Positions 1-64,000 of a DNA stretch of 64,000 nt are shown here, piece by piece. Each line of letters opens with the position of its first letter. The first letter of the stretch is position 1. Both the position numbers and the translations under genes were made by a program. The DNA comes from Sandaracinus amylolyticus (GTDB lineage: Bacteria; Myxococcota_A; Polyangia; Polyangiales; Sandaracinaceae): positions 1,736,001-1,800,000 of the forward strand of contig NZ_CP070225.1 of assembly GCF_021631985.1 (NCBI RefSeq), in the 5' to 3' direction. The notes below the pieces were generated by a model. It was not told the DNA's origin, did no database searches, and saw nothing but the letters and a program-made list of their open reading frames with translations.

Positions 1-761
1 ACGTCGGCAAGGTCGAGCCCGGCGAGGATCGCTTCGGCGCGTTCGTCTTCAAGGTCCAGGCGAACATGGATCCGAACCATCGCGATCGGATCGCGTTCGT
101 GCGGATCGTGTCGGGCAAGTTCGAGAGCGGCATGTGGGTCAACCACTACCGGCTCGGGAAGCAGATCCGACTCGCGCGCGCCGAGCAGCTCTTCGCGCAG
201 GAGCGCCAGACCGTGCACGAGGCGTGGGCCGGCGACGTCGTGGGCCTGCACGATCCCGGCATCTTCCGCATCGGCGACACGCTCTCGACGGGCTCGCCCG
301 CGCTCGCGATCGACGCGGTGCCGCGCTTCTCGCCGGAGTACTTCGCTCGCGCGACGCTGCTCGATCCGCTCAAGCGCAAGCAGATGCAGAAGGGCATCGA
401 CGAGCTCGCGGAGGAGGGCACGCTGCAGCTCTTCTTCCAGCCCGGGCGCGAGAAGGATCCGATCCTCGGCGTCGTCGGTGTGCTGCAGTTCGAGGTGCTC
501 GCGTACCGGCTCCAGCACGAGTACGGCGCGAAGGTGACGCTCGATCGCCTGCCGTACTCGTTCGCGCGCTGGGTCGACGGCGCGAAGGACACGAAGGAGC
601 TCGAGGCGCGCCGCGTCCCGCTCGCGGTCACCGACATCGACGGCAAGCCCGTGGCGCTGCTCCGCGACGAGTGGGAGCTGCTGCGCATGCAGCGCGACAA
701 CGAGCAGTGGAAGTTCCTCGAGACCGCGCCGATCGCGCCGGTCTCGGAGACCGAGAGCTGA
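1..761 (+). CDS. prfC: Peptide chain release factor 3, C-terminal part (left-truncated)
   Basis: The reading frame is open from the left edge (codons in phase with base 3) to a TGA at 759-761. It gives about 250 residues matching the C-terminal half of RF3, the GTPase that recycles RF1/RF2 from the ribosome after termination. Visible are the post-GTPase beta-barrel region (GEDRFGAFVFKVQANMDP) and the RF3 C-terminal domain (LGVVGVLQFEVLAYRLQHEY), which separates RF3 from EF-G. The GTPase domain lies outside the window, so the start cannot be given. No terminator hairpin is seen in the 19 bases before the next gene. Confidence 0.93.
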   Translation, partial: VGKVEPGEDRFGAFVFKVQANMDPNHRDRIAFVRIVSGKFESGMWVNHYRLGKQIRLARAEQLFAQERQTVHEAWAGDVVGLHDPGIFRIGDTLSTGSPALAIDAVPRFSPEYFARATLLDPLKRKQMQKGIDELAEEGTLQLFFQPGREKDPILGVVGVLQFEVLAYRLQHEYGAKVTLDRLPYSFARWVDGAKDTKELEARRVPLAVTDIDGKPVALLRDEWELLRMQRDNEQWKFLETAPIAPVSETES

Positions 762-780
762 AGCTCCTCGATCGTGGTGG

Positions 781-1758
781 GTGAGCGCTCCGCGCTTATG
801 TGATCCGAGCGTGGAGCCCACCCAGACGACGCAACCGATCCCCGACCGCATCGCGCACTTCCGCGTTCGCGAGAAGCTGGGCGAAGACGCGTTCGGGGTC
901 ATCTACCTCGGCGACGACGAGAACGATCGCGAGCGCGGGCCGGTGCGCATCCGCGTGCTGCCCGAGTCGGTGCACCTCGAGCCCGATCGTCGCGCGCGCT
1001 TGATCCGCGATGCCGAGCGCTCGATGGCGATCGATCATCCGGGCCTCGCCGCGCTCTACGACGTCGGCGACGATCCGCGCGGTCTCTATCTCGTCTCGGC
1101 GCCGGTGAAGGGGCGCACGCTGCGCGCGTACGTCGAGGATCGGAAGCAGCTCGATCTCGCGGAGACGCTGCGCATCGCGCAGGAGATGACGAGCGCGCTC
1201 GGGGCGGTGCACCGCGAGGGCCTGGTGCACGGCGTGCTCTCGGACGAGCGCGTGATCGTCGACGACGCGGGGCGCGTGCACGTGATCGATCTCGGGCTCG
1301 CGGAGTTGGTGCGTCCCGTCGTGAGCGCCGAGCCGAGCGCGGTGATGCCCGACGAGAACCGTCGCGTGCTCGACGCGCGCACCGACGTCTACGCGATCGC
1401 TGCGATGATCTACGAGGCGCTCACCGGCACGCGCGTGAGCACGAACGAGCTGTCGAGCGATCCGCCCGAGCAGCTGCCGCGGATCGAGGGCGCGACGAAG
1501 GAGCGCATCCCCGCCGCGCTGGTGACGCTCCTGCAGCGCGCGACGTCGCGTGATCGCGCCGAGCGCCCCGAGGACGCGGATCGCTTCCAGGCCGCGCTCG
1601 CGAGCATCGATCTGCCGACCGAGCCGCTGGGCGAGCAGATCGCGGAGACGCGGAAGGACGTGCTCAAGGGCACGTCGAACGCGTGGGTCGTCGGCGCGTC
1701 GATCGCGATCGCGCTGGTCCTCACGTTCGTGCTGGTGCTGGTGATCGGCGGGACGTGA
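781..1758 (+). CDS. Membrane-anchored Ser/Thr pseudokinase
   Basis: A 325-residue protein with a Hanks-type kinase fold over about residues 25-280 and one C-terminal transmembrane helix (about 300-322, AWVVGASIAIALVLTFVLVL), so the kinase-like domain should face the cytoplasm. Catalytic residues are eroded. The VAVK-type lysine strand reads GPVRIRVL. The HRDLKPxN loop reads VHGVLSDERV, with no catalytic Asp. DFG is DLG. This predicts a catalytically dead scaffold or ligand-binding kinase. The start is GTG at 781 just after a GTGGTGGGT stretch; an in-frame GTG at 811 is an alternative. The 3' end nearly abuts the convergent kinase gene. Confidence 0.85.
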   Translation: MSAPRLCDPSVEPTQTTQPIPDRIAHFRVREKLGEDAFGVIYLGDDENDRERGPVRIRVLPESVHLEPDRRARLIRDAERSMAIDHPGLAALYDVGDDPRGLYLVSAPVKGRTLRAYVEDRKQLDLAETLRIAQEMTSALGAVHREGLVHGVLSDERVIVDDAGRVHVIDLGLAELVRPVVSAEPSAVMPDENRRVLDARTDVYAIAAMIYEALTGTRVSTNELSSDPPEQLPRIEGATKERIPAALVTLLQRATSRDRAERPEDADRFQAALASIDLPTEPLGEQIAETRKDVLKGTSNAWVVGASIAIALVLTFVLVLVIGGT

Positions 1759-1779
1759 GCGCGATTCACGTGCGAGGCG

Positions 1780-3360
1780 TCAGCGACGCCGTCCGCCGCG
1801 GCGTTTGACCGGCCGGCGCGTGCCGCGGCGCTTCGTTCCGCGCTGCTTCGTGCCGCGGCGCGGCTCGTCGATCTCGTCCTCGTCGCTCGCCGGGCCTGCA
1901 TCGAGCCCGGCGTCGAGCCCGGCCGTGCTCGGCACCTGGCTCGTGCCCAGCGAGACGCCCGCGTCGGGCGCGCTCGAACGCGGACCGATCCCCGCATCGA
2001 TCATCGCCGACGCAGCGGTCGCCCCGATCGCGCTGGGCTCCTCGTCGCTGCCCGCGTTGGCGAGCCACACCCAGGCGAACGTCGCGCCGGTCGCGGCCGC
2101 GAGCGCGAGCGCGAGGAGCGACGTGAAGCGCGACGGAGATCCCGTCGCCGGCGGCGGCGGACGCGTGCTCGAGTAGGGGCTCTGCGTCGGCATCGCCGCG
2201 AGCGTCGGCGCGTCCGCGAGCGCCACGCGCTCCTGCGAGCTCAGCGCGGGATCGCTCGCGACCACCGCGGCCCGTCGCGCGGTCGAGTCGTCGCGCGTCT
2301 CGAGCTGGCTCGGTCGCGTCGCGGTGCTCGGTCGCGGCGGCAGCGCGGGGTTCACGCGCGCACCGCTCGCGGTCGAGCGCGGGCGCGGACGACGGAGATT
2401 GCCGGTCGGTGTCGACGCGCGCGGATAAGGGCCGGTGCCGCCCGTCGAGCCGGGCCCGACTTCGTTCGGCAGCGGCATCTCGGAGAGGCTGGTGAGGCCC
2501 GAGCCCGGATCGTGGAACGCGCCGCCCCACAGGTCGACGAGCGCGTTGCGCATCTCGCGCGCGTTCGGGAACCGCTCCTCGCGGTTCTTCGACATCGCGC
2601 GCTCGATCACCTCGACGAGCTCGTCGGGCGCATCGGGCCGGTGCGAGCGCACCGGCGCCGGAGGATCACGCGCGATCATCGCGATCAGATCGCCGACGAG
2701 CTCCGACTCGTACGGCATGCGCGCCGTGATCATCTCGTAGAGGATCACGCCCATCGAGTAGATGTCGGTGCGCGCGTCGAGGTCGGTCTGACCGCGCGCC
2801 TGCTCGGGCGACATGTAATCGGGCGTGCCCATCAGGGTGCCCTCGATCGTCATGTCGGTGCGGCCCGCGCGACGCGAGAGACCGAAGTCGAGCAGCTTCG
2901 GAAAGCGGCCGTCCTCGTCGTCGATCAGGAAGATGTTGTCGGGCTTCAGATCGCGATGGACGATGCCCGCGTCGTGCACCGCGCTGAGCCCGCGCAGCGT
3001 GAGCGACGCGAGGCGCGCGGCCTCGTCGAAGTCGAGCGGGCCGATGTTCGCGAGGTAGTCCGCGAGCGACTCGCCGACGAGCCGCTCCATGACCATGTAG
3101 GGCACGTCGTCGTCGGTGAACCCGAAGTCGTTGATGTCGACGACGTTGCGGTGCTTCACCGACGCCGCGACGCGCGCCTCGCGCAGGAAGCGCTGCGCGA
3201 CCTCGCTGTCCTTCGGCGCCGTGCGGTGCAGGAACTTCACCGCGAGCATGCTGCCGAGCGCGACGTGCTCGGCTTCCCACACGCTCGCCATGCCGCCCTC
3301 GCCGATCTTGCGGACGAGACGGTAGCGGTCGCCGATGATTGCGCCTTCGACCTGCGGCAT
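1780..3360 (-). CDS. Hanks-type Ser/Thr protein kinase with C-terminal TM and basic tail
   Basis: A 526-residue kinase. The catalytic domain covers about residues 10-275: GEGGMASVWEAEH glycine loop, AVKFL lysine, HRDLKPDN catalytic loop, DFG, GTPDYMSPEQARG activation segment. It looks active. A Pro/Ser/Thr-rich linker follows, then one transmembrane helix (about 410-430, LLALALAAATGATFAWVWLA). The extracytoplasmic tail has Asp-Ala-Gly repeats and ends in an Arg/Lys-rich stretch. The ATG at 3358-3360 lies 5 bases after the stop of the upstream lipoprotein gene, so the two are probably cotranscribed and translationally coupled. The frame stays open far upstream, but that sequence is antisense to the lipoprotein gene and not kinase-like. 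Confidence 0.92.
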   Translation of the reverse strand: MPQVEGAIIGDRYRLVRKIGEGGMASVWEAEHVALGSMLAVKFLHRTAPKDSEVAQRFLREARVAASVKHRNVVDINDFGFTDDDVPYMVMERLVGESLADYLANIGPLDFDEAARLASLTLRGLSAVHDAGIVHRDLKPDNIFLIDDEDGRFPKLLDFGLSRRAGRTDMTIEGTLMGTPDYMSPEQARGQTDLDARTDIYSMGVILYEMITARMPYESELVGDLIAMIARDPPAPVRSHRPDAPDELVEVIERAMSKNREERFPNAREMRNALVDLWGGAFHDPGSGLTSLSEMPLPNEVGPGSTGGTGPYPRASTPTGNLRRPRPRSTASGARVNPALPPRPSTATRPSQLETRDDSTARRAAVVASDPALSSQERVALADAPTLAAMPTQSPYSSTRPPPPATGSPSRFTSLLALALAAATGATFAWVWLANAGSDEEPSAIGATAASAMIDAGIGPRSSAPDAGVSLGTSQVPSTAGLDAGLDAGPASDEDEIDEPRRGTKQRGTKRRGTRRPVKRRGGRRR

Positions 3361-3365
3361 CGGGA

Positions 3366-4865
3366 TCAGGGCACCGGGGGAGGAGGAGGAGCGTCGAGGA
3401 GACGGACCTGATCGACGAGCAGGCCGTTGCAGAGCTCGACCGGATCTTCGAGCGCCGCGTCCTCGGGCGTGCACGCCGAGTGATCGCTCGGACAGACCAC
3501 GACGTCCCGGCCGCCGTCCGACGCGGGCACGGTGCGGATGCGCCGGCGCAGGACGCCGCGACGCGCGAGAGGCCACACGAGCAGCCCGCTGTCGGGCCCT
3601 TCGGGGAGGAACGCGCCGGTGCCCATCCCCGAGAGCTCGTCGGGCAGCAGCGGCGTCGATGCGACGCGGATGCGGATCGACTCCTCGGAGTCGAGATCGA
3701 CGACGTAGAGCGCGTCGTCGAGGGTCTCCTCGATGCTGCCCGCGCTCACGAACGCCGCGGCACGTCCCGGCAGGGGCACGAGCCCGCGCGAGGGCAAGGT
3801 CGCGAAGAACGACTGCGACGACCACGCGTTCTCGAGCGTCACGACTGGCTCGCGATCGAGGTTCTCGGGGTCGCGCTGGACGAGGATCTCGACGATCCCC
3901 GCGCTCTCGGCGCGCGCCGTGACGTCGCCTCCGACACCGCGGCACGCGACGACGAGCCGCACGACGTTGTCGGGATCGTTCGTCGGATCGAGGCTCGGCG
4001 CGATCTCCGCGCAGCGCAGCAGATCCTGATCGGTCGCGTCGTAGGTGAACGTGCCTACCACGCGACGGCCCGCGGGATCGACGATCGCGAGCGCGGACGG
4101 GGCGACCAGATCGGTGCCCTCGGCGGAGCCCTGCGCCTGGTAGCCGTCGAGGCCGATGTAGAGGCGATCGAAGCGGTGCACCATGCGCTCGGGCTGCGGA
4201 GGCGCGCCCGTGACGAGCCCCGCGAGCGAGATCGAGTCGACGACCGCGCCGCCCTCGTCGTTCTCGGGATCGAGCTCGAACACGAGCACGTCCTGCCCGA
4301 ACGCGGTCTCGCCGTCCACGCCCGCCGCGCGCAGCGCGTAGAGCGTGTCCACGTCGTCTTCGTCCGGGGTGTCGCTCGCGGGCACGACGACCAGATCGAG
4401 CACCTGACCGCCGCTCGCCTCGGGACGCGCGACGAGCATCGGCGCGGTGCGCAGCTCTTGGGGCGGGGACGTGTCGAACGGGAAGCGCACGAGCTCGCGA
4501 CCGTACCGCGTCGTCGCGATCGTCACGCCTCCGCCGGGCAGCTGCGACCACGGCATGCGCCCGTCGAGCCCGATGCCGATCGTCGCGAGCTGATCGTCCC
4601 ACTCGTACGTGGCGTCGAGCCACACCTCGGTGAGCGTCTCCGCGGCGTCGTCGGGGTCGGCCGTCGGGAATTCGATCGCCGTGCCGGTCTGGTCGAGCAG
4701 ATAGATCTCGGTGCGCGTCTGGTCGTACGCGAGGACGCCGAAACGCGGCGTGACGCCCTCGGAAACGGGGGCACGATCGCTCGTCTCGCAGATCGTCGGG
4801 CAGCCGGTCGCGAGCAGCGCGAGCGCGGTCGCCAGGACCGCGACCCACGTGCGGGTCCAATGCAT
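3366..4865 (-). CDS. Secreted lipoprotein, beta-propeller-like, unknown function
   Basis: A 499-residue lipoprotein. The signal peptide MHWTRTWVAVLATALALLATGC ends in the lipobox LATGC, so Cys22 is the predicted acylated residue. The mature part is rich in short beta-strand segments of the form value-label-value (for example LFVIDPAG-like and YVVDLDSEES stretches), suggesting a propeller or WD40-like fold, but I recognise no named family. It has few cysteines and a Pro-rich C-terminus. It is the first gene of a two-gene minus-strand operon with the Ser/Thr kinase 5 bases downstream, which suggests an envelope component linked to that kinase. It is transcribed divergently from the cobalamin riboswitch. 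Confidence 0.8.
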   Translation of the reverse strand: MHWTRTWVAVLATALALLATGCPTICETSDRAPVSEGVTPRFGVLAYDQTRTEIYLLDQTGTAIEFPTADPDDAAETLTEVWLDATYEWDDQLATIGIGLDGRMPWSQLPGGGVTIATTRYGRELVRFPFDTSPPQELRTAPMLVARPEASGGQVLDLVVVPASDTPDEDDVDTLYALRAAGVDGETAFGQDVLVFELDPENDEGGAVVDSISLAGLVTGAPPQPERMVHRFDRLYIGLDGYQAQGSAEGTDLVAPSALAIVDPAGRRVVGTFTYDATDQDLLRCAEIAPSLDPTNDPDNVVRLVVACRGVGGDVTARAESAGIVEILVQRDPENLDREPVVTLENAWSSQSFFATLPSRGLVPLPGRAAAFVSAGSIEETLDDALYVVDLDSEESIRIRVASTPLLPDELSGMGTGAFLPEGPDSGLLVWPLARRGVLRRRIRTVPASDGGRDVVVCPSDHSACTPEDAALEDPVELCNGLLVDQVRLLDAPPPPPVP

Positions 4866-5021
4866 CGGCCCGAGTGTCGCCTCGGCGGGCGCAGGACGCC
4901 AGCACGTCTTGCGTGGGGGGAGGCGGTCGGGTAGGACGCGGCCCTCGGTCGCCTCACGGAGACCGTGTTCGTCATTGACAACCCTTCGCGCGCACGGTCG
5001 CGGCGTCTGCTCTCGCATCGA

Positions 5022-5258
5022 AGGATGGAGGTGCGCGCGCCGCGTGGAGGCGACGAGGCTCCCGAGTGGGGGCACGTCGCGGAAGAGGGAAGCCGGTGAG
5101 ATGCCGGCGCGGCCCCCGCCACTGTGACCGGGGACGGCGCGGACGCGGTGTGCGATGCGCACCGAGTCACCACTGCGCGTGCTCGTCGTGTGAGCGGCGG
5201 GGCGCGGCGGGAAGGTGGTCCGCGACGGACGATCCGGGAGCCAGGAGACCTGCCGTGT
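5022..5258 (+). ncRNA. Cobalamin (B12) riboswitch
   Basis: The conserved cobalamin-riboswitch boxes are present on the plus strand. At about 5088-5109 is AAGCCGGTGAGATGCCGG (the P3/P4 core; the family pattern is GAA-CGGTG-AA-CCG). It is followed by GCGGCCCCCGCCACTGTGACCGGGG (B12 box, given here in two parts: GCGGCCCCC and GCCACTGTGACC). The closing box AGCCAGGAGACCTGCCG sits at about 5239-5255 and completes the P1/P7 side. The 5' boundary is approximate. The element sits in the long divergent intergenic region, and its only downstream gene is the lipoprotein starting at 5377. High B12 would be expected to reduce expression of that gene. Confidence 0.9.
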
Positions 5259-5357
5259 GCGCGGCGCGTGCGCTCGATCGGGGAGGATCGGGCTGCTGCT
5301 CGTTCGATCGCGATCGTGATCGGCGCGCGCGTGTGCGAACGGAGACCGCGGGGACGG

Positions 5358-5371
5358 GCTCCGGACGGAGC
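5358..5371 (+). promoter_or_regulatory. Shine-Dalgarno sequestering hairpin of riboswitch expression platform
   Basis: GCTCC-GGAC-GGAGC folds into a 5-bp stem with a 4-base loop that buries the GGAG Shine-Dalgarno located 6 bases before the ATG at 5377. An upstream GGAG at 5341-5344 could pair with the same CTCC and free the ribosome site. This arrangement suggests translational rather than terminator-based control by the riboswitch. Inference from base pairing only; no energy calculation was run. Confidence 0.5.
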
Positions 5372-5376
5372 GCGTG

Positions 5377-6606
5377 ATGGATCGAGCGAGGCTGGGTGGT
5401 GGGTGTTGGTTGTTCGCGGCCCTCGTGATCGCGACGGGATGCGGTGACGACGACGGCGGGACGCCATCGTCGGACGCGGGCACGGACGCGCGTGTCGGAC
5501 AGGTCGACGCGCAGATCGAGGTCGACGCGTACGTCGCGCCGGACGCGTACGTCGAGCCCGATGCGTACGTCGCGCCGCCCTGCGATCCCGGGTGCGGCGA
5601 GGGCGAGGCGTGCCTCCGCGGCGTGTGCGTCGCGACGTGCGGCGGCGACGTCGCGGCGATGGACGCGGCGCTGGCGGAGGGCCTCGTGCCGGTTGCGAAC
5701 GTGTGCCGCGCGGTGAGCGGACCGATCGAGGTGGTGGTGCCGACGGGCGGTGCGATGCCGCGCGTCTACGAGGTCACCGCGGCGACGGTCGACACGACGA
5801 CGACGTTCACGCTCTCGCGCTGGACGCTCGATCCGAGCGTGAGCGCGCCGACGCCCGAGACCGTCGCGACGACGACGCACGCCGGCCACGCGGCGAGCGC
5901 GATCTACGCGGGCGGCTACCTCGCGCTGAGCCCCGACGAAGCGCGCGCGATCTTCGGGTACACGACCAGCGACGAGGGCTTCGTCGGTGGCGTGTTCGAC
6001 GTCGCGGTGGGCGGCGGCAGCGCGAGCGAGACGCGCGCCGACGGGAACTTCGACGGCGTCTGGCTCGACGACGCGCACTACGTGGTCAACGGGCTCGGCA
6101 TGGCGGGCGCCGCGACCTCGGGGCAGGGCCTCTACGTGCGCGACGTGGAGACGCCGAGCGCGTGGCGCGCGCTGGACGAGATGGGCGCGTACAGCGGCGG
6201 CGTGACGCTCGTCGGCGACGTCGTGATCGCGGGCGCGGCGATGGCGTTCGGGAGCAACTGGCCGGACGAGCGCGGCGGTGGTCGCATCTTCGTGCTGCCG
6301 CGCGAGGTGCTCGAGGACGCGGAGACCGTGTCGTCGGCGTGGGACGCTTCGCTCGCGCAGCTCGAAGCGCCCTCGGCGTTCACGCGCGTGTTCGGCACGA
6401 AGCTCGCGGCGACGACGTACATGGACGCGCCGCCCTACGACATCGCCTCGATCGAAGTGCGCGCGCTCGCCGAGACCGGCGAAACCTGGACGTTGAGCGC
6501 GCCCGTCCCGCTGACGACGGGGAGCACGTTCCGGCGTGTGGTCCCGGCGGGCACGGATCGCGCGCTGCTCGTGCACGCGGGCGGCCTTCTGATCGTCGAG
6601 GAGTGA
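5377..6606 (+). CDS. B12-riboswitch-controlled lipoprotein, probable beta-propeller
   Basis: A 409-residue lipoprotein. The signal peptide ends in the lipobox IATGC, followed by an Asp-rich GDDDGG sequence. A low-complexity linker carries three DAYVxP repeats, then a small Cys-rich module (CDPGCGEGEACLRGVCVATC). The remaining roughly 300 residues are beta-rich with repeated GGYLALS / FDGVWLDD / GVTLVGD strand-turn patterns typical of propellers. No enzyme motif is seen. ATG 5377 is preferred over GTG 5374 because it is 6 bases from GGAG. It is the only gene downstream of the cobalamin riboswitch, and a strong hairpin follows the stop. Repression by B12 implies a role in corrinoid capture or uptake, or a B12-sparing function. 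The function is inferred from regulation, not homology. Confidence 0.8.
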   Translation: MDRARLGGGCWLFAALVIATGCGDDDGGTPSSDAGTDARVGQVDAQIEVDAYVAPDAYVEPDAYVAPPCDPGCGEGEACLRGVCVATCGGDVAAMDAALAEGLVPVANVCRAVSGPIEVVVPTGGAMPRVYEVTAATVDTTTTFTLSRWTLDPSVSAPTPETVATTTHAGHAASAIYAGGYLALSPDEARAIFGYTTSDEGFVGGVFDVAVGGGSASETRADGNFDGVWLDDAHYVVNGLGMAGAATSGQGLYVRDVETPSAWRALDEMGAYSGGVTLVGDVVIAGAAMAFGSNWPDERGGGRIFVLPREVLEDAETVSSAWDASLAQLEAPSAFTRVFGTKLAATTYMDAPPYDIASIEVRALAETGETWTLSAPVPLTTGSTFRRVVPAGTDRALLVHAGGLLIVEE

Positions 6607-6618
6607 TCACGGGATCGG

Positions 6619-6646
6619 CCCTCGGCCCCGCGTACGGGGCCGAGGG
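6619..6646 (+). terminator. Intrinsic-terminator-like hairpin
   Basis: A perfect 12-bp stem, CCCTCGGCCCCG / CGGGGCCGAGGG, with a CGTA loop starts 13 bases after the stop of the riboswitch-controlled gene. It is followed by a pyrimidine-rich AGATCTTCTCG rather than a U tract. It makes that gene a monocistronic unit. Confidence 0.7.
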
Positions 6647-6667
6647 AGATCTTCTCGTCGTGCGTCG

Positions 6668-6690
6668 TTGACTAAGATGCGGATTGCATC
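6668..6690 (+). promoter_or_regulatory. Candidate promoter with palindromic operator before nrtR-like gene
   Basis: A TTGACT (possible -35) at 6668-6673 is followed by the perfect inverted repeat GATGC-GGATT-GCATC at 6676-6690. A related GATGCATGATGC lies at the start codon region. The palindrome would sit inside the promoter of the Nudix/NrtR-like regulator operon, so autoregulation is plausible. No clear -10 was found, and NrtR boxes vary between lineages, so the assignment is tentative. Confidence 0.45.
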
Positions 6691-6699
6691 CAAGGTTCG

Positions 6700-7473
6700 A
6701 TGCATGATGCAGCGAAGGTCGCGATGACGAAGCGGGCTCGTCCCGATCAGGACGACGACGGCGAGGTCCCGGAGGGCTACGACGTCTCGCGCTTCGAGCG
6801 ACCCTCGGTCGCGGTCGACGTCGCGCTGCTCACCGTCGACGAGGGCGCGCTCCGCACGTTGCTGCTGCGTCGAGATGCTGCGCCGTACCGCGGGCGATGG
6901 GCGCTGCCGGGTGGGTTCGTCGGGATCGACGAGGCGCTCGACGACGCGGCGGCGCGGGTGCTCGAGCAGAAGACCGGGATCCGTCGGGTCTTCCTCGAGC
7001 AGCTCTACACGTTCGGCGCGCCCAAGCGCGATCCGCGCACCCGGGTGATCACCGTCGCGCACTACGCGCTGGTCGATCCCGCGCGCCTCGCCGATGCGCG
7101 CGAGGAGACGCGCGTCGCGACGCTCGAGGTGCCGTGGGAGGGCGAGACCGGAGGGCCCGTCGATGCGATGGGCGTGGATGGTCGCACGCTCCCGCTCGCG
7201 TTCGATCACGCCGACATCCTCGGCATGGCCGTGAAGCGCGTGCGCGGGAAGCTCGACTACACGCCGATCGGGTTCCAGCTGCTGCCCGAGCGCTTCACGC
7301 TCGCGGGGCTGCAGCGCGTGCACGAGACCGTGCTCGGTCGCCCGCTCAACAAGGACTCGTTCCGCCGCCGGATGCTCGCCTCGGGACAGCTCGAGGCCAC
7401 CGGCGATCTGCAGACCGGCGTCGATCACCGGCCTGCCGAGCTCTATCGGTTCGCGCGTCGCTCGGCGGTCTGA
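6700..7473 (+). CDS. NrtR-type transcriptional regulator (degenerate Nudix domain plus winged helix)
   Basis: A 257-residue protein with a Nudix-fold domain (about 30-170) and a C-terminal winged-helix region (about 185-250, GFQLLPERFTLAGLQRVHE, then NKDSFRRRM), the layout of NrtR regulators of NAD metabolism. The Nudix box reads GFVGIDEALDDAAARVLEQ: the first Glu and the Arg remain, but the REUxEE glutamates are replaced (RVLEQK). Hydrolase activity is therefore unlikely, and a sensory role, classically for ADP-ribose, is expected. ATG 6700 heads the frame; the internal ATG at 6724, after GAAGG, is an alternative start. It leads an operon with an SPFH gene 24 bases downstream and an NAD-kinase-like gene, a context that fits NAD control. 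Confidence 0.85.
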   Translation: MHDAAKVAMTKRARPDQDDDGEVPEGYDVSRFERPSVAVDVALLTVDEGALRTLLLRRDAAPYRGRWALPGGFVGIDEALDDAAARVLEQKTGIRRVFLEQLYTFGAPKRDPRTRVITVAHYALVDPARLADAREETRVATLEVPWEGETGGPVDAMGVDGRTLPLAFDHADILGMAVKRVRGKLDYTPIGFQLLPERFTLAGLQRVHETVLGRPLNKDSFRRRMLASGQLEATGDLQTGVDHRPAELYRFARRSAV

Positions 7474-7497
7474 GCGCGCGCTCGAAGGAGGTGCTCC

Positions 7498-8529
7498 GTG
7501 GCCGACATCCGCAGCTTCCTGTTCGTCCGTCACCTGCGCGCCGAGAGCAGCTCGCACGTGCTGCTCTACAAGCGCGGCTCGCTGGTGAAGAGCGGTCGTG
7601 GCCTCACGTTCTGGTTCTTCCCGATGACCGCGTCGATCGCCGAGGTGCCGGTCGACGATCGCGAGCTCCCGCTCGCGGTGCGCGCGCGCTCGTCGGACTT
7701 CCAGGACGTCACGGTGCAGGGCGTGCTCACGTACCGCGTGATCGATCCCGCCGCGCTCGCCGAGCACGTCGACTTCTCGATCGACACGCTGCGCGGCGTG
7801 CACCTCAAGCAGCCGCTCGAGAAGATCGCGCTGCACCTGGCGCAGCTCGCGCAGCAGCACGCGTCGGAGTGGATCGGTCGCACTCCGCTCCGCGAGGTGC
7901 TGCGCGACGGGCCGGCCACGGTGCGCGAGCGCGTGCACGCCGCGCTCGCTGCCGACGAAGGCGTCGCGCAGATGGGTCTCGGCGTCGCGAGCGTGCGCAT
8001 CTCGTCGATCGCGCCGACGCCCGATCTCGAGCGCGCGCTCGAGGCCCCGATGCGCGAGCGGATCCAGCAGGAGGCCGACGAGGCCGCGTTCGCGCGCCGC
8101 GCGCTCGCGGTCGAGAAGGAGCGCGCGATCCAGGAGAACGAGCTGCAGAACCAGATCGAGCTCGCGCGTCGCGAGGAGCAGCTCATCTCGCAGCGCGGCG
8201 CGAACGGCAAGCGGCAGGCGACCGAAGAAGCGGAAGCGAAGCGCATCGCGACCGACGGCGAGGCGAGCCGGCTCCGCACCAGCTCGGACGCGCAGGCCGC
8301 GTCGATCCGCGCGATCGACGGCGCGAAGGTCGAGATGGAGCGCGAGCGCATGGCGATCCAGAAGGAGGTCCCGCCCGCGGTGCTCGCCGCGCTCGCAGCG
8401 CGCGAGCTCGCGACGAAGCTGCAGCGCATCGATCACCTGCACCTCGGCGCCGACGCGCTCGGCCCGATGCTCACCGAGCTCGCGAGCGCGGGCACGCGCG
8501 CGCTCGAGGCCAAGAACCAGGCGCGCTGA
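7498..8529 (+). CDS. SPFH/Band 7 domain protein
   Basis: A 343-residue protein with an SPFH (stomatin/prohibitin/flotillin) domain at about residues 15-190 (RVIDPAALAEHVDFSIDTLRG; FQDVTVQGVLTYRV). A long charged, probably coiled-coil helix follows (about 190-300, rich in ERAIQEN, ELARREEQL, EEAEAKR). There is no obvious N-terminal transmembrane segment, so membrane association would be peripheral or flotillin-like. The GTG start at 7498 follows a strong AAGGAGGTG ribosome site at 7485-7493. The stop is 1 base before the next ATG (TGACATG), so it is tightly coupled to the NAD-kinase-like gene. Its role in the operon is unknown; SPFH proteins usually scaffold membrane microdomains. Confidence 0.85.
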   Translation: MADIRSFLFVRHLRAESSSHVLLYKRGSLVKSGRGLTFWFFPMTASIAEVPVDDRELPLAVRARSSDFQDVTVQGVLTYRVIDPAALAEHVDFSIDTLRGVHLKQPLEKIALHLAQLAQQHASEWIGRTPLREVLRDGPATVRERVHAALAADEGVAQMGLGVASVRISSIAPTPDLERALEAPMRERIQQEADEAAFARRALAVEKERAIQENELQNQIELARREEQLISQRGANGKRQATEEAEAKRIATDGEASRLRTSSDAQAASIRAIDGAKVEMERERMAIQKEVPPAVLAALAARELATKLQRIDHLHLGADALGPMLTELASAGTRALEAKNQAR

Positions 8530-8530
8530 C

Positions 8531-9433
8531 ATGAGCAGCATCCCGCGGGTGGTCGTCGTCACGCGGCCGACCGACTTCGAGGAGCTGATGGCGCGTCACG
8601 GCACGCGCGAGCAGGCGCGCTTCTTCCTCGAGCAGCGCGATCAGAAGATCGACGAGGTGGAGGCGCGCCATCGCGCGCTCGAGCAGGTGCTCACGCGCGT
8701 GTCGCAGCAGATCCCGGTGCGCTGGCGTCGCACCCGCGTGCCGCGCGCCGAGCTCTCGCGCTTCGTGTGGGAGCCCGAGGATCTCGTGGTCGCGGTGGGG
8801 CAGGACGGGCTCGTGCCGAACGTCGCGAAGTACCTCGACGGGCAGCGCGTGATCGGCGTGAACCCCGAGCCCGCGCGGGTCGCGGGCGTGCTGGTGCGGC
8901 ACGCGGTGGACGCGCTCGAGCTCGTGCTGCGACGCGCTGTCGAGCAGCGCGCGATCATCGAGCCGCGCACGATGGTCGAGGCGCGCCTCGACGATGGTCA
9001 GAGGCTGCTCGCGCTGAACGAGATCTTCGTCGGGCACCGCACGCACCAGTCGGCGCGCTATCGCATCGCGCGCGAGCGCGCGCAGGAGCGACACTCGAGC
9101 TCGGGCCTCATCGTCGCCACCGGCACCGGCTCGACCGGATGGGCGCGATCGATCGCGCGCGAACGTGCGACGAAGCTCGCGCTGCCCGCGCCGACCGACA
9201 CGCGCGTCGCGTTCTTCGTGCGCGAAGCGTGGCCGAGCCCCGGGACCGGCACGTCGATCACCGAAGGGCTGATCGAGGGCGCGTCGCGCCTCGAGATCAC
9301 GAGCGAGATGAACGAAGGCGGCGTGCTCTTCGGTGATGGCATCGAGGACGATCGCGTGGCGTTCGGCTGGGGCCTGCGCGCGCGGCTCGGCGTCGCGCGC
9401 GAGCGCCTGCAGCTCGTCGTCGGCACGCGCTGA
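8531..9433 (+). CDS. NAD kinase-like protein with altered GGDG motif
   Basis: A 300-residue protein of the NAD kinase / diacylglycerol kinase superfamily. The nucleotide-binding loop reads VVAVGQDGLV where NAD kinases have GGDGT. The LNE motif (LALNEIFVGH) and the GTGSTGWA motif (for the usual PTGSTAYS) are present. The first 60 residues (FEELMARHG, FFLEQRDQKIDEVEARH) are a charged helical region before the fold. The substrate may be NAD or something else. It is the third gene of the NrtR-SPFH operon, with a 1-base gap upstream. The next gene is convergent, 7 bases away. Confidence 0.78.
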   Translation: MSSIPRVVVVTRPTDFEELMARHGTREQARFFLEQRDQKIDEVEARHRALEQVLTRVSQQIPVRWRRTRVPRAELSRFVWEPEDLVVAVGQDGLVPNVAKYLDGQRVIGVNPEPARVAGVLVRHAVDALELVLRRAVEQRAIIEPRTMVEARLDDGQRLLALNEIFVGHRTHQSARYRIARERAQERHSSSGLIVATGTGSTGWARSIARERATKLALPAPTDTRVAFFVREAWPSPGTGTSITEGLIEGASRLEITSEMNEGGVLFGDGIEDDRVAFGWGLRARLGVARERLQLVVGTR

Positions 9434-9440
9434 TCGTCCA

Positions 9441-10952
9441 TCACCGCACGCAGCGGAAGCCGATCGCGGGGTACGCGCCGTCGGTCGCGATCGAGCCGCG
9501 CGCGGCGCTCATCAGCGTGCTGATGAACACCGCGGGATATCCCGCGCCGCGCACCGTGACCTCGAGCCCCTCGCCGGTGCGACGGCAGAGCGGATCGAGC
9601 GGCATCGTGCCGCGCCAGCAGTTGCCCTCGCCGACGCCGTAGAAGTCGTAGTGATCGGCGGTCAGCTCGCCGACGTTCCCGATCTGATCGAACACCCCCG
9701 CGACGCCCGCGAACGATCCGACCTCGCGCGTCCACGCGCCGTCGCGCCCCGCGCACACGAACGCCTGGGCGCGATCACACCCGCCGCCTTCGGTGCCGCT
9801 GGGGGCCTCGTCGCCCCACGGGAAGTCGCGCCTCGGCGCGAGCCCTCCGAGCGTGTGTCCGCGCGCCGCGAACTCCCACTCTGCTTCGGTGGGAAGTCGC
9901 CCGCCGTCCCACGCGCAGAACGCGAGCGCGGTCGACCACGTCACGCAGTCCATCGGATGCGCTTCGAGCGCGCCCGGGGTGTCCGACCAGTTGCACTCCG
10001 GCTCGAGCTCGCGATCGATCGGGTCCACCACGGGACCGTCGAGCGCGATCGTGCGTCCGCCGGGGTACGCGACCGGCGCGCTCGGCGCCGGATGTCCGGC
10101 GTCCCAGAACGCGCGGAAGCGCGCGACGCTCACCTCGTACGCGTCGATCACGAAGGGGCTCACGCGCACGCCGGGCTGCTCGGGGAACGCACCGGTCCCG
10201 CCCGACGTGGCGGCCTCTTCGTCGCCCATCGAGAACGTGCCGCCGGGCATCGCCACGAGATCGCACCCCGGGCCGCGCCCGATCGCGTCGCAGCTGCGCG
10301 GCCAGGGCACGCACTCGCCCTCGTCGCAGAGCGCGTCCGCGCCGCACGTCGCGCGCGCGCCGCAGCGACATCCCTCGCGCGTGCAGGTCTCGTCGGGCGC
10401 GCAGGACGGCGTGCACGACGGACCCGCGTCGACGCCGGCGTCGGCCGCGTCGGGGAAGGGCGGCAGATCGCGCAGCTCGTCGCCCGGCGCGACCGGATCG
10501 AGATCCGCGACGGAGATCGCGAGCGCCTCGCAGAGGCCGGCGCGGCACGTCTGCCCATCGGCGCACGTGCGACCGATGCATCCCGCTTCGAGGCGCAGCA
10601 CGACGCGCCGGGTCTCTCCGCGGACGAACGGGACGATCGCGCGCGTGCTCACGGTGATCGCGTCGTCGTCATCGAGCGCGGTCGCGGCAATCGTGACCGT
10701 CTGGTCAGCATGTCCGTCGCGTGCGCGCACGCCGAACGAGAAGGGCAAGCCCTGCGCTCCTGCGCCGGAGACGCTCACCTCGTGTCGCTCGTCGTCGATC
10801 TCCAAGCGAACGCGGGCGATCTGCGCAGGCGCGAGGTCCGACTCGACGACGACCACGAGCTGCGTGAGCGGCGCGTGGCAGGCACTCGACAGGATCGCGA
10901 TCAGCGACGCGGCCAGCACGGATCGAGACGAAGAGCGGCGCACGGATCGCAT
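9441..10952 (-). CDS. Lipoprotein with formylglycine-generating-enzyme (SUMF1) fold domain
   Basis: A 503-residue protein with signal peptide and lipobox (LIAILSSAC). An N-terminal beta domain (about 30-125) is followed by a Cys-rich EGF-like stretch (CIGRTCADGQTCRAGLC and others, about 125-215) that includes an Asp-Ala-Gly spacer. The C-terminal FGE-sulfatase/SUMF1 domain starts at about 225: MPGGTFSMGDE start, GGRLPTEAEWEFAARG, FPWGDE, and GFRCVR at the extreme C-terminus. Surface or periplasmic SUMF1-fold proteins of this type are common in myxobacteria. Many are not sulfatase activators, so the substrate is unknown. It is divergent from the FG-GAP gene across an 86-bp region. Confidence 0.85.
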   Translation of the reverse strand: MRSVRRSSSRSVLAASLIAILSSACHAPLTQLVVVVESDLAPAQIARVRLEIDDERHEVSVSGAGAQGLPFSFGVRARDGHADQTVTIAATALDDDDAITVSTRAIVPFVRGETRRVVLRLEAGCIGRTCADGQTCRAGLCEALAISVADLDPVAPGDELRDLPPFPDAADAGVDAGPSCTPSCAPDETCTREGCRCGARATCGADALCDEGECVPWPRSCDAIGRGPGCDLVAMPGGTFSMGDEEAATSGGTGAFPEQPGVRVSPFVIDAYEVSVARFRAFWDAGHPAPSAPVAYPGGRTIALDGPVVDPIDRELEPECNWSDTPGALEAHPMDCVTWSTALAFCAWDGGRLPTEAEWEFAARGHTLGGLAPRRDFPWGDEAPSGTEGGGCDRAQAFVCAGRDGAWTREVGSFAGVAGVFDQIGNVGELTADHYDFYGVGEGNCWRGTMPLDPLCRRTGEGLEVTVRGAGYPAVFISTLMSAARGSIATDGAYPAIGFRCVR

Positions 10953-11038
10953 GCGAGCGAGAGACCTCTATACTCGCGCGCGCGGCCGCTGGCCAAGGTG
11001 GGAAGCGGTCCCGCGCGAGCGCGCGAGGGAGACGTTCG

Positions 11039-13789
11039 ATGTTCGCGAGCCGAGGGGGAGTCATGGTCGCCGGCGCCGGGGGGCGTGCGAGCGCGACGGT
11101 GGTGGTGCTCGTCGCGCTCGCGGGCGCGTGCAGCACCGGCCCCGCCGCGACGGCGGACGGCGATGGTCTCGACCCGATCGAGGCGCACCTCGCGCCCGCG
11201 TTCGTCGCGCCGGAGCCACGGTTCGCGGCCCGCGCGCTCGGCACGTCGTGGCGCTTCGTGCGCGAGGACGCGGACGCGACGTGGTCGGGCGATCGCCTCG
11301 CGGTGCGGTGGGGCGAGGCCGTGGTGTCGGTCGGTGTGATCGAGATCGCGCGCGGCGACGCGCGCGTGGCGCTCGACGAGGTCGCGACGGTCGAGGTCGA
11401 GGGCGCGCGCGTCCACGCGCGTCGCGGCGCGGTCGACGAGCTCTTCGTGCACGGCGCGCCGGGGATCGAGCACGCGATCGCGGTGCACGAGGTGCCGGCG
11501 GGCGCGGGCGCGCTCGAGGTGGTCGTGGCGCTCGAGGGCGCGACGTCGCTCGACGTGCACGAGCGCGGCGCGCGGGTGCGCGACGATGCGGGACGCGAGT
11601 CGCTCGCGTACGAAGGACTGCGCGCGTGGGATGCGCGCGGCGTCGAGCTCGTCGCGCGCATGGAGCGCGACGCGCGCGGTGTGCGCCTGCTGATCGACGA
11701 TGCGGGCGCTGCGCTGCCGATCGTGATCGATCCGGTGATCGCCGCGCCGCGCGGGGTGCTCACCGCGAGCGACGCGATGCCCGAGGACGAGCTCGGGCGC
11801 AGCGTCGCGCTCGACGGCGACGTGATGGTCGTCGGCGCGCCGTACCGCATGGATCGCGGCGCCGCGTACGTGTTCGAGCGCGACGGCGCCGGCGCGTGGG
11901 TGCAGCGAACGATCCTCACGCCGCCTGCGCTCTTCGCGGACGACGACGCGGGCCGCGCGGTCGCGATCTCGGGCGACACGATCGTGATCGCGTCGCCCAA
12001 CGACGATCACCCGATGTACGGCGAGGCGGGCGCGGTCGACGTGTTCCGCCGCGCCGCGTCGGGCGCGTGGATGCACGAGCAGCGCATCGAGAACCCGGCG
12101 CCCACGACCTACGGCGAGCGGTTCGGGTCCTCGGTGGCGATCGCGGGCGACCTGCTCGTCGTCGGTGCGAACAACGATCGCAACTTCTTCGTCGGCGGCG
12201 GCGGCGCGTACACCTACGTGCGCACCGGCACGACGTGGACCGCGGAGGCGACGCTCCAGTGGGACACGGTGTCGAGCAACGACTCGTTCGGGACCTCGGT
12301 CGCGACCGACGGAACGCGCATCGTCGTCGGCGCGCCGTACGACGACGGCTTCACGCGCGACGACGAGGGCTACCTGCGCGAGAACGTCGGCGCGGCGTTC
12401 GTGTTCGTGCGCAGCGGCGCGACGACGTGGGTGCAGGAAGCGCGGCTCGCGAGTGAGCCCGAGCGCACGTGGGAGCACGTGGGTCAGTCGGTGGCGATCG
12501 ACGGCGATCGCGTGATCGCCGGCGCGACCGGTGCCGACGACGACGAGGGCCTGATCTCGAATCGCGGCGTGGCCTACGTGTTCGTGCTGCGCGGTGGCGC
12601 GTGGGAGGACGAGGCGCGCTTGCTGCCCGTGCCCGCCACCGACTGGACGACCTATGCAGAGTTCGGCGCGTCGGTCGCGCTCGAGGGCACGATCGCGGTG
12701 GTCGGTGCGCCCGGGCTCACGCGTCCCTCGCTCGGGCGCTCGCCGGGCTTCGCGTACGTGTACGCGCGTGCCGGCACGAGCTGGTCGGCGATCTCGGATG
12801 TGACGGGCACCGTTCGCACCGAGAGCTTCGGCCAGTCGGTCGCGCTCGACGGGAGCACGATCGCGGTCGGTGCGCCCGAAGAGGACGCGAGCGCGACCGC
12901 GGTCGATCAGGGTGCGGTCTACGTCTACGAGGTCTCCGAGCCGCGCGCCGACGGCGAGGCGTGCACCGCGGGATCGCAGTGCGCGAGCACGTTCTGCGTC
13001 GACGGGGTGTGCTGCAACAACCTCTGCGGCGGCGGGCCGAGCGACTGTCAGGCGTGCAGCGTCGCGGCGGGCGCAGCGGTCGACGGAGCGTGCGGTGCCG
13101 TCGCGAGCGGCCGTACGTGCCGCGCTGCGGTCGCCGGATGCGACGCGCCCGAGACGTGCGACGGGAGCTCGAGCGCGTGCCCGAGTGACGCGCGCGCGGA
13201 AGCAGGGACGGTGTGCCGCGCCGCGGTCGATCCCTGCGACGTCGCCGAGACGTGCAGTGGCTCGTCGACGACGTGCCCCCTCGACGTGCACCTCGACGAG
13301 GGCGCGACGTGCGACGACGGCGCGAGCTGCAACGGCGCCGATGCATGCACGTCGGGCGTGTGCGCGCCGGTGGTGCCGAGCGACGACTGCGACGACGACG
13401 ATGCGTGCACCGCGGATGCGTGCGCCGACAGCGGTGGTTGCACGCACACGCCGATCGAGGGCTGCTGCGCGAGCACGACGGACTGCGACGACGGCGATGC
13501 GTGCACCGCCGACGCGTGCACCGCGTCGCGGTGCGAGCACGTCGTGATCGCCGGATGCTCGGCCGATGCGGGCACCGTCGACGCGGGCGGCGCGGATGAC
13601 GCGGGCGTGCCGGAAGGCGACGCGGGATCGGACGATGCCGGCACGGCCAGCACGGGCGAGACCGAGACCGAAGGCGGATGCGCGTGCGCGGCACCGGGCC
13701 GCGGGAAGGGCGCGCCGCCGCTCGCGTCGGCGCTCGTCTTCATCGCGCTGGCGACGTGGATCGCGCGGCGGACGCGATGCCGATCCTGA
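11039..13789 (+). CDS. FG-GAP repeat, Cys-rich surface protein with MYXO-CTERM-like tail
   Basis: A 916-residue exported protein. The signal segment ends LVALAGAC (lipobox-like). Residues about 240-640 carry about seven FG-GAP-type repeats with the signature GxSVALDGDxxVVGAP, suggesting an integrin-alpha-like propeller. Residues about 640-840 are Cys-rich (CTAGSQCASTFC; CDDGDACTADAC repeats, disintegrin-like). Asp-Ala-Gly spacers follow. The C-terminus is GGCACAAPGR, a hydrophobic helix, then ARRTRCRS, matching the MYXO-CTERM sorting pattern (Cys, TM, Arg). Having both a lipobox and a sorting tail is unusual. ATG 11039 is 6 bases after GAGGGAGA. It overlaps the downstream kinase start by 13 bases. 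Confidence 0.86.
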   Translation: MFASRGGVMVAGAGGRASATVVVLVALAGACSTGPAATADGDGLDPIEAHLAPAFVAPEPRFAARALGTSWRFVREDADATWSGDRLAVRWGEAVVSVGVIEIARGDARVALDEVATVEVEGARVHARRGAVDELFVHGAPGIEHAIAVHEVPAGAGALEVVVALEGATSLDVHERGARVRDDAGRESLAYEGLRAWDARGVELVARMERDARGVRLLIDDAGAALPIVIDPVIAAPRGVLTASDAMPEDELGRSVALDGDVMVVGAPYRMDRGAAYVFERDGAGAWVQRTILTPPALFADDDAGRAVAISGDTIVIASPNDDHPMYGEAGAVDVFRRAASGAWMHEQRIENPAPTTYGERFGSSVAIAGDLLVVGANNDRNFFVGGGGAYTYVRTGTTWTAEATLQWDTVSSNDSFGTSVATDGTRIVVGAPYDDGFTRDDEGYLRENVGAAFVFVRSGATTWVQEARLASEPERTWEHVGQSVAIDGDRVIAGATGADDDEGLISNRGVAYVFVLRGGAWEDEARLLPVPATDWTTYAEFGASVALEGTIAVVGAPGLTRPSLGRSPGFAYVYARAGTSWSAISDVTGTVRTESFGQSVALDGSTIAVGAPEEDASATAVDQGAVYVYEVSEPRADGEACTAGSQCASTFCVDGVCCNNLCGGGPSDCQACSVAAGAAVDGACGAVASGRTCRAAVAGCDAPETCDGSSSACPSDARAEAGTVCRAAVDPCDVAETCSGSSTTCPLDVHLDEGATCDDGASCNGADACTSGVCAPVVPSDDCDDDDACTADACADSGGCTHTPIEGCCASTTDCDDGDACTADACTASRCEHVVIAGCSADAGTVDAGGADDAGVPEGDAGSDDAGTASTGETETEGGCACAAPGRGKGAPPLASALVFIALATWIARRTRCRS

Positions 13790-15234
13790 CCGAGCGCGAG
13801 CGCGTCGGGACGCGCCTCGCCGGCAAGTACGATCTCACCGCGATCCTCGGTCGTGGCGGGATGGGGACCGTCTACGCCGGCGTGCACGCGTGGACCGGGC
13901 GCAAGGTCGCGGTGAAGCTGCTCAAGCCGGCGCTCGCCGAGGATCCGAACGTCGTGCGCCGCTTCCTGCGCGAGGCGCGCGCCGCGGCGGCGCTTCGTCA
14001 TCCGCACGTCGTCGACGTGCTCGACATGGGCCAGGAGGACGACGGCGCGGTGTACCTGGTGCTCGAGCTGCTCGACGGCGAGTCGCTCGGGGGGCTGCTG
14101 CGGCGTCGCAAGCGGATGACGCCCGAGGAGCTCCTGCCGATCGTGCTCCCGGTCGCCGACGCGCTCGTCGACGTGCACGCGAAGGGCCTCGTGCACCGCG
14201 ATCTGAAGCCCGACAACGTGTTCGTCGCGCGCGGTCGCGGAGATCGACAGGTCCCGAAGCTGCTCGACTTCGGCATCGCGAAGATCCTCGAGGACACGAG
14301 CGGCACCCCGGGCACGCGCACCGGCGCGATCGTCGGCACGCCGCACTACATGTCCCCGGAGCAGGCGTCGGGCTCGGGCGAGATCGGCCCGGCGAGCGAC
14401 GTGTGGTCGTTCGGCGTGCTGCTCTTCGAGTGCCTCAGCGGGAAGCTGCCCTACGAGGCCGAGACCGCGACCGGCGTGCTCGTGAAGATCATGACCAGCA
14501 CGCCGCCGACGCTCGCGCGTGTCGCGCCCGACGTGCCGCGCCCGCTCGTGCGCGTGATCGAGCACGCGATGCAGAGCGACGCCGCGGCGCGGTTCCTCGA
14601 CGCGCGCGTGATGCGCGACGCGCTGCGCGATGCCGCGGGCGCGCTGGGGATCGCGATCCCCGACGAGGTGCCGGAGGAGTCGAGCGAGCCCGCGCCGCCG
14701 CGCACCGGCGACCTCGCTCCGATCGAGCTGCACGTGGCCTCGTCGGAGCGCTCGGCCGAGCGATCCGCGATCGAGAGCGCGCCGACGATCGAGTCGCAGC
14801 CCGCGGGACGGCGCGCCGAGCAGTCGGTCGTGCCCGCGCCGAGCGTGCAGCTCCCGCCGCGGCGCCGCACGTGGATCAACGCCGCGATCGGCATCGCCGT
14901 GGTGGTGCTCGCGGGCGTGGCGTACGCGCTCGGAGCGTCCTCGTCGGCCCGCACCGCGAGCTCGGAGACGAGCGCGCCGAGCGTGCCGAGCGCGGCGATC
15001 GCGCCCACCCCGGCCGACGACGCGGCGACCGACGCGCTCGATGCTGCGGTCGTCACGACGCCCACGATCACGGCGCCGGTCGCGACCCCGACGATCGCGA
15101 CGACGCCGCACCCCGAGCCCGCCACGCGCCGCCCGCGAGGACGCCCGAGCACCGCGAGCGAGCCCACGCCGGTCGCGCCCAGCGCGCCGCAGCAGGACGA
15201 AGGGGCGCGGCCGTCGGTGAGGACCGAGTGGTGA
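13777..15234 (+). CDS. Hanks-type Ser/Thr protein kinase, membrane-anchored
   Basis: A 485-residue kinase. The catalytic domain is at about 15-280 with GRGGMGTVYAG, VAVKLLK, HRDLKPDN, LLDFGIAK and GTPHYMSPEQASG, all intact. A Ser/Pro-rich linker follows, then one transmembrane helix (about 370-387, AAIGIAVVVLAGVAYALGA) and a Thr/Pro/Ala-rich extracytoplasmic tail. The ATG at 13777 lies inside the 3' end of the FG-GAP gene (13-base overlap), and the 3' end overlaps the next GTG (GTGA). The three genes therefore look like one operon linking a surface protein, a kinase and a PEGA protein. Confidence 0.92.
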   Translation: MPILTERERVGTRLAGKYDLTAILGRGGMGTVYAGVHAWTGRKVAVKLLKPALAEDPNVVRRFLREARAAAALRHPHVVDVLDMGQEDDGAVYLVLELLDGESLGGLLRRRKRMTPEELLPIVLPVADALVDVHAKGLVHRDLKPDNVFVARGRGDRQVPKLLDFGIAKILEDTSGTPGTRTGAIVGTPHYMSPEQASGSGEIGPASDVWSFGVLLFECLSGKLPYEAETATGVLVKIMTSTPPTLARVAPDVPRPLVRVIEHAMQSDAAARFLDARVMRDALRDAAGALGIAIPDEVPEESSEPAPPRTGDLAPIELHVASSERSAERSAIESAPTIESQPAGRRAEQSVVPAPSVQLPPRRRTWINAAIGIAVVVLAGVAYALGASSSARTASSETSAPSVPSAAIAPTPADDAATDALDAAVVTTPTITAPVATPTIATTPHPEPATRRPRGRPSTASEPTPVAPSAPQQDEGARPSVRTEW

Positions 15235-16037
15235 CGCGCGCCTTCGCGATCACGCTCGTGCTCGCGCTCGCCGTCGCGTCGTCGGCGCACGCGCAGGATG
15301 CGCCGGCGACCGACACCGCGCCCTCGACCGACGAGCTGCGCACGCTGGAGGCGCGCACGCTCTTCGAGCAGGGCGTCCGCGCGAGCCGCGACGAGCGATG
15401 GGCCGAGGCGCTCGACGCGTTCCGCCGCTCGCGCGCGCTCGTCGCGCGTCCGAGCACGCTCTTCAACATCGCGATCGCGCTCGATCGCCTCGGACGGCTG
15501 CGCGCTGCGATCGCAGCGATCGACGAGTACCTCGCGACGAGCGATCCCGTCGCGGACGAGGTCGATCGGCGCGAGGCGATGCGCCTGCGTGTCGATGCCG
15601 AGGCGCGGCTCGCGCGCATCACGGTGCGGGTCGACCCCGACGACGCGACCGTCGCGCTCGACGGCGCTCCGCTCGAAGGTGGCGCGGAGCGCACGACCAT
15701 CGCCGATCCCGGCGACCACGTCGTCGTGGTGAGCGCGCCCGGATACGTCGATCAGCGCCACGAGATCGCGCTGCGCCCGGGCGCCGACGTGGAGCGCGTG
15801 ATCGAGCTCGCGCCGGTCGAGCCCGCGGCACCGACCACGTCGCTCGCGACGACGATGCCGGTCGAGGCCCCGGCGCGCGACGAGGACACCAGCTTGATCG
15901 AGGATCCGATCTTCTGGGCGATCCTCGGCGGCGGCGCGGCGCTGGTCGCGGGCGTCGCGATCGGAGTCGGCGTGCACGTCGCGAGCGCGCCCACGCCCTA
16001 CGGCGGCTCGCTCGGCGTCACGTTCGAAGTGCCCTGA
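15231..16037 (+). CDS. Exported TPR-like / PEGA domain protein
   Basis: A 268-residue protein. The signal peptide has an AHA-Q cleavage pattern (VASSAHAQ). A helical TPR-like segment (about 40-120, LFEQGVRASRDERWAEALDAF) precedes a PEGA-type beta domain (about 125-190, ITVRVDPDDATVALDGAPL ... DPGDHVVVVSAPGY). One late transmembrane helix follows (about 225-248, FWAILGGGAALVAGVAIGVGV). GTG 15231 overlaps the kinase TGA by 4 bases. Proteins of this TPR-PEGA-TM type often accompany kinases in myxobacteria. No enzyme motif is present. Confidence 0.82.
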   Translation: MTRAFAITLVLALAVASSAHAQDAPATDTAPSTDELRTLEARTLFEQGVRASRDERWAEALDAFRRSRALVARPSTLFNIAIALDRLGRLRAAIAAIDEYLATSDPVADEVDRREAMRLRVDAEARLARITVRVDPDDATVALDGAPLEGGAERTTIADPGDHVVVVSAPGYVDQRHEIALRPGADVERVIELAPVEPAAPTTSLATTMPVEAPARDEDTSLIEDPIFWAILGGGAALVAGVAIGVGVHVASAPTPYGGSLGVTFEVP

Positions 16038-16060
16038 CTCGAAATCTCGGCTCGCCCGCC

Positions 16061-16103
16061 GGTCCCTACCGTCCGCGCGCTTCGCGCGCTCCCGTCCGGG
16101 ACC
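16061..16103. terminator. Nested hairpin between convergent genes
   Basis: An outer pair GGTCCC (16061-16066) / GGGACC (16098-16103) encloses an inner GCGCGC-TTC-GCGCGC hairpin (16075-16089). It lies in the 91-bp gap between the PEGA gene and the convergent PilT-like gene and could end transcription from both sides. No U tract. Confidence 0.5.
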
Positions 16104-16128
16104 TGCGGGACGAGCACTCTGGCAAGGA

Positions 16129-17832
16129 TCAGTGCTCCTGGACGCCGCCGAGGTCGAGCTTGAAGCCGGCCTTCGCGAGCAGGTCCTTGATCACCTGCTT
16201 GTCGTTGCTCTTCATGTACGCCTCGAGCGGCTCGACCTTGTCGGCCTTCACGAGCTCGATCAGGTGATCGTTCATCGTCTGCATGCCGAGGTTGCGCCCG
16301 GTCTGCATGACGCTCTTCAGCTGGAACGTCTTGCCCTCGCGGATGAGGTTCGACACCGCGGGGTTCGCGATCATCACCTCGTACGCCGCGACGCGCCCGC
16401 CGCCCTTCTTCTTGCAGAGCATCTGCGCGATCACGCCGCGCAGCGACTCGCTCAGCATCGTGCGGATCTGCGCCTGACGATCGGCGGGGAACTGGTCGAT
16501 GATCCGGTCGACCGTGCTCGGCGCGCTCGTCGTGTGCAGCGTGCCGAACACGAGGTGGCCGGTCTCCGCGGTCTCGATCGCGATCGAGATCGTCTCGAGG
16601 TCGCGCAGCTCGCCGACCAGCACGATGTCGGGGTCCTCGCGCAGCGCCGCGCGCAGCGCGTTCTTGAAGCCCGCGGTGTGCACCCCGACCTCGCGCTGGT
16701 TCACGAGGCACATCTTGTTCGGGTGCACGAACTCGATCGGATCCTCGATCGTGATGATGTGATCGCTGCGCGTGCTGTTGATGACGTCGATCAGCGTCGC
16801 GAGCGTCGTCGACTTGCCGCTACCGGTCGGGCCGGTGACGAGCACCAGGCCCTTCGAGAGGTGGCAGAGCTCGAGCACCTTCGGCGGCAGGCCGAGCTTC
16901 TCGGGCGGCAGGATGTCGAACGGGATCTGGCGGAACACCGCGCCCATCCCCTTGCGATCCATGAAGTAGTTCGCGCGGAAGCGCGCGACCTCTTCGATCG
17001 TGTGCGCGAAGTCGGTGTCGTTCTTCGCGCCGAACTCTTCCTTGTTCCGCGCGGGCGCGATCTCGATCAGCAGCTCGCGCATCTCGCGATCGGGGATCGG
17101 AGCGCGATCGAAGAGCGGCGTCATCTCGCCGTGGCGGCGCACCATCGGCACCACGTCGCTCGAGAGGTGCAGATCGCTCGCGCCGCACGCGACCATCATG
17201 CGCAGGTAGTGGTTGATCTTCGGCTCGCCGGGCACCGCATCGACGCGCTTGCCCGCCGCGCCCATCGCGTTCTTCGCGTGGCCGGGCTCGATGCGGATCT
17301 CGCCGCTCTTGGGATCGCTCTTCGGCTCGGCCGCCGCCGGACGCGCGCCGCCGATCCGCGCCGCGGGCGACTGCGCGATCGTCGGCTTCTCCACCGTCGT
17401 CCGCTCGACCGTCGTGCGCTCCACCGTCGTCCGCTCCACGGCGGGTCGCTCCGCGGTGATGCGCTCCACGCGCTCCGCGTTGGGCCGCCCCGGCCGCGTC
17501 ACCTCTTCGATCTCGATCGCGCCCCCGTCGTTCTCGGGCCGCACCACGACGCGCCACTCCGCGGCCTGCGCCGCATCGACCTCGACGCGTACCAGGATCC
17601 CGCCGATCGCCGCGTGCTGGAACGACGTCTTGCGGGTGCGACGCAGCTCGTCGATCGACGTCGGCGGCGCCGCCTCCTGCACCAGCTGCACGACCTGCGC
17701 GTGCTCGATCGCCGTGTTCGACGCCCGGTCGCCCTCCGCGAAGCGGAAGCGCACCGGCTCGCCCGACGCGAGCATCACCTCGCGCGCGTTGTGACGAACG
17801 AGGTGCTGGACGTAGAAATCGAGACGCAGCAT
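16129..17832 (-). CDS. PilT-family type IV pilus ATPase with duplicated N-terminal domain
   Basis: A 567-residue protein. Residues about 205-560 are a full PilT/PilU-type retraction ATPase: GPTGSGKST Walker A, an Asp box, LVGELRD Walker B-like, a HLVFGTLHTT His box, and NPAVSNLIREGK (the AIRNLIRE-type motif). The first 100 residues (LRLDFYVQHLVRHNAREVML...GEPVRFRFAEGD) look like a second, degenerate copy of the PilT N-domain. It is joined by a linker with RTTVERTTVERTTVEKPT repeats. It runs about 200 residues longer than typical PilT. ATG 17832 is chosen because AGAGAGG sits 5 bases upstream; an ATG at 17847 is in frame. No other pilus genes are adjacent. Confidence 0.9.
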   Translation of the reverse strand: MLRLDFYVQHLVRHNAREVMLASGEPVRFRFAEGDRASNTAIEHAQVVQLVQEAAPPTSIDELRRTRKTSFQHAAIGGILVRVEVDAAQAAEWRVVVRPENDGGAIEIEEVTRPGRPNAERVERITAERPAVERTTVERTTVERTTVEKPTIAQSPAARIGGARPAAAEPKSDPKSGEIRIEPGHAKNAMGAAGKRVDAVPGEPKINHYLRMMVACGASDLHLSSDVVPMVRRHGEMTPLFDRAPIPDREMRELLIEIAPARNKEEFGAKNDTDFAHTIEEVARFRANYFMDRKGMGAVFRQIPFDILPPEKLGLPPKVLELCHLSKGLVLVTGPTGSGKSTTLATLIDVINSTRSDHIITIEDPIEFVHPNKMCLVNQREVGVHTAGFKNALRAALREDPDIVLVGELRDLETISIAIETAETGHLVFGTLHTTSAPSTVDRIIDQFPADRQAQIRTMLSESLRGVIAQMLCKKKGGGRVAAYEVMIANPAVSNLIREGKTFQLKSVMQTGRNLGMQTMNDHLIELVKADKVEPLEAYMKSNDKQVIKDLLAKAGFKLDLGGVQEH

Positions 17833-17846
17833 CGAGCCTCTCTGCA

Positions 17847-17864
17847 TTGCAGGTCTTGCTGCAA
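17847..17864. promoter_or_regulatory. Inverted repeat in pilT leader (candidate operator)
   Basis: The perfect inverted repeat TTGCAG-GTCTTG-CTGCAA lies 15 bases upstream of the chosen PilT-like start in the 107-bp divergent region. It could be an operator or a leader hairpin. Confidence 0.35.
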
Positions 17865-17939
17865 CGTTCCGGTGTTGGCGGAGAGCGTAAACGAGCCCGC
17901 ACGCGCGTTGCGAGCGCGGATTTGGTAGAAGCAGACGCG

Positions 17940-19292
17940 ATGGCGGGGACGGACGGGAGCGGGCGCGCGGCGAGGACCGCGATGTTCCCGCGGTGGCTCG
18001 TGGTGCTGCTCGGTCTGCTCGCGGTCGGGGGCACGGTGTACGTGCTCCGCGGCGTGCTCACGCCGATCGCGCTCTCGCTCGGCATCGCGTACCTGCTCGA
18101 TCCGCTGGTCGATCGCTTCGAGGCGCGCGGCGTCCCGCGCGGTGCCGCGATCACGCTGGTGCTCGCGATCGTCGCCGCGGTGATGGTCGTGTTCACGCTG
18201 CTGGTGTTGCCGGGCATGGTGCGCGAGGTCGTGCACTTCGCGACCGAGCTGCCCGGCGAGATGCAGGAGCTCCTCGCACGCGTCGAGCCGTGGCTCACCG
18301 CGCGCGGCATCCCGGTGCCCCACGACCTCGAGGAGGCGCTCGCACAATTCGAGATCGCCCCCGGCGAGCTCGCGAGCCACGCGGCCGCGCCCGCGCAGGC
18401 GGTGCTGCGCTTCGTGCTCGGCGGCACCGCGTCGGCGATCGGCGCGCTCGCGAGCGCGCTCATCGTCCCCGTGCTCGCGTTCTATCTGCTCTACGACTTC
18501 GATCGCATGACGGTCGGCGCGCGCGAGCTCGTGCCGCCGCGCATCCGCCCGTGGGTCGTCGAGGTCGCGAGCGAGATCGACGCGGTGCTCGGGCAGTTCG
18601 TGCGCGGTCAGCTCCTCGTGATGCTCGCGATGGGCGTGCTCTACGCGGGCGCGTACTCGCTCGTCGGCGTGCGGCTCGCGGTGCCGATCGGGCTCGTCGC
18701 GGGGCTGCTCGCGTTCATCCCCTACGTCGGCAGCGGCTCGGCCCTCGCGATGGGGCTCCTGATGTGCGTGGTCGACTGGACGGGGTGGATGAAGCCCGCG
18801 CTGGTCGTCGTCGCGTACCTCGTGTGCCAGGGGCTCGAGGGCTTCGTGATCGTGCCGCGCGTGGTCGGCGACAAGGTCGGCCTGCCCGCGGTCTGGGTGC
18901 TCGTCGCGTTGATGGTCGGCGGCGAGCTCTTCGGCTTCCTCGGCGTGCTGCTCGCGGTCCCGGCCGCGGCGGTCGTGAAGATCTTCGTCGTGCGCGGGCT
19001 GCGTTGGTACAAGCAATCGCCGCTCTATCTCGAGGGTCAGGGCGTGGAGCGCGTCGCCGAGGTCGTGCAGCGCACCGAAGCGCCCGCCGGAGAGCCGCCG
19101 GCGCCGATCGCCTCGGTGCCCGACATCGCGCAGGAGATCGCGCCGGTGATCCCGGTCGCCGCGGCGCCTCCGTCGGACGCCGCGCCGGTCGCGAACGACG
19201 CCGGGCCCACGCTGCCGACCTCGCCGGACGCGCCGGTGCCGCCCGAGCGCGACGAGGAAGACGCGGACGACGACGAGGAGGGCCAGCGATGA
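17940..19292 (+). CDS. AI-2E family transporter (PerM/TqsA superfamily)
   Basis: A 450-residue inner-membrane protein with about 7-8 hydrophobic helices and the family layout: N-terminal helices, a soluble stretch (about 95-150), then the conserved core with VPVLAFYLLYDFDRM, GLLAFIPYVGSGSA and VVPRVVGDKVGLPAVWVL-like motifs. The C-terminal 100 residues are a Pro/Glu/Ala-rich acidic tail ending DEEDADDDEEGQR, which is unusual for the family. Start ATG 17940. The stop overlaps the next ATG (ATGA). Members export small molecules or act in Na+/H+ exchange; the substrate cannot be told here. Confidence 0.88.
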   Translation: MAGTDGSGRAARTAMFPRWLVVLLGLLAVGGTVYVLRGVLTPIALSLGIAYLLDPLVDRFEARGVPRGAAITLVLAIVAAVMVVFTLLVLPGMVREVVHFATELPGEMQELLARVEPWLTARGIPVPHDLEEALAQFEIAPGELASHAAAPAQAVLRFVLGGTASAIGALASALIVPVLAFYLLYDFDRMTVGARELVPPRIRPWVVEVASEIDAVLGQFVRGQLLVMLAMGVLYAGAYSLVGVRLAVPIGLVAGLLAFIPYVGSGSALAMGLLMCVVDWTGWMKPALVVVAYLVCQGLEGFVIVPRVVGDKVGLPAVWVLVALMVGGELFGFLGVLLAVPAAAVVKIFVVRGLRWYKQSPLYLEGQGVERVAEVVQRTEAPAGEPPAPIASVPDIAQEIAPVIPVAAAPPSDAAPVANDAGPTLPTSPDAPVPPERDEEDADDDEEGQR

Positions 19293-20371
19293 TCGCAGTG
19301 CTCGAGTCGGGGCGCGGACCTTTCCTGCGCGCGATCGCGGACGCCCTCGCCGAGGCGCTCTCCGACGCCGACACGCCCGAGCAAGGCAACGCGGTGATCG
19401 CGCTGCCCGCGCTCGAGCCGCGCCGCGACGTGGACGGAGCGACCGCGGCGATCGCGCTCGATCCCGAGTCGCTGGCGCGCGCGCACGAGGCGAACGTCGC
19501 GCTGCGCCTCGCGTGGATCGGCTGGCTCGATCCCCGCTGGGAGGACGTGATCGCGAGCGCGCACCACGTGCTGGTCGCGCACCCGTCGCTGGTCGATCCC
19601 GTGATCGCGCTCGGCGCGCCGCGGGCGCGCGTCGAGGTCGCGTCGTGGATCGCGCCGCGTGGTGAGCGCGATCGCGCTGCGGCGCGCGCCGCGCTGGGCA
19701 TCGACGCGGACGTGCCCTTCGTGATCGTGCCGACCCAGGTGATCGGAGACGATCTCACCGCGCTGCTCCTCCAGCTCGCGCTGGTGCGCGAGGGCGTGCG
19801 CATCGCGTTCGACGTCGCCGAGGACGTGGAGGCCGCGCGCGCGCTACGCCGTCGCGTCGCGTTCCCCGCGCACATGTTCGCGGAGGGGCCGACCGCATCG
19901 CTCGCGTGGACCGCAGCGGATCGCGTGGTCGCGCGCCTCGACGGCCCCGAGCTCGCACGCGCCTTCGCGCACGGTGCCGCGCCGATCCTCGCGCCGCCGC
20001 GACCCGCCGATCTCTTCACGGCGCGCGCGCTCGCGGGCGAAGGGCTCGCGACGACGGTCGTCAACGACGCGACGCTCGCGGTCGCGATCGACGACGCGTG
20101 CTCGCGGGCGTCGATCGATCGTTCGCGCGCCGCGCTCGCGGCGCTGGCGATCGATCGGGGCGCGGAGCGCGTCGCTGCGATCGTGCAGCGCATCGTGCGC
20201 GACCCGGCCGCACGACGTGCGATCGCCGGGCTCCCCGACGGTCTCGAGGCGATCGGCCCGGAGCGGCGCGAAGCGCCGAGCGCTGCCGCGCCGAAGCCGC
20301 CTTCGCGCGACGAGCAGATCGAGAACGAGCTCGAAGCCCTGCGCGCCCGCATCCGCGACGAGAAGAGCTGA
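19289..20371 (+). CDS. Glycosyltransferase-like (GT-B fold) protein, uncharacterised
   Basis: A 360-residue soluble protein. It opens with MIAVLESGRGPF, and two Rossmann-like halves are suggested by alternating hydrophobic strands (VLVAHPSLVDPVIALGAPRA; VPFVIVPTQVIGDDLTALLLQ; AAPILAPPRPADLFTARALA). The spacing resembles MurG-like or CapM-like GT-B glycosyltransferases, but the sugar-nucleotide motif is weak and no family is certain. The C-terminal 40 residues are a charged helix (DEQIENELEALRARIRDEK). The ATG overlaps the transporter stop (ATGA), so it is cotranscribed with the AI-2E-type exporter. Confidence 0.7.
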   Translation: MIAVLESGRGPFLRAIADALAEALSDADTPEQGNAVIALPALEPRRDVDGATAAIALDPESLARAHEANVALRLAWIGWLDPRWEDVIASAHHVLVAHPSLVDPVIALGAPRARVEVASWIAPRGERDRAAARAALGIDADVPFVIVPTQVIGDDLTALLLQLALVREGVRIAFDVAEDVEAARALRRRVAFPAHMFAEGPTASLAWTAADRVVARLDGPELARAFAHGAAPILAPPRPADLFTARALAGEGLATTVVNDATLAVAIDDACSRASIDRSRAALAALAIDRGAERVAAIVQRIVRDPAARRAIAGLPDGLEAIGPERREAPSAAAPKPPSRDEQIENELEALRARIRDEKS

Positions 20372-20566
20372 GCGCGTCTCGCGCTCGTCTTGCTGCACGA
20401 GAAGCTCGATCGCGATGACGTGATCGCCGCGCTCGACACGCGCGCCGAACGTCGGCATCGCGCGATCGCAGGTCGCAGCTGGAACGCCAGGGTGTACGGC
20501 TGCGCCTCGGCGCGCTGCCCACATCGACGCGAGCACGACTCGCCCACGTCGCTGGGCTTTTCGTTC

Positions 20567-20607
20567 CTTGACCCCCTCTCGGCACGCTGATAAGCGAAAC
20601 CTTATCA
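20567..20607 (+). promoter_or_regulatory. Promoter with palindromic operator for the antiporter operon
   Basis: TTGACC (-35 like, 20567-20572) is followed about 16-17 bases later by GATAAG (-10 like). That -10 lies inside the perfect inverted repeat TGATAAG-CGAAAC-CTTATCA (20588-20607). The palindrome is strikingly AT-rich for this genome. It ends 20 bases before the ATG of the first gene of the operon. A repressor binding here would block the -10; the HTH regulator at the operon end is the obvious candidate. Confidence 0.6.
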
Positions 20608-20627
20608 CCTCTCGCAAGGCCACGGAC

Positions 20628-21113
20628 ATGAGCGAACCTCAGCGCCCGCCCGAGCACACGACCTCGTCGAAGGCACCGTCGACGCCACCGACGCGCGGCA
20701 CGGCATGGCGATCGATGATCGCCTACCTCGTGCTCGTCGGGCTTCCGTTCGCCGGGCTCTTCGTGGTGATGCGCGCCGGCGCATCGCTCGAGGCACCACC
20801 GATCGTCGCGGGCGCGTGGACGCTCCGCGGTGACGAAGCACGCGCATGCCTCGGCCTCGGCGCCGAGGACGCGATCACGGTCCAGCAATCGGGCCGCTTC
20901 CTCCAGCTCCGCGCGGGCACGACCGTCTCCGACGCGCAGCTCGCGGGCTCGCAGATCCGCGCGTCGTGGCTCCCCTCGTCGGGCCCGTGCGCGGGCCGTG
21001 AGATCGTCGTCGATGCGCAGGTCGACGGCGCGGTGATCCGCGGCGCGCTCCGTGCGGCGTCGTGCGAGCCGTGCAGCGGCGCATCGTTCGAAACCACGCC
21101 GCCCACCGAGTGA
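20628..21113 (+). CDS. Small single-pass membrane protein, unknown
   Basis: A 161-residue protein: a hydrophilic Pro/Thr/Ser-rich N-terminus, one transmembrane helix (about 31-48, MIAYLVLVGLPFAGLFVVM), then a beta-rich exported domain with four cysteines (RACLGLG, SGPCAGREIVVD, SCEPCSG). No family is recognised. ATG 20628 follows AAGGCCACGG. It heads the operon with the two CPA2 antiporters and the HTH regulator; 13 bases separate its stop from the antiporter ATG. It may be an accessory subunit or sensor for the antiporters. Confidence 0.7.
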   Translation: MSEPQRPPEHTTSSKAPSTPPTRGTAWRSMIAYLVLVGLPFAGLFVVMRAGASLEAPPIVAGAWTLRGDEARACLGLGAEDAITVQQSGRFLQLRAGTTVSDAQLAGSQIRASWLPSSGPCAGREIVVDAQVDGAVIRGALRAASCEPCSGASFETTPPTE

Positions 21114-21126
21114 TCCGGAGGCATCG

Positions 21127-23250
21127 ATGCACTTCCTCCTGACCCTGATCCTCCAGATCGGCGTGATCCTCGTGGTCTCGCGGATCGTCGCGGCCGCGTT
21201 CCGGCGCATCCAGCAGCCGCAGGTGGTCGGCGAGATGTTCGCCGGCATCCTCCTCGGCCCCTCGCTGCTCGGCTGGCTCGCGCCCGACGTCTCCGCGTTC
21301 GTCTTCCCGCGCGAGAGCCTCGTGCACCTGAACACGCTGAGCCAGGTCGGGCTCGTGCTGTTCATGTTCCTCGTCGGCCTCGAGTTCGATCCGAAGCTGA
21401 TGCGCGGCCGCGGTCACGCCGCGCTCGTCACGAGCCACGTCAGCATCATCGCGCCCTTCTTCCTCGGCGCGGCGCTCGCGCTGCACCTCTATCCGCAGCT
21501 CTCGGACTCGTCGGTCTCGTTCGACGGCTTCGCGCTCTTCATGGGCGCGGCGATGAGCGTCACCGCGTTCCCGGTGCTCGCGCGGATCCTCCAGGAGCGC
21601 AACCTCGTCCGCACCAAGGTCGGCGCGGTGACCATCGCATGCGCCGCGGTCGACGACGTGACCGCGTGGGCGATCCTCGCCGTCGTCATCGCGATCGTGC
21701 GCGCGGAGTCGCTCCACACGCCGCTCTGGATCACGCTCGCCGGCACCGTCGCGTACGTGCTCGCGATGGTGTTCCTGGTGCGTCCCGCGCTCGGGCTGAT
21801 CGAGAAGCGCTACCACAACACCGGGCGGGTCACGCAGGACCTGCTCGCGGTCGTCCTGCTCATCGCGCTCGCGTCGGCGTGGACCACCGAGTACCTCGGG
21901 ATCCACGCGCTCTTCGGCGCGTTCTGCATCGGCGCGGTCATGCCGAAGGACAAGGGGCTCGTGCACGAGCTCGCGGAGAAGCTCGAGCACGTCACCGTCG
22001 TGTTCCTGCTCCCGATCTTCTTCGCGAACGCGGGCCTGCGCACCCAGATCGGCCTCGTGACCGGCGCCGAGATGTGGATCTTCTTCGGCCTCATCATGCT
22101 GGTCGCGGTCTCCGGCAAGTTCGGCGGCTCGACCATCGCGGCGCGCATGACCGGCCTCTCGTGGCGCGAGTCGAGCGCGCTCGGGATCCTGATGAACACC
22201 CGCGGTCTGATGGAGCTCGTCATCCTGACGATCGGCCTCGACCTCGGCGTCATCTCGCCCGCGCTCTTCGCGATGATGGTCATGATGGCGCTGCTCACGA
22301 CCTTCATGACGACGCCGATCCTGCAGTGGCTCTACCCGCTGCGGCTGATGCGCGAGGCCGCGCGCGACGAGAGCGAGCCCGACGAGTTCACGGTGCTCGT
22401 CCCGGTGAGCCTGCCCGCGTCGGGGCCCGGCCTGCTGCGCCTCGCGCGCGCGCTCGTGCCCAGCGGTCGTCGGCCGCGCGTCTACGGCCTGCACCTGCGC
22501 CGCAGCGACGAGCACGCGGTGACCGATCTCGAGGGCACGCCCGACCTGCCGGCGCAGGAATTCGCACTGCAGCCGATGCTGCGCGCCGCGCAGGAGGCCT
22601 CGGTCGAGGTGCGTCCGCTCGTGTTCGCGTCGGAGCGACCGGGGCGCGACATCGCCGACCTCGCGCGCGTGAAGGGCGCCGACATGGTGCTGCTCGGGTG
22701 GCACAAGCCCGTCATCTCGCGGCGCATCCTCGGCGGCGCGGTCTACGACGTGATGACGAACGCGCCGGCGGACGTCGCGGTGTACCTCGAGCGTCGCTTC
22801 GCTCCCTGGTCGCGCATCCTCGTGCCGTGCCGCGACCTCGCGCGCGATCTCCCGGCGCTCCGCGCCGCGGGCCGCATCGGCGCGACCACCGGCGTGCCGG
22901 TCACGGTGCTCCACATCGTGCCGCCGAGCGGCACTCCCTCGGCGACCGACGTCGAGCTCCGCGCGGCGGTCTCGTCGGCGAGCGACTCGCAGCGCGCCGA
23001 GGTCACGCTCGAGCAGGTGCGCAGCGACGATCCGGTGGGCGCAGTGGTGTCCGCGGCGCGGCGCGGCGAGCACGATCTCGTCGTGGTCGGCGTCTCGAAC
23101 GCGTGGGGCATCGAGCCCGCGATCTTCGGGGTGAAGCACGAGCGGCTCGCCGAGGAGACCGAGGCGTCGCTGCTCATCCTCCGCACCCACGAGATCGCCG
23201 CGCAGCGCGCTGCGGTCCCGCGGCCCGCGCTCCGTGAGGCCGCCGAGTAG
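21127..23250 (+). CDS. CPA2-type cation/proton antiporter with universal-stress-like C-terminal domains
   Basis: A 707-residue Kef/NapA-type (CPA2) antiporter. About 12 transmembrane helices span residues 1-410, with family motifs GEMFAGILLGPSLLGWL, GLVLFMFLVGLEFDPKL, TAFPVLARIL, ACAAVDDVTAW and the ion-site region ILMNTRGLMELVIL. The C-terminal 300 residues hold two UspA-like Rossmann repeats (about 410-560 and 560-690). There is no TrkA-N/KTN domain like that of KefB/C. ATG 21127 is 5 bases after GGAGG. It likely exchanges K+ or Na+ for H+ at the inner membrane, gated by nucleotides or stress through the cytosolic domains. Confidence 0.9.
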   Translation: MHFLLTLILQIGVILVVSRIVAAAFRRIQQPQVVGEMFAGILLGPSLLGWLAPDVSAFVFPRESLVHLNTLSQVGLVLFMFLVGLEFDPKLMRGRGHAALVTSHVSIIAPFFLGAALALHLYPQLSDSSVSFDGFALFMGAAMSVTAFPVLARILQERNLVRTKVGAVTIACAAVDDVTAWAILAVVIAIVRAESLHTPLWITLAGTVAYVLAMVFLVRPALGLIEKRYHNTGRVTQDLLAVVLLIALASAWTTEYLGIHALFGAFCIGAVMPKDKGLVHELAEKLEHVTVVFLLPIFFANAGLRTQIGLVTGAEMWIFFGLIMLVAVSGKFGGSTIAARMTGLSWRESSALGILMNTRGLMELVILTIGLDLGVISPALFAMMVMMALLTTFMTTPILQWLYPLRLMREAARDESEPDEFTVLVPVSLPASGPGLLRLARALVPSGRRPRVYGLHLRRSDEHAVTDLEGTPDLPAQEFALQPMLRAAQEASVEVRPLVFASERPGRDIADLARVKGADMVLLGWHKPVISRRILGGAVYDVMTNAPADVAVYLERRFAPWSRILVPCRDLARDLPALRAAGRIGATTGVPVTVLHIVPPSGTPSATDVELRAAVSSASDSQRAEVTLEQVRSDDPVGAVVSAARRGEHDLVVVGVSNAWGIEPAIFGVKHERLAEETEASLLILRTHEIAAQRAAVPRPALREAAE

Positions 23251-23295
23251 CCCTTCAATTCGCGGCCTCGCACGGGCACCTTCTCTCCGACGCGA

Positions 23296-25407
23296 ATGGG
23301 CCCTCCCGCCAGCCTCGATCTCGCGCGCGTGCTCCTCCAGGTCGTGGTGATCCTGGCGGTCTCGCGCGCGCTCGCGCCGATCGCGCGGCGGCTCGGCCAG
23401 CCCGCCGTCGTCGCGGAGATGGTCGCGGGCATCGTGCTCGGCCCATCGCTGCTCGGGTGGATCGCGCCTCCGGTCTCGGCGTGGCTCTTCCCGCCCGCCT
23501 CGCTCTACGGGGTGCGCCTCCTCAGCCAGCTCGGGCTCGTGCTCTTCATGTTCCTCGTCGGGCTCGAGCTCGATCCGAAGCTCCTGCACGGGCGCGGTCG
23601 CACCTCGATCGCGGTCGGCATCGCGAGCCTCGTCGTGCCGCTCGTGCTCGGCATCGCGTGCGCGCCCTGGCTGCACGCGCGCTACGGCGCGGGCTCGGCC
23701 TTCGCACCCTTCGCGCTCTTCCTCTCCGCGGCCGCGAGCGTCACCGCGTTCCCGGTGCTCGCGCGCATCCTCTCCGAGCGCCACCTGCTCACCACGCGCG
23801 TCGGTGCCATCGCGATCGCGTGCGCCGCGGTCGACGACGTCGGCGCGTGGTGCCTCGTCACGCTCTTGCTCGCTGCGGGCCGCGCGCCCGCGTGGATCGA
23901 CGCGCTGCGCGTCGCGGCGGTCGCGATCGCGCTCGTCGCGCTGATGCTCTTCGTGCTGCGCCCGGTGCTGGTGCGCGTGGTGCGGCGCGTCGAGCGCAAG
24001 GGCGCGATCGGCGCGGGCGCGGTGACCGCCGTGCTCTTCCCGCTCCTGCTCGTCGCCGCGACCTCCGAGCTGCTCGGTGTGCACGCGCTCTTCGGCGCGT
24101 TCCTCGTCGGCGCGGTGCTCCCGAAGGACGGCCCGCTCGCCGAGGTGCTCGCCGAGAAGCTCGAGACGATCACCGTCGGCCTCCTGCTCCCGCTCTTCTT
24201 CGCGCACAGCGGCCTGCGCACCGAGCTCGCGCTGCTCGACTCGCGCACCGACTGGCTCGTCACCGCCGCGATCGTCGTGCTCGCCACCGGGGCCAAGCTC
24301 GGCGGCAGCGCGCTCGTCGCGCGCGCCAGCGGGTGGTCGTGGCGCGACGCGGGCGCGGTCGGGATCCTCCTCAACACCCGCGGCCTGATGGGCCTCATCG
24401 TGCTCAACGTCGGCCTCGACCTCGGCGTGGTGTCGACGACGGTGTTCACGATGCTCGTGATCATGGCGCTGGTCACCACGCTCGCGACCTCGCCGCTCCT
24501 GCGCTGGGTGTTCCCCGATCGCGCGGCGATCGAGGAGCGCTTCGTCGACGCGCCTCCGCGCGCGACACCGCCGAGCGCCAAGGCGCTCGAGATCGTGCTC
24601 GCGTGCGTGTCCGATCCGCGCTCCGGCCCCGCGCTCGCCGCGGCGGCGCATGCGCTCGTCGGCGAGCGCGCCGAGGGCGCGCGCGTCTTCGGTCTGCACC
24701 TCGCCGAGCCCAGCGATCGTGCGTCGGCCGAGCTCCGCCGCGAGACCCGCGGCGCGCCACCCGCGCTGACCGACTTCCTCGCCACCGCGCGCGGGCTCGC
24801 CCTCGATGCGCGCGCGCTCGCGTTCGTCTCGAGCGCACCGGCCGACGACATCGTGCGCATCGCCGAGGCCAAGCGCGCCGGGGCGATCCTGCTCGGCGGC
24901 CACGAGCCCTGGTTCTTCGAGGGCAGCTTCGACGGTGTGGTCGCGCAGGTCGTGCGCCGCGCGCGCACCACCGTCGCGGTGCTCGTCGGCGCCGAGCGCG
25001 CGGTGCCGGAGGGCGGCTTCGCGCGCATCCTGGTCGCCGACGCCGGCGCCGTCGAGGACGGGGTCGCGGTCGAGATCGCGCGGCGCCTCGGCGCGCGCGC
25101 CGGCACGCACGTCACGTGTCTCGCGGTGGGCGCCGGTGCGTCGGCGCGCGCGCTGCCCGAGGCGTGGTCGCGCGAGCGCGCGTCCCAGGCCTCGCCGCGC
25201 GACGCGCTGCTCGCGATGACCGCGTCGCGCTCGTTCGATCTGGTGGTGCTCGGGCTCGCGGCGCACTGGCGCCTGCGCAGCGAGCGCGCGCCCTTCTTCG
25301 CGCGCATCGGCGCGCCGGTGCTGGTGGTGCACGACGCGCGCGCGCTCGCGGCGTCGGCCGAGGACGAGCACGCCGTGCGCGAGAGGCCGGCGGAGGTGAG
25401 TGCGTGA
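23296..25407 (+). CDS. Second CPA2-type cation/proton antiporter with UspA-like C-terminus
   Basis: A 703-residue paralogue of the preceding gene with the same layout: 12 transmembrane helices (GEMVAGIVLGPSLLGWI-type motif, GLVLFMFLVGLELDPKL, ACAAVDDVGAW, ILLNTRGLMGLIVL) and two UspA-like repeats after about residue 415. It is clearly a tandem duplicate that has diverged, especially in the cytosolic half. A gap of 45 bases separates it from the first antiporter. It overlaps the regulator gene by 4 bases (GTGA). The pair may act as a heterodimer, since CPA2 transporters are dimeric. Confidence 0.9.
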   Translation: MGPPASLDLARVLLQVVVILAVSRALAPIARRLGQPAVVAEMVAGIVLGPSLLGWIAPPVSAWLFPPASLYGVRLLSQLGLVLFMFLVGLELDPKLLHGRGRTSIAVGIASLVVPLVLGIACAPWLHARYGAGSAFAPFALFLSAAASVTAFPVLARILSERHLLTTRVGAIAIACAAVDDVGAWCLVTLLLAAGRAPAWIDALRVAAVAIALVALMLFVLRPVLVRVVRRVERKGAIGAGAVTAVLFPLLLVAATSELLGVHALFGAFLVGAVLPKDGPLAEVLAEKLETITVGLLLPLFFAHSGLRTELALLDSRTDWLVTAAIVVLATGAKLGGSALVARASGWSWRDAGAVGILLNTRGLMGLIVLNVGLDLGVVSTTVFTMLVIMALVTTLATSPLLRWVFPDRAAIEERFVDAPPRATPPSAKALEIVLACVSDPRSGPALAAAAHALVGERAEGARVFGLHLAEPSDRASAELRRETRGAPPALTDFLATARGLALDARALAFVSSAPADDIVRIAEAKRAGAILLGGHEPWFFEGSFDGVVAQVVRRARTTVAVLVGAERAVPEGGFARILVADAGAVEDGVAVEIARRLGARAGTHVTCLAVGAGASARALPEAWSRERASQASPRDALLAMTASRSFDLVVLGLAAHWRLRSERAPFFARIGAPVLVVHDARALAASAEDEHAVRERPAEVSA

Positions 25408-26228
25408 GCCACGTGGGGACGACGCTGCGGCGACTGCGGCTCGAGTCGGGTCTGAGCCTGCGCGATCTCGCGCGCCGGTTGGGCGTGTCGAGCGCGTACC
25501 TGAGCCGCGTGGAGCACGGCCTCGACGCCGCGCCGACGCCCGAGCGCCTCGAGGCGATCGCGGCCGAGCTGGGCTTGCCCGCGAGCCTCCTGATCGAGGT
25601 CGGGCATCGCGTGAGCCCGTTCGTCGAGCGCTACCTCGAGCAGGAGCCACAGGCGGCGGCGCTCTTCTTCGAGATCGCGTCGCGGGGTCTCGGCGCGGAG
25701 GAGCTCGCGGAGGTGCAGCGCTACGTCGCGCGTCGCTGGCCGAAGCGGGTCGCGCTCGAGGACGACGCGGGCACGCATCGTCTCGCGCCGCTGCTCGACG
25801 ACGAGCGCGTGGTGCTCGGGCTGCACTGCGACGCGCTCGAGGACGCGTACGAGATCGCGAGCGCGCGCCTCGCGTCGCTGCCGCGCATGCCCGACGCGTC
25901 GGTGCTCGCGGAGGCGTTCCGCGCGCGCGAGGAGGAGGTCGGGGCCGGCGTGGGGGCCGGCGTGGGCGTGCTGTGCGCCGCGGTGGCGGGCGCGCAGCCC
26001 TGCGCCGCGGTGGTGCTGCTGGCGCGACCGCTCGCGAACGACGCGCCCGATGCCGATCCGCTCTCGGTGCTGGTGCTGCTCGCCGCGCCGAGCCGCGGCC
26101 GCGACCCGATGCTGCGGGTCGCCCACGTCGCGAGGCTCGCAGGCCGCGGGATGGCGAGCGCGCTGCGCGAGGTGGAGCGATCGGAGGCGGTGCTGCAGCG
26201 CATCGCGCTGCTCGAGCTGGTCGAGTGA
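25404..26228 (+). CDS. XRE-type HTH regulator fused to EIIA(Ntr)-like domain
   Basis: A 274-residue protein. Residues about 1-65 are an XRE helix-turn-helix (LRLESGLSLRDLARRLGVSS, YLSRVEHG). After a linker, residues about 130-270 follow the PtsN/EIIA(Ntr) pattern (LLDDERVVLGLHCDALEDAYE, FRAREEE, DPLSVLVLLAAPSRGRDPML, LREVERSEAVL). The phosphorylatable His of the usual GVAIPH motif is absent; a Gly/Ala/Val stretch (GAGVGAGVGVLCAAVAG) takes its place. It therefore probably senses something without phosphotransfer. GTG 25404 overlaps the antiporter stop. EIIA(Ntr) proteins control K+ transport in other bacteria, matching this operon. Confidence 0.78.
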   Translation: MSHVGTTLRRLRLESGLSLRDLARRLGVSSAYLSRVEHGLDAAPTPERLEAIAAELGLPASLLIEVGHRVSPFVERYLEQEPQAAALFFEIASRGLGAEELAEVQRYVARRWPKRVALEDDAGTHRLAPLLDDERVVLGLHCDALEDAYEIASARLASLPRMPDASVLAEAFRAREEEVGAGVGAGVGVLCAAVAGAQPCAAVVLLARPLANDAPDADPLSVLVLLAAPSRGRDPMLRVAHVARLAGRGMASALREVERSEAVLQRIALLELVE

Positions 26229-26240
26229 TCGCATCGCGCA

Positions 26241-26255
26241 GGAGCGACACGCTCC
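26241..26255. terminator. Small hairpin after the antiporter operon
   Basis: GGAGCG-ACA-CGCTCC is a perfect 6-bp hairpin 12 bases after the regulator stop, directly before the tandem repeat. No U tract. It may end the operon. Confidence 0.4.
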
Positions 26256-26256
26256 T

Positions 26257-26382
26257 GGGCCAGGAGCCGAGGTCAGCTGGGCCAGGAGCCGAGGTCAGCT
26301 GGGCCAGGAGCCGAGGTCAGCTGGGCCAGGAGCCGAGGTCAGCTCGGCCAGGAGCCGAGGTCAGCTGGGCCAGGAGCCGAGA
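26257..26382. repeat. Tandem array of a 22-bp unit, about 5.7 copies
   Basis: The unit GGGCCAGGAGCCGAGGTCAG plus CT is repeated five times without spacers (starts at 26257, 26279, 26301, 26323, 26345) and then a partial copy from 26367. The fifth copy starts CGG instead of GGG; otherwise the copies are identical. The period is not a multiple of three, so it is not a coding repeat. It sits between the HTH-EIIA gene and the Lys-rich protein gene. The sequence identity suggests recent slippage expansion (minisatellite/VNTR) or a cluster of protein-binding sites. Confidence 0.92.
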
Positions 26383-26473
26383 GCTGCTCCGTTTGGTGAC
26401 GTTGCCGATCGCCTTGTTTTCTCGGCAATCTGCGCGACGCGAGCCTCGAAAACGTGCTCGCGGGAGAGAAAAC

Positions 26474-26932
26474 GTGGCGACGAAGAAGAAGACAACGAAG
26501 AAGGTTGCGAAGAAGAGCGCGAAGAAGCGTGCGACGAAGCGCACCGCGACCGCGCCGATCGCGCTCACGACGACGGAACGCGCGCGTCTGCTCAAGCCGC
26601 GCCGCGACTACGCCGAGCTGATCACCACGTTCCTGCGCGTCTGGGAGGAGAACCCGGAGGTCCGGCTCACCGGGCTCACGCGCGCGCGGCTGCGTCGCGA
26701 GCTCGAGCGCGCGCTCAGGGCAGCGGACAAGGAAGACGCGGTGCGCCGGGCGCTCGAGTCGAAGCTGCGCCCGCTCCAGGACGCGCGCCTCGTCGCGGAG
26801 GACGCACTGTGGCGCAAGCTGCTCGACGCGAACGCGCTGGTGAAGGCGCAGGCGCGGGTGGACCCCCGCATCGGCGAGGCCTTCGCGTTCCTGACCGACG
26901 CGCTGCGCGTCGCGCGAGAAGACGCGGGCTGA
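26474..26932 (+). CDS. Small basic protein with Lys-rich N-terminus
   Basis: A 152-residue protein. The first 28 residues are a histone-H1-like tail (KKKTTKK, AKKSAKKRATKR), suggesting nucleic-acid binding. The rest is helical and charged (RRDYAELITTFLRVWEENPE; LRRELERALRAADKEDA). No known family is recognised. GTG 26474 is 5 bases after GGGAGAG. Its upstream region is unusually AT-containing for this genome and holds TTGCCGA...TCGGCAA (26402-26428), an imperfectly spaced inverted repeat that may be regulatory. A strong hairpin follows the stop. Confidence 0.78.
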   Translation: MATKKKTTKKVAKKSAKKRATKRTATAPIALTTTERARLLKPRRDYAELITTFLRVWEENPEVRLTGLTRARLRRELERALRAADKEDAVRRALESKLRPLQDARLVAEDALWRKLLDANALVKAQARVDPRIGEAFAFLTDALRVAREDAG

Positions 26933-26936
26933 GCTC

Positions 26937-26961
26937 GAGGTGCGCGCTTCGCGCGCACCTC
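26937..26961 (+). terminator. Hairpin after the Lys-rich protein gene
   Basis: GAGGTGCGCG-CTTCG-CGCGCACCTC, a perfect 10-bp stem, starts 5 bases after the stop. The core of this hairpin recurs at 27159-27180 as part of the larger direct repeat. Confidence 0.65.
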
Positions 26962-27410
26962 GCTCTGCCGTTTCGTCTGGGTCTCGTCGAGCGGGTTGCT
27001 CGTGGTGGGGTTGCTCCGCGGTGATCTCGAGTCCCCGCAGGGTCTCTTGCGGGGGCGCGATCTCGAGTCCCCGCGGAGTCTCTTGCGGTGGGCGCGATCT
27101 CGAGGTCACACGGTCTTTGGGTCCTACTGACCGTGTGGCTTCGGTGTGCACTCGCTCCAGGTGCGCGCTTCGCGCGCACGTCGCTCTGCTGTTTCGTCTG
27201 GGTCTCGTCGAGCGGGCCGCTCGTGGTGGGGTTGCTCCGCGGTGGGCGTGATCTCGAGTCCCCGCAGAGTCTCTCGCGGTGGCGTGATCTCGAGTCCCCA
27301 CGGAGAGAATCGCGCCCGCACGTCCCCGCCGCGCTCCGCGCGTCGTGGCCGTGTGCTCCCTCCACCTCACCCAATCGCCCGAGTCACGCGCTTCGCGCGC
27401 GACTCGGGCG
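26938..27410. repeat. Non-coding region with long direct repeat and short dispersed repeats
   Basis: A segment of about 113 bases (26938-27050) recurs at 27159-27275 with a few substitutions and a 4-base insertion. It contains the GTGCGCGCTTCGCGCGCAC hairpin and CGTTTCGTCTGGGTCTCGTC-like sequence. Inside and between the copies a shorter unit (GATCTCGAGTCCCCGCGGAG, then TCTCTTGCGG) occurs about five times with a period near 38. A further hairpin CGCCCGAGTC / GACTCGGGCG lies at 27376-27410 around GCGCGCTTCGCGCGC-type sequence. No gene-like codon pattern is seen on either strand. Confidence 0.8.
27107..27137. repeat. 9-bp inverted repeat between the two direct-repeat copies
   Basis: CACACGGTC (27107-27115) and GACCGTGTG (27129-27137) form a perfect stem with a 13-base loop. 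It separates the two copies of the direct repeat and could be a terminator or the centre of the duplicated structure. Confidence 0.6.
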
Positions 27411-27541
27411 TCCGTCCAATCGGCTCCAGTCGCGCGCGGAGCGCGCGCTGCTACGCGCGAGCGTCCGAGCCGCGCGAACAGCGCGGATCGGTCGCGAGCC
27501 ATCTCACCCCAACCCAGAGAGACGGCAGAACCGCCGTACCG

Positions 27542-27729
27542 GGCGCGGGGCAGTGGGTCCGACGCCCTCGTGCGACGGGGGCTCGCAGACGTCGACCACA
27601 GACTGATCACAGCATCGCGGCAAGCGGCGCGACGCGCGCGCCGCGATGCGCCCACCGCTTCCCGACGCTCACTGCCTTCCGTACAGCAGCCCGCGAGCAC
27701 CCGGGCGGGCGGACCCACTGCCCCGCGCC
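27542..27729. repeat. 20-bp perfect inverted repeat with 148-bp interior
   Basis: GGCGCGGGGCAGTGGGTCCG (27542-27561) is exactly complementary to 27710-27729. The interior has its own complementary segments, around GCATCGCGG at about 27613 and CCGCGATGC at about 27641. The whole region can therefore fold as a branched hairpin or could be a small transposon-like element without a gene. It lies just beyond the 3' end of the export operon (MFP stop at 27743, minus strand). Confidence 0.85.
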
Positions 27730-27742
27730 TCTCGCCGGAGCC

Positions 27743-28978
27743 TCACCGTCCCGACACCCGCACCGAATCCACCACCCGATCACTCGGATGCACGATCACG
27801 TCTTCCCCCTCCGAGACCCCCGACCGAATCTCCACGTCCACCCCATTCCGAGCCCCCGTGTCCACCGACACCCGAGCCGCTCGTCCGTCTCGCACCACGA
27901 ACACGGCCCACCCCGAGCCGTGCCGCCAGACCGCCGTGCTCGGCACGATCAACACGCCGTCCTCCGACGACACCACGATGTGCGCCTCGACGCGGAACCC
28001 ATCGCCCAGCGCCGCCCATCGCTCGCGCGGCGCGTCGAGATCGATCACCACGTTCACGCGCTGCTCCTCCACGCCGAGCGCCGACACCCGCGTGAACGCC
28101 GAGGGCTCGACCATGCGCACGCGTCCTTCGAGCACGCCTTCGCCGCCCCAGCGATCGAGCTCCACCCGCGCGCCCACCGGGATGCGCACCGCGTCGCTCG
28201 TCAGCACGTCCACTGCGATCTCGAGCGCCGACGGATCGCCGATCTCGAGCAGCGGCGCGCCCGCCTGCACCACGCCGCCGCTCTCCTGCGCGACGCGCAG
28301 CACGACTCCGTCGACCGGCGCGGTCACGTCGAGCGACTCCTGCTGCGCCGCCGCGACCCGCGGCTCGAAGCGACCGAGCGCCGCGCGCGCGAGCTGCACT
28401 TCGTGGGTCGCGACACGCGCCCCGAACTGCACGCTCGTCAGCTCCTCGCGCCGCGTGCGCAGCTCCATCTCCGCGCGATCGAGCTGCTGCCCGGGGATGC
28501 CGCCCTGGGCCGCGAGACGCCGCGCGCGATCCGCCTCGTGGGTCGCGAACTCGAGCGCGGTCTCGATCCGCTCGATGGATGAGCGCGCCTGACGCTCCTG
28601 CGCCATCGCCGCCGACAAGCGCGCCTCGGCCTCGGCACGGGTGCGCGCATCGAGCAGGGGAGGGCTCAGCGGCACGAGCCGCGCGAGCACGTCGCCCTGC
28701 CGCACCATGTCGCCGGGGTGCAGCTCGATGCGCGCGACGTTGCCGGTGAGCGGCGCGCTCACGACGTAGCGATCCTTCACGCGGGTCCGCCCGTCCTCGT
28801 CGATCGTCACGCGCATCGTCCCGCGGCGCACCACCGCGGTGTCGACCTCGATCGGCCGCGGCATCATCGCGATCACGATCGCGGCGAGCACGCCGAGCAG
28901 GAAGATCGCGGTGAGCGATCGCCGTGCCCATCGCCGCAGCGCTCGCTTGCCGTTTCGTTTCGTCGTCGGGTCCGCCAT
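27743..28978 (-). CDS. HlyD/RND-type membrane fusion protein
   Basis: A 411-residue periplasmic adaptor with one N-terminal transmembrane helix (about 21-40, LTAIFLLGVLAAIVIAMM). It has a split biotinyl-lipoyl domain (VSAPLTGNVARIELHPGD ... VTAPVDGVVLRVAQESGG), a coiled-coil hairpin (about 110-190, AEARLSAAMAQERQARSSIE) and a C-terminal beta-barrel domain (VDVLTSDAVRIPVG). ATG 28978 is 7 bases after GGAG. It is the last gene of the ATPase-permease-adaptor unit. Together they form a MacAB-like or DevBCA-like ABC exporter; no outer-membrane channel gene is nearby. Confidence 0.9.
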   Translation of the reverse strand: MADPTTKRNGKRALRRWARRSLTAIFLLGVLAAIVIAMMPRPIEVDTAVVRRGTMRVTIDEDGRTRVKDRYVVSAPLTGNVARIELHPGDMVRQGDVLARLVPLSPPLLDARTRAEAEARLSAAMAQERQARSSIERIETALEFATHEADRARRLAAQGGIPGQQLDRAEMELRTRREELTSVQFGARVATHEVQLARAALGRFEPRVAAAQQESLDVTAPVDGVVLRVAQESGGVVQAGAPLLEIGDPSALEIAVDVLTSDAVRIPVGARVELDRWGGEGVLEGRVRMVEPSAFTRVSALGVEEQRVNVVIDLDAPRERWAALGDGFRVEAHIVVSSEDGVLIVPSTAVWRHGSGWAVFVVRDGRAARVSVDTGARNGVDVEIRSGVSEGEDVIVHPSDRVVDSVRVSGR

Positions 28979-28989
28979 CTCATGTCTCC

Positions 28990-29109
28990 GGAGGGGCTGA
29001 CCCAGCCCCTCCCCCGCCGGGAGTGAATCCCGGGCGGGTCCTCCTCCCGAGCCGCTTCGCGGTCGCTTCGCTCCGAGAGCGTGTCGAATCGATGCTTCGG
29101 CACGCTCTC
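28990..29109 (-). terminator. Two hairpins between permease and adaptor genes
   Basis: GGAGGGGCTG-ACC-CAGCCCCTCC (28990-29012) is a perfect 10-bp stem directly upstream of the adaptor Shine-Dalgarno. GAGAGCGTG (29075-29083) pairs with CACGCTCTC (29101-29109) just past the permease stop. They could attenuate transcription between the permease and adaptor genes, or stabilise a processed mRNA end. Confidence 0.5.
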
Positions 29110-31467
29110 ACTCTCGCGTCTTGAGCACCGCGATCAGATCGAGCCGATCGAGGCGGCGCCGCACCAGCAGGGCGCTCGCGAGACCGGCGGCGATCGCCAC
29201 CAGCGCCGCGAACGCATACGTCGAGGGCGCGATCGTCGGCTCGAGCCGGTATCGCTCGGGATCGGTGGTCGCCATGATCCCGTGCGCGAGCAGCGTGCCG
29301 AACCAGAGCCCGAACGGGATCGCGAGCAGGATCTGCACGCCGAGCTCGCCGAGCAGCACCGCGCTGATCTCGCCGCGCGTGAAGCCGAGCACGCGCAGGC
29401 TCGCGAGGTCGCGCGCGCGGACCGAGAGCGCGACGCGCGCGTTGTTGTAGACGACCCCGACCGCGATGATGATCGCGAACGTCGTGAGGATGAGCGTCAT
29501 CGCGCTCATCGATCGCCCGCTCTGCTCGCGGAAGTGATCGATCAGCGCCTGACGTCGCGTGATCGCGAGCACGTGCGGCAGCTCGCGCACCCGCGCCCGC
29601 AGCGCGTCGAGCTGGTACGGGTCGACGCGCAGCACGACCTGCGAGACCCGCGGCTGCTCGCCGAGCATCTCGTGCAGCGCGGCGTCGCTCATGTGCCCCC
29701 ACAGGCCGTAGGGCTCGTCGATCAGCGCGGCGACACGCACCTCGCGCGCGCGCCGCTCGCCCTCGAGCGCTTCGATGGTCACCGTCTCGCCCGCTCGCAC
29801 ATCGAGGATCTCGGCGAGCTTGCGGGTGAGCACCACGCCGCCCTCGGGCACCCGCACCTCGTGCCCTTCCTGATCGAGCAGCACGCGCAGCTCGTGATCG
29901 TCGTGGTGACCGACCACCACCGCGTCGCGCCAGCGATGGCCCGCACGAAGGCGCGCCGCGAGGAGGCGAGTGCCCTCGGCCCGCTCGACGCCCGGCAGGT
30001 GCGCGAGCTCGCGCACCGCGCGCTCGGGCAGCGGGCGCGTGAAGTCGACCGACACGTCCTCGCGCCACGCGGTCTGGAATTGCAGCTCGATGAGGTGCTC
30101 CATCGCGTCGCCCGAGAACCGACCGACCACGACGATCGCAATCGCCATCGCGATGCCGAGGCTCGAGAGCACGAGGCGCAGCGGGCGCCGCTCGATCTCG
30201 CGCAGCACCATGCGCCCCGAGGTCTCGAAGAAGCGCGCGAGCGCACCGCGCGAGAGCCACGTCGCGCGATAGCTCGCGGGCGCGGGCGGGCGCATCGCCT
30301 CGGCGGGCGGGAGCGCGACCACCTGACGCACGGTGCCGAGCGCGCCGACGAGCGCGGCGCCGAGGCTGATCACGACGCCGACGGCGACGACGTCGAGCCC
30401 GAGTCGGTACGCGCGGAACGGGAACCGGAAGAGCTCGGTGTAGAGCCCGGTGAGCGCGTCGCCGAGCCACGCCCCCGCGGCGACGCCGATCAGCGCGCCG
30501 AGCACGACCATCACCGCGACGAGCTCGAGGAAGTGCAGGCCCACCTGCCAGCTCGCGTACCCCACGGCCTTGAGCACCGCGATCTCGCCGCGCTGCAGGT
30601 GCACCAGACGCGCGAGCACGACGTTGAGCAGGAACGCCGCGACGCCGAGGAAGATCATCGGCGCGACCGTCGCGAACGACTCGAGCTGCGAGAGCTCTCC
30701 GTCGAGGTAGTAGTTCGAGGCCTGCAGCCTGCGTCCCACCACGCGCCGCGCGCCGTAGGGCGCGAGCACGCGATCGACCGCGGCGATCACTCCGTCGACC
30801 GAGGCGCCGGGCTGGAGCCGGATCACGACGTCGTCGAACGCGCCCTCCATCCGGAACGGCGGCTCGATCGCGCGCTGCGGCATCCACAGCACGGCGAAGC
30901 GATCCTCGGCGGCGATCGCGCCCTCGGTGGTCGCGAACACGTACTCGGGCGACATCGCGATGCCGACGACGCACAGCTCGCGACGTCGTCCCTCGAGCAC
31001 CGCGGGGAGCACGTCGCCGGGGCGCACGCCGTGCTTCGACGCGAACGCCTCGAGCAGCACGACCTCGTCGGTGCGCGCGGGATCGGGCAGGCGTCCCTCG
31101 AGCACGCGCAGCGCGTTCATCGGCGGCTCGCCGTGCTCGGGCAGCGAGACCACGTCGGCGATCGCGGGCTCCGCGAGGAAGTCGACGGGGAGCAGCACCT
31201 GCTCGACGAGCCGCGGATAGACCTCGGCGACCCCGTCGATCTGCTCGAGCTGCGACGCGACCGCGCGCGGCGCGCGCTCGAGGTGCGCGAACACGTCGCC
31301 GAAGCGCTCCTCCGAGTAGTACGCGTCGCGCGTGGAGAGCAGGCTCGAGTAGGTGCTGCGCAGCGAGACCCACGACGCGATCCCCGCCGCGACCACGAGC
31401 GCGATGGTGATCACCTGACCGCGCAGGTGGGTCAGGTCGCGGAACAGCTTCCGATCGAGCGCGCGCA

Positions 31468-31474
<7 letters not shown>
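29108..31474 (-). CDS. ABC transporter permease, FtsX/LolC-MacB type
   Basis: A 788-residue inner-membrane protein with two FtsX-type modules: TM1 at about 20-40 ([19 protein letters not shown]), a large periplasmic domain, three TM helices at about 255-380, then TM, a second periplasmic domain and three C-terminal TM helices ([22 protein letters not shown] ... [16 protein letters not shown]). This is the double-FtsX layout of predicted macrolide/lipoprotein-type exporters. ATG 31474 overlaps the stop of the ATPase gene by 7 bases; an ATG two codons further in is equally possible. It works with the adjacent ATPase and adaptor. Confidence 0.9.
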
Positions 31475-32193
<719 letters not shown>

Positions 32194-32319
32194 CGCCGGC
32201 TAAGTGGACAGAGCGCGCCGATCCGCAAGAGGGGAAGTGCGCGCCGCGCGAGCCCTGTTCACCCGGACAGGTACGCCGCGTAGCCCCCCGTCCAGCGACT
32301 GCTATCCTCGCGCGCCCTC

Positions 32320-33570
32320 ATGCCCAAGAAGGCCACGCCCACGCCCTCGATGCCCGCTCCGCCCGCGCCCGCGGATCCGATGCGGCGCATCGCCGACGAG
32401 GTGCGCGCGCATGCGGCGCGTGATGCGCTCGGCGCGCTCGCGCTCGACGTGCTCTCGCGCCAGGCCGAGGGGCGGGTGCTCTTCGCGGGGCGCGAATTCG
32501 TGGAGAAGCGCGCGGCCGAGCACGGCGTGGAGCGCGATCAGGCGCAGACCGGTGCCGGGAACCTGCTCGGCGTGCTCGAGCGCGGGCCCGAGTCGGACGT
32601 CGAGCGCGCGACCGTGACGGCGTTCGCGGTGCACGGGCTCGGCGAGCGCCTGGCGCGCGCGTCGGCGGACGATGGGAGCGCGCTGGTCGCGCGCTTCGTG
32701 CGGCACGCGGACTGGCTCGAGCTCGCGACGTCGTACTCGGTGCTGCCCTTCGTCGACGCGGTGCTCCCGAGCGAGCGCGCGGCGCGGGTGTGGGCCGAGG
32801 TCGCGCAGGCCGTCGTCGACGATGCGAGCGGGCCCTCGGGATCGAGCGCGTCGATGCGCGCGCGCAACGCGGCGCGGCTCACGGCGCTCGCGGCGTCGAC
32901 CGCGGACGCGGCGCGCGAGGGACTGGCCGCGGTCGCGTCGACGTCGGGGATCGACGGAGCGACGCGCGCGCTCGCGACGACGCTGCACGGCGGGCCGGTG
33001 GCGAGCGGTGATGCGCGCATCCGCGGGCGCGTGGTGCAGCCGCGGCGCTCGGGCGCCCTCGCGGTGCTGCGCTGGGTGAGCGGATGGGCGCTCGCGTCGT
33101 GGGCGGTGCGCGGCGTCGGATCGCTGCTCGGGTTCCGCCGCGAGGCGGAGCTCGCGCTCGGCGCGCGCGGGATCGAGCTGCGGGAAGAGCGCTTCGTGCT
33201 CGGTCGCAAGGTGGGCGAGACGCGCAGCACGGTCGCGCCGCAGTCGATCCTCGAGGCGGGCCGCGAGGTGCGATATCCCTCGCTGCACCTGCTGGTGGGC
33301 GCGATCGCGCTCTCGTTCGGCCTGCTCTTCGGCGGGCTCGTGCTCTTCGACGGGGCGCGCAGCGGTGAGCTCACGCTGATGCTCGCGGGCGCGGCGCTCG
33401 CGCTGGCGGGCGCGGGGCTCGATCTCGCGCTCGAGGTGCTGGTGCCGGGGCGGCGCGGGCGTGTGACGGTCGACGTCGCGGTGCATCGAGGGCGCGTGTT
33501 GCGCCTGGGTCGCGTGCCGCTGGAGGAAGCGGATCGCTTCCTCGGCGCGCTGCGCGATCGCCGCGCCTGA
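32320..33570 (+). CDS. Uncharacterised membrane protein, myxobacterial-type
   Basis: A 416-residue protein: a Pro-rich N-terminus, an Ala-rich helical soluble part (about 20-220), a first hydrophobic stretch (about 250-275), and two adjacent transmembrane helices at about 325-367 (LHLLVGAIALSFGLLFGGLVL; LMLAGAALALAGAGLDLALE). A basic cytosolic C-terminus follows. No motif or family is recognised. ATG 32320 follows CCTC with no clear ribosome site. It stands alone between the divergent exporter operon and a small-hairpin terminator. Confidence 0.72.
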   Translation: MPKKATPTPSMPAPPAPADPMRRIADEVRAHAARDALGALALDVLSRQAEGRVLFAGREFVEKRAAEHGVERDQAQTGAGNLLGVLERGPESDVERATVTAFAVHGLGERLARASADDGSALVARFVRHADWLELATSYSVLPFVDAVLPSERAARVWAEVAQAVVDDASGPSGSSASMRARNAARLTALAASTADAAREGLAAVASTSGIDGATRALATTLHGGPVASGDARIRGRVVQPRRSGALAVLRWVSGWALASWAVRGVGSLLGFRREAELALGARGIELREERFVLGRKVGETRSTVAPQSILEAGREVRYPSLHLLVGAIALSFGLLFGGLVLFDGARSGELTLMLAGAALALAGAGLDLALEVLVPGRRGRVTVDVAVHRGRVLRLGRVPLEEADRFLGALRDRRA

Positions 33571-33590
33571 ACGCTCGCGCAGGCAGGTGC

Positions 33591-33613
33591 GTGAAGCGTT
33601 TGCCTCGCTTCAC
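33591..33613 (+). terminator. Hairpin after the uncharacterised membrane gene
   Basis: GTGAAGCG-TTTGCCT-CGCTTCAC is a perfect 8-bp stem 20 bases after the stop. A TTCTTTTCC tract lies further downstream (about 33645), not adjacent. Confidence 0.5.
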
Positions 33614-33790
33614 GTCGACGCGCGTTCACGATCGCCGCGACAGTTCTTTTCCGCGCAGGACGGCATGCGGCATGCTGATGGGACGCTGCGCGCGGGCACG
33701 GGAACCCGCGTGCTCTGCGCTGCGCGTGCGTGGGTGTGCTCCGTGGGAGCCGCTCGAACGCGCGGCGCGTGGCCCTGTCCCGGAGGACTC

Positions 33791-34462
33791 ATGCAACGTC
33801 AGCTCACCTTCGCGTTCGTGCTCGCCGCCGCAGCGCTCTGTTCTCTCGCTTCTCGCGCCGAGGCGCAGACGACGGCCGATCAGTGCCCGCCCGGCCAGCC
33901 CTGCGTCGTCGTCGTCCCGCAGCCGCCACCCGTGCAGGGGCAGGTGATCGTGCAGCAGCCCGAGCCGTCGAGCGCGTACGTGACGGTGCAGCCGGCGCCA
34001 CAGCCGGGTGTCACTGCGTACGGCGCGCCGCAGCCGCAGCCGCGCGAGGTGCGACAGTCGCGCCTTCGGTGGGGGATGATCGTGCCGGGCATCATCCTCA
34101 CGGTCGTCGGCTGGGTCTCGAACTGGATCACCGCGATCCCCGGCGCGATCGAGATGGATCTCGATGACGTGAACCCCGACGCCGGCCGCTACTTCGGCTG
34201 GCAGTGGGTGCCGTGGATCGGGCCCTTCGTCGGCGCCGGGTACTGGGCGGGCACGTCGTACGACGGCTACTTCGGCGTGCACCTGCTGTGGGGCGTGATG
34301 CAGGCGTCGGGTCTGCTGCTCTGCATCCTCGGCACGGTGCTCACGGAGGACGAGGTCACGTACGAGTACGCGCTGGGCGATGCGCCCGACGCGCCGCGCC
34401 TCGCGGTGACGCCCTTCGCGAGCGAGAGCAGCGGCGGCCTCTCGGCGCGCCTCACGTTCTGA
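33791..34462 (+). CDS. Exported membrane protein with Pro/Gln-rich segment, unknown
   Basis: A 223-residue protein. The signal peptide is cleaved near ASRAEAQ. Residues about 25-90 are low-complexity Pro/Gln/Val (VVVVPQPPPVQGQVIVQQP). Two to three hydrophobic helices follow (WGMIVPGIILTVVGWVSNWI; FVGAGYWAGTSYDGYFG; ASGLLLCILGTVL). Hydrophobic proteins with a proline-rich N-terminus of this kind are frequent in myxobacterial envelopes but have no assigned role. ATG 33791 is 4 bases after CGGAGGA. The stop TGA shares the palindrome TGATCA with the stop of the convergent gene. Confidence 0.75.
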   Translation: MQRQLTFAFVLAAAALCSLASRAEAQTTADQCPPGQPCVVVVPQPPPVQGQVIVQQPEPSSAYVTVQPAPQPGVTAYGAPQPQPREVRQSRLRWGMIVPGIILTVVGWVSNWITAIPGAIEMDLDDVNPDAGRYFGWQWVPWIGPFVGAGYWAGTSYDGYFGVHLLWGVMQASGLLLCILGTVLTEDEVTYEYALGDAPDAPRLAVTPFASESSGGLSARLTF

Positions 34463-35515
34463 TCAGGGCGCTTCCTCGCCGGCGCGCAGCGACTCGTCGG
34501 GGCGAGGAGCGCGGATCACGCGCTCCTCGCGCGCGCGCTCGGCGGCGATGCGGCGCCGGTCGAGCAGGTCGCGCACGAGCTGCACGATCGACGCGAGCTG
34601 GCCCTCGTCGAGATCGAGGGTCGCGAGCGCGGTGCCCTCGTGCGACTCGAGCTGGACGCGACGCAGCGCCGCGCCGAGCGGGCTGAGGCCGAGGAGCGGA
34701 TCGCTCCGCAGCGCGTCGATGGCCGCGCGTGCCTCGTCGATCAGCGCGCCGGCGTCGGCGGGCGAGGCGCCCTCGGCCGCGATGGTGAGGCCGAGCCCGC
34801 GCTCGATCCGCGCGCCGATCGCGATGGTGCGCACCGACTCGAGCGCGTCGAGATCGACGTCGGCCCCGAGGCGCCCCAGCCACTCGCGCCAGTTCGGCGG
34901 GACGTGCGCGACCGCGATCAGCTCGCGCCGGCCCGCCACGCGGCTCCACAGCCGCGCGAGCGCGGGATCGGTGTCGGCGCCCGGCGCCTCGCCGCGATCG
35001 ACGCGGATCAGCTCGCGCACGACGAGCTCGTCGCCGCCCACGATCCCATCGCCGCCGAGGAACGCGGCGCGGCTCGGGCCGTGCGCGCTCGCGATGGCAG
35101 GCACGCCCTCGATCGACACGCGCTGGATCGCGCCGCCGTCCGCTTCGACGACACGCTGCACGCACTCGACGAGGCGCTCGCGCGGGAGATCGCCGCGCGC
35201 GACGAACCCGAGGTGCTCGAAGGGGCGTTCCTCGGTGCCGAGCACGAACGCGGCGACGCTCTGGATGCGCGAGAGCGGATCGAAGCCGCACGCGTCGACG
35301 ATGCGCTCGAGGCCCGCGTCGCCGTCCGCGAGCGCGCGCCAGATGGGTGATGCGCGCAGCGCGGGGACGTCGACGTGCAAGACGGCGGTCGCGCCCTGCG
35401 GCGCGGCGGCGAGCGCAGTGGCGGGACGACCACGTCCCGCGAGCCGCGAGAGCCCGAGCGCGAGCCCGATGCAGGCGAGCGCGATCCCCACGATGACGAC
35501 GACATGACGGCGCAC
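34463..35515 (-). CDS. Uncharacterised exported or membrane-anchored protein
   Basis: A 350-residue protein with an N-terminal hydrophobic segment (about 5-25, VVVIVGIALACIGLALGLS; signal peptide or anchor). The mature domain has repeated alpha/beta segments (TAVLHVDVPALRASPIWRAL; PFEHLGFVARGDLPRERLVECV; LIAVAHVPPNWREWL), resembling the DUF3352-like proteins of myxobacteria and cyanobacteria. A charged C-terminus follows (LVRDLLDRRRIAAERAREER). The assignment to that family is only a resemblance. The start is GTG 35515. The gene upstream on the same strand is separated by the repeat element at 35523-35657. Confidence 0.72.
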   Translation of the reverse strand: MRRHVVVIVGIALACIGLALGLSRLAGRGRPATALAAAPQGATAVLHVDVPALRASPIWRALADGDAGLERIVDACGFDPLSRIQSVAAFVLGTEERPFEHLGFVARGDLPRERLVECVQRVVEADGGAIQRVSIEGVPAIASAHGPSRAAFLGGDGIVGGDELVVRELIRVDRGEAPGADTDPALARLWSRVAGRRELIAVAHVPPNWREWLGRLGADVDLDALESVRTIAIGARIERGLGLTIAAEGASPADAGALIDEARAAIDALRSDPLLGLSPLGAALRRVQLESHEGTALATLDLDEGQLASIVQLVRDLLDRRRIAAERAREERVIRAPRPDESLRAGEEAP

Positions 35516-35522
35516 GGCGGCG

Positions 35523-35657
35523 GAGGATAGCAGCGCGTGGATCGATGCAGGATCCGGAGCGTGTCGTCATCACGAGATGACGACGCGTCGGAGGATCGCG
35601 CATCGATCCACGCGCTGCAGGAGGCGCCGAGGATAGCAGCGCGTGGATCGATGCGCG
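35523..35657. repeat. Nested direct/inverted repeat element
   Basis: A 26-bp sequence (GAGGATAGCAGCGCGTGGAT plus CGATGC) occurs at 35523-35548 and again at 35629-35654. Its inverted copy lies between them at 35597-35618: 22 bp are perfectly complementary to 35636-35657 with a 17-base loop, and 19 bp to 35530-35548. A separate hairpin GTCGTCATC-ACGA-GATGACGAC occupies 35563-35584. The middle copy can thus pair with either flank, two mutually exclusive folds. The element fills the gap between two minus-strand genes. Confidence 0.88.
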
Positions 35658-35658
35658 G

Positions 35659-36780
35659 TCACTCGAAGCGCCACACGCGCACGCGGATCTCTCCTTCCTG
35701 GCGCAGCGTGCGATCGGCGAGCCCCCGGTGCGTCATGTGCCGGAGCACGTCGTCGCCGTCGAGCGATCCGTCGCCGTCGTCGCGGACCAGCGCGCCGATG
35801 TGATCCCACGCGCGCGGCAGCTCGCCCGCGTGCACGTAGCCGATCGCGAGGAGATCGCCGCGCGCGACGTGCTCGCCCCACGCGAGGCGCACCGGCGTGC
35901 CCGCGTCGTCGACGAGCACGCCCTCGGCGCGGAGGAGCAGCGACGCGCTGATCGGCCGAGCGACGCGCGAGAGGCCCGCGACCGAGACGTACGGGATCGT
36001 GCGGCCCATCGCGCGACGCGCGCCCACCAGCACGTCCGCGCAGTCCGCGCCGACGTAGCGCTCGGTCTGGTGATCACGCCCCGGCCCGCTCGAGCCGAAC
36101 ACGTTGGGCACGTGGAAGTACGTCGAGAGCCAGCCCACGTAGTCGTCGGCCTCGCGCATCGAGATGCGCATCACCGCGCGAGAGAGCCCGAAGCGATCGA
36201 CGTCGCGCGCGTCGGGTGTCCGCAGCGCGATATCGCCCTCGAGCACGATCTCGGCGGCGAGCCACATCGAGCCTGCGCCTCCGTGCACGTCGCGCGGGCG
36301 ATCGCTCGGGTGCACCGCGGTGACGACGACGCGCCCGGGCTCGATGCGCACGCCGGGCTCGCCGGTGATCGCGTGCTGCTCGTACTCCAGCACGTCGTAC
36401 CCGAGCCACTCGCCGTGCCGAGGGCCGGTGAGCACGGCGTTGCTGAACGCGGCGATCCCCGGGTTCGGCGGCACCCGCTCGACGTGCTCGAGGCGCGGCT
36501 CGATCCGCACGAAGCGGATCTGCCGCGCCCCGGGGAGCGAGCCCTGCGCTCGGCGCACACGGCCGTCCCAGCGCACGCGCGGCACGTCGGCGCGGAGCGT
36601 TCCGTCGCGATCGAGCAGCGCGACGCGGACCTCGACCTCGTCCCCGACGCGCGCCTGGACCGGACCGGTGGTCCACTCCGGATCCTGCGGACCGCGTGCG
36701 ATCAGCCGTAGATCCTGGGCCGCCACCGAGGTGGTCGAGCCCATCACGAGCAGGAGCGCGAGCAGCGGACGTCCGAACAT
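35659..36780 (-). CDS. Exported protein with candidate Cys-peptidase-like core, unknown
   Basis: A 373-residue protein with a signal peptide (cleavage near SVAAQ). The N-terminal beta domain (about 25-100, VQARVGDEVEVRVALLDRDG) resembles an Ig-like fold. A central domain follows, with VGWLSTYFHVPNVFGS and RYVGADCADVLVGARRAMG. The ADCAD motif followed by a later DHIGAL segment resembles the Cys/His arrangement of NlpC/P60-like amidases, but this is not certain. ATG 36780 is divergent from the thioredoxin gene across 145 bases that include three CGCCCGAGG repeats. A single copy with no operon partner. Confidence 0.68.
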   Translation of the reverse strand: MFGRPLLALLLVMGSTTSVAAQDLRLIARGPQDPEWTTGPVQARVGDEVEVRVALLDRDGTLRADVPRVRWDGRVRRAQGSLPGARQIRFVRIEPRLEHVERVPPNPGIAAFSNAVLTGPRHGEWLGYDVLEYEQHAITGEPGVRIEPGRVVVTAVHPSDRPRDVHGGAGSMWLAAEIVLEGDIALRTPDARDVDRFGLSRAVMRISMREADDYVGWLSTYFHVPNVFGSSGPGRDHQTERYVGADCADVLVGARRAMGRTIPYVSVAGLSRVARPISASLLLRAEGVLVDDAGTPVRLAWGEHVARGDLLAIGYVHAGELPRAWDHIGALVRDDGDGSLDGDDVLRHMTHRGLADRTLRQEGEIRVRVWRFE

Positions 36781-36925
36781 GCGGCTCGGACGCGCCGAGC
36801 GCGACGAAAGTTCTGATGCCCTTGTCGCCGGCGTGGCGGATGGCTAAGGCTTGCGCGTCCCGGCCTTTCGCCCGAGGGCTTCATCTGCCCTCTTCGCCCG
36901 AGGCCCTCTTCGCCCGAGGATCTGG

Positions 36926-37579
36926 ATGCCCGCGATCGCCGTCACCGAGGCCACCTTCGAGCGCGATGTCCTGCGCTCCGAGCTCCCCGTCCTGATCGAC
37001 TTCCACGCCGACTGGTGCCAGCCGTGCAAGGTCCAGTCGCCGATCGTCGACGAGGTCGCGCGCGAGCTCGAAGGCAAGCTCAAGGTCGTCAAGATCGACG
37101 TCGACAAGAACCCGAGGATCGCGGCGAGCTTCCGCGTGCAGTCGATCCCCCAGCTCTTCGTGATCGATCAGGGCCAGGTCGCCGCGCACCACGATCGAGG
37201 GGTCGCGAACAAGCAGCAGATCCTGCAGATGGTGCGGCCCTTCCTGCCCACCCAGGGCAACGAGCTCAAGCCTGCCGATCTCGCGATGCTGATGCAGCAG
37301 CGGCGCGTCGTGCCGGTCGATCTGCGCGAGCCCGCGGCGTACGCGCGCTACCGCATCCCGGGCGCGGTGAACATCCCCGCCGCGGATCTCCCGAAGCGCG
37401 CCGCCGAGCTGCAGCCGCGCGACGGACGGCTGCGCGTGCTCTACGCGCGGAGCGGTGACGAGGCGCGCGATCTCGCGGACTCGCTCGGCAAGCAGGGCCT
37501 CCAGGTGGGCTGGCTCTCGGGCGGCTTCCTGCACTGGGAGGCCGACGGGCTGCCGGTCGAGCGAGGCAAGCCCGCGTGA
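36926..37579 (+). CDS. Thioredoxin-rhodanese fusion protein with inactive rhodanese site
   Basis: A 217-residue protein. Residues about 1-105 are a thioredoxin fold with active site DWCQPCK (WCxPC) and the cis-Pro region SIPQLFVID. Residues about 115-210 are a rhodanese-homology domain (VPVDLREPAAYARYRIPGAVNIP). In the rhodanese active loop the Cys is replaced: LYARSGDEA in place of the usual YCRSG. Thiol-disulfide activity is therefore likely but sulfurtransferase activity is not. ATG 36926 follows CGAGGA. The stop overlaps the next GTG (GTGA). Confidence 0.87.
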   Translation: MPAIAVTEATFERDVLRSELPVLIDFHADWCQPCKVQSPIVDEVARELEGKLKVVKIDVDKNPRIAASFRVQSIPQLFVIDQGQVAAHHDRGVANKQQILQMVRPFLPTQGNELKPADLAMLMQQRRVVPVDLREPAAYARYRIPGAVNIPAADLPKRAAELQPRDGRLRVLYARSGDEARDLADSLGKQGLQVGWLSGGFLHWEADGLPVERGKPA

Positions 37580-38073
37580 GCGAGGGCCGCGTCCGGCTCC
37601 GCCTGCAGGGTGAGCCCGAGGCGCTGACCCTCCCGATGCGGGAAGGCGAGGCGAGGGTGCGCGTGCGCGCGCCCTCGATCGCGATCGTGGCGGCGACGCG
37701 CGCGTCGGACGCGGACGCGTTCGCGACGATGCTCGCCGAGGCGGCGCGCACCAGCGGTCGTGCCGTGATCGAGCACCGCGCCGCGCTGCGGGCGAAGTCG
37801 GGCGCGGAGACGATCGACGGCGTGCTGCGCGCATCGTCCGATGCGCTGCCCGCCGCGATCGACACGCTGCTCGCTGCCGAGGAGGACGCGCTGCGCATCG
37901 TGATCGGCGCGCCCTTCGTCGCGCTCGCGCGGGCGGACCTCTCGGTGCTGATCACGTCGGGCAGCACGCCGGTGCAGTGGGATCCCCAGCTCCGCGCGCT
38001 GCGCGATCGCTTCGAGCTCGTGATCCCCGAGCCGCGCCCCGGGCTCGCGCGCGCGCTGGTCGCGCGGCTGTGA
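37576..38073 (+). CDS. Small cytosolic protein, unknown
   Basis: A 165-residue protein: a short basic N-terminus, then a Rossmann-like alternation (SIAIVAATRASDADAFATML; RIVIGAPFVALARADLSVLI) ending FELVIPEPRPGLARALVARL. No nucleotide-binding glycine motif is convincing. GTG 37576 overlaps the thioredoxin-rhodanese stop, so it is cotranscribed with it. The last base of its stop abuts the convergent response-regulator gene. Confidence 0.65.
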   Translation: MSEGRVRLRLQGEPEALTLPMREGEARVRVRAPSIAIVAATRASDADAFATMLAEAARTSGRAVIEHRAALRAKSGAETIDGVLRASSDALPAAIDTLLAAEEDALRIVIGAPFVALARADLSVLITSGSTPVQWDPQLRALRDRFELVIPEPRPGLARALVARL

Positions 38074-39498
38074 TCACGCCGCGCGCACGAGGCGCGCGGT
38101 GAGCAGCTGGAACACGATCTTCCCGAGCTCGAAGCTGCCCATGCCGAGCTCGCTCGCGAGCGCGCGCACGCTCTTGTCGCCGTCGATCGCGTCGAGCACC
38201 GAGCGCTCCTCGGGCGCGAGGCGATCGAGATCGATCGCGGCGATCGCGTCGCGATCGGGGCGCAGCACGTCGTCCCACGAGCGGATCTGCTCCTCGATGA
38301 GCCGCCACTCGTCGACGCGCCGCAGCCCCTCCATGAGGATCGCGCCGATCGGCAGGCCGAGCCGCGCCTCGAGCGCCTCGGGGCGCGTCGCGAAGCGCAC
38401 GAAGCGGTAGCTGCCCTTCTTCCAGCGCAGCGCCTCGTACACGAGCTCGCTGGTCTGGCGCACCAGCGCGCGCTGCAGCTCTTCGTGCGAGAGGTAGCCG
38501 AGCTTCACGAGGCGTGTGCCGAGCAGCGTGCGCGGCCCGGCCGCGCGCGCATCGAGCAGGCGATCGAGATCGTCGCGATCGAGGAGCTCTTCCTCGAGCA
38601 GATAGCGACCGAGCAGGAACTCCTGATCCTGCGCGCGACCCAGCGCGAGATCGATCGCGCCGTGGCTCATGCACACCGAGACGGTGCGCTCCTCTCCGCC
38701 CGCACGACGCACCTCGAGCACGCCGGTCTGCCGCAGGTGCTGGAGCATCTGCAGCACCTCGCCGAGCGGCACGTGCTCGATGCGTCCCTCGAGCCCGACC
38801 TCGCCGCGCAGCGCGGGCACCATCTCCGCGATCTCGCCCGCGAAGCCCAGCAGCGCCTCGGGCGCGCACGTGGCCTCGATGCGCGCGGCGAGCGCGCCCT
38901 GCGTCAGCGGCTCGGTCATCGGCGACGCCGCGATCGCCTCGACCGCGAGCGCGGCGACGTGCGCTGCGACGCGGCGCGACTGGCCTTCGATCTCGCGCCG
39001 GCGATCCTCCGCTTCGCGCGTGCCCTCGGCCCCGTCCTCGCCGTCCTCGATCGCCCTCGCTTCACGCGACAACGTGGAGCGCTCGCCGGAGTCGTCGGCC
39101 AGCGGCGGTGGGGGCGAGCTCTGCGCCGCGGCGCGCGCCATCGCGTGGGTGGTCACCGCGAGCAGCGCCTCGGGCGAGAACGGCTTGGTGATCGCGTCGA
39201 GCGCGCCCGTCTGCGCCAGGAACCCGTCGCCGATCCGATCGGCCTTCGCGCTCATCAGCACCACCGGGACGCGCGCGAGGTTGTCGATGCCGCGCAGCGC
39301 CTGGCAGAGCTGGAATCCGTTCATGTGCGGCATCACGAAGTCGACGAGCACCAGGTCGGGCACCGTCGCGCTCGCGCGCTCGAGCCCTTCGCGTCCGTCC
39401 GCCGCGAGCACGACCTCGAAGCCCGCCTGCACGAGGGTCCGCTCGACCACTCGGCGCACGGTGCTGCTGTCGTCGACGACGAGGACGCGGCGTGACAT
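38074..39498 (-). CDS. Response regulator with DUF4388 (PATAN-type) output domain
   Basis: A 474-residue protein. The REC domain is at about 1-120 (VLVVDDSSTVRRVV; VLVDFVMPHMNG with the phospho-acceptor Asp; VPVVLMSAKADR; ITKPFSPEALL). After a charged linker comes a DUF4388-type domain at about 240-300 (IEHVPLGEVLQMLQHLRQTGVLEV). A helical C-terminus follows (LLGTRLVKLGYLSHEELQRALVRQT) and ends in a winged-helix-like tail. These proteins control motility or development in myxobacteria. ATG 39498 is taken; an ATG at 39513 is in frame and neither has a clear ribosome site. Confidence 0.85.
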   Translation of the reverse strand: MSRRVLVVDDSSTVRRVVERTLVQAGFEVVLAADGREGLERASATVPDLVLVDFVMPHMNGFQLCQALRGIDNLARVPVVLMSAKADRIGDGFLAQTGALDAITKPFSPEALLAVTTHAMARAAAQSSPPPPLADDSGERSTLSREARAIEDGEDGAEGTREAEDRRREIEGQSRRVAAHVAALAVEAIAASPMTEPLTQGALAARIEATCAPEALLGFAGEIAEMVPALRGEVGLEGRIEHVPLGEVLQMLQHLRQTGVLEVRRAGGEERTVSVCMSHGAIDLALGRAQDQEFLLGRYLLEEELLDRDDLDRLLDARAAGPRTLLGTRLVKLGYLSHEELQRALVRQTSELVYEALRWKKGSYRFVRFATRPEALEARLGLPIGAILMEGLRRVDEWRLIEEQIRSWDDVLRPDRDAIAAIDLDRLAPEERSVLDAIDGDKSVRALASELGMGSFELGKIVFQLLTARLVRAA

Positions 39499-39539
39499 CG
39501 AGGTGGCGAGCATACCCAAGATGCCCGCGCGACGATCCC

Positions 39540-40328
39540 TCACGGAGCGAGATCGCGCACCAGGATCTCGGCGCCGTCGATGGCACGGCGCATCGGCTCG
39601 GGCAGGTGCGGGACGAGCACCGCGAGCCCGAAGAGCACCGCCGCGAGCCCTGCTGCGGCGCGCAGCGGCATCGACACGATCGGCGCGGAGACCGCCGGCG
39701 CGAGCCGGCTCGCGACGCCGAGCAACACCTCGAGCGCGATCAGCGCGATCGCGGCCGGTGCGGCGAACGCGACTGCGAGCGTGAGCGCGTGCGTCACGAT
39801 GCGCGCGGCGCCGAGCGCGACCTCGGCGAGCTCGACCGACGGAATCGTCGCGCCGGGAGGCACCGCGACCAGTCCCTCGCCGAGCGCCGCGATCACGAGC
39901 CGATGGCCGCCGAGCCCGAGGAAGATCACGGTGCCGAGCAAGAGATGGAGCTGCCCGAGCGGGCTCGTCGTCTCGCCCTGCGCGGTCGTGATCTCCGCGC
40001 TCGACGCGGGCGCGCGCATCGCGTCGATCACCCGGCCCGCGTGATCGAGCGCGATCAGCGGGATCGCGGTCGCGATCGCGAAGACGAGCCCGATCGCACC
40101 TTCGCGCAGCGCGAGCGCCGCGAGCGCGAACGTGTCCTCGGGCAGCGCCGGCGCGACCGAGAGCCCGAGCGGCGTGAGCGCGATCGTGAGCACGAGCAGC
40201 AGCGCGGCCCGCAGCGCCGGCGGCGTGTCGCGCAGCGCGAGCCAGGGGACCACGACGGTGAGCGGTGCGACGCGCGACGCCACCAGGATCGCGACGCCGA
40301 TCACCCGCGCATCGAGGAGCTCGGGCAT
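39540..40328 (-). CDS. Type III export apparatus protein, SctT/FliR family
   Basis: A 262-residue membrane protein with about six helices and the FliR/SctT pattern (LVASRVAPLTVVVPWLALRDTP; IGLVFAIATAIPLIALDHAGRVID; FAAPAAIALIALEVLLGVASRLAP). The family builds the export gate of flagellar or injectisome secretion. ATG 40328 overlaps the stop of the SctS-like gene (TGATG). No SctR/FliP, SctU/FlhB or ATPase gene lies within the window, so this is an isolated pair. Confidence 0.85.
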   Translation of the reverse strand: MPELLDARVIGVAILVASRVAPLTVVVPWLALRDTPPALRAALLLVLTIALTPLGLSVAPALPEDTFALAALALREGAIGLVFAIATAIPLIALDHAGRVIDAMRAPASSAEITTAQGETTSPLGQLHLLLGTVIFLGLGGHRLVIAALGEGLVAVPPGATIPSVELAEVALGAARIVTHALTLAVAFAAPAAIALIALEVLLGVASRLAPAVSAPIVSMPLRAAAGLAAVLFGLAVLVPHLPEPMRRAIDGAEILVRDLAP

Positions 40329-40597
40329 CAGTCCACGAGGCGCGGGATCGCGAGCCAGAGCTCCGACGTGAAGCGCACCAGCTCCCCGCTCATCCACGCG
40401 CCCACGAGCGCGAGCGTCAGCGCGACCGCGACGAGCTTCGGCACGAACGAGAGCGTCGGCTCCTGGACCTGCGTCACCGCCTGCAAGAGCGCGATCGCGA
40501 GCCCGACCACGACGCTCACCGCCAGCACCGGCCCGGACACCAGCAGCACGAGGTAGAGCGTCTCCGCGGTCAGGCGCGCGAGATCGGCGGCGGTCAC
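40328..40597 (-). CDS. Type III export apparatus protein, SctS/FliQ family
   Basis: An 89-residue protein with two transmembrane helices (LVLLVSGPVLAVSVVVGLAI; PKLVAVALTLALVGAWMSGEL) and the FliQ signature ALLQAVTQVQEPTLSFVPK. The length and motif fit SctS/FliQ exactly. GTG start at 40597. It is translationally coupled to the SctT gene. The product would assemble with SctR and SctT in the export gate. Confidence 0.9.
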   Translation of the reverse strand: MTAADLARLTAETLYLVLLVSGPVLAVSVVVGLAIALLQAVTQVQEPTLSFVPKLVAVALTLALVGAWMSGELVRFTSELWLAIPRLVD

Positions 40598-40691
40598 GCG
40601 CCGAGGCTATCACGCGTGGAAACCACGCAGTGCGTCCGCGCACGCGCTCGCTTGTGGCGAAGGCCGCGAACGCTCTACGAATTCTGTCTCG

Positions 40692-42659
40692 ATGGCACGC
40701 CCCGACCGCTTTCGCTCCAACGGCCGCGTCCTCTTCCTCACCGAGGACTCCGAGCTCCTCCGACGACAACTCGCCGGCGAGACGGTGCCGCTCGAGACGC
40801 TGCTCTCGGCGAAGCTGATCGACAACATCTCGACCGACGAGATCACGCCCGGCTGGGTGTGCTTCCACTACGACGAGACGCTCGGCGAGTACTCGCTCGT
40901 CGGTCTGCGTGGCGGGCTCTTCGATCGCAGCACGCTCAAGAGCGGCCGGTTCGACGTCATCGTCAGCGGCGAGAGCAAGGGCTGCGGCAGCTCGCGCGAG
41001 CAGGCGCCCTACAGCGAGCTCGCGGCCGGCGTGAAGCTCGTGATCGCGCGCAGCATCGAGAAGATCTACGGGCAGAACTGCCAGAACATCGGGCTGCTCA
41101 CCTCGACGGACTTCTCGCTGATCCCGCGGCTCGTGCGCGGCGAGGAGATCGCGATCGACGAGTTCACGAGCGGGCTCGATCCCATCAGCGCCGACATCGT
41201 CCGAGCGGGCGGGCTCTTCGAGTACAACAAGCTGCGCATGGCGGGCGAGCGCACGCCGCCCGCGATCACGACCGCGACGCGCCCGATGACGATGGTCGAG
41301 AAGATCATCGCCGCGCACGCGGTGGTCGACGCGAAGACCGGCACGCTCGGCGTGCCCGCGGTGAAGCCCGGTGACGCGCTCTTCGTGCGCACCGACGTGC
41401 GCTTCTCGCACGAGTACGTGACGCCGATGGCCGACGCGCTCTTCGTCGCCGCGCTCGGCAAGGACGCGAAGGTCGCGGAGCGCGAGAGCGTCTTCACCTT
41501 CCGCGATCACCTCACGTTCCTCGGCGACGTGATGGACGAGAAGAAGAAGTCGATGGGCTTGCTCGATCGCGCGAGCGGCCTCGCCGACACCCAGGAGCGC
41601 TTCGCGAAGAAGCACGCGCTCAAGCTCTACGGCGAGGTCCCCGCCGGCGGCTCGGAAGCGATCTGCCACAACGCGGTGATCGAGGACATCGCGCTGCCCG
41701 GCCAGATCGTGACCGGCACCGACTCGCACACCTGCATGGCGGGCGCGCTCGGCTGCTTCGCGTTCGGCGTGGGCAGCACCGACATGGCGAACGCCTGGTA
41801 CACGCGCGACGTGCGCGTGAAGGTGCCCGAGACCGTGCGCTTCGTGCTGCGCGGGACGCTGCGCCCCGGTGTGAGCGCGAAGGACGTGATGCTGCACATC
41901 CTCGCGCAGCCCTTCTTCCGCACGTCGCGCGGCATCGGGAAGGTCCTCGAGTTCGCGGGCGAGGGCCTGCAGGCGTTGCCGATGGACGAGCAGGCGACGC
42001 TCACGAACATGGCGGTCGAGGCGGGCGGCTTCACCGGCATCCTCGAGCCGGGCGAGGTCGTGGTCGACTATCTCGCGTCGATGCGCGGGCTCTCCAAGGA
42101 CGCGATCCGCGCGCGCATCGTCACGAGCGATCCCGGCGCGGAGTACCTCGACACGTTCGACATCGATCTCGCCGACGTGCCGGTGATGGTCGCGACGCCG
42201 GGCGATCCCCGCAACGGCGTGCCGATGCAGCAGCTCGAGGGCGACGTCGCGATCGACATCGCGTACGGCGGCTCGTGCACCGGCGGCAAGAAGGTCGACA
42301 TGGACATGTACGCGCTCGTGCTACGCAAGGCGCTCGAGCGCGGCCAGAAGATCGCGAGCGGCGTGCACTGCTACATCCAGTTCGGCTCGCAGCACATCCG
42401 CCGCTACGCCGAGCAGCAGGGCTACGTCGACGTGTTCCGCGAGGTGGGCGTCGAGCTGATCAACCCGTCGTGCGGCGCGTGCATCAACGCGGGCCCGGGC
42501 GCGTCGGCGGCCAAGGAGCAGGTCACCGTCAGCGCGATCAACCGCAATTTCCCGGGGCGAAGTGGCCCGGGGAAGGTCTATCTCGCGAGCCCCCTGACGG
42601 TCGCGGCGAGCGCGGTCGCGGGTCGAATCGTCGATCCGATCGCGTTCCTCGAGGGCTGA
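40692..42659 (+). CDS. Aconitase-superfamily hydro-lyase with swivel domain first
   Basis: A 655-residue enzyme. The small swivel domain comes first (about 20-200: DNISTDEITPGWVCFHYDE, GESKGCGSSREQAPYSELAA), followed by the large [4Fe-4S] domain (about 215-650). Cluster Cys sites are GTDSHTC, GGSCTGGKK and NPSCGAC. AcnA and LeuC-LeuD have the opposite order; AcnB has the swivel early but with a HEAT domain, which is missing here. The substrate is therefore unclear (aconitate, homoaconitate, isopropylmalate or methylcitrate-type). The 94-bp region upstream is divergent from sctS. The stop overlaps the ATG of a small lipoprotein gene. Confidence 0.9.
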   Translation: MARPDRFRSNGRVLFLTEDSELLRRQLAGETVPLETLLSAKLIDNISTDEITPGWVCFHYDETLGEYSLVGLRGGLFDRSTLKSGRFDVIVSGESKGCGSSREQAPYSELAAGVKLVIARSIEKIYGQNCQNIGLLTSTDFSLIPRLVRGEEIAIDEFTSGLDPISADIVRAGGLFEYNKLRMAGERTPPAITTATRPMTMVEKIIAAHAVVDAKTGTLGVPAVKPGDALFVRTDVRFSHEYVTPMADALFVAALGKDAKVAERESVFTFRDHLTFLGDVMDEKKKSMGLLDRASGLADTQERFAKKHALKLYGEVPAGGSEAICHNAVIEDIALPGQIVTGTDSHTCMAGALGCFAFGVGSTDMANAWYTRDVRVKVPETVRFVLRGTLRPGVSAKDVMLHILAQPFFRTSRGIGKVLEFAGEGLQALPMDEQATLTNMAVEAGGFTGILEPGEVVVDYLASMRGLSKDAIRARIVTSDPGAEYLDTFDIDLADVPVMVATPGDPRNGVPMQQLEGDVAIDIAYGGSCTGGKKVDMDMYALVLRKALERGQKIASGVHCYIQFGSQHIRRYAEQQGYVDVFREVGVELINPSCGACINAGPGASAAKEQVTVSAINRNFPGRSGPGKVYLASPLTVAASAVAGRIVDPIAFLEG

Positions 42660-42952
42660 TGCGCGCGCTCGCGGCGCTGCTGGTGCTCGGCCTCGCGGCG
42701 TGCGGCAGCGAGGTCGATCCCTACTGCAGCGAGGTGGACGACCCGACCGGCCGAGGCGTCGCGCTGTGCCGTGCGGGAAGCGAGACGCCGGTGTGCGACG
42801 TACCGGGCGAGACGGCGCACTGGGAGCGCACGAGCAGCGGCGGCGCGGTGCGCCTCGTCGGAGGAACGCTCGCGTTCTGCGACGACGCGCGCGAGGTCGT
42901 GTGCACCGATCGCAGCGTCGCGCCGTACTGCCTGCCGGAGTTGAGGGACTGA
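42659..42952 (+). CDS. Small lipoprotein, unknown
   Basis: A 97-residue lipoprotein (lipobox LGLAAC) with six further cysteines over a short beta-like chain (CSEVDDPTGRGVALC; CDVPGETAHWERTSSGG; FCDDAREVVC). No family is recognised. ATG 42659 overlaps the aconitase-family stop (TGATG), so it is translationally coupled, but its export to the envelope makes a metabolic link unlikely. Confidence 0.7.
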   Translation: MRALAALLVLGLAACGSEVDPYCSEVDDPTGRGVALCRAGSETPVCDVPGETAHWERTSSGGAVRLVGGTLAFCDDAREVVCTDRSVAPYCLPELRD

Positions 42953-42985
42953 GCTGCGACCTCGACGCGCGGGTGAGGTCGCAGC
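42953..42985. terminator. Bidirectional hairpin between convergent genes
   Basis: GCTGCGACCTC (42953-42963) pairs perfectly with GAGGTCGCAGC (42975-42985), an 11-bp stem with an 11-base loop. It starts on the base after the lipoprotein stop and 11 bases beyond the convergent RCC1 gene. Confidence 0.7.
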
Positions 42986-42996
42986 GCGGCTGATAT

Positions 42997-44862
42997 CTAC
43001 GGAACGGTCACGATGATCGGACGTTCTTGCACGAACGTCGTTCCATCTCCGAGCGAGCCACTGGTGTTCGAGCCCCAACAGCGGACGCCGCCGTTCGACT
43101 GGAGGGTGCAACTGTACGAGTTTCCCAGTCGGATACCGATTGCGTCTCCGAGTCCTACGACGTCGACTGCTGTCGTCGACGGATCTCGCGTTCCGGTCCC
43201 GAGTTGACCGAGATTGTTCGAGCCCCAGCACTGCACGCCGCCGGTCGTGCGCACGACGCAGCTGTGGGTGGTCCCGGCGTCGATTGCGGTCACGCCATCG
43301 AGCCCGGTGAGTCCGACCGGCGTGACGCGCGCACTCGTGTCGCCAACGCCCAATTGGCCGCTGCCATTCGCACCCCAGCAGCTCACGCGTCCGCCTTCCT
43401 GCACGGCGCACGTGTGCGCTCTCCCAGCGGCGATTCCGATCGCACTCGTCAGGTCGCGAGCGGCGACGGGGGCGTTTCTCTCGGTGGTCGTGCTGTCGCC
43501 GAGTTGCCCCTGAGAGTTCGCACCCCAGCACCACACGGTGCGATCGTTTCGCACGACGCACGTGTGGTTCTCGCCCGCAGAAATCGCTATCGCCGCGAGC
43601 GCCCCTCCGATGCCGTAGACCGTGACCGGTGCCGGACTGCTCGTGAACGTTCGGTTGCCCAGCTGCCCGAGTGCGTTGTGTCCCCAACAACGCACGAAGC
43701 CGTTCCGTTGGCGCACACACGTGTGAAGGAGTCCCGCCGTAATCTCGAGTGGCTCGGTGAAACCGATTACCTCCACAGGACTCGTCTGCTGGGCACCTGA
43801 TGCGTTCGGCCCAGCCTGTCCGTACTCCGACCAGCCCCAGCAGCGCACCGTGTCATCGCGAAGAAGCGCGCACGTATGGTTCACGCCGACGGCGACGGCT
43901 ACGGCGTTGTCGATTCCCGGTACGACGATCGGCCGAAGTCGCGTCGTCGTCGTGCCGTCGCCGAGCTGACCGAACGAGTTGTTGCCCCAGCACGCGATGG
44001 TGCCGTCTTCGCGCAGGACGCAAGTGTGACGGTCTCCGAGTCCGACGCTGAGAGCCTCGCTGCATCCACTCGGCGTGCACGACAGTGCGCAGAGCTCTCC
44101 GCAGCTCGAACAGTTCGCGAGTGTTCCGAGTGTCTCTTCGCAGCCGTTCGCGAAATCGTCGTCACAATCCGCAGATCCACCGACGCAGGCGGAGATGGTG
44201 CATCGACCTGCGGAGCAGCGGACAGCGCTTGCTCCCGCAGCCTCTCCGCAGCTCGAGTCCGCCGCAGCACCGTCGACGACCAAGTCGCAGTCATCGTCGA
44301 GCCCGTTGCACGTCTCCGCTGCCGGCCCGATGCTGCCCGTGCAAGCGCCCCACTCGGCGGTCGCCGTGCAGACCTGCGTGCCAGCGGAGCACTCGCCCGT
44401 ATTCGAGCCATCTGGACACTCTCGGGTCGTTCCGATGGCGCACGGACACCCTTCGTTCGCGCCTCCGGTGCAGTTCTCGTCGAGCTCCGCGGCGTCACAG
44501 ACCTCGGTCCCGTCCGGACGGCAGTCGGAACACGCATCGTTGCAGTCGCGGCTGTCGTCGACGTACCCACTCGGCGCGATGCACGCCTGCGTCGTCGACG
44601 CAGGATCTCCGAACCCGTCGCGATCCGCGTCGCGATGGAAAGTGTGCAGCGCGCACCCGTCGGGCGCCGTCGGGCTCGTTGCGCCGGAGTCGGGAAGTTC
44701 GCAGCGCCAGCCTCCGTCGGCCTCGTGCCACGTGCCACCGTTGCGGCAGATGCAGCGGTTGAGCTCGCGATCGTACTGCAGCGCGGGATCGCCGCACCTC
44801 GGAGTCTCGCACGCCGCGGCGAGCGCGCAGCAGGCCCAAAAACACCACGTAGACACTCTCAT
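42997..44862 (-). CDS. RCC1-repeat lipoprotein with Cys-rich stalk
   Basis: A 621-residue lipoprotein (lipobox ALAAAC). Residues about 25-280 form a Cys-rich region with Ca-binding-like [10 protein letters not shown] and repeated CNGLDDDCD motifs (putative metal-binding motif repeats). Residues about 285-620 carry seven RCC1/ATS1-type repeats ([20 protein letters not shown], then [12 protein letters not shown] and so on), predicting a seven-bladed propeller. The mRNA has GGAGGGG before ATG 44862. A lone surface protein; the ligand is unknown. Codon use is less GC-biased than its neighbours, with more frequent A/T third positions. Confidence 0.9.
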
Positions 44863-44983
44863 GATCGGCGCCCCTCCAGTCGCCCGCGACCCCGCGCGAC
44901 GCGAGACTGCATGTGCGCGTCTGGTCCAGCAACTGCGGCCCACATCGCGCCAGCATGCGAGTTGTTGCGTCCCGAAGGCGCGA

Positions 44984-45013
44984 ACGGCGAGCTCGCGGAT
45001 GCGAGCTCGCCGT
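44984..45013 (-). terminator. Strong hairpin after the Cys-rich lipoprotein gene
   Basis: ACGGCGAGCTCGC-GGAT-GCGAGCTCGCCGT is a perfect 13-bp stem with a 4-base loop, 26 bases past the stop at 45040 on the minus strand. Confidence 0.7.
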
Positions 45014-45039
45014 CCTTGGTCATCGCGCTATCGCGCGGA

Positions 45040-46098
45040 TCAGCCGAAGTAGATGCAGCAGCCGGTCAGGCAGTAGTAGCCGCCGGGGCACGCGGGATCC
45101 GTGGGCAGACCGCAGGGCTGGCGGTCGTCCTCGCAGCGCGGCGGAGGCGGCGGGCCCGCGTCGGTCGGCGGTCCCGCGTCGCGCGGGCCGGCGTCGATCG
45201 GGTTGCCCGCGTCGTCACGCGGAACGCCGGCGTCGGTCGGAGGCGGCGGGAAGCAGTCGTCCGGGATGTCGTCGATGTCGCGACCCAGGCAGAGCTCGCA
45301 CCGGCCGCAGCCGTTGAAGCACTCCATGTTCGGCGTGCACGGACGACACGAGTCGTAGTTTCGCGCAATGGCTTCCGCGAGCGTGCAGATCGGCGCGCCG
45401 GGCTCGGGGGCGGATCCGATGAAGACCCAGTTGTCTCCCTCGCCACCGATGTCACAGCAGCCGTAGCAGTCGCAGCCGTTGGGCACGAGAGGACCACAGA
45501 CGTCGAGGCACGTCGCGCTCGGCGTTCCGTCGCACGTGCGGCCGTCGGCAGGGCAGCTCGACCCGGGCGGCGGGCGCGTCCCGGGGCTCAGGGGATCGCA
45601 CTGCAGGTTGTAGTCGCAGTCGTCGTTGCCGTTGCCCGAGTCGTTGTCGAAGTAGCAGTCGCGGTTGCAGGTCGCGCCGATGCCGGGAATCTCGAGGTTC
45701 AGCCGGTCTTCGCTGTTGTCGCAGGGGCCGAGACAGTCGGGATCTTCACTGTCGACCACGCCGTCGTCGTCGTCGTCGATGCAGTTGCCGCACAGGTACT
45801 GCATGCCGTCGCACGTCGCGGGAAGGCACGTCACGATCGCGCCGTCGGGGAGCAGGATGCCGCCGTCGACCTCGACGAAGCCGGCCTCGCCGAAGATCGC
45901 ACCGTCGAGACCCGTGCCCCCGTCGCCGTCGACCGTGGCGTCCATCCCGCCACCGCCGTCCGTCCCATCTCCGCCGGCGTCCATGCCGCCACCGCCGGCG
46001 TCACCGTCGCCGTCACCCTCGTCATCGCACGAGCACCCTGGCGCGAACAACGACAGCCCCAGCAGCGCCGTGATCGCGACCAGTCCGATCTTCCGCAT
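45040..46098 (-). CDS. Cys-rich Asp/Gly lipoprotein, myxobacterial type
   Basis: A 352-residue lipoprotein (lipobox FAPGC) followed by an Asp-Gly-rich low-complexity stretch (about 25-65). A conserved Cys-rich body has CGNCIDDDDDGVVDSEDPDC, CNRDCYFDNDSGNGNDDC and CNGCGRCELCLG, a pattern of calcium- or metal-binding modules. Pro/Asp-Ala-Gly spacers precede a final CGLPTDPACPGGYYCLTGCC knot. The ATG at 46098 follows GGAGGCGGC. It is a standalone gene between the RCC1 and Mla-type genes. Function unknown. Confidence 0.82.
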   Translation of the reverse strand: MRKIGLVAITALLGLSLFAPGCSCDDEGDGDGDAGGGGMDAGGDGTDGGGGMDATVDGDGGTGLDGAIFGEAGFVEVDGGILLPDGAIVTCLPATCDGMQYLCGNCIDDDDDGVVDSEDPDCLGPCDNSEDRLNLEIPGIGATCNRDCYFDNDSGNGNDDCDYNLQCDPLSPGTRPPPGSSCPADGRTCDGTPSATCLDVCGPLVPNGCDCYGCCDIGGEGDNWVFIGSAPEPGAPICTLAEAIARNYDSCRPCTPNMECFNGCGRCELCLGRDIDDIPDDCFPPPPTDAGVPRDDAGNPIDAGPRDAGPPTDAGPPPPPRCEDDRQPCGLPTDPACPGGYYCLTGCCIYFG

Positions 46099-46144
46099 GC
46101 CGCCTCCATGACCGGTGGCCCCCGCCACCTTCACTTCGGCATGA

Positions 46145-46933
46145 TCACTGAACCGCGCTGTCCCGTCGATTCCTGATCGCGTGCTCCGCGGCGCGGACGA
46201 AGGGTGCCAATCGCTCCTCGTGCTGCGCGCGCAGCACGTCCGGCGGTCCGGCGTCCGTGATGCGCCCTTCGTGCAGCAGCGCGAGGCGATCGCTGATCGT
46301 GAACGCGCTCGCCATGTTGTGCGTGACCATCACGGTCGTGATCTTCAGCGTGTCCCGCAGCGCGAGGATCAGCCGGTTCACGCGCGTGACGTTGATCGGA
46401 TCGAGGCCCTCGGTCGGATCGTCGTAGAGCAGCACGTCGGGGCGCATCGCGATCGCGCGCGCCAGGCCGACCCGCTTGCGCATGCCTCCGCTGAGATCAC
46501 CGGGCGCCATCTGCTCGATCCCCGGAAGGCTCACCTGTGCGAGCGACTCCGACACGCGCTTCGCGATGTCGGGCTCGGGCAGGAGGCGCTGCTCGCGCAG
46601 CCCGTACGCGACGTTGTCGAACACGGTGAGCGAGTCGAAGAGCGCCGACGCCTGGAACTGGATGCCGATGCGCCGTCGCACCTGGATCCAGTCGCGCTCG
46701 TGCAGGTGGGTGACGTCGCGCCCGTCGAACGTGATCGTCCCCGCGTCGGCGGGCACGAGGCCCATCATGATCTTCAGCAGCAGGCTCTTCCCGGTCGCCG
46801 AGCCGCCGATGATCGTCAGCAGCTCGCCCGCGTTCACGTCGAGGTCGATCCCGCGGAGCACCTCGTGCTCGCCGAACGCCTTGCGCACCCCGCGGATCTC
46901 GATGAGCGCCACGCGCGATCGGTAGCACGGCAT
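46145..46933 (-). CDS. ABC transporter ATP-binding protein, MlaF-like
   Basis: A 262-residue ATPase: Walker A GGSATGKSL, signature LSGGMRKRVGLARA, Walker B VLLYDDPTEGLDP and the H-loop VTHNMASAF. The GGMRKR signature and the DDPTEGLDP form identify the MlaF/Ttg2A subfamily that powers phospholipid transport between membranes. The MlaE and MlaD partners are not in the window. ATG 46933 has no clear ribosome site, and GTG 46912 (start of VALIEIRG) is a good alternative. It is divergent from the sulfatase-fold gene by 30 bases. Confidence 0.88.
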   Translation of the reverse strand: MPCYRSRVALIEIRGVRKAFGEHEVLRGIDLDVNAGELLTIIGGSATGKSLLLKIMMGLVPADAGTITFDGRDVTHLHERDWIQVRRRIGIQFQASALFDSLTVFDNVAYGLREQRLLPEPDIAKRVSESLAQVSLPGIEQMAPGDLSGGMRKRVGLARAIAMRPDVLLYDDPTEGLDPINVTRVNRLILALRDTLKITTVMVTHNMASAFTISDRLALLHEGRITDAGPPDVLRAQHEERLAPFVRAAEHAIRNRRDSAVQ

Positions 46934-46963
46934 CGCGGGGCCGCGTGTATTAGTCTCGCGCGC

Positions 46964-49309
46964 GTGCCGAACCGAACGCTGCGCGCACTGGTGATCGCGA
47001 GCTCGACCGCGATCGTGTCGTCGATCGTGGTCTCGTGTGGATCCTCGAGCGCAGGCTCGTCGTCGTCGGCCACGCCGAGCGCACCGACCGTCGCCGCCGA
47101 GACCGAGACCCCGACCGAGCCGAGCACGACGCCGGTCGCGACCGCGCCGAGCGCGGCGCCCGAGCGGGTGCGCGTTCGTTACGATCTCGCGGCGCACCTC
47201 GAGCGCGTGGAGCTGCGTCAGGGCGATGCGCAGGTCGTCGATTTCGGCGTGCCCGCGGGCTCGATGTACACGCTCGGCGGCTGGCGCACGCGCGTCGGTC
47301 GCGATCGCACCGAAGGCGACGTGACCGCGAGCGTGATCGAGAACGTGACCGGCTTCGTGCTCGTGCCCTCCGACGTGGCGGGCCCGCGCACGCTGCGCAT
47401 CCGAGCGCGCGCGGTGCGCGACGGCCGCGTGACCGTGTACGTCGACGGCGAGACGATCGGATACGCGACGCTGCCGACCGACGGCACGTGGGGGATGATC
47501 GAGGTCGCGCTGCCCGCGGAGCGACTGCACGTCGGCGAGAACAGCGTGCAGCTCCGGGTGTCGCGCACCGGTTCGCTCCCCGGCGTCCCGAGCGCGGGCA
47601 TCTTGCTCGACTGGATGCGCCTCGGGCCCGCCGACGATGCGCACGCGAGCGAAGGACCTCCGACGCAGCTCGCGCGAGGCGAGGGCGAGGCACGCGCGCT
47701 CGCGATCCCCGACGGATGGACCGCGGGCTGGACGATGGAGGTGCCCGAGGGCGCGCGGCTGCGCGGGATCGCGCGTGGCACCGGGCGCGTCGAGGTGATC
47801 GGGCACCGCGACGGCGAGGCGCCGCGCACGATGGGCACGCTCGAGGCGAGCGGGGAAGGGCGTCCCTTCGATCTCGATCTCGCCACGCTCGGCGCGAACA
47901 TCGCGCGCCTCGATCTGCGCGCGACCGGCGACGTCACGCTCACGCGCCCTGCGGTCGTCACGCTCGACGCGCGCCCGCTCCGCGAGCGACCGCAGCTGCG
48001 CAACGTGCTCGTCTATCTCACGGACACGCTGCGCGCCGACAAACTGCGTCCCTATCGCGCGCAGACGCGCGTGCGCACGCCCGCGCTCGACTCCTGGGTG
48101 CAGAACGCGGCGCTGATGCTGCGCGGTCACTCGCAGGAGAACTGGACCAAGCCGAGCGTCGCGACGCTGCTCTCCGGGCTCTATCCGTGGGAGCACAACG
48201 CGACCACCGAGGACGCGGTCGTGCCGAGCAGCGTGCAGCTCCTCAGCGAGCGCCTGCGCGAGAGCGAGTACTTCAGCGGCGCGTTCGTCGCGAACGGGTT
48301 CTGCTCGGATCGTTTCGGCTTCGAGCAGGGATGGAACACGTTCCGCAACTACATCCGCGAGGGGCTGCGCTCGCAGTCGCAGTTCGTCGCGGCGGACGTG
48401 CTGCAGTGGCTCGATCGACGCCCGCAGGATCAGCCGTTCTTCCTCTACGTGCACACGATCGATCCGCACGTGCCGTACATGCCGCCCGCCGAGGCGCTCG
48501 CGATGTACGACCCGAACCCGTACTCGGGCATCGTCGACTTCGGTCGTGATCGCGAGCTGCTCGAGGGGATCAAGATCGGTCGCATCCGCCTCAACGCGCG
48601 CGACCGCGAGCGTCTCGAGGCGCTCTACGACGGCGAGATCACGTACCACGACACCCACTTCGGCTCGATCATCCAGGCGCTCGAGGCGCGGGGGATCGCC
48701 GACGAGACGATCGTCGTGTTCACCGCGGATCACGGCGAGGAGTTCTGGGATCACGACTCGGTCGGCCACGGGCACAGCGTGTTCGAGGAGCTGATCAACG
48801 TGCCGCTGATCCTGCGCATCCCCGGCGTGACCGACGGCGCGGTGACGATCGACGACGCGGTCGGGCTCGTCGACGTGCTGCCGACGATCTTCGACGCGCT
48901 CGGCATGCCGATCCCGAGCGACCTCTCGGGCGAGTCGTTCCTGCCGCAGCTGCTCGGCGCGAGCGCGGACGCGCCGCGCTTCACGGTGACGGGCTTCATG
49001 GACGGCTGGCGCGCGATCAACGTCGGTCGCCTCAAGCTGATCCACCGCACCGAGCGCCGGATCATGCTCTACGACCTCGTCGACGATCCCGACGAGACGC
49101 GCGACCTCGCGGCCGATCATCCGATCGCGGTGCGTTATGCGCGCGGGCTGCTCGGCCTCGGTCTCTCGGGCGCGACGCGTCCGCCCGAGCGCCGTCGCAG
49201 CGCGCCGGTGCGCCAGGAGCGCATCGAGATCGACGCGACGACCCGCGCCCAGCTCGAGGCGCTCGGCTACGCCGGCGCGTCGCGCCCCCAGGCCCCTCCG
49301 GAGGACTGA
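46964..49309 (+). CDS. Sulfatase / alkaline-phosphatase superfamily lipoprotein with Thr nucleophile site
   Basis: A 781-residue lipoprotein (lipobox IVVSC, then a Ser/Thr/Pro-rich linker). Residues about 65-330 form two beta-sandwich-like domains. Residues about 345-720 are an alkaline-phosphatase/sulfatase fold with metal residues in LVYLTDTLRAD, VVFTADHGEEFWDHD and a conserved HTIDPHVPY. At the sulfatase C/S-x-P-S-R site the sequence reads WTKPSVATLLSG. Thr replaces the formylglycine Cys and the Arg is lost, so this is not a formylglycine sulfatase. A phosphodiester or phosphoglycerol/phosphoethanolamine transferase-like activity is more plausible. GTG 46964 start. Confidence 0.87.
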   Translation: MPNRTLRALVIASSTAIVSSIVVSCGSSSAGSSSSATPSAPTVAAETETPTEPSTTPVATAPSAAPERVRVRYDLAAHLERVELRQGDAQVVDFGVPAGSMYTLGGWRTRVGRDRTEGDVTASVIENVTGFVLVPSDVAGPRTLRIRARAVRDGRVTVYVDGETIGYATLPTDGTWGMIEVALPAERLHVGENSVQLRVSRTGSLPGVPSAGILLDWMRLGPADDAHASEGPPTQLARGEGEARALAIPDGWTAGWTMEVPEGARLRGIARGTGRVEVIGHRDGEAPRTMGTLEASGEGRPFDLDLATLGANIARLDLRATGDVTLTRPAVVTLDARPLRERPQLRNVLVYLTDTLRADKLRPYRAQTRVRTPALDSWVQNAALMLRGHSQENWTKPSVATLLSGLYPWEHNATTEDAVVPSSVQLLSERLRESEYFSGAFVANGFCSDRFGFEQGWNTFRNYIREGLRSQSQFVAADVLQWLDRRPQDQPFFLYVHTIDPHVPYMPPAEALAMYDPNPYSGIVDFGRDRELLEGIKIGRIRLNARDRERLEALYDGEITYHDTHFGSIIQALEARGIADETIVVFTADHGEEFWDHDSVGHGHSVFEELINVPLILRIPGVTDGAVTIDDAVGLVDVLPTIFDALGMPIPSDLSGESFLPQLLGASADAPRFTVTGFMDGWRAINVGRLKLIHRTERRIMLYDLVDDPDETRDLAADHPIAVRYARGLLGLGLSGATRPPERRRSAPVRQERIEIDATTRAQLEALGYAGASRPQAPPED

Positions 49310-49395
49310 CGAGAAACGCGGGAGGGACGCGCGTCCATCCCCGGTGACTCGCGCTTGCGCGGTGGGTCGACCCCTCACCGAGCGAGCCGGAGCTC

Positions 49396-49690
49396 GATCG
49401 GGCATGGGTGGACCCATCGAGGATCGAGCTGGAGCTCGACCGGGCATGGGTGGACCCATCGAGGATCGAGCCGGCGCTCGACCGGGCCATGGGTGGACCC
49501 ATCGAGGATCGAGCTGGCGCTCGACCGGGCATGGGTGGACCCATCGAGGATCGAGCTGGCGCTCGACCGGGCATGGGTGGACCCATCGAGGATCGAGCTG
49601 GCGCTCGACCGGGCATGGGTGGACCCATCGAGGATCGAGCTGGCGCTCGACCGGGCATGGGTGGACCCATCGAGGATCGAGCTGGCGCTC
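49396..49690. repeat. Tandem array of a 42-bp unit, 7 copies
   Basis: Seven head-to-tail copies (starts at 49396, 49438, 49480, 49523, 49565, 49607 and 49649). They are nearly identical apart from a few substitutions in the first two and one inserted C in the third (43 bp). Each unit contains ATGGGT-GG-ACCCAT, an internal hairpin. Because 42 is a multiple of three, frames stay open on both strands (GGPIEDRAGARPGM-type peptides), but the 1-base insertion in copy 3 and the lack of a start signal argue against a real gene. It lies between two convergent genes. Confidence 0.92.
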
Positions 49691-49699
49691 GTCGGCCCG

Positions 49700-50392
49700 T
49701 CAGCGCAGCCGCTCGTCGTCGAGCGGCACGATGAGCGAGGGGTCGTCGTTGGCGACGCTTCCGACCTTCGTGCTCACCTTGAAGGCCTCGAGCGCGACCG
49801 GCTCCGCATGCTGGATCGCGCGGATCACCTCGCGCGCGTCCTGCTCGTCGGGCGAGAGCCAGCGATCGCGCATCGCGGGCGGGACGATCATCGGCATGCG
49901 ATCGTGGATCGCCGCGACCGGCGCGGTCGGCTTGGTGGTGAGGATCGCGAAGCTCGGGATGCGCTTCGTCTCCTCACCGACCTCGCCCTGCCAGATGTCC
50001 CAGATGCCGGCGAACGTGATCAGTCCGCCGCCCACCGGATGGAAGTAGTAGGGTTGCTTCTTCGTGCCCTCGCGCCTCCATTCGTAGAACCCATCGGCGA
50101 GCACGAGGCAACGACGGCGCGATGCGCTCTCCGCGAACGCGCGCTGCGTCGCCACACCCTCGGCGCGCAGGTTGATCCAGCGCGCGCCCGCCGCCTTGGG
50201 GCTCTCGCTCTCCGCAGGGACGAGCCCGAACCGCGCGAGCCCGATGCGCCGCTCCTCGCGCTCGATCGCGATCGGCGCGTCCTCGGTCGGCGCCAGGTTG
50301 AAGCGCGGCTCGATCGCGTCGACGGTGAGCACCGCGCGCAGCTCTTCCTCGGCTTCCTGGGCCTGGATCGCGACCGTGTAGCGCCCGCACAT
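49700..50392 (-). CDS. yedK: SRAP family DNA-protein crosslink protein (HMCES/YedK type)
   Basis: A 230-residue protein. It starts MCGRYT with the catalytic Cys2 that forms a thiazolidine crosslink with abasic sites. Further conserved residues are visible: NLAPTED (Asn), GFYEW (Glu at about 110) and AIHDRMP (His at about 163), followed by the family C-terminus. It protects abasic sites in single-stranded DNA at stalled forks. ATG 50392. It is adjacent to the 42-bp tandem array, and the VWA lipoprotein gene is divergent 73 bases away. Confidence 0.93.
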   Translation of the reverse strand: MCGRYTVAIQAQEAEEELRAVLTVDAIEPRFNLAPTEDAPIAIEREERRIGLARFGLVPAESESPKAAGARWINLRAEGVATQRAFAESASRRRCLVLADGFYEWRREGTKKQPYYFHPVGGGLITFAGIWDIWQGEVGEETKRIPSFAILTTKPTAPVAAIHDRMPMIVPPAMRDRWLSPDEQDAREVIRAIQHAEPVALEAFKVSTKVGSVANDDPSLIVPLDDERLR

Positions 50393-50464
50393 GTGCGATC
50401 GATCATGCGCCCCGGGGCGGCCCTCGCCCAGCGCCCGCGGACGCGGCGTAGCATCGCGGGCACG

Positions 50465-51397
50465 ATGTCGAACCGCAGCGCCCTCGTCATCACGCTCCTC
50501 GCGTCGATCCTCGCCGCGTGCACGACACGCGGGACACCCGGTCGCGAGGCGACGTTCGTCGAGTGCACGAACGGCATCGACGACGATCAGGACGGGCTGC
50601 TCGACTGCGCCGAGGCGACGTGCGGCGCGCACTGCGAGGACGGACCCGGCGGCGCGGACGCGGGCCTGCCGCGCGACGCGGGCCCGCGCGCCGATGCGCG
50701 CATCACGTGCAACGCGCTGCTCGACGTCGTGTTCGTGATCGACGTGAGCACCTCGATGCGCGAGGAGGCCGAGCGCCTGCGCACCGGCGTCGAGTCGATC
50801 TGGAACGCGGCGCACGCGCTGACGAGCAACACGCAGTTCGGCCTCGTGGTGTTCGTCGACGACGCGGTCGCGGTGAACGGGTGCGGCGCGTTCACGTCGA
50901 TCGCGAGCCTGCAGAGCGAGCTCATGCGCTGGCGCGACTTCTGCGGGACGAACCGCTCGCCCTCGAGCGATCTGCAGAACACCGACTGCGCGGAGAACTC
51001 GCTCGACGCGCTCCACCTCGCCGCCACGACGTGCCCGTGGCGCGCCGGCGCGACGCGGGTGATCGTGCACGTCACCGACGACACGTTCGCGGAGCGACCG
51101 CAGGTGCTGAGCGAGAGCGTCGCGGTGGAGCACACGTACGCCGAGGTCGCGAGCGAGCTCGTCTCGCGCGAGCTGCGCGTCGGCGCGTTCGCGGTGCCGG
51201 GCGTGGGCGAGCCGTGCGGCGCGGGCTCGAGCCCCGACGTGGGCCGCGGGTTCCACGCGCCCTTCGGATCGATGCCGTCGCTGCCGATGCAGACGCGCGG
51301 TCGCGCCTACGACCTGCGCGCGGTGCGGAGCGGCACGCTCGACATGGCCGCGTCGATCACCGAGCTGCTCGCCGACGAGTACTGCACGCTGTTCTGA
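50465..51397 (+). CDS. VWA-domain lipoprotein
   Basis: A 310-residue lipoprotein (lipobox ILAAC). A short Ca-binding-like Cys-rich stretch (CTNGIDDDQDGLLDC) and an Asp-Ala-Gly spacer come first. A von Willebrand A domain fills about 85-300, with the MIDAS motif DVSTSM and the later VIVHVTDDTF. Extra cysteines (CGAFTS, NTDCAENS, TTCPW, EPCGAG) suggest disulfides in the exported fold. It is probably an adhesion or scaffold protein at the outer surface. Its last 91 bases overlap the convergent response-regulator gene. Confidence 0.85.
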   Translation: MSNRSALVITLLASILAACTTRGTPGREATFVECTNGIDDDQDGLLDCAEATCGAHCEDGPGGADAGLPRDAGPRADARITCNALLDVVFVIDVSTSMREEAERLRTGVESIWNAAHALTSNTQFGLVVFVDDAVAVNGCGAFTSIASLQSELMRWRDFCGTNRSPSSDLQNTDCAENSLDALHLAATTCPWRAGATRVIVHVTDDTFAERPQVLSESVAVEHTYAEVASELVSRELRVGAFAVPGVGEPCGAGSSPDVGRGFHAPFGSMPSLPMQTRGRAYDLRAVRSGTLDMAASITELLADEYCTLF

Positions 51398-51777
51398 CGG
51401 CTGCGCGAGATCTCGAGCAGCGCGGCGAGGATTTGATCCGCGCTGCAGGGCTTCTGCAGGATGCTCGCGAAGAGCGCGCGATCGGCGCTCGCGAGCGAGC
51501 TCAGATCGCCGGTGTGGAGCAGGAACGGCGGCGCGTCGTCGCCCGCGATCGAGCGCACGCGACGGCACAGCTCGACGCCGTCGATCCCGGGCATGAGCAG
51601 GTCCGTGATCACCGCGTCGACGCCCTCGTCGCACACGAACTGCAGCGCGGCCTCGGGCGACGTGAAGCTGCGGATCTCGAAGCCCAGCCCCCCGAGCAGC
51701 GCGAGCATCGCGCGCAACACGCGTGCGTCGTCGTCCACCAGCGCGAGCCGCGCCGGTCCCTCCCCAGTCCCGTTCAT
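51307..51777 (-). CDS. Response regulator, receiver domain only
   Basis: A 156-residue protein. Its REC domain (about 10-130) has LALVDDDARVLRAML, AVITDLLMPGIDG with the phospho-acceptor Asp, PFLLHTGDLSSL and the conserved Lys in ILQKPCSAD. A Ser-rich tail of about 25 residues has no output domain, and this tail is antisense to the 3' end of the VWA gene. The start is ATG 51777; the frame continues upstream without a better site. It is divergent from a second single-domain regulator at 51913. Confidence 0.83.
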   Translation of the reverse strand: MNGTGEGPARLALVDDDARVLRAMLALLGGLGFEIRSFTSPEAALQFVCDEGVDAVITDLLMPGIDGVELCRRVRSIAGDDAPPFLLHTGDLSSLASADRALFASILQKPCSADQILAALLEISRSRQNSVQYSSASSSVIDAAMSSVPLRTARRS

Positions 51778-51912
51778 CCTCGAGGCCCCTCCCGTGCGGG
51801 CGCACCATCGACCCCGCCGCACTGCGTCACAAGGGTCGCGGCGTGACGGACCACGAAAGAATGCACGGCTGGGGCGTTGTGGAACGAAACGTGGCGTTTA
51901 CGTCCATCCAGC

Positions 51913-52308
51913 GTGGAACGACGGGAGCTCGACGGTCTGACCGTCCTGGTGATCGACGATCACCTGGACAGCCTCGAGATCGCCGAGATCGTCCTGGAGC
52001 GCGCGGGCGCGCGGGTGCTCGCAGCGCCGAGCGCCGAGGCCGGGCTGCGCTTCCTCGATACACAGTCGATCGACGTGCTCGTCTGCGATCTGTCGATGCC
52101 ACGCGTGGACGGGTTCGACGTCGTGCGCGCGGTGCGCGCGCGCAAGGACGACAAGCGCTCGTTGCCAGCGATCGCGGTGTCGGGCAGCGGCGCGCACGAC
52201 GCGGGTCGGGCGATCACGGCGGGGTTCGACGCGCACGCGACGAAGCCGATCGCGCCCGAGGCGCTGGTGGCGCACGTTCGTCGGCTGGCGGATCGACCGG
52301 CTGCCTGA
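51913..52308 (+). CDS. Response regulator, receiver domain only (CheY-like)
   Basis: A 131-residue REC protein: LTVLVIDDHLDSLEI, VLVCDLSMPRVDG (phospho-Asp), PAIAVSGSGAH and ATKPIAPEALV. No output domain. GTG 51913 is chosen because the sequence just upstream (TTGTGG and TTTACG at about 17-base spacing) could be a promoter; GTG 51877 is in frame. It is divergent from the other receiver gene. A non-coding stretch follows to the kinase at 52888. Confidence 0.83.
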   Translation: MERRELDGLTVLVIDDHLDSLEIAEIVLERAGARVLAAPSAEAGLRFLDTQSIDVLVCDLSMPRVDGFDVVRAVRARKDDKRSLPAIAVSGSGAHDAGRAITAGFDAHATKPIAPEALVAHVRRLADRPAA

Positions 52309-52887
52309 CTGAGGATCTCCGCGCGGGGAGAGGCTTCGGTGGGGGGCGCGGGGAGGGGGTCCGTGCTCGGACAATCCTCGCGATCCGACCTGCTTCTGTC
52401 TCGGTGATCGATGGCCGGGGCTCTCGTCGGCGCGGGGCGCCTTCGGCGCTTCGCGCTGACTCGCATTCGGGGCGCTCGCGGAGGCTGGATGGCGCTGCGG
52501 AACTGCGCGCGGACCCCTCCCCGCGCCCCGGCTGGTAAGGCCTCGGCCACGCGCGAAGGTGGGCGCCGCTCGGTGTGTTGGAGGGGGGACGCGTTCTCGC
52601 GCGAGTCCGCTTCGCGTTCTCGCGCGAGCACGCGGACCGGCTCGCCCTTCGGGCATCGCGGCCGAATGGGGACGGGCTCGCCCTTCGGGCATCGCGGTCG
52701 ATCGGGCGTGTGGATCGATGCGGCCAACGGGTGAAGGCGCGGCCTCCGTGACGGCCGATGGTCCGGCTGGCTCTTCGGCATCGCGGCCGAGCGACGAGGG
52801 GTGGACACTCCTGCTCTCCTTCGAAATTCCGCCTCTACGCCCCTCACCGCGCGTCCCTTGCGCGCTCTCCCTCCGCGTCGAAGGTTG
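52309..52887. other. Non-coding stretch with short direct repeats
   Basis: No gene-like reading frame with this genome's codon pattern is seen. A 21-bp sequence (CTCGCCCTTCGGGCATCGCG plus G) occurs at 52641-52661 and again at 52676-52696, with a degenerate third copy near 52763. The first part is G-rich (GGGGGGCGCGGGGAGGGGG near 52340). The promoter of the downstream kinase presumably lies here, but no clear -35/-10 pair was found. Confidence 0.6.
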
Positions 52888-53823
52888 GTGCCGTCGCCGT
52901 CCTTCTCGGGCGACGGATTGGAGCGAGTCTCGCGCGTGCTCTCGAAGGTGCCTCCCACGCCCGTCCTCGAGCGCCGCATCGGAGATCTCGTGAAGCGTCG
53001 CTATCGCCTGAGCGCGCTGATCGGCGCGGGCGGGCAGGGCGCCGTCTATCGCGCGACCGATCTCTTCGAGGGCGACGAGGTCGCCGTGAAGGTGCTGCAC
53101 GAGGAGAGCGAGCGAGATCCCGTCGCGCGCGAGCGGCTCCTCCGCGAGGCCGAAGCGCTGATGGTCACGCGCGGGACCGCCGCGGTGCAGGTGCTCGACC
53201 AGGGCTTCACCACCGATGGGCGGCTCTGCCTGGTCACCGAGCTGCTCGAGGGCTGCGACCTCGAGGACTCGCTCCACCGCATCGAGGAGCAGGGGCGCTC
53301 GTTCCCGGCGAGCGATCTCGTCTGGCTCTTCGAGCCGCTGGTGACGACGCTCGAGCGCGCGCACGCCGCGCACATCGTGCATCGCGATCTGAAGCCGGCG
53401 AACGTGTTCCTCGACGAGCGGGACGGACACATCCGCGTGCGGCTGATGGACTTCGGGTTCGCGAAGTTCCAGCGCCTCAAGCGGCTCACGCTCGATGGCT
53501 TCGTCGCGGGCTCGCCGAGCTACATCGCGCCCGAGACGTGGCTCGAGCGCACGCCCGCGCCGAGCGTCGACGTCTACGCGCTCGGCGCGCTCATGTACCG
53601 CACGCTCGCGGGCGAGCCACCGTTCTCCGGCGAGGGGCTCATGGCCGTCGTGCGCGCCGCGACGAGCGCGCCGCGGCCGAGCCTGCACGCGCTGCGTCCC
53701 GATCTCCCGCGCGACGTCGACGCCTGGGTGCAGCAAGCGCTCGCCATCTCGCCCGAGGAGCGGTTCCAGACGCCGCGCGCCGCGTTCTTCGCGCTCTGCA
53801 CGGCGCTCGGTCTCGAGCCCTGA
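52888..53823 (+). CDS. Soluble Ser/Thr protein kinase
   Basis: A 311-residue kinase with no transmembrane helix. The catalytic domain is at about 38-300: GAGGQGAVYRATD, VAVKVLHEE, HRDLKPANVF, LMDFGFAK, GSPSYIAPETW. All catalytic residues are intact. The GTG at 52888 (after GAAGG) is preferred. The frame is open from a GTG at 52801, but the first 29 residues there have atypical codon use. The absence of a sensor or anchor domain suggests regulation by partner proteins. The next gene (VIT1-like) starts 67 bases downstream. Confidence 0.88.
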   Translation: MPSPSFSGDGLERVSRVLSKVPPTPVLERRIGDLVKRRYRLSALIGAGGQGAVYRATDLFEGDEVAVKVLHEESERDPVARERLLREAEALMVTRGTAAVQVLDQGFTTDGRLCLVTELLEGCDLEDSLHRIEEQGRSFPASDLVWLFEPLVTTLERAHAAHIVHRDLKPANVFLDERDGHIRVRLMDFGFAKFQRLKRLTLDGFVAGSPSYIAPETWLERTPAPSVDVYALGALMYRTLAGEPPFSGEGLMAVVRAATSAPRPSLHALRPDLPRDVDAWVQQALAISPEERFQTPRAAFFALCTALGLEP

Positions 53824-53890
53824 GTGAGTGCGCCGAGAAGCCGAGCCCGGTGAGGTCGTCCCGGCTCGGAAAGGCGCCTATCTGGCCGGC

Positions 53891-54626
53891 GTGAGCGACG
53901 CGGCAGCCCCCCCGACGCTCGAGTCGACGACCGGACGCCCCGGCTGGATCGCTCGGGTGCGCGCGGCGGTGACCGACCGCGACGCGCTCAGGGCCTGGAG
54001 CGTGGTCGCCAACGACGGCATCGTGGCCACCGCCGGCATCCTCGAGGGGTTCGCCGGAGCGGGGGCCAGCGGCGCGACGCTGGTCACCGCAGCCACCTCG
54101 GCGACCATCGCGGGGATGCTCAGCGCCGGTGGCTCCGAGTGGGCCGAGGCGGCCGCGGAGCGCGAGGCGCATCTCAGCGCCGCCGAGGAAGAGGCGGCCG
54201 AGCTCGCCCGCCAGCCTGACGTCGAGCTCGCCGAGCTCGTCGCCTACTACCAGCGCAAGGGCCTCGGTCCCGAGCTCGCGCAGGAGGTCGCCGGCCAGCT
54301 GATGGCGCGCGACGCGCTCGACGCCCAACTGGAGAGCGAACACGGCATCCTCGAGGTCAAGTCCCGCGCCGACGTCTTGCGTGCAGGGGTCGGGTCGGCG
54401 GTCGCGTACGGACTCGGCGCGGCGATCCCGCTCGTCATCACGCTCACGGTGCCGGTCGCGATCGAGGCCTGGGCGATCCTCCTCGCCGCGCTCGTGTCGC
54501 TCACCCTGACGTCGGTCGTCGGCGCGCACCGGGCGCATGAACCTGCGGCGCACGCTCGCGCGGACGCTGGTCGTCGGCGTCTCGACGATGGGCGTCACCT
54601 ACCTCGTCGGCAGGCTCGTCTTCTGA
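53891..54626 (+). pseudogene. VIT1/CCC1 family iron/manganese transporter, frameshifted near the 3' end
   Basis: From GTG 53891 (VSDAAAPPTLES) the protein matches the VIT1 family: ALRAWSVVANDGIVATAGIL, the MLSAGGSEWAEAAAEREAHL metal-binding loop, a Glu-rich cytosolic helix, and AIPLVITLTVPVAIEAWAIL membrane helices. At about 54521-54530 the frame runs out of family sequence (VVGAHRAHEP). The expected end, MNLRRTLARTLVVGVSTMGV and TYLVGRLVF, is found in another frame from 54537 to a stop at 54624-54626. A 2-base loss in a GCGCGC run would explain it (expected VVGARTGRMN). It may be a sequencing error, a true lesion or a slippage switch. Confidence 0.85.
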
Positions 54627-54673
54627 CCGCCGCCGGGCAGAGCCGGGTGCGAAATCCCAGGAGGACTAGGAGC

Positions 54674-54746
54674 GCGCCCAGGAGGGCTCGAACCTCCGAC
54701 CGTCGGCTTAGAAGGCCGCTGCTCTATCCAGCTGAGCTATGGGCGC
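54674..54746 (-). tRNA. tRNA-Arg (anticodon TCT)
   Basis: The minus-strand 73-nt cloverleaf has acceptor GCGCCCA/TGGGCGC, a TAGCTCAGCTGGATAGAGCA D arm, an anticodon loop CTTCTAA, and a GGAGGTTCGAGCCCTCC T arm. No CCA is encoded. It decodes AGA. Confidence 0.95.
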
Positions 54747-54830
54747 TCTGGTCTCTCTCTACCGCGTGGTCTACCGGGTCGCGAGTTCTCGATTCCGGTT
54801 CGGCGCCGCGCGGCACCATTCCGGAGGACT

Positions 54831-54903
54831 CGGGGTGGAGGGATTCGAACCCCCGACGACGAGCACCCAAAGCTCGTGCACTACCAGGCTGTGCGACACC
54901 CCG
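54831..54903 (-). tRNA. tRNA-Pro (anticodon TGG)
   Basis: The minus-strand 73-nt cloverleaf has acceptor CGGGGTG/CACCCCG, an anticodon loop TTTGGGT and a GGGGGTTCGAATCCCTC T arm with one G-U pair. The flanks ACCATTCCGG (54815-54824) and CCGGAATGGT (54901-54910) are perfectly complementary, so the precursor can extend its stem by up to 7 bp beyond the acceptor. The two tRNA genes are 84 bases apart and share direction. Confidence 0.95.
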
Positions 54904-54969
54904 GAATGGTCGCGGAGGATAGCCGCTCCCATGGATCTTGTCGCGTGCAACGAACGGCGATTCCAACGT

Positions 54970-55584
54970 TCATCGACGTGCTCCGAGGTAGGCCGCGAGG
55001 CGCTCGCGCATCGCCGCACACGCGCGTCCACGATGGCTGATCGCGTCCTTCGCCGCCGCCGAGATCTCGCCCATCGTGCCGTCCTCGCCCTCGGGCAGGA
55101 AGACCGGGTCGTAGCCGAAGCCACCCGTGCCTCTCGGCTCACGCGTGATGCGACCCTCGCAGCGACCTTCGATGAGCTCGACGCGCTCACCGAGCGCCCC
55201 GCGCGGATCGGCGAGGGCGAGCACACAGCGGAATCGCGCGGTGCGGCGCTCGTCGGGCACGTCCGCGAGGGCTGCGAGCAGCTTGCGCACGTTCGCCTCG
55301 GAGCCACCGCCGCCCGCGTAGCGCGCGGAGATCACGCCGGGCGCGCCATCGAGCGCGTCGACCTCGAGCCCGCTGTCGTCGGCGATCGTCATCAGGCCCG
55401 ACGCCTCGGCCTGGGCCTTCGCCTTGAGGATCGCGTTCGCCTCGAACGTGTCGCCGGTCTCGTCGACGTCGGGGAGATCGAGCTCGTCGGCGGACACGAG
55501 CTCGAGGCCGAGATCGCCGAAGATGCGGCGGAGCTCCTCGAGCTTGCCGTGGTTCTTCGTCGCGATGAGGAGCTTCGTGGTCAT
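54970..55584 (-). CDS. rdgB: XTP/dITP pyrophosphatase (RdgB/HAM1)
   Basis: A 204-residue enzyme with the family motifs LLIATKNHGKLEEL, TFEANAILKAKA, IADDSGLEVDALDGAPGV, SARYAG and the C-terminal GTGGFGYDPVF ... SHRGRA. It cleaves deaminated purine triphosphates (dITP, XTP) to keep them out of DNA. ATG 55584 overlaps the stop of rph (ATGA), the common rph-rdgB arrangement. Confidence 0.96.
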   Translation of the reverse strand: MTTKLLIATKNHGKLEELRRIFGDLGLELVSADELDLPDVDETGDTFEANAILKAKAQAEASGLMTIADDSGLEVDALDGAPGVISARYAGGGGSEANVRKLLAALADVPDERRTARFRCVLALADPRGALGERVELIEGRCEGRITREPRGTGGFGYDPVFLPEGEDGTMGEISAAAKDAISHRGRACAAMRERLAAYLGARR

Positions 55585-56333
55585 CGCACGAGCTTGTCGA
55601 GCGAGGTCCCGGCGCGCGCGAGCGCTTCGCTCTGCGTCGCGAAGAGCGAGGGCATCGACGACATCGCGAGGTCGACCAGCGCGGTCCAGCGATCACGCGG
55701 AACCGGCTCGCCCTCGGCGGTGCCCTGCACCTCGACGATGCCGCCGTCGCCCAGCGCGACGACGTTGAGGTCTACGTCGGCCTTGCTGTCCTCGACGTAC
55801 GCGAGATCGAGCAGCGAGGTCGATCCCACGATCCCCGCGCTGATCGCGGCGAGCGGGCCGCGCAGCACGCCCGCGCCGATCAGGCCCTTGGCGCGCAGGC
55901 GATCGAGCGCGAGCGCGAGCGCGACGAATCCACCGGTGATCGATGCGGTGCGGGTGCCGCCGTCGGCATCGAGCACGTCGCAGTCGACGGTGATGGTGCG
56001 CTCGCCGAGCTTCTCGAGGTTCACCGCAGCGCGCAGCGAGCGACCGATCAGGCGCTGGATCTCCTGGGTGCGCCCGTCGATGCGACCCTTGCGCCCATCG
56101 CGATCCTGGCGCTGCGGGTTCGCGCGCGGATGCATCGCGTACTCCGCGGTGACCCAGCCCTTGCCGCTGCCGCGCAGCCAGCCCGCGACACCCTCGTCGA
56201 CCGACGCCGCGATCAGCACGCGCGTACCGCCGCACGCGTAGAGCACCGAGCCCTCGGGGTTGCGCTGCACGCCGGTCTCGATGGTCACGGGCCGGAGCGC
56301 GTCGGCGCTGCGTCCGTCGGTGCGGCTCGTCAT
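55581..56333 (-). CDS. rph: Ribonuclease PH
   Basis: A 250-residue phosphorolytic 3'-5' exoribonuclease for tRNA 3' maturation. The motifs GSVLYACGGTRVLIAASVD, WVTAEYAMHPRANPQR, EIQRLIGRSLRAAVNLE and TITVDCDVLDADGGTRTASI are the RNase PH signature. Start ATG 56333. It is translationally coupled to rdgB. Confidence 0.96.
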   Translation of the reverse strand: MTSRTDGRSADALRPVTIETGVQRNPEGSVLYACGGTRVLIAASVDEGVAGWLRGSGKGWVTAEYAMHPRANPQRQDRDGRKGRIDGRTQEIQRLIGRSLRAAVNLEKLGERTITVDCDVLDADGGTRTASITGGFVALALALDRLRAKGLIGAGVLRGPLAAISAGIVGSTSLLDLAYVEDSKADVDLNVVALGDGGIVEVQGTAEGEPVPRDRWTALVDLAMSSMPSLFATQSEALARAGTSLDKLVR

Positions 56334-56390
56334 CTTCGGGGGGCTCCGGGCGAAACGGCGGACCGAGGTAGCACGAATGGACCTCCCGCG

Positions 56391-58331
56391 TCACGCGCGA
56401 TCGTCGATCACCGCGGGCTGCGCGGATCGCTCGGTCGTCGGCGCGTGGTGCTCGGGGAACCACATGACGAACGTGGTGCCGCCCTCTGCTCCGTCCTCGC
56501 ACCGGATGTGCCCGCGGTGCGCGACGACGATCTGCTGCGTGAGCGAGAGACCGAGCCCGGTGCCGCGCTCCTTCGTCGAGAAGAAGAGATCGAACACGCG
56601 GCCGCGCCGCTCGGGCGGGATGCCCTCGCCGCGATCGGCGATCGCGATCTCGACGCCGCGCTCGTGGGTCGCGCGATCGTCGCTGCGACGCACGCTCAGC
56701 GTGACCGGACCGCCCTGGGGCATCGCTTCGCGCGCGTTGCGGATCAGGTTGAGCAGCGCCTGGCGGATCTGCGCCTCGTCAGCGGCGACGAGCGGGAGAT
56801 CGGGCTCGACGCGCATCTCGATGCGGCACTGCGCGGCGGCGAGCTCGCGCTCGACGAAGCGCGCGACCTCGGTCGCGACGGCGCCGAGATCCTCGGGCGT
56901 GAGCAGCGGCGCGGGCAGGCGCGCGAGGCGCAGGTACTCCTCGGTGATCCCGGTGAGCCGATCGATCTCGCGCTGGATCGCGCGCAGCGGTGCGGCGACC
57001 TCGGGGCCGGCGCCCGAGAGCTCGTCCGCGAGCACCTCGACGTTGAGGCCGATGCTCGAGAGCGGATTGCGCACCTCGTGCGTGACGTGCGCGGCCATCT
57101 TGCCCATCGCGGCGAGGCGCTCGGTCTGGATGAGGCGCGCCTTCGTCGCGAGCTCCTCGGTGACGTCGTCCGCGACGACCAGCACCGGGATGCGCCCCGC
57201 GATCGCGTCGGTGCCGAACGGGCTCACCCGCACGTCGACGTGACGCGGTGGATCACCGGTGAGCGTCGCGCTCTGGAGCGCGACCGGCTCGCCTCCGATC
57301 GCGACACGATCGATCGCATCGTCGAGGCCCGCGAGGCGCTCGACGAGGCCCGTGTCGTCGAGCGGGCGATCGATGGCGCTGCGACCGATCCCGAGCACGG
57401 GATCGGCGGACTGGTTCGCGGCGCGCACGCGGCCTTCCGCGTCCACCACGACGACCGCGGATCGCAGGCTCGCGACGATGCGCTCCTGGATGCGCTGCAG
57501 CTCGCGCACCTCGCGATCGCGCGCCGCGATCGCATCGACCATGCGCTCGAATTCCTGGGCGAGACGGCCGATCTCGTCGTCTCGACCGGTCTCGAGGCGC
57601 GTCGAGAGATCACCGCGCGCGACCGCCACGACGCGCGACTGCAGCTTCGGCAGCGGCGCGAGCAGGCGCTGCGACCACCACGTGACGCCGAGCCCCGCGA
57701 GCAGCGCGAGCAGCGCGAGCACGGCGATCTCGATCACCGAGCGACGCTCCTGCTCCGCGGCGCTGCGGCTCGTCTCCTCGAAGCGCGACTCGACGCGGTT
57801 GCGCGTGACGAGCAGCTGCCGCGCGATCTGCGCCTCGCGACGCACGATCTCGGCATGCAGCTCGACGGCGCGCGCGCGATCGTCGCGATCGAGCGCCGCG
57901 AAGAATTCGCCGTAGAGCGAGTCCGTGCGCTCGTAGGCCTGCTGGATCTGCGCGAGCGTCTCGCGCACCGATGCGAGCGTCGCGCGATCGGGCTCCGGCC
58001 CTTCGAGGCGCTCGACGCGCTCGACCGCGGTGAGCGCTTGCGAGAGACGGCGCGGCCCGACCTGACGCGCCGCGCTGATCCAGCTGCGCGTGCGTCGCGA
58101 CTCGCGCTCGTCGAGCACGTACTCGAGCATGTTGTTGACGACCGCGCCGTTCGCCTGCGCCTCGGCGATGCGCATGACGAGCGGGACGTAGGCCTCGTGC
58201 AAGAGGCGCAGGTTCTCGGACGTGCGCTGGTGCTGCACCAGGCTCGTGCCCGAGACGATCCCGAACGCGACCAGCACGCTCGCGAAGGCGAGGAAGATCC
58301 GAGTCGGGATCGTCAGGCGCGCGCGCTTCAT
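56391..58331 (-). CDS. Sensor histidine kinase with HAMP and PAS-like domains
   Basis: A 646-residue membrane kinase. TM1 is at about 10-30; a helical periplasmic sensor follows (about 35-205, four-helix-bundle-like); TM2 is at about 206-225. The HAMP domain follows (LAPLPKLQSRVVAVARGDLS; DDEIGRLAQEF). A PAS-like domain is at about 290-400 (RSAVVVVDAEGRVRAANQSA), then the HisKA H-box HVTHEVRNPLSSIG and the HATPase motifs (NLIRNAREAM, DRGEGIP, GTGLGLSL). ATG 58331 follows CGGTGCGG. No response regulator is adjacent; the nearest minus-strand neighbour downstream is rph. Confidence 0.93.
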   Translation of the reverse strand: MKRARLTIPTRIFLAFASVLVAFGIVSGTSLVQHQRTSENLRLLHEAYVPLVMRIAEAQANGAVVNNMLEYVLDERESRRTRSWISAARQVGPRRLSQALTAVERVERLEGPEPDRATLASVRETLAQIQQAYERTDSLYGEFFAALDRDDRARAVELHAEIVRREAQIARQLLVTRNRVESRFEETSRSAAEQERRSVIEIAVLALLALLAGLGVTWWSQRLLAPLPKLQSRVVAVARGDLSTRLETGRDDEIGRLAQEFERMVDAIAARDREVRELQRIQERIVASLRSAVVVVDAEGRVRAANQSADPVLGIGRSAIDRPLDDTGLVERLAGLDDAIDRVAIGGEPVALQSATLTGDPPRHVDVRVSPFGTDAIAGRIPVLVVADDVTEELATKARLIQTERLAAMGKMAAHVTHEVRNPLSSIGLNVEVLADELSGAGPEVAAPLRAIQREIDRLTGITEEYLRLARLPAPLLTPEDLGAVATEVARFVERELAAAQCRIEMRVEPDLPLVAADEAQIRQALLNLIRNAREAMPQGGPVTLSVRRSDDRATHERGVEIAIADRGEGIPPERRGRVFDLFFSTKERGTGLGLSLTQQIVVAHRGHIRCEDGAEGGTTFVMWFPEHHAPTTERSAQPAVIDDRA

Positions 58332-58366
58332 CCGCACCGCCGTTCTAGCCGTAACCGAGGGAGCGT

Positions 58367-61147
58367 TCACGGGGGGAGCACGGCTGCGGCTTGCGCGGCG
58401 AGCGCGGGATCGGCGGCGATCGCCGCGGCGAGCGCCTCGCGCGCGTCGCGGGAACGGCGCAGCGCGACGAGCGCACGGCCCCTCGCGAGGTGCACCGGCC
58501 CGGGCGTCTCGACCTGCGCGGCGAGCGCGAGATCGAGCTCGGCGAGCGCCTCGCGCGCCCGCCCCGCGTGGAGCAGCGCTTCGCCGTGGAGCCATCGACC
58601 GCGGCCGTTCTCGGGGTCGACGAACACGACGCGCGGCGCGACCGCGAGCAGCACGTCCCACGCGCCCGCCTCGTGGAGGGTCTGCATGAGCGCGGCGAGC
58701 GCGCCGCGATCGTGCTGATCGAGCGCGACGATGCGCTCGAGCGCGCGCCTCCGGAGCGTCGCGTCGCTGCTCGACTCCGCGATCTGCGCGAGGCCGTGCC
58801 ACGCATCGAGGCGCTCGGGATCGATCGCCGCGGCGGCCTCGAGCGCGGTGCGCGCGGCGGTGGTGTCACGGCGAGCGAGCGCCGCTTGCGCGGCGAGCAG
58901 GCGCACCTCGTAGCCGTCGTGCCCGCTCGCGATGAGATCGGCGACGTGGGTGTCGACCTCGGTCGCGTCGCGTCGCGCGAGCGAGGCGCGCGCGAGCACG
59001 AACCGCGCGATCGGCTGGTGCGGGTCGATGCGGATCGCCTCGATCGCCGACTGCGTGGCGCCCGCCGCGTCGCCGTGGACGACGAGCCCGGCGGCGAGCT
59101 CGGCGTGGGTGATCGCATCGCGCGGTGCGCTGCGAGCGCGCGCGCGGAGCGCCTCGACGTCGAGATATCGCCCGAAATCGACGGCGAAGTCGCGCGCACG
59201 TGCCGCCAGCCGAGTGCGCTCGTGCACGCGCCAGTCGCGATCGAGATCGTCGATCGACACGCCGAGCGCGCGCTGCACCACGTCGGCGCTGGTGCGTCCC
59301 TCGCCCCAGCCGCGCAGCATCGCGACCACGCGATCGAACCCGAAGCGACCGACCATGTATCCGACGAGCCGCGAGCTCGCGTAGTACGCGGTCATCACGT
59401 CCTCGGCGCTGCGCGCGTGGGTGAACGCGGAGTTCAGATCGCGCACCGGCGGCAGGCGATCGAGCGCGAGCCAGAGGCGATGATCTTCTTCGCGACGCCA
59501 CTCGGGGCGCGCCATCACTGTCTCGTGCTCCGCGAGCCCCTCGGTGAACCAGCGCGGCACCCGGTTGCGCGAGAGCTGGATGTGGAAGACGTGCGCGAGC
59601 TCGTGGGTGGTGATCTGACCCCAGTCGAACGCACCGCCGCGCGGGCTCAGCGCGGTCACGACCTGGCCGAAGCACACGCCCTGCACGCCCGCGTTGGGCA
59701 GGCCCGAGGTGCGCACGCTGAAGTGCTGCGTGCTGGCGAACATCTCGATGTGCACCGGCTGTCGCGGCGTGAACCGATAGCGGCGGCGCATGTCGTCCCA
59801 GGCGCCGCGCAGCGTGGTCGTCACCGCGCTTTCGATCAGCGGGCGCTCCTCGCGGTGCATGCGCAGCACGAACGGCCGCGCGTCGAAGCGCTCGTAGTGC
59901 GGCGTGATGACGTCGTCCCAGAGGTTCAGCGTGTTGAAGACGCGCGCATCGAAGCGATCACGACGCCACGCCTCGCGCAGCGCGGCGAGGCCGTCTTCTT
60001 CCTCGCCCATGCGCAGCAGGTTGAGCCCGAGCGTGGCGTGGGCGCGCGCGTCCTCGGGATCGATGCGCAGCGCGCGCCGCGCGAGCTCGACCACGTCGGG
60101 ATAACGATGCTCCCAGTCCGCGTGATCGCCGACGATGCTGTAGAGCTCGGCGTAGCGCGGGTTGTGATCGAGGACCGCGCGCACCGCGGCGTCGAACGCG
60201 CGCTGGTCGCTCTCGACGAAACGCACCGCGGCGCGCACCGAGAGCGCCTCGAGATCGCTCGGATCGATCGCGAGCGCAGCGTCGAGGTGCGCGTCGGCGC
60301 GCGCGATGTCGACGTCGCGCAGCGCCATGCCGGCGCGGGTCACGTGAGCCGCGACGAGGTTCGGATCGACGGCGAGCGCCGCGCTCAGCTCGCGCTCGGC
60401 GCCCGCGAAGTCGAACGACTGCTCGAGCACGATGCGCGCGCGGAGCAGGTGCGCGCGCGGGTGGTTCGGGCTCACGCGCAGCGCGTCGCTCACGCACTCG
60501 TCGGCGTGGCCGAGATCGAATTTCGAGAGGAAGAGCGTCGCCCACTCGAGCTGGGTCTCGACGCGATCGCGCGCAGCGCGCGCGGCCTCGCGGAACGCGT
60601 CGTTCGCGTCGTGCGCGCTGCCGAGCATCGCCGCGGCCATGCCGACGTACGCGAGCCCTTCGCCGTCGCGCGAGGTGATCGTTCCGTCGTTGTACGCGCG
60701 CACCAGGCGCATCAGCACCGTGCGCGCTTCGCTCTCGCGCCCGCGCCGCAAGAGCAGCCGTCCGAGCATCACGCGGGCGCGATGCGCGGTGGGCTCGCTC
60801 GCGACGTCCTCGAGCGCGCGCTGCGCTTCGTCGAGGCGGCCGCGCGCCATGTGCGCCTCGCCCGCGAGGGTGCGCGCCGTGATGCGCACGCCGGCCGTGC
60901 GCGCCGCGCCGTCCGCGACGCGCTGGGCCTCGTCGTGACGACCGGTCTCGAGCAAGAGCCGCGCGAGCACGACTTGCGCCTCGGCGCCCGAGATCGCGCG
61001 CAGCGCGGTCTCCGCGGAGCCGTACTCACCGCGATCGAGGGCGCGCACCGCGTCGGCGAGCGGAGTCGCCGGACGTTCCTGGGCCAGGCCGGCCGGCGCG
61101 AGAGAGATCGCGAAGAGGACGACGAGGGTCGAGAGCGCGCGCCGCAT
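58367..61147 (-). CDS. Large exported TPR protein with gluzincin metallopeptidase domain
   Basis: A 926-residue protein with a signal peptide (cleavage near GLAQE). TPR-like helical repeats fill about 25-430 (DEAQRVADGAARTAGV; LRVSPNHPRAHLLRARIVLE). A zinc-peptidase domain follows with HELAHVFH (HExxH) and the downstream Glu in WFTEGLAEHE, the gluzincin / peptidase-MA-like layout. More TPR-like repeats follow to the C-terminus. It is probably periplasmic. The ATG at 61147 begins just after a short non-coding gap from the acetyltransferase gene. No clear operon partner. Confidence 0.86.
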   Translation of the reverse strand: MRRALSTLVVLFAISLAPAGLAQERPATPLADAVRALDRGEYGSAETALRAISGAEAQVVLARLLLETGRHDEAQRVADGAARTAGVRITARTLAGEAHMARGRLDEAQRALEDVASEPTAHRARVMLGRLLLRRGRESEARTVLMRLVRAYNDGTITSRDGEGLAYVGMAAAMLGSAHDANDAFREAARAARDRVETQLEWATLFLSKFDLGHADECVSDALRVSPNHPRAHLLRARIVLEQSFDFAGAERELSAALAVDPNLVAAHVTRAGMALRDVDIARADAHLDAALAIDPSDLEALSVRAAVRFVESDQRAFDAAVRAVLDHNPRYAELYSIVGDHADWEHRYPDVVELARRALRIDPEDARAHATLGLNLLRMGEEEDGLAALREAWRRDRFDARVFNTLNLWDDVITPHYERFDARPFVLRMHREERPLIESAVTTTLRGAWDDMRRRYRFTPRQPVHIEMFASTQHFSVRTSGLPNAGVQGVCFGQVVTALSPRGGAFDWGQITTHELAHVFHIQLSRNRVPRWFTEGLAEHETVMARPEWRREEDHRLWLALDRLPPVRDLNSAFTHARSAEDVMTAYYASSRLVGYMVGRFGFDRVVAMLRGWGEGRTSADVVQRALGVSIDDLDRDWRVHERTRLAARARDFAVDFGRYLDVEALRARARSAPRDAITHAELAAGLVVHGDAAGATQSAIEAIRIDPHQPIARFVLARASLARRDATEVDTHVADLIASGHDGYEVRLLAAQAALARRDTTAARTALEAAAAIDPERLDAWHGLAQIAESSSDATLRRRALERIVALDQHDRGALAALMQTLHEAGAWDVLLAVAPRVVFVDPENGRGRWLHGEALLHAGRAREALAELDLALAAQVETPGPVHLARGRALVALRRSRDAREALAAAIAADPALAAQAAAVLPP

Positions 61148-61197
61148 TCGATCTCACGATCATACGGCCCGTGCGCCGGGTTCGCTCGGCGTCGTGC

Positions 61198-61776
61198 CTA
61201 CGCGATCGGTGAGCCTCCACCCAGCGGTCGCGCGGGATTGCCGCCCACCTTCGCGCCTGCGGGCACGTCTCGGATCACCACGCTCCCCGCGGCGATCACC
61301 GCCTCGTCCCCGATCGTCACGCCGGGCGCGATCACTGCGGCACCGCCGATCCACACGCGATGACCGATGCGAACCGGCTTCGCGTACTCGACGCCCGAGA
61401 TGCGCGTCGCCGCATCCAGCGGGTGCGTCGCCGTGTAGAGGTGGACGCCCGGTCCGATCATCACGTCGTCGCCGATGTCGATGCGCGCGCAGTCGAGGAA
61501 CACGCAGTTCGCGTTCACGTAGAGGCGCGCTCCGGCGTGGATGTGGACGCCGTAGTCGCAGTGGAAGGGCGGCTCGATCTCGGGCGTGACGCCGACGGTC
61601 CCGAGGAGGGCGCGCAGGAGCTCGTCGCGCTTCGTCGGATCGTCGGGCGAGATGTCGTAGAGGGCGCGCGCCATCTTGCGCGCTCTTCGCCGCATCGTGA
61701 CGAGCTCGGGATCGGTCGGCCGGTAGAGCTCTCCGGCGAGCATCTTCTCGCGTTCGCTGCGCATGCCGATCGACAT
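61198..61776 (-). CDS. Maltose/galactoside O-acetyltransferase family protein
   Basis: A 192-residue hexapeptide-repeat acetyltransferase with [15 protein letters not shown] at the N-terminus (Mac domain), a left-handed beta-helix ([20 protein letters not shown], with catalytic His), then [27 protein letters not shown] and the C-terminal VGGNPARP. It is close to maa/lacA/nodL. ATG 61776 lies 12 bases after the pfkA stop. It is the third gene of the operon with the unknown membrane protein and pfkA, which suggests sugar metabolism. Confidence 0.9.
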
Positions 61777-61788
61777 GCGCGCGGCGCG

Positions 61789-62868
61789 TCAGATCGACAG
61801 CACGCCGGACACCCGCTGCATCATCGCGACGCGCTGCTGCGTCACCGGGCTGCGCCCGTCGAGCAGCTTCTCCGTCTCTTCGAGCACCGCTGCGAGCGGC
61901 CAGCGCGTCACGCTGCGATCCGGCGTCGCGATCCCGCCCGGCAGCGGCGACTGCCACGCCACCATCTCGTCGGTCGCGCCGCTCGCCAGCGCGTCGATCG
62001 CGCCGAGCGCGAAGCGGCTCGCGATCATGCGATCGAGGAAGGTCGGGTTCCCGCCGCGCACGAGGTGGCCCAGCACCGTCGCGCGGATCGAGACCTCGCC
62101 GAGCTCCGGCTCGAGCGTCTCGGTCAGCCGGCGCACCAGGCGCGTGCACGGCACCTCGACGCCCTCGGCCTTGATCACCAGCACGCGCTGCTTGCCGCGG
62201 TTCCCCTCGAACGATCGCCGGATCAGATCGGCGACCGACGCGACGATCGCGTCCTCGTCGCGTCCGTCCTCGCGGAAGAGCGCCGCGTCCGCGCCCGCCG
62301 CGATCGCGCTCGCCATGCACAGGTAGCCCGACTGCCGGCCCATCACCTCGACGACGAACGCGCGACGATGCGCGCGCGCCGTGTCGCTGATGCGATCGCA
62401 CGCGTCGACGATCGTGTTGAGCGCGGAGTCCACGCCGATCGCGCTCGCAGTGCACCCGATGTCGTTGTCGATCGACGCCGGGATCCCGATCACCTTCGCG
62501 CCGTGCTCGGTCGCGAGCGCGTGCGCGCCGGTGAGCGATCCGTTGCCGCCGATCACCACGAGCCCATCGAGCTCGCGCAGCGCCTCCGCCGCACGCGCGC
62601 GACCCTCGGCTCCGTAGAACGCCTTGCAGCGCGCCGAACCGAGGATGCTGCCGCCGAGGTGCCCCGACACGTCGACCTCGTGCGTCGGCGCGAGCCCACC
62701 CTCGGCCTTGCGCGTGAGCGCGCGCCAGCTGCGATCGAGCAGCCCTTCGTAGCCGCGCTCGATCCCCACGACCTCGATGCCGCGCTGCGCCGCGATCAAC
62801 GTCGCGGCGCGCACCGCCATGTTCATCCCGGGCGCGTCGCCGCCCGACGTGAGGATGCCGATGCGCAT
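61789..62868 (-). CDS. pfkA: ATP- or PPi-dependent 6-phosphofructokinase
   Basis: A 359-residue group A phosphofructokinase: GILTSGGDAPGMNMAVRA, LVVIGGNGSLTGAHAL, IPASIDNDIGCTASAIGVDSAL, VEVMGRQSGYLC and VRGGNPTFLDRM. The residue after GGNGS (the ATP/PPi discriminator) is consistent with ATP but not conclusive. ATG 62868 lies 2 bases after the upstream stop, in an operon with a membrane-associated protein and the acetyltransferase. Confidence 0.94.
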   Translation of the reverse strand: MRIGILTSGGDAPGMNMAVRAATLIAAQRGIEVVGIERGYEGLLDRSWRALTRKAEGGLAPTHEVDVSGHLGGSILGSARCKAFYGAEGRARAAEALRELDGLVVIGGNGSLTGAHALATEHGAKVIGIPASIDNDIGCTASAIGVDSALNTIVDACDRISDTARAHRRAFVVEVMGRQSGYLCMASAIAAGADAALFREDGRDEDAIVASVADLIRRSFEGNRGKQRVLVIKAEGVEVPCTRLVRRLTETLEPELGEVSIRATVLGHLVRGGNPTFLDRMIASRFALGAIDALASGATDEMVAWQSPLPGGIATPDRSVTRWPLAAVLEETEKLLDGRSPVTQQRVAMMQRVSGVLSI

Positions 62869-62870
62869 CG

Positions 62871-63413
62871 TCAGCGCTCGTCGCGCTCTTCGCGCGAGCT
62901 CTTCTTGTCGCCCTCGAGGCCGGCCGGCTCTTCGTCGATGTCGTCGAGCAGGCGGTTCATGAGCCCGTCGATCATCAGATCGCGCTGGTGCTCCTCGATG
63001 CGCCCCTCGATCCAGTTCCCGCGGATCTGCTCGTACTTCACGCGGTACTCGCCGAGCAGCTTCCGATAGCGCTCCTGCTGCGCCCAGATGCGCCGGTGGT
63101 TGCGCGCGTACACCGCGCCGAGCGACGCGATCGACACCCCGGTGAGCACCAGCCCGATCGGACCACCGACGAGCAGACGCAGCGCGACCACCACCGCGGT
63201 CGCACCCGCCGCCCCGGTGAGCACCTTTCGTCCCGTGCCCGGCGCGGTCACGCCGCCCCACGCGACCTCCCACGCCTCGCGCGACGCGAGCAGCAGCGCG
63301 ACGAAGTGCACCTGGTTCTTCCGCTGAGCCCAGTAGGTCTCGATCGCGGTCTTCAGGAAACCGTCGTACGACGCGTACTTCGGGCCGGGTTTGCCCGGGG
63401 TGGGTTCGCTCAT
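62871..63413 (-). CDS. Uncharacterised membrane-associated protein cotranscribed with pfkA
   Basis: A 180-residue protein: a hydrophilic N-terminus (PTPGKPGPKYASYDGFLKTAIE), two transmembrane helices at about 68-110 (GAAGATAVVVALRLLVGGPI; VLTGVSIASLGAVYARN), then a long charged helical C-terminus (KLLGEYRVKYEQIRGNWIEG; HQRDLMIDGLMNRLLDDIDE). No family is recognised. ATG 63413; its stop is 2 bases before pfkA. Confidence 0.75.
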   Translation of the reverse strand: MSEPTPGKPGPKYASYDGFLKTAIETYWAQRKNQVHFVALLLASREAWEVAWGGVTAPGTGRKVLTGAAGATAVVVALRLLVGGPIGLVLTGVSIASLGAVYARNHRRIWAQQERYRKLLGEYRVKYEQIRGNWIEGRIEEHQRDLMIDGLMNRLLDDIDEEPAGLEGDKKSSREERDER

Positions 63414-63524
63414 CGCCCGAACGTACCACTTCGCGCGCGCCGCGACCGCGTGCGAGCACGTGTCATACTCGCCCGATTCGTGAGGTCTCGGCGCTCGGGG
63501 CCTCGAGGGAGTCTGCCCTTGTCG

Positions 63525-64000
63525 ATGACTGCCGCTTGCTTCGCGTCGCGACTGCGCGCCACCTCGTTCGCTCTCCTCGTCGCGATGTCCATCGCGGGAT
63601 GCGGGGACGACGACGGCCCGAACGACTCCGACGCCGGCGAGCCGATGGACGCCGGACAATTCGACTCCGGCCCGCGACGCCCCGACGGCGCACGCGACTG
63701 CACGAGCGACGAGGACTGCGTCGACGAGGTCACCTGCACGCGCGACGTGTGCGACCCGATGGGCTACTGCCGGAACCCCGTCGACCCCGCGGTGTGCGAC
63801 GACGAGATCTTCTGCAACGGCGTCGAGCAGTGCGATCCGCGGCGCGGCTGCGTGCCCGGCCCGCGCGAGACGTGCAACGACGGCGACGTGTGCACGCTCG
63901 ATCGCTGCGACGAGGAAGGCAAGACCTGCGAGCACTTCCCGCGCGATCTCGATCAGGACGGCGACACCGACTGGTTCTGTCCCGGTGGCGCCGACTGCGA
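63525..64000 (+). CDS. Cys-rich lipoprotein, right-truncated
   Basis: ATG 63525 begins MTAACFASRLRATSFALLV with the lipobox AMSIAGC, then Asp-rich GDDDG and an Asp-Ala-Gly spacer. Disintegrin-like / Ca-binding Cys repeats follow (CTSDEDCVDEVTCTRDVC; CDDEIFCNGVEQCDP; CNDGDVCTLDRC; DLDQDGDTDWFCPGG). The frame is open to the right edge. A TTG at 63519, 7 bases after AGGGAG, is an alternative start. It is divergent from the pfkA operon and belongs to the same lipoprotein class as several others in this window. Confidence 0.8.
   Translation, partial: MTAACFASRLRATSFALLVAMSIAGCGDDDGPNDSDAGEPMDAGQFDSGPRRPDGARDCTSDEDCVDEVTCTRDVCDPMGYCRNPVDPAVCDDEIFCNGVEQCDPRRGCVPGPRETCNDGDVCTLDRCDEEGKTCEHFPRDLDQDGDTDWFCPGGADC

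Follow-up and report, generated by a model that had tools for sequence, protein, structure and literature searches.

The window analysed here is a 64,000-nucleotide stretch of the Sandaracinus amylolyticus genome in which a cobalamin riboswitch precedes a lone lipoprotein gene, hereafter gene A. The locus raises the question of what a single lipoprotein would contribute under B12 control, and whether it is a myxobacterial counterpart of BtuG, the propeller lipoprotein of Bacteroides.

Riboswitch and leader of gene A

The leader, the gene and its 3′ end comprise the following features.

5086-5251 (+): cobalamin riboswitch aptamer RF00174, model positions 45-169 (cmscan)
5114-5119 (+): L5-like CCCCGC, candidate kissing-loop partner, complementary to 5348-5353 (sequence only)
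5341-5362 (+): P13-like hairpin with GCGGGG in its loop
5358-5371 (+): hairpin GCUCC-GGAC-GGAGC with the Shine-Dalgarno GGAG (5367-5370); its strand 5358-5362 is also part of the extended P13
5377-6606 (+): gene A, lipoprotein of 409 aa, lipidated Cys22 at 5440-5442 (ORF, family alignment)
6619-6646 (+): 12-bp hairpin 3′ of gene A, without a T-tract

The covariance model accepted the RNA upstream of A as the cobalamin riboswitch that had been predicted, scoring 57.7 bits where the gathering threshold is 31.5 (cmscan, 5086-5251, + strand, E 1e-11). It is one of six RF00174 matches in the 10.96-Mb genome. Downstream of the aptamer, GCGGGG at 5348-5353 pairs by complementarity with the aptamer sequence CCCCGC at 5114-5119, as expected of an L13-L5 kissing loop, and G(C/A)GGGG lies 17-30 nt 5′ of the start codon in all seven Sandaracinaceae leaders with a reasonably sure start. 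The Shine-Dalgarno GGAG is located six nt before the ATG at 5377. The hairpin said to be able to hide it is real, formed by GCUCC and GGAGC at 5358-5371, and its sequence is identical in the sister species. Judged by its sequence, the leader is consistent with a kissing-loop translational switch. When cobalamin is plentiful, the riboswitch would bind it, the L5-L13 kissing loop would form beside the Shine-Dalgarno and translation of A would drop; when cobalamin is scarce, the unbound riboswitch would allow A to be translated and exported to the outer membrane, probably to the surface.

Within positions 5341-5371, the extended P13 and the Shine-Dalgarno hairpin are mutually exclusive and close in energy. 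Since the two share a strand, an ON switch is conceivable, in which the cobalamin-bound RNA would form the extended P13, capture 5358-5362 and free the Shine-Dalgarno. The extended P13 has -10.2 kcal/mol and the short P13 plus the hairpin -11.7, and the sister species can form either pairing. However, the short P13 and the hairpin can coexist, which gives an ordinary OFF switch, and the folded leader of another locus (L038) pairs its Shine-Dalgarno around P13. The cobalamin riboswitches known so far are mostly repressing. We regard the ON switch as quite improbable and retain the OFF direction.

The next gene on the strand of A encodes a NUDIX/NrtR-type protein (start 6700-6724), so that the unit ends with A and the riboswitch controls one gene only, in agreement with the original prediction. 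Gene calls at neighbouring loci came from a simple codon-usage script, and the start codons of neighbours are approximate. The 12-bp hairpin proposed to terminate the unit exists at 6619-6646, but it lacks a T-tract and a terminator scan returned no intrinsic terminator after A; a terminator at this position was dropped from the interpretation.

Sequence and predicted fold of the A protein

Two further features lie within the coding region.

5581-5640 (+): Cys-rich module, residues 69-88 (family alignment)
5686-6600 (+): predicted beta-propeller domain, about residues 104-408, read as six blades (AlphaFold model, fold comparison)

The N-terminus of A carries the lipobox IATGC with Cys22, followed by an acidic linker rich in Asp and Ala. 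Its description as a lipoprotein with a Cys-rich module therefore holds, the module spanning residues 69-88, although distant homologues in the family alignment lack this module. Searches of Pfam and NCBIfam with A gave no family match, PDB sequence searches with the profiles of A, of family B and of the fusion proteins described below gave chance matches only, and no sequence relation of A to a known corrinoid binder was detectable.

The AlphaFold model of A (pLDDT 80.0, pTM 0.79; first 64 residues unsure) is a beta-propeller, which agrees with the propeller-like pattern suggested from the sequence; on our reading of the DSSP string of the model, the propeller is probably six-bladed. The best folds are tied near Z 17 and include AA12, an SMP-30-like lactonase, a paraoxonase and the designed Pizza6, the ties extending across many unrelated propellers. 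BtuG is absent among the 50 best structural matches listed for A. A propeller fold alone shows no function for A.

The lactonase, paraoxonase and AA12 matches could point to a propeller enzyme or lipoprotein for low-B12 conditions that acts outside uptake, for instance as a lactonase-like hydrolase or by replacing a B12-dependent step. The same type of switch also targets the B12-sparing genes metE and class I RNR, as this reading would have it. Nevertheless, matches tied over so many unrelated propellers do not favour an enzyme, A is a lipoprotein paired with B, and in two families A lies in an operon with a TonB receptor; we consider an enzymatic role unlikely.

Propellers usually bind ligands on the face formed by the D-A and B-C loops. 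The conservation of these loops in A is 0.49 versus 0.39 for the other face (loop-permutation p 0.02), in a shallow alignment of 8-10 rows in which loci of one family are not independent. The conserved face of the modelled propeller bears a modest resemblance to a ligand site. We put the chance that A itself binds corrinoids, a putative activity, at about even.

Conservation of the locus and its partners in the B12 regulon

Homologues of A were found at eight loci in seven Sandaracinaceae genomes, and RF00174 lies directly upstream on the same strand at all eight. Profile searches with family A covered 289 genomes from the class and 377 from the phylum, and identified further members in three genomes, each from another family: G065 (E 4.9e-27; riboswitch 101.9 bits), G073 (E 9.5e-21; 73.1 bits) and G388 (E 9.2e-39; 71.1 bits). 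The G388 protein (L120 2712-5306, - strand) is of double length and contains two tandem A units in a single frame, encoded downstream of the riboswitch. An A-like gene in G512 (L121 4608-5315) is a weak match (E 3e-13) truncated by the contig end, and no riboswitch was found on its contig. Other weak matches of the class search, mostly limited to query positions 1-90 in the Asp/Ala-rich linker and the Cys module, were ignored. Among contigs of named genomes, a search with the single A protein gave no match, and the family-A profile detected three loci (Sandaracinaceae MED-G138, Sandaracinus KT_bin-1087 and Myxococcales HKST-UBA02). Family A is rare, compared with family B, which occurs in 134 of the 289 genomes of the class.

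Leaving aside a locus in G081 that ends at a contig end, the riboswitch is directly upstream of A in 11 of 12 testable loci, from four families. This conservation argues against the view that the riboswitch acts for the entire B12 locus and that A stands behind it by chance, a view that would fit the variable same-strand neighbours of A in Sandaracinaceae and that we consider highly improbable.

The other five riboswitches of the same genome precede the class I RNR gene, metE, C-cobT-cobS-cobC, an uptake operon from the TonB receptor gene to cobU, and a lone B gene. Judged by these targets, the type of switch that controls A also governs genes for the uptake, salvage and sparing of B12. The uptake operon is as follows.

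L030 100-6844 (C1:5928099-5934843) (-): B12 uptake operon with riboswitch, TonB receptor, BtuG-like B, btuF, btuC, btuD and cobU

CbiC, a marker of corrin-ring synthesis, was detected in none of the eight A-bearing genomes by a search whose control was positive in 7 of 14 known genomes; as a single marker, CbiC does not cover the whole pathway. The A-bearing genomes encode numerous B12-binding domains.

The original prediction stated that no TonB gene is adjacent to A. This is true of the window, and in Sandaracinaceae A has no adjoining receptor gene and no fixed same-strand neighbour, but TonB receptor genes lie directly 3′ of A in two other families. The gene order in G065 and G073 is riboswitch, A, TonB receptor and a protein with a LIC_13355 domain, with gaps of 36-118 bp. 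The receptor carries Plug and barrel domains, and its best curated matches include the B12-receptor model TIGR01779, at a score far below the cut-off of that model. The third gene encodes a protein of 604 or 616 aa whose C-terminus weakly matches the LIC_13355 model.

L076 9677-11491 and L077 3198-5048: protein combining a propeller-like N-terminus with a LIC_13355-like C-terminus, in an operon with A and the TonB receptor

These fused copies score 29 and 38 bits against NF033170 (LIC_13355), below the curated cut-off of 120, whereas family C reaches 160.1 bits (L029) and 139.4 bits (L064). That the N-terminus of the fusion is a propeller rests on our reading of its repeats; no link to B by sequence was found, with two rows only in the comparison. 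Family C, the LIC_13355 family lipoprotein (NF033170), has a common regulon with A and is unrelated to it.

A divergent lipoprotein gene, not mentioned in the original prediction, lies on the other side of the riboswitch.

3366-4865 (-): paralogue of gene B, divergent lipoprotein of 499 aa, predicted BtuG-like seven-bladed propeller family (fold from the L030 copy)

A B gene is also divergent from A in G001, G005 and G007. The B loci considered are the window gene (3366-4865), L030, L031, L058, L064 and L066. Among 20 further B loci, a riboswitch was located within 1.5 kb in 12 cases. At L110 3069-3561, two divergent cobalamin riboswitches stand back to back, one of which leads a B gene. In the L030 and L066 operons, B is linked to both a TonB receptor and a riboswitch. 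We read seven blades in the model of the L030 copy (pLDDT 91.3). The first eleven entries in its list of structural matches are BtuG structures without exception (Z 28.4-30.1, rmsd 2.9-3.6, 304-319 residues); the next match, an archaeal YVTN propeller at Z 27.5, is tied with the lowest BtuG row. No Pfam or NCBIfam family was found for B. Like A, B is predicted to be a propeller lipoprotein, belongs to the one B12 regulon and is often divergent from A; unlike A, it is read as seven-bladed, and a profile comparison found no relation between the two families.

Comparison with Bacteroides and proposed role of A

By fold and context, B probably works like BtuG, with a predicted corrinoid role, and according to the models it is family B, not A, that most closely resembles BtuG. 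The domain PF16819, which we take to be the propeller domain of BtuG, matched neither the family-A members nor 28 family-B members at E up to 1. PF16819 is named as a propeller domain beside DUF4465 loci (PMC13398666), and Pfam DUF4465 gave no match with ten family-C members at E up to 1.

BtuG (PMC6143338, PMC10404256) shares with A its nature as a lipoprotein, the beta-propeller, control by a cobalamin riboswitch and, at the family level, a link to a TonB-dependent receptor. However, BtuG is seven-bladed, as family B is read, whereas A is read as six-bladed and stands alone in its own genome, and A has no detectable sequence relation to BtuG. The proposal that A is a BtuG analogue survives as far as a propeller lipoprotein with a likely role in corrinoid acquisition is concerned; a specific likeness to BtuG was not supported, given the six-bladed reading and the lack of a match to B. 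An orthologous relationship to BtuG was dropped on the six-bladed reading, the lack of a PF16819 match and the lack of a profile match to the BtuG-like B. On our analysis, the myxobacterial system would work like the Bacteroides one, and A itself, by the tests made, is not a BtuG.

In Bacteroides, BtuB carries BtuG as a lid (PMC10404256), and further B12 lipoproteins have been described, namely BtuH, BtuJ, BtuK and BtuL (PMC8941943, PMC12751083). Like A, these are extra lipoproteins; their genes accompany those of BtuB and BtuG in loci under riboswitch control. BtuJ is a DUF4465 jelly-roll protein, whereas A is modelled as a propeller and has no Pfam match to the BtuH, BtuJ, BtuK or BtuL families. 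The BtuH domain fused to BtuG1 (PMC10404256) is paralleled by the LIC_13355 fusion of G065 and G073.

In this context, we consider it likely that A is a surface lipoprotein with an accessory part in corrinoid scavenging, its synthesis being predicted under B12 shortage. A would aid a BtuB-like TonB receptor in corrinoid acquisition, beside the BtuG-like B and the LIC_13355-type C; the OFF direction of the switch, the surface location of A and its contact with the receptor are what we infer from the arrangement. That A represents a new class of corrinoid-binding surface lipoprotein, six-bladed, without sequence relation to BtuG and placed beside the BtuG-like B and the LIC_13355 lipoprotein in a Myxococcota B12-scavenging complex comparable to that of Bacteroides, is a possibility that falls somewhat short of even.

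Alternatively, A may bind no corrinoid and owe its co-regulation to a structural or assembly role at the outer-membrane receptor, where it could, for instance, serve B and C as a lid or dock. Its position within the receptor operon in G065 and G073 would suit such a part, the predicted BtuG fold makes B a stronger candidate for capture, and BtuL of Bacteroides is a co-regulated lipoprotein for which cobalamin binding was not observed (PMC12751083). Nevertheless, A stands alone behind its own riboswitch in Sandaracinaceae and its conserved face resembles a ligand site, and we hold the partner role to be possible, on balance doubtful. A scavenging lipoprotein remains our preferred reading of A.

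Homologues of BtuG have been reported, by BLAST, as restricted to Bacteroidetes (PMC6143338), whereas in one class of Myxococcota a family that has the predicted BtuG fold and lies in operons led by cobalamin riboswitches is widely distributed. Our literature search, of incomplete coverage, found no papers on BtuG-like proteins in Myxococcota. The regulon of B includes a second predicted propeller lipoprotein, A, unrelated to B, together with the LIC_13355 lipoprotein. A represents a predicted lipoprotein family not described before and is probably part of a B12-scavenging system similar to that of gut Bacteroides. If this is true, lipoprotein-assisted B12 capture would extend far beyond gut Bacteroides, and three protein families that have no Pfam entry would gain a likely role. 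LIC_13355 of Leptospira has been described as a laminin and plasminogen binder, with B12 unmentioned (PMC11891782), and the same reading would provide a testable B12 hypothesis for this lipoprotein.

A separate family of small lipoproteins led by the riboswitch was observed at L057 2543-3523, L063 3472-3933 and L067 3060-3521. Its members carry a motif like IAGxYTDxFGGxHxIT, and 3′ of each lies a gene for a protein of ~210 aa with WPKGPFPERYRF.
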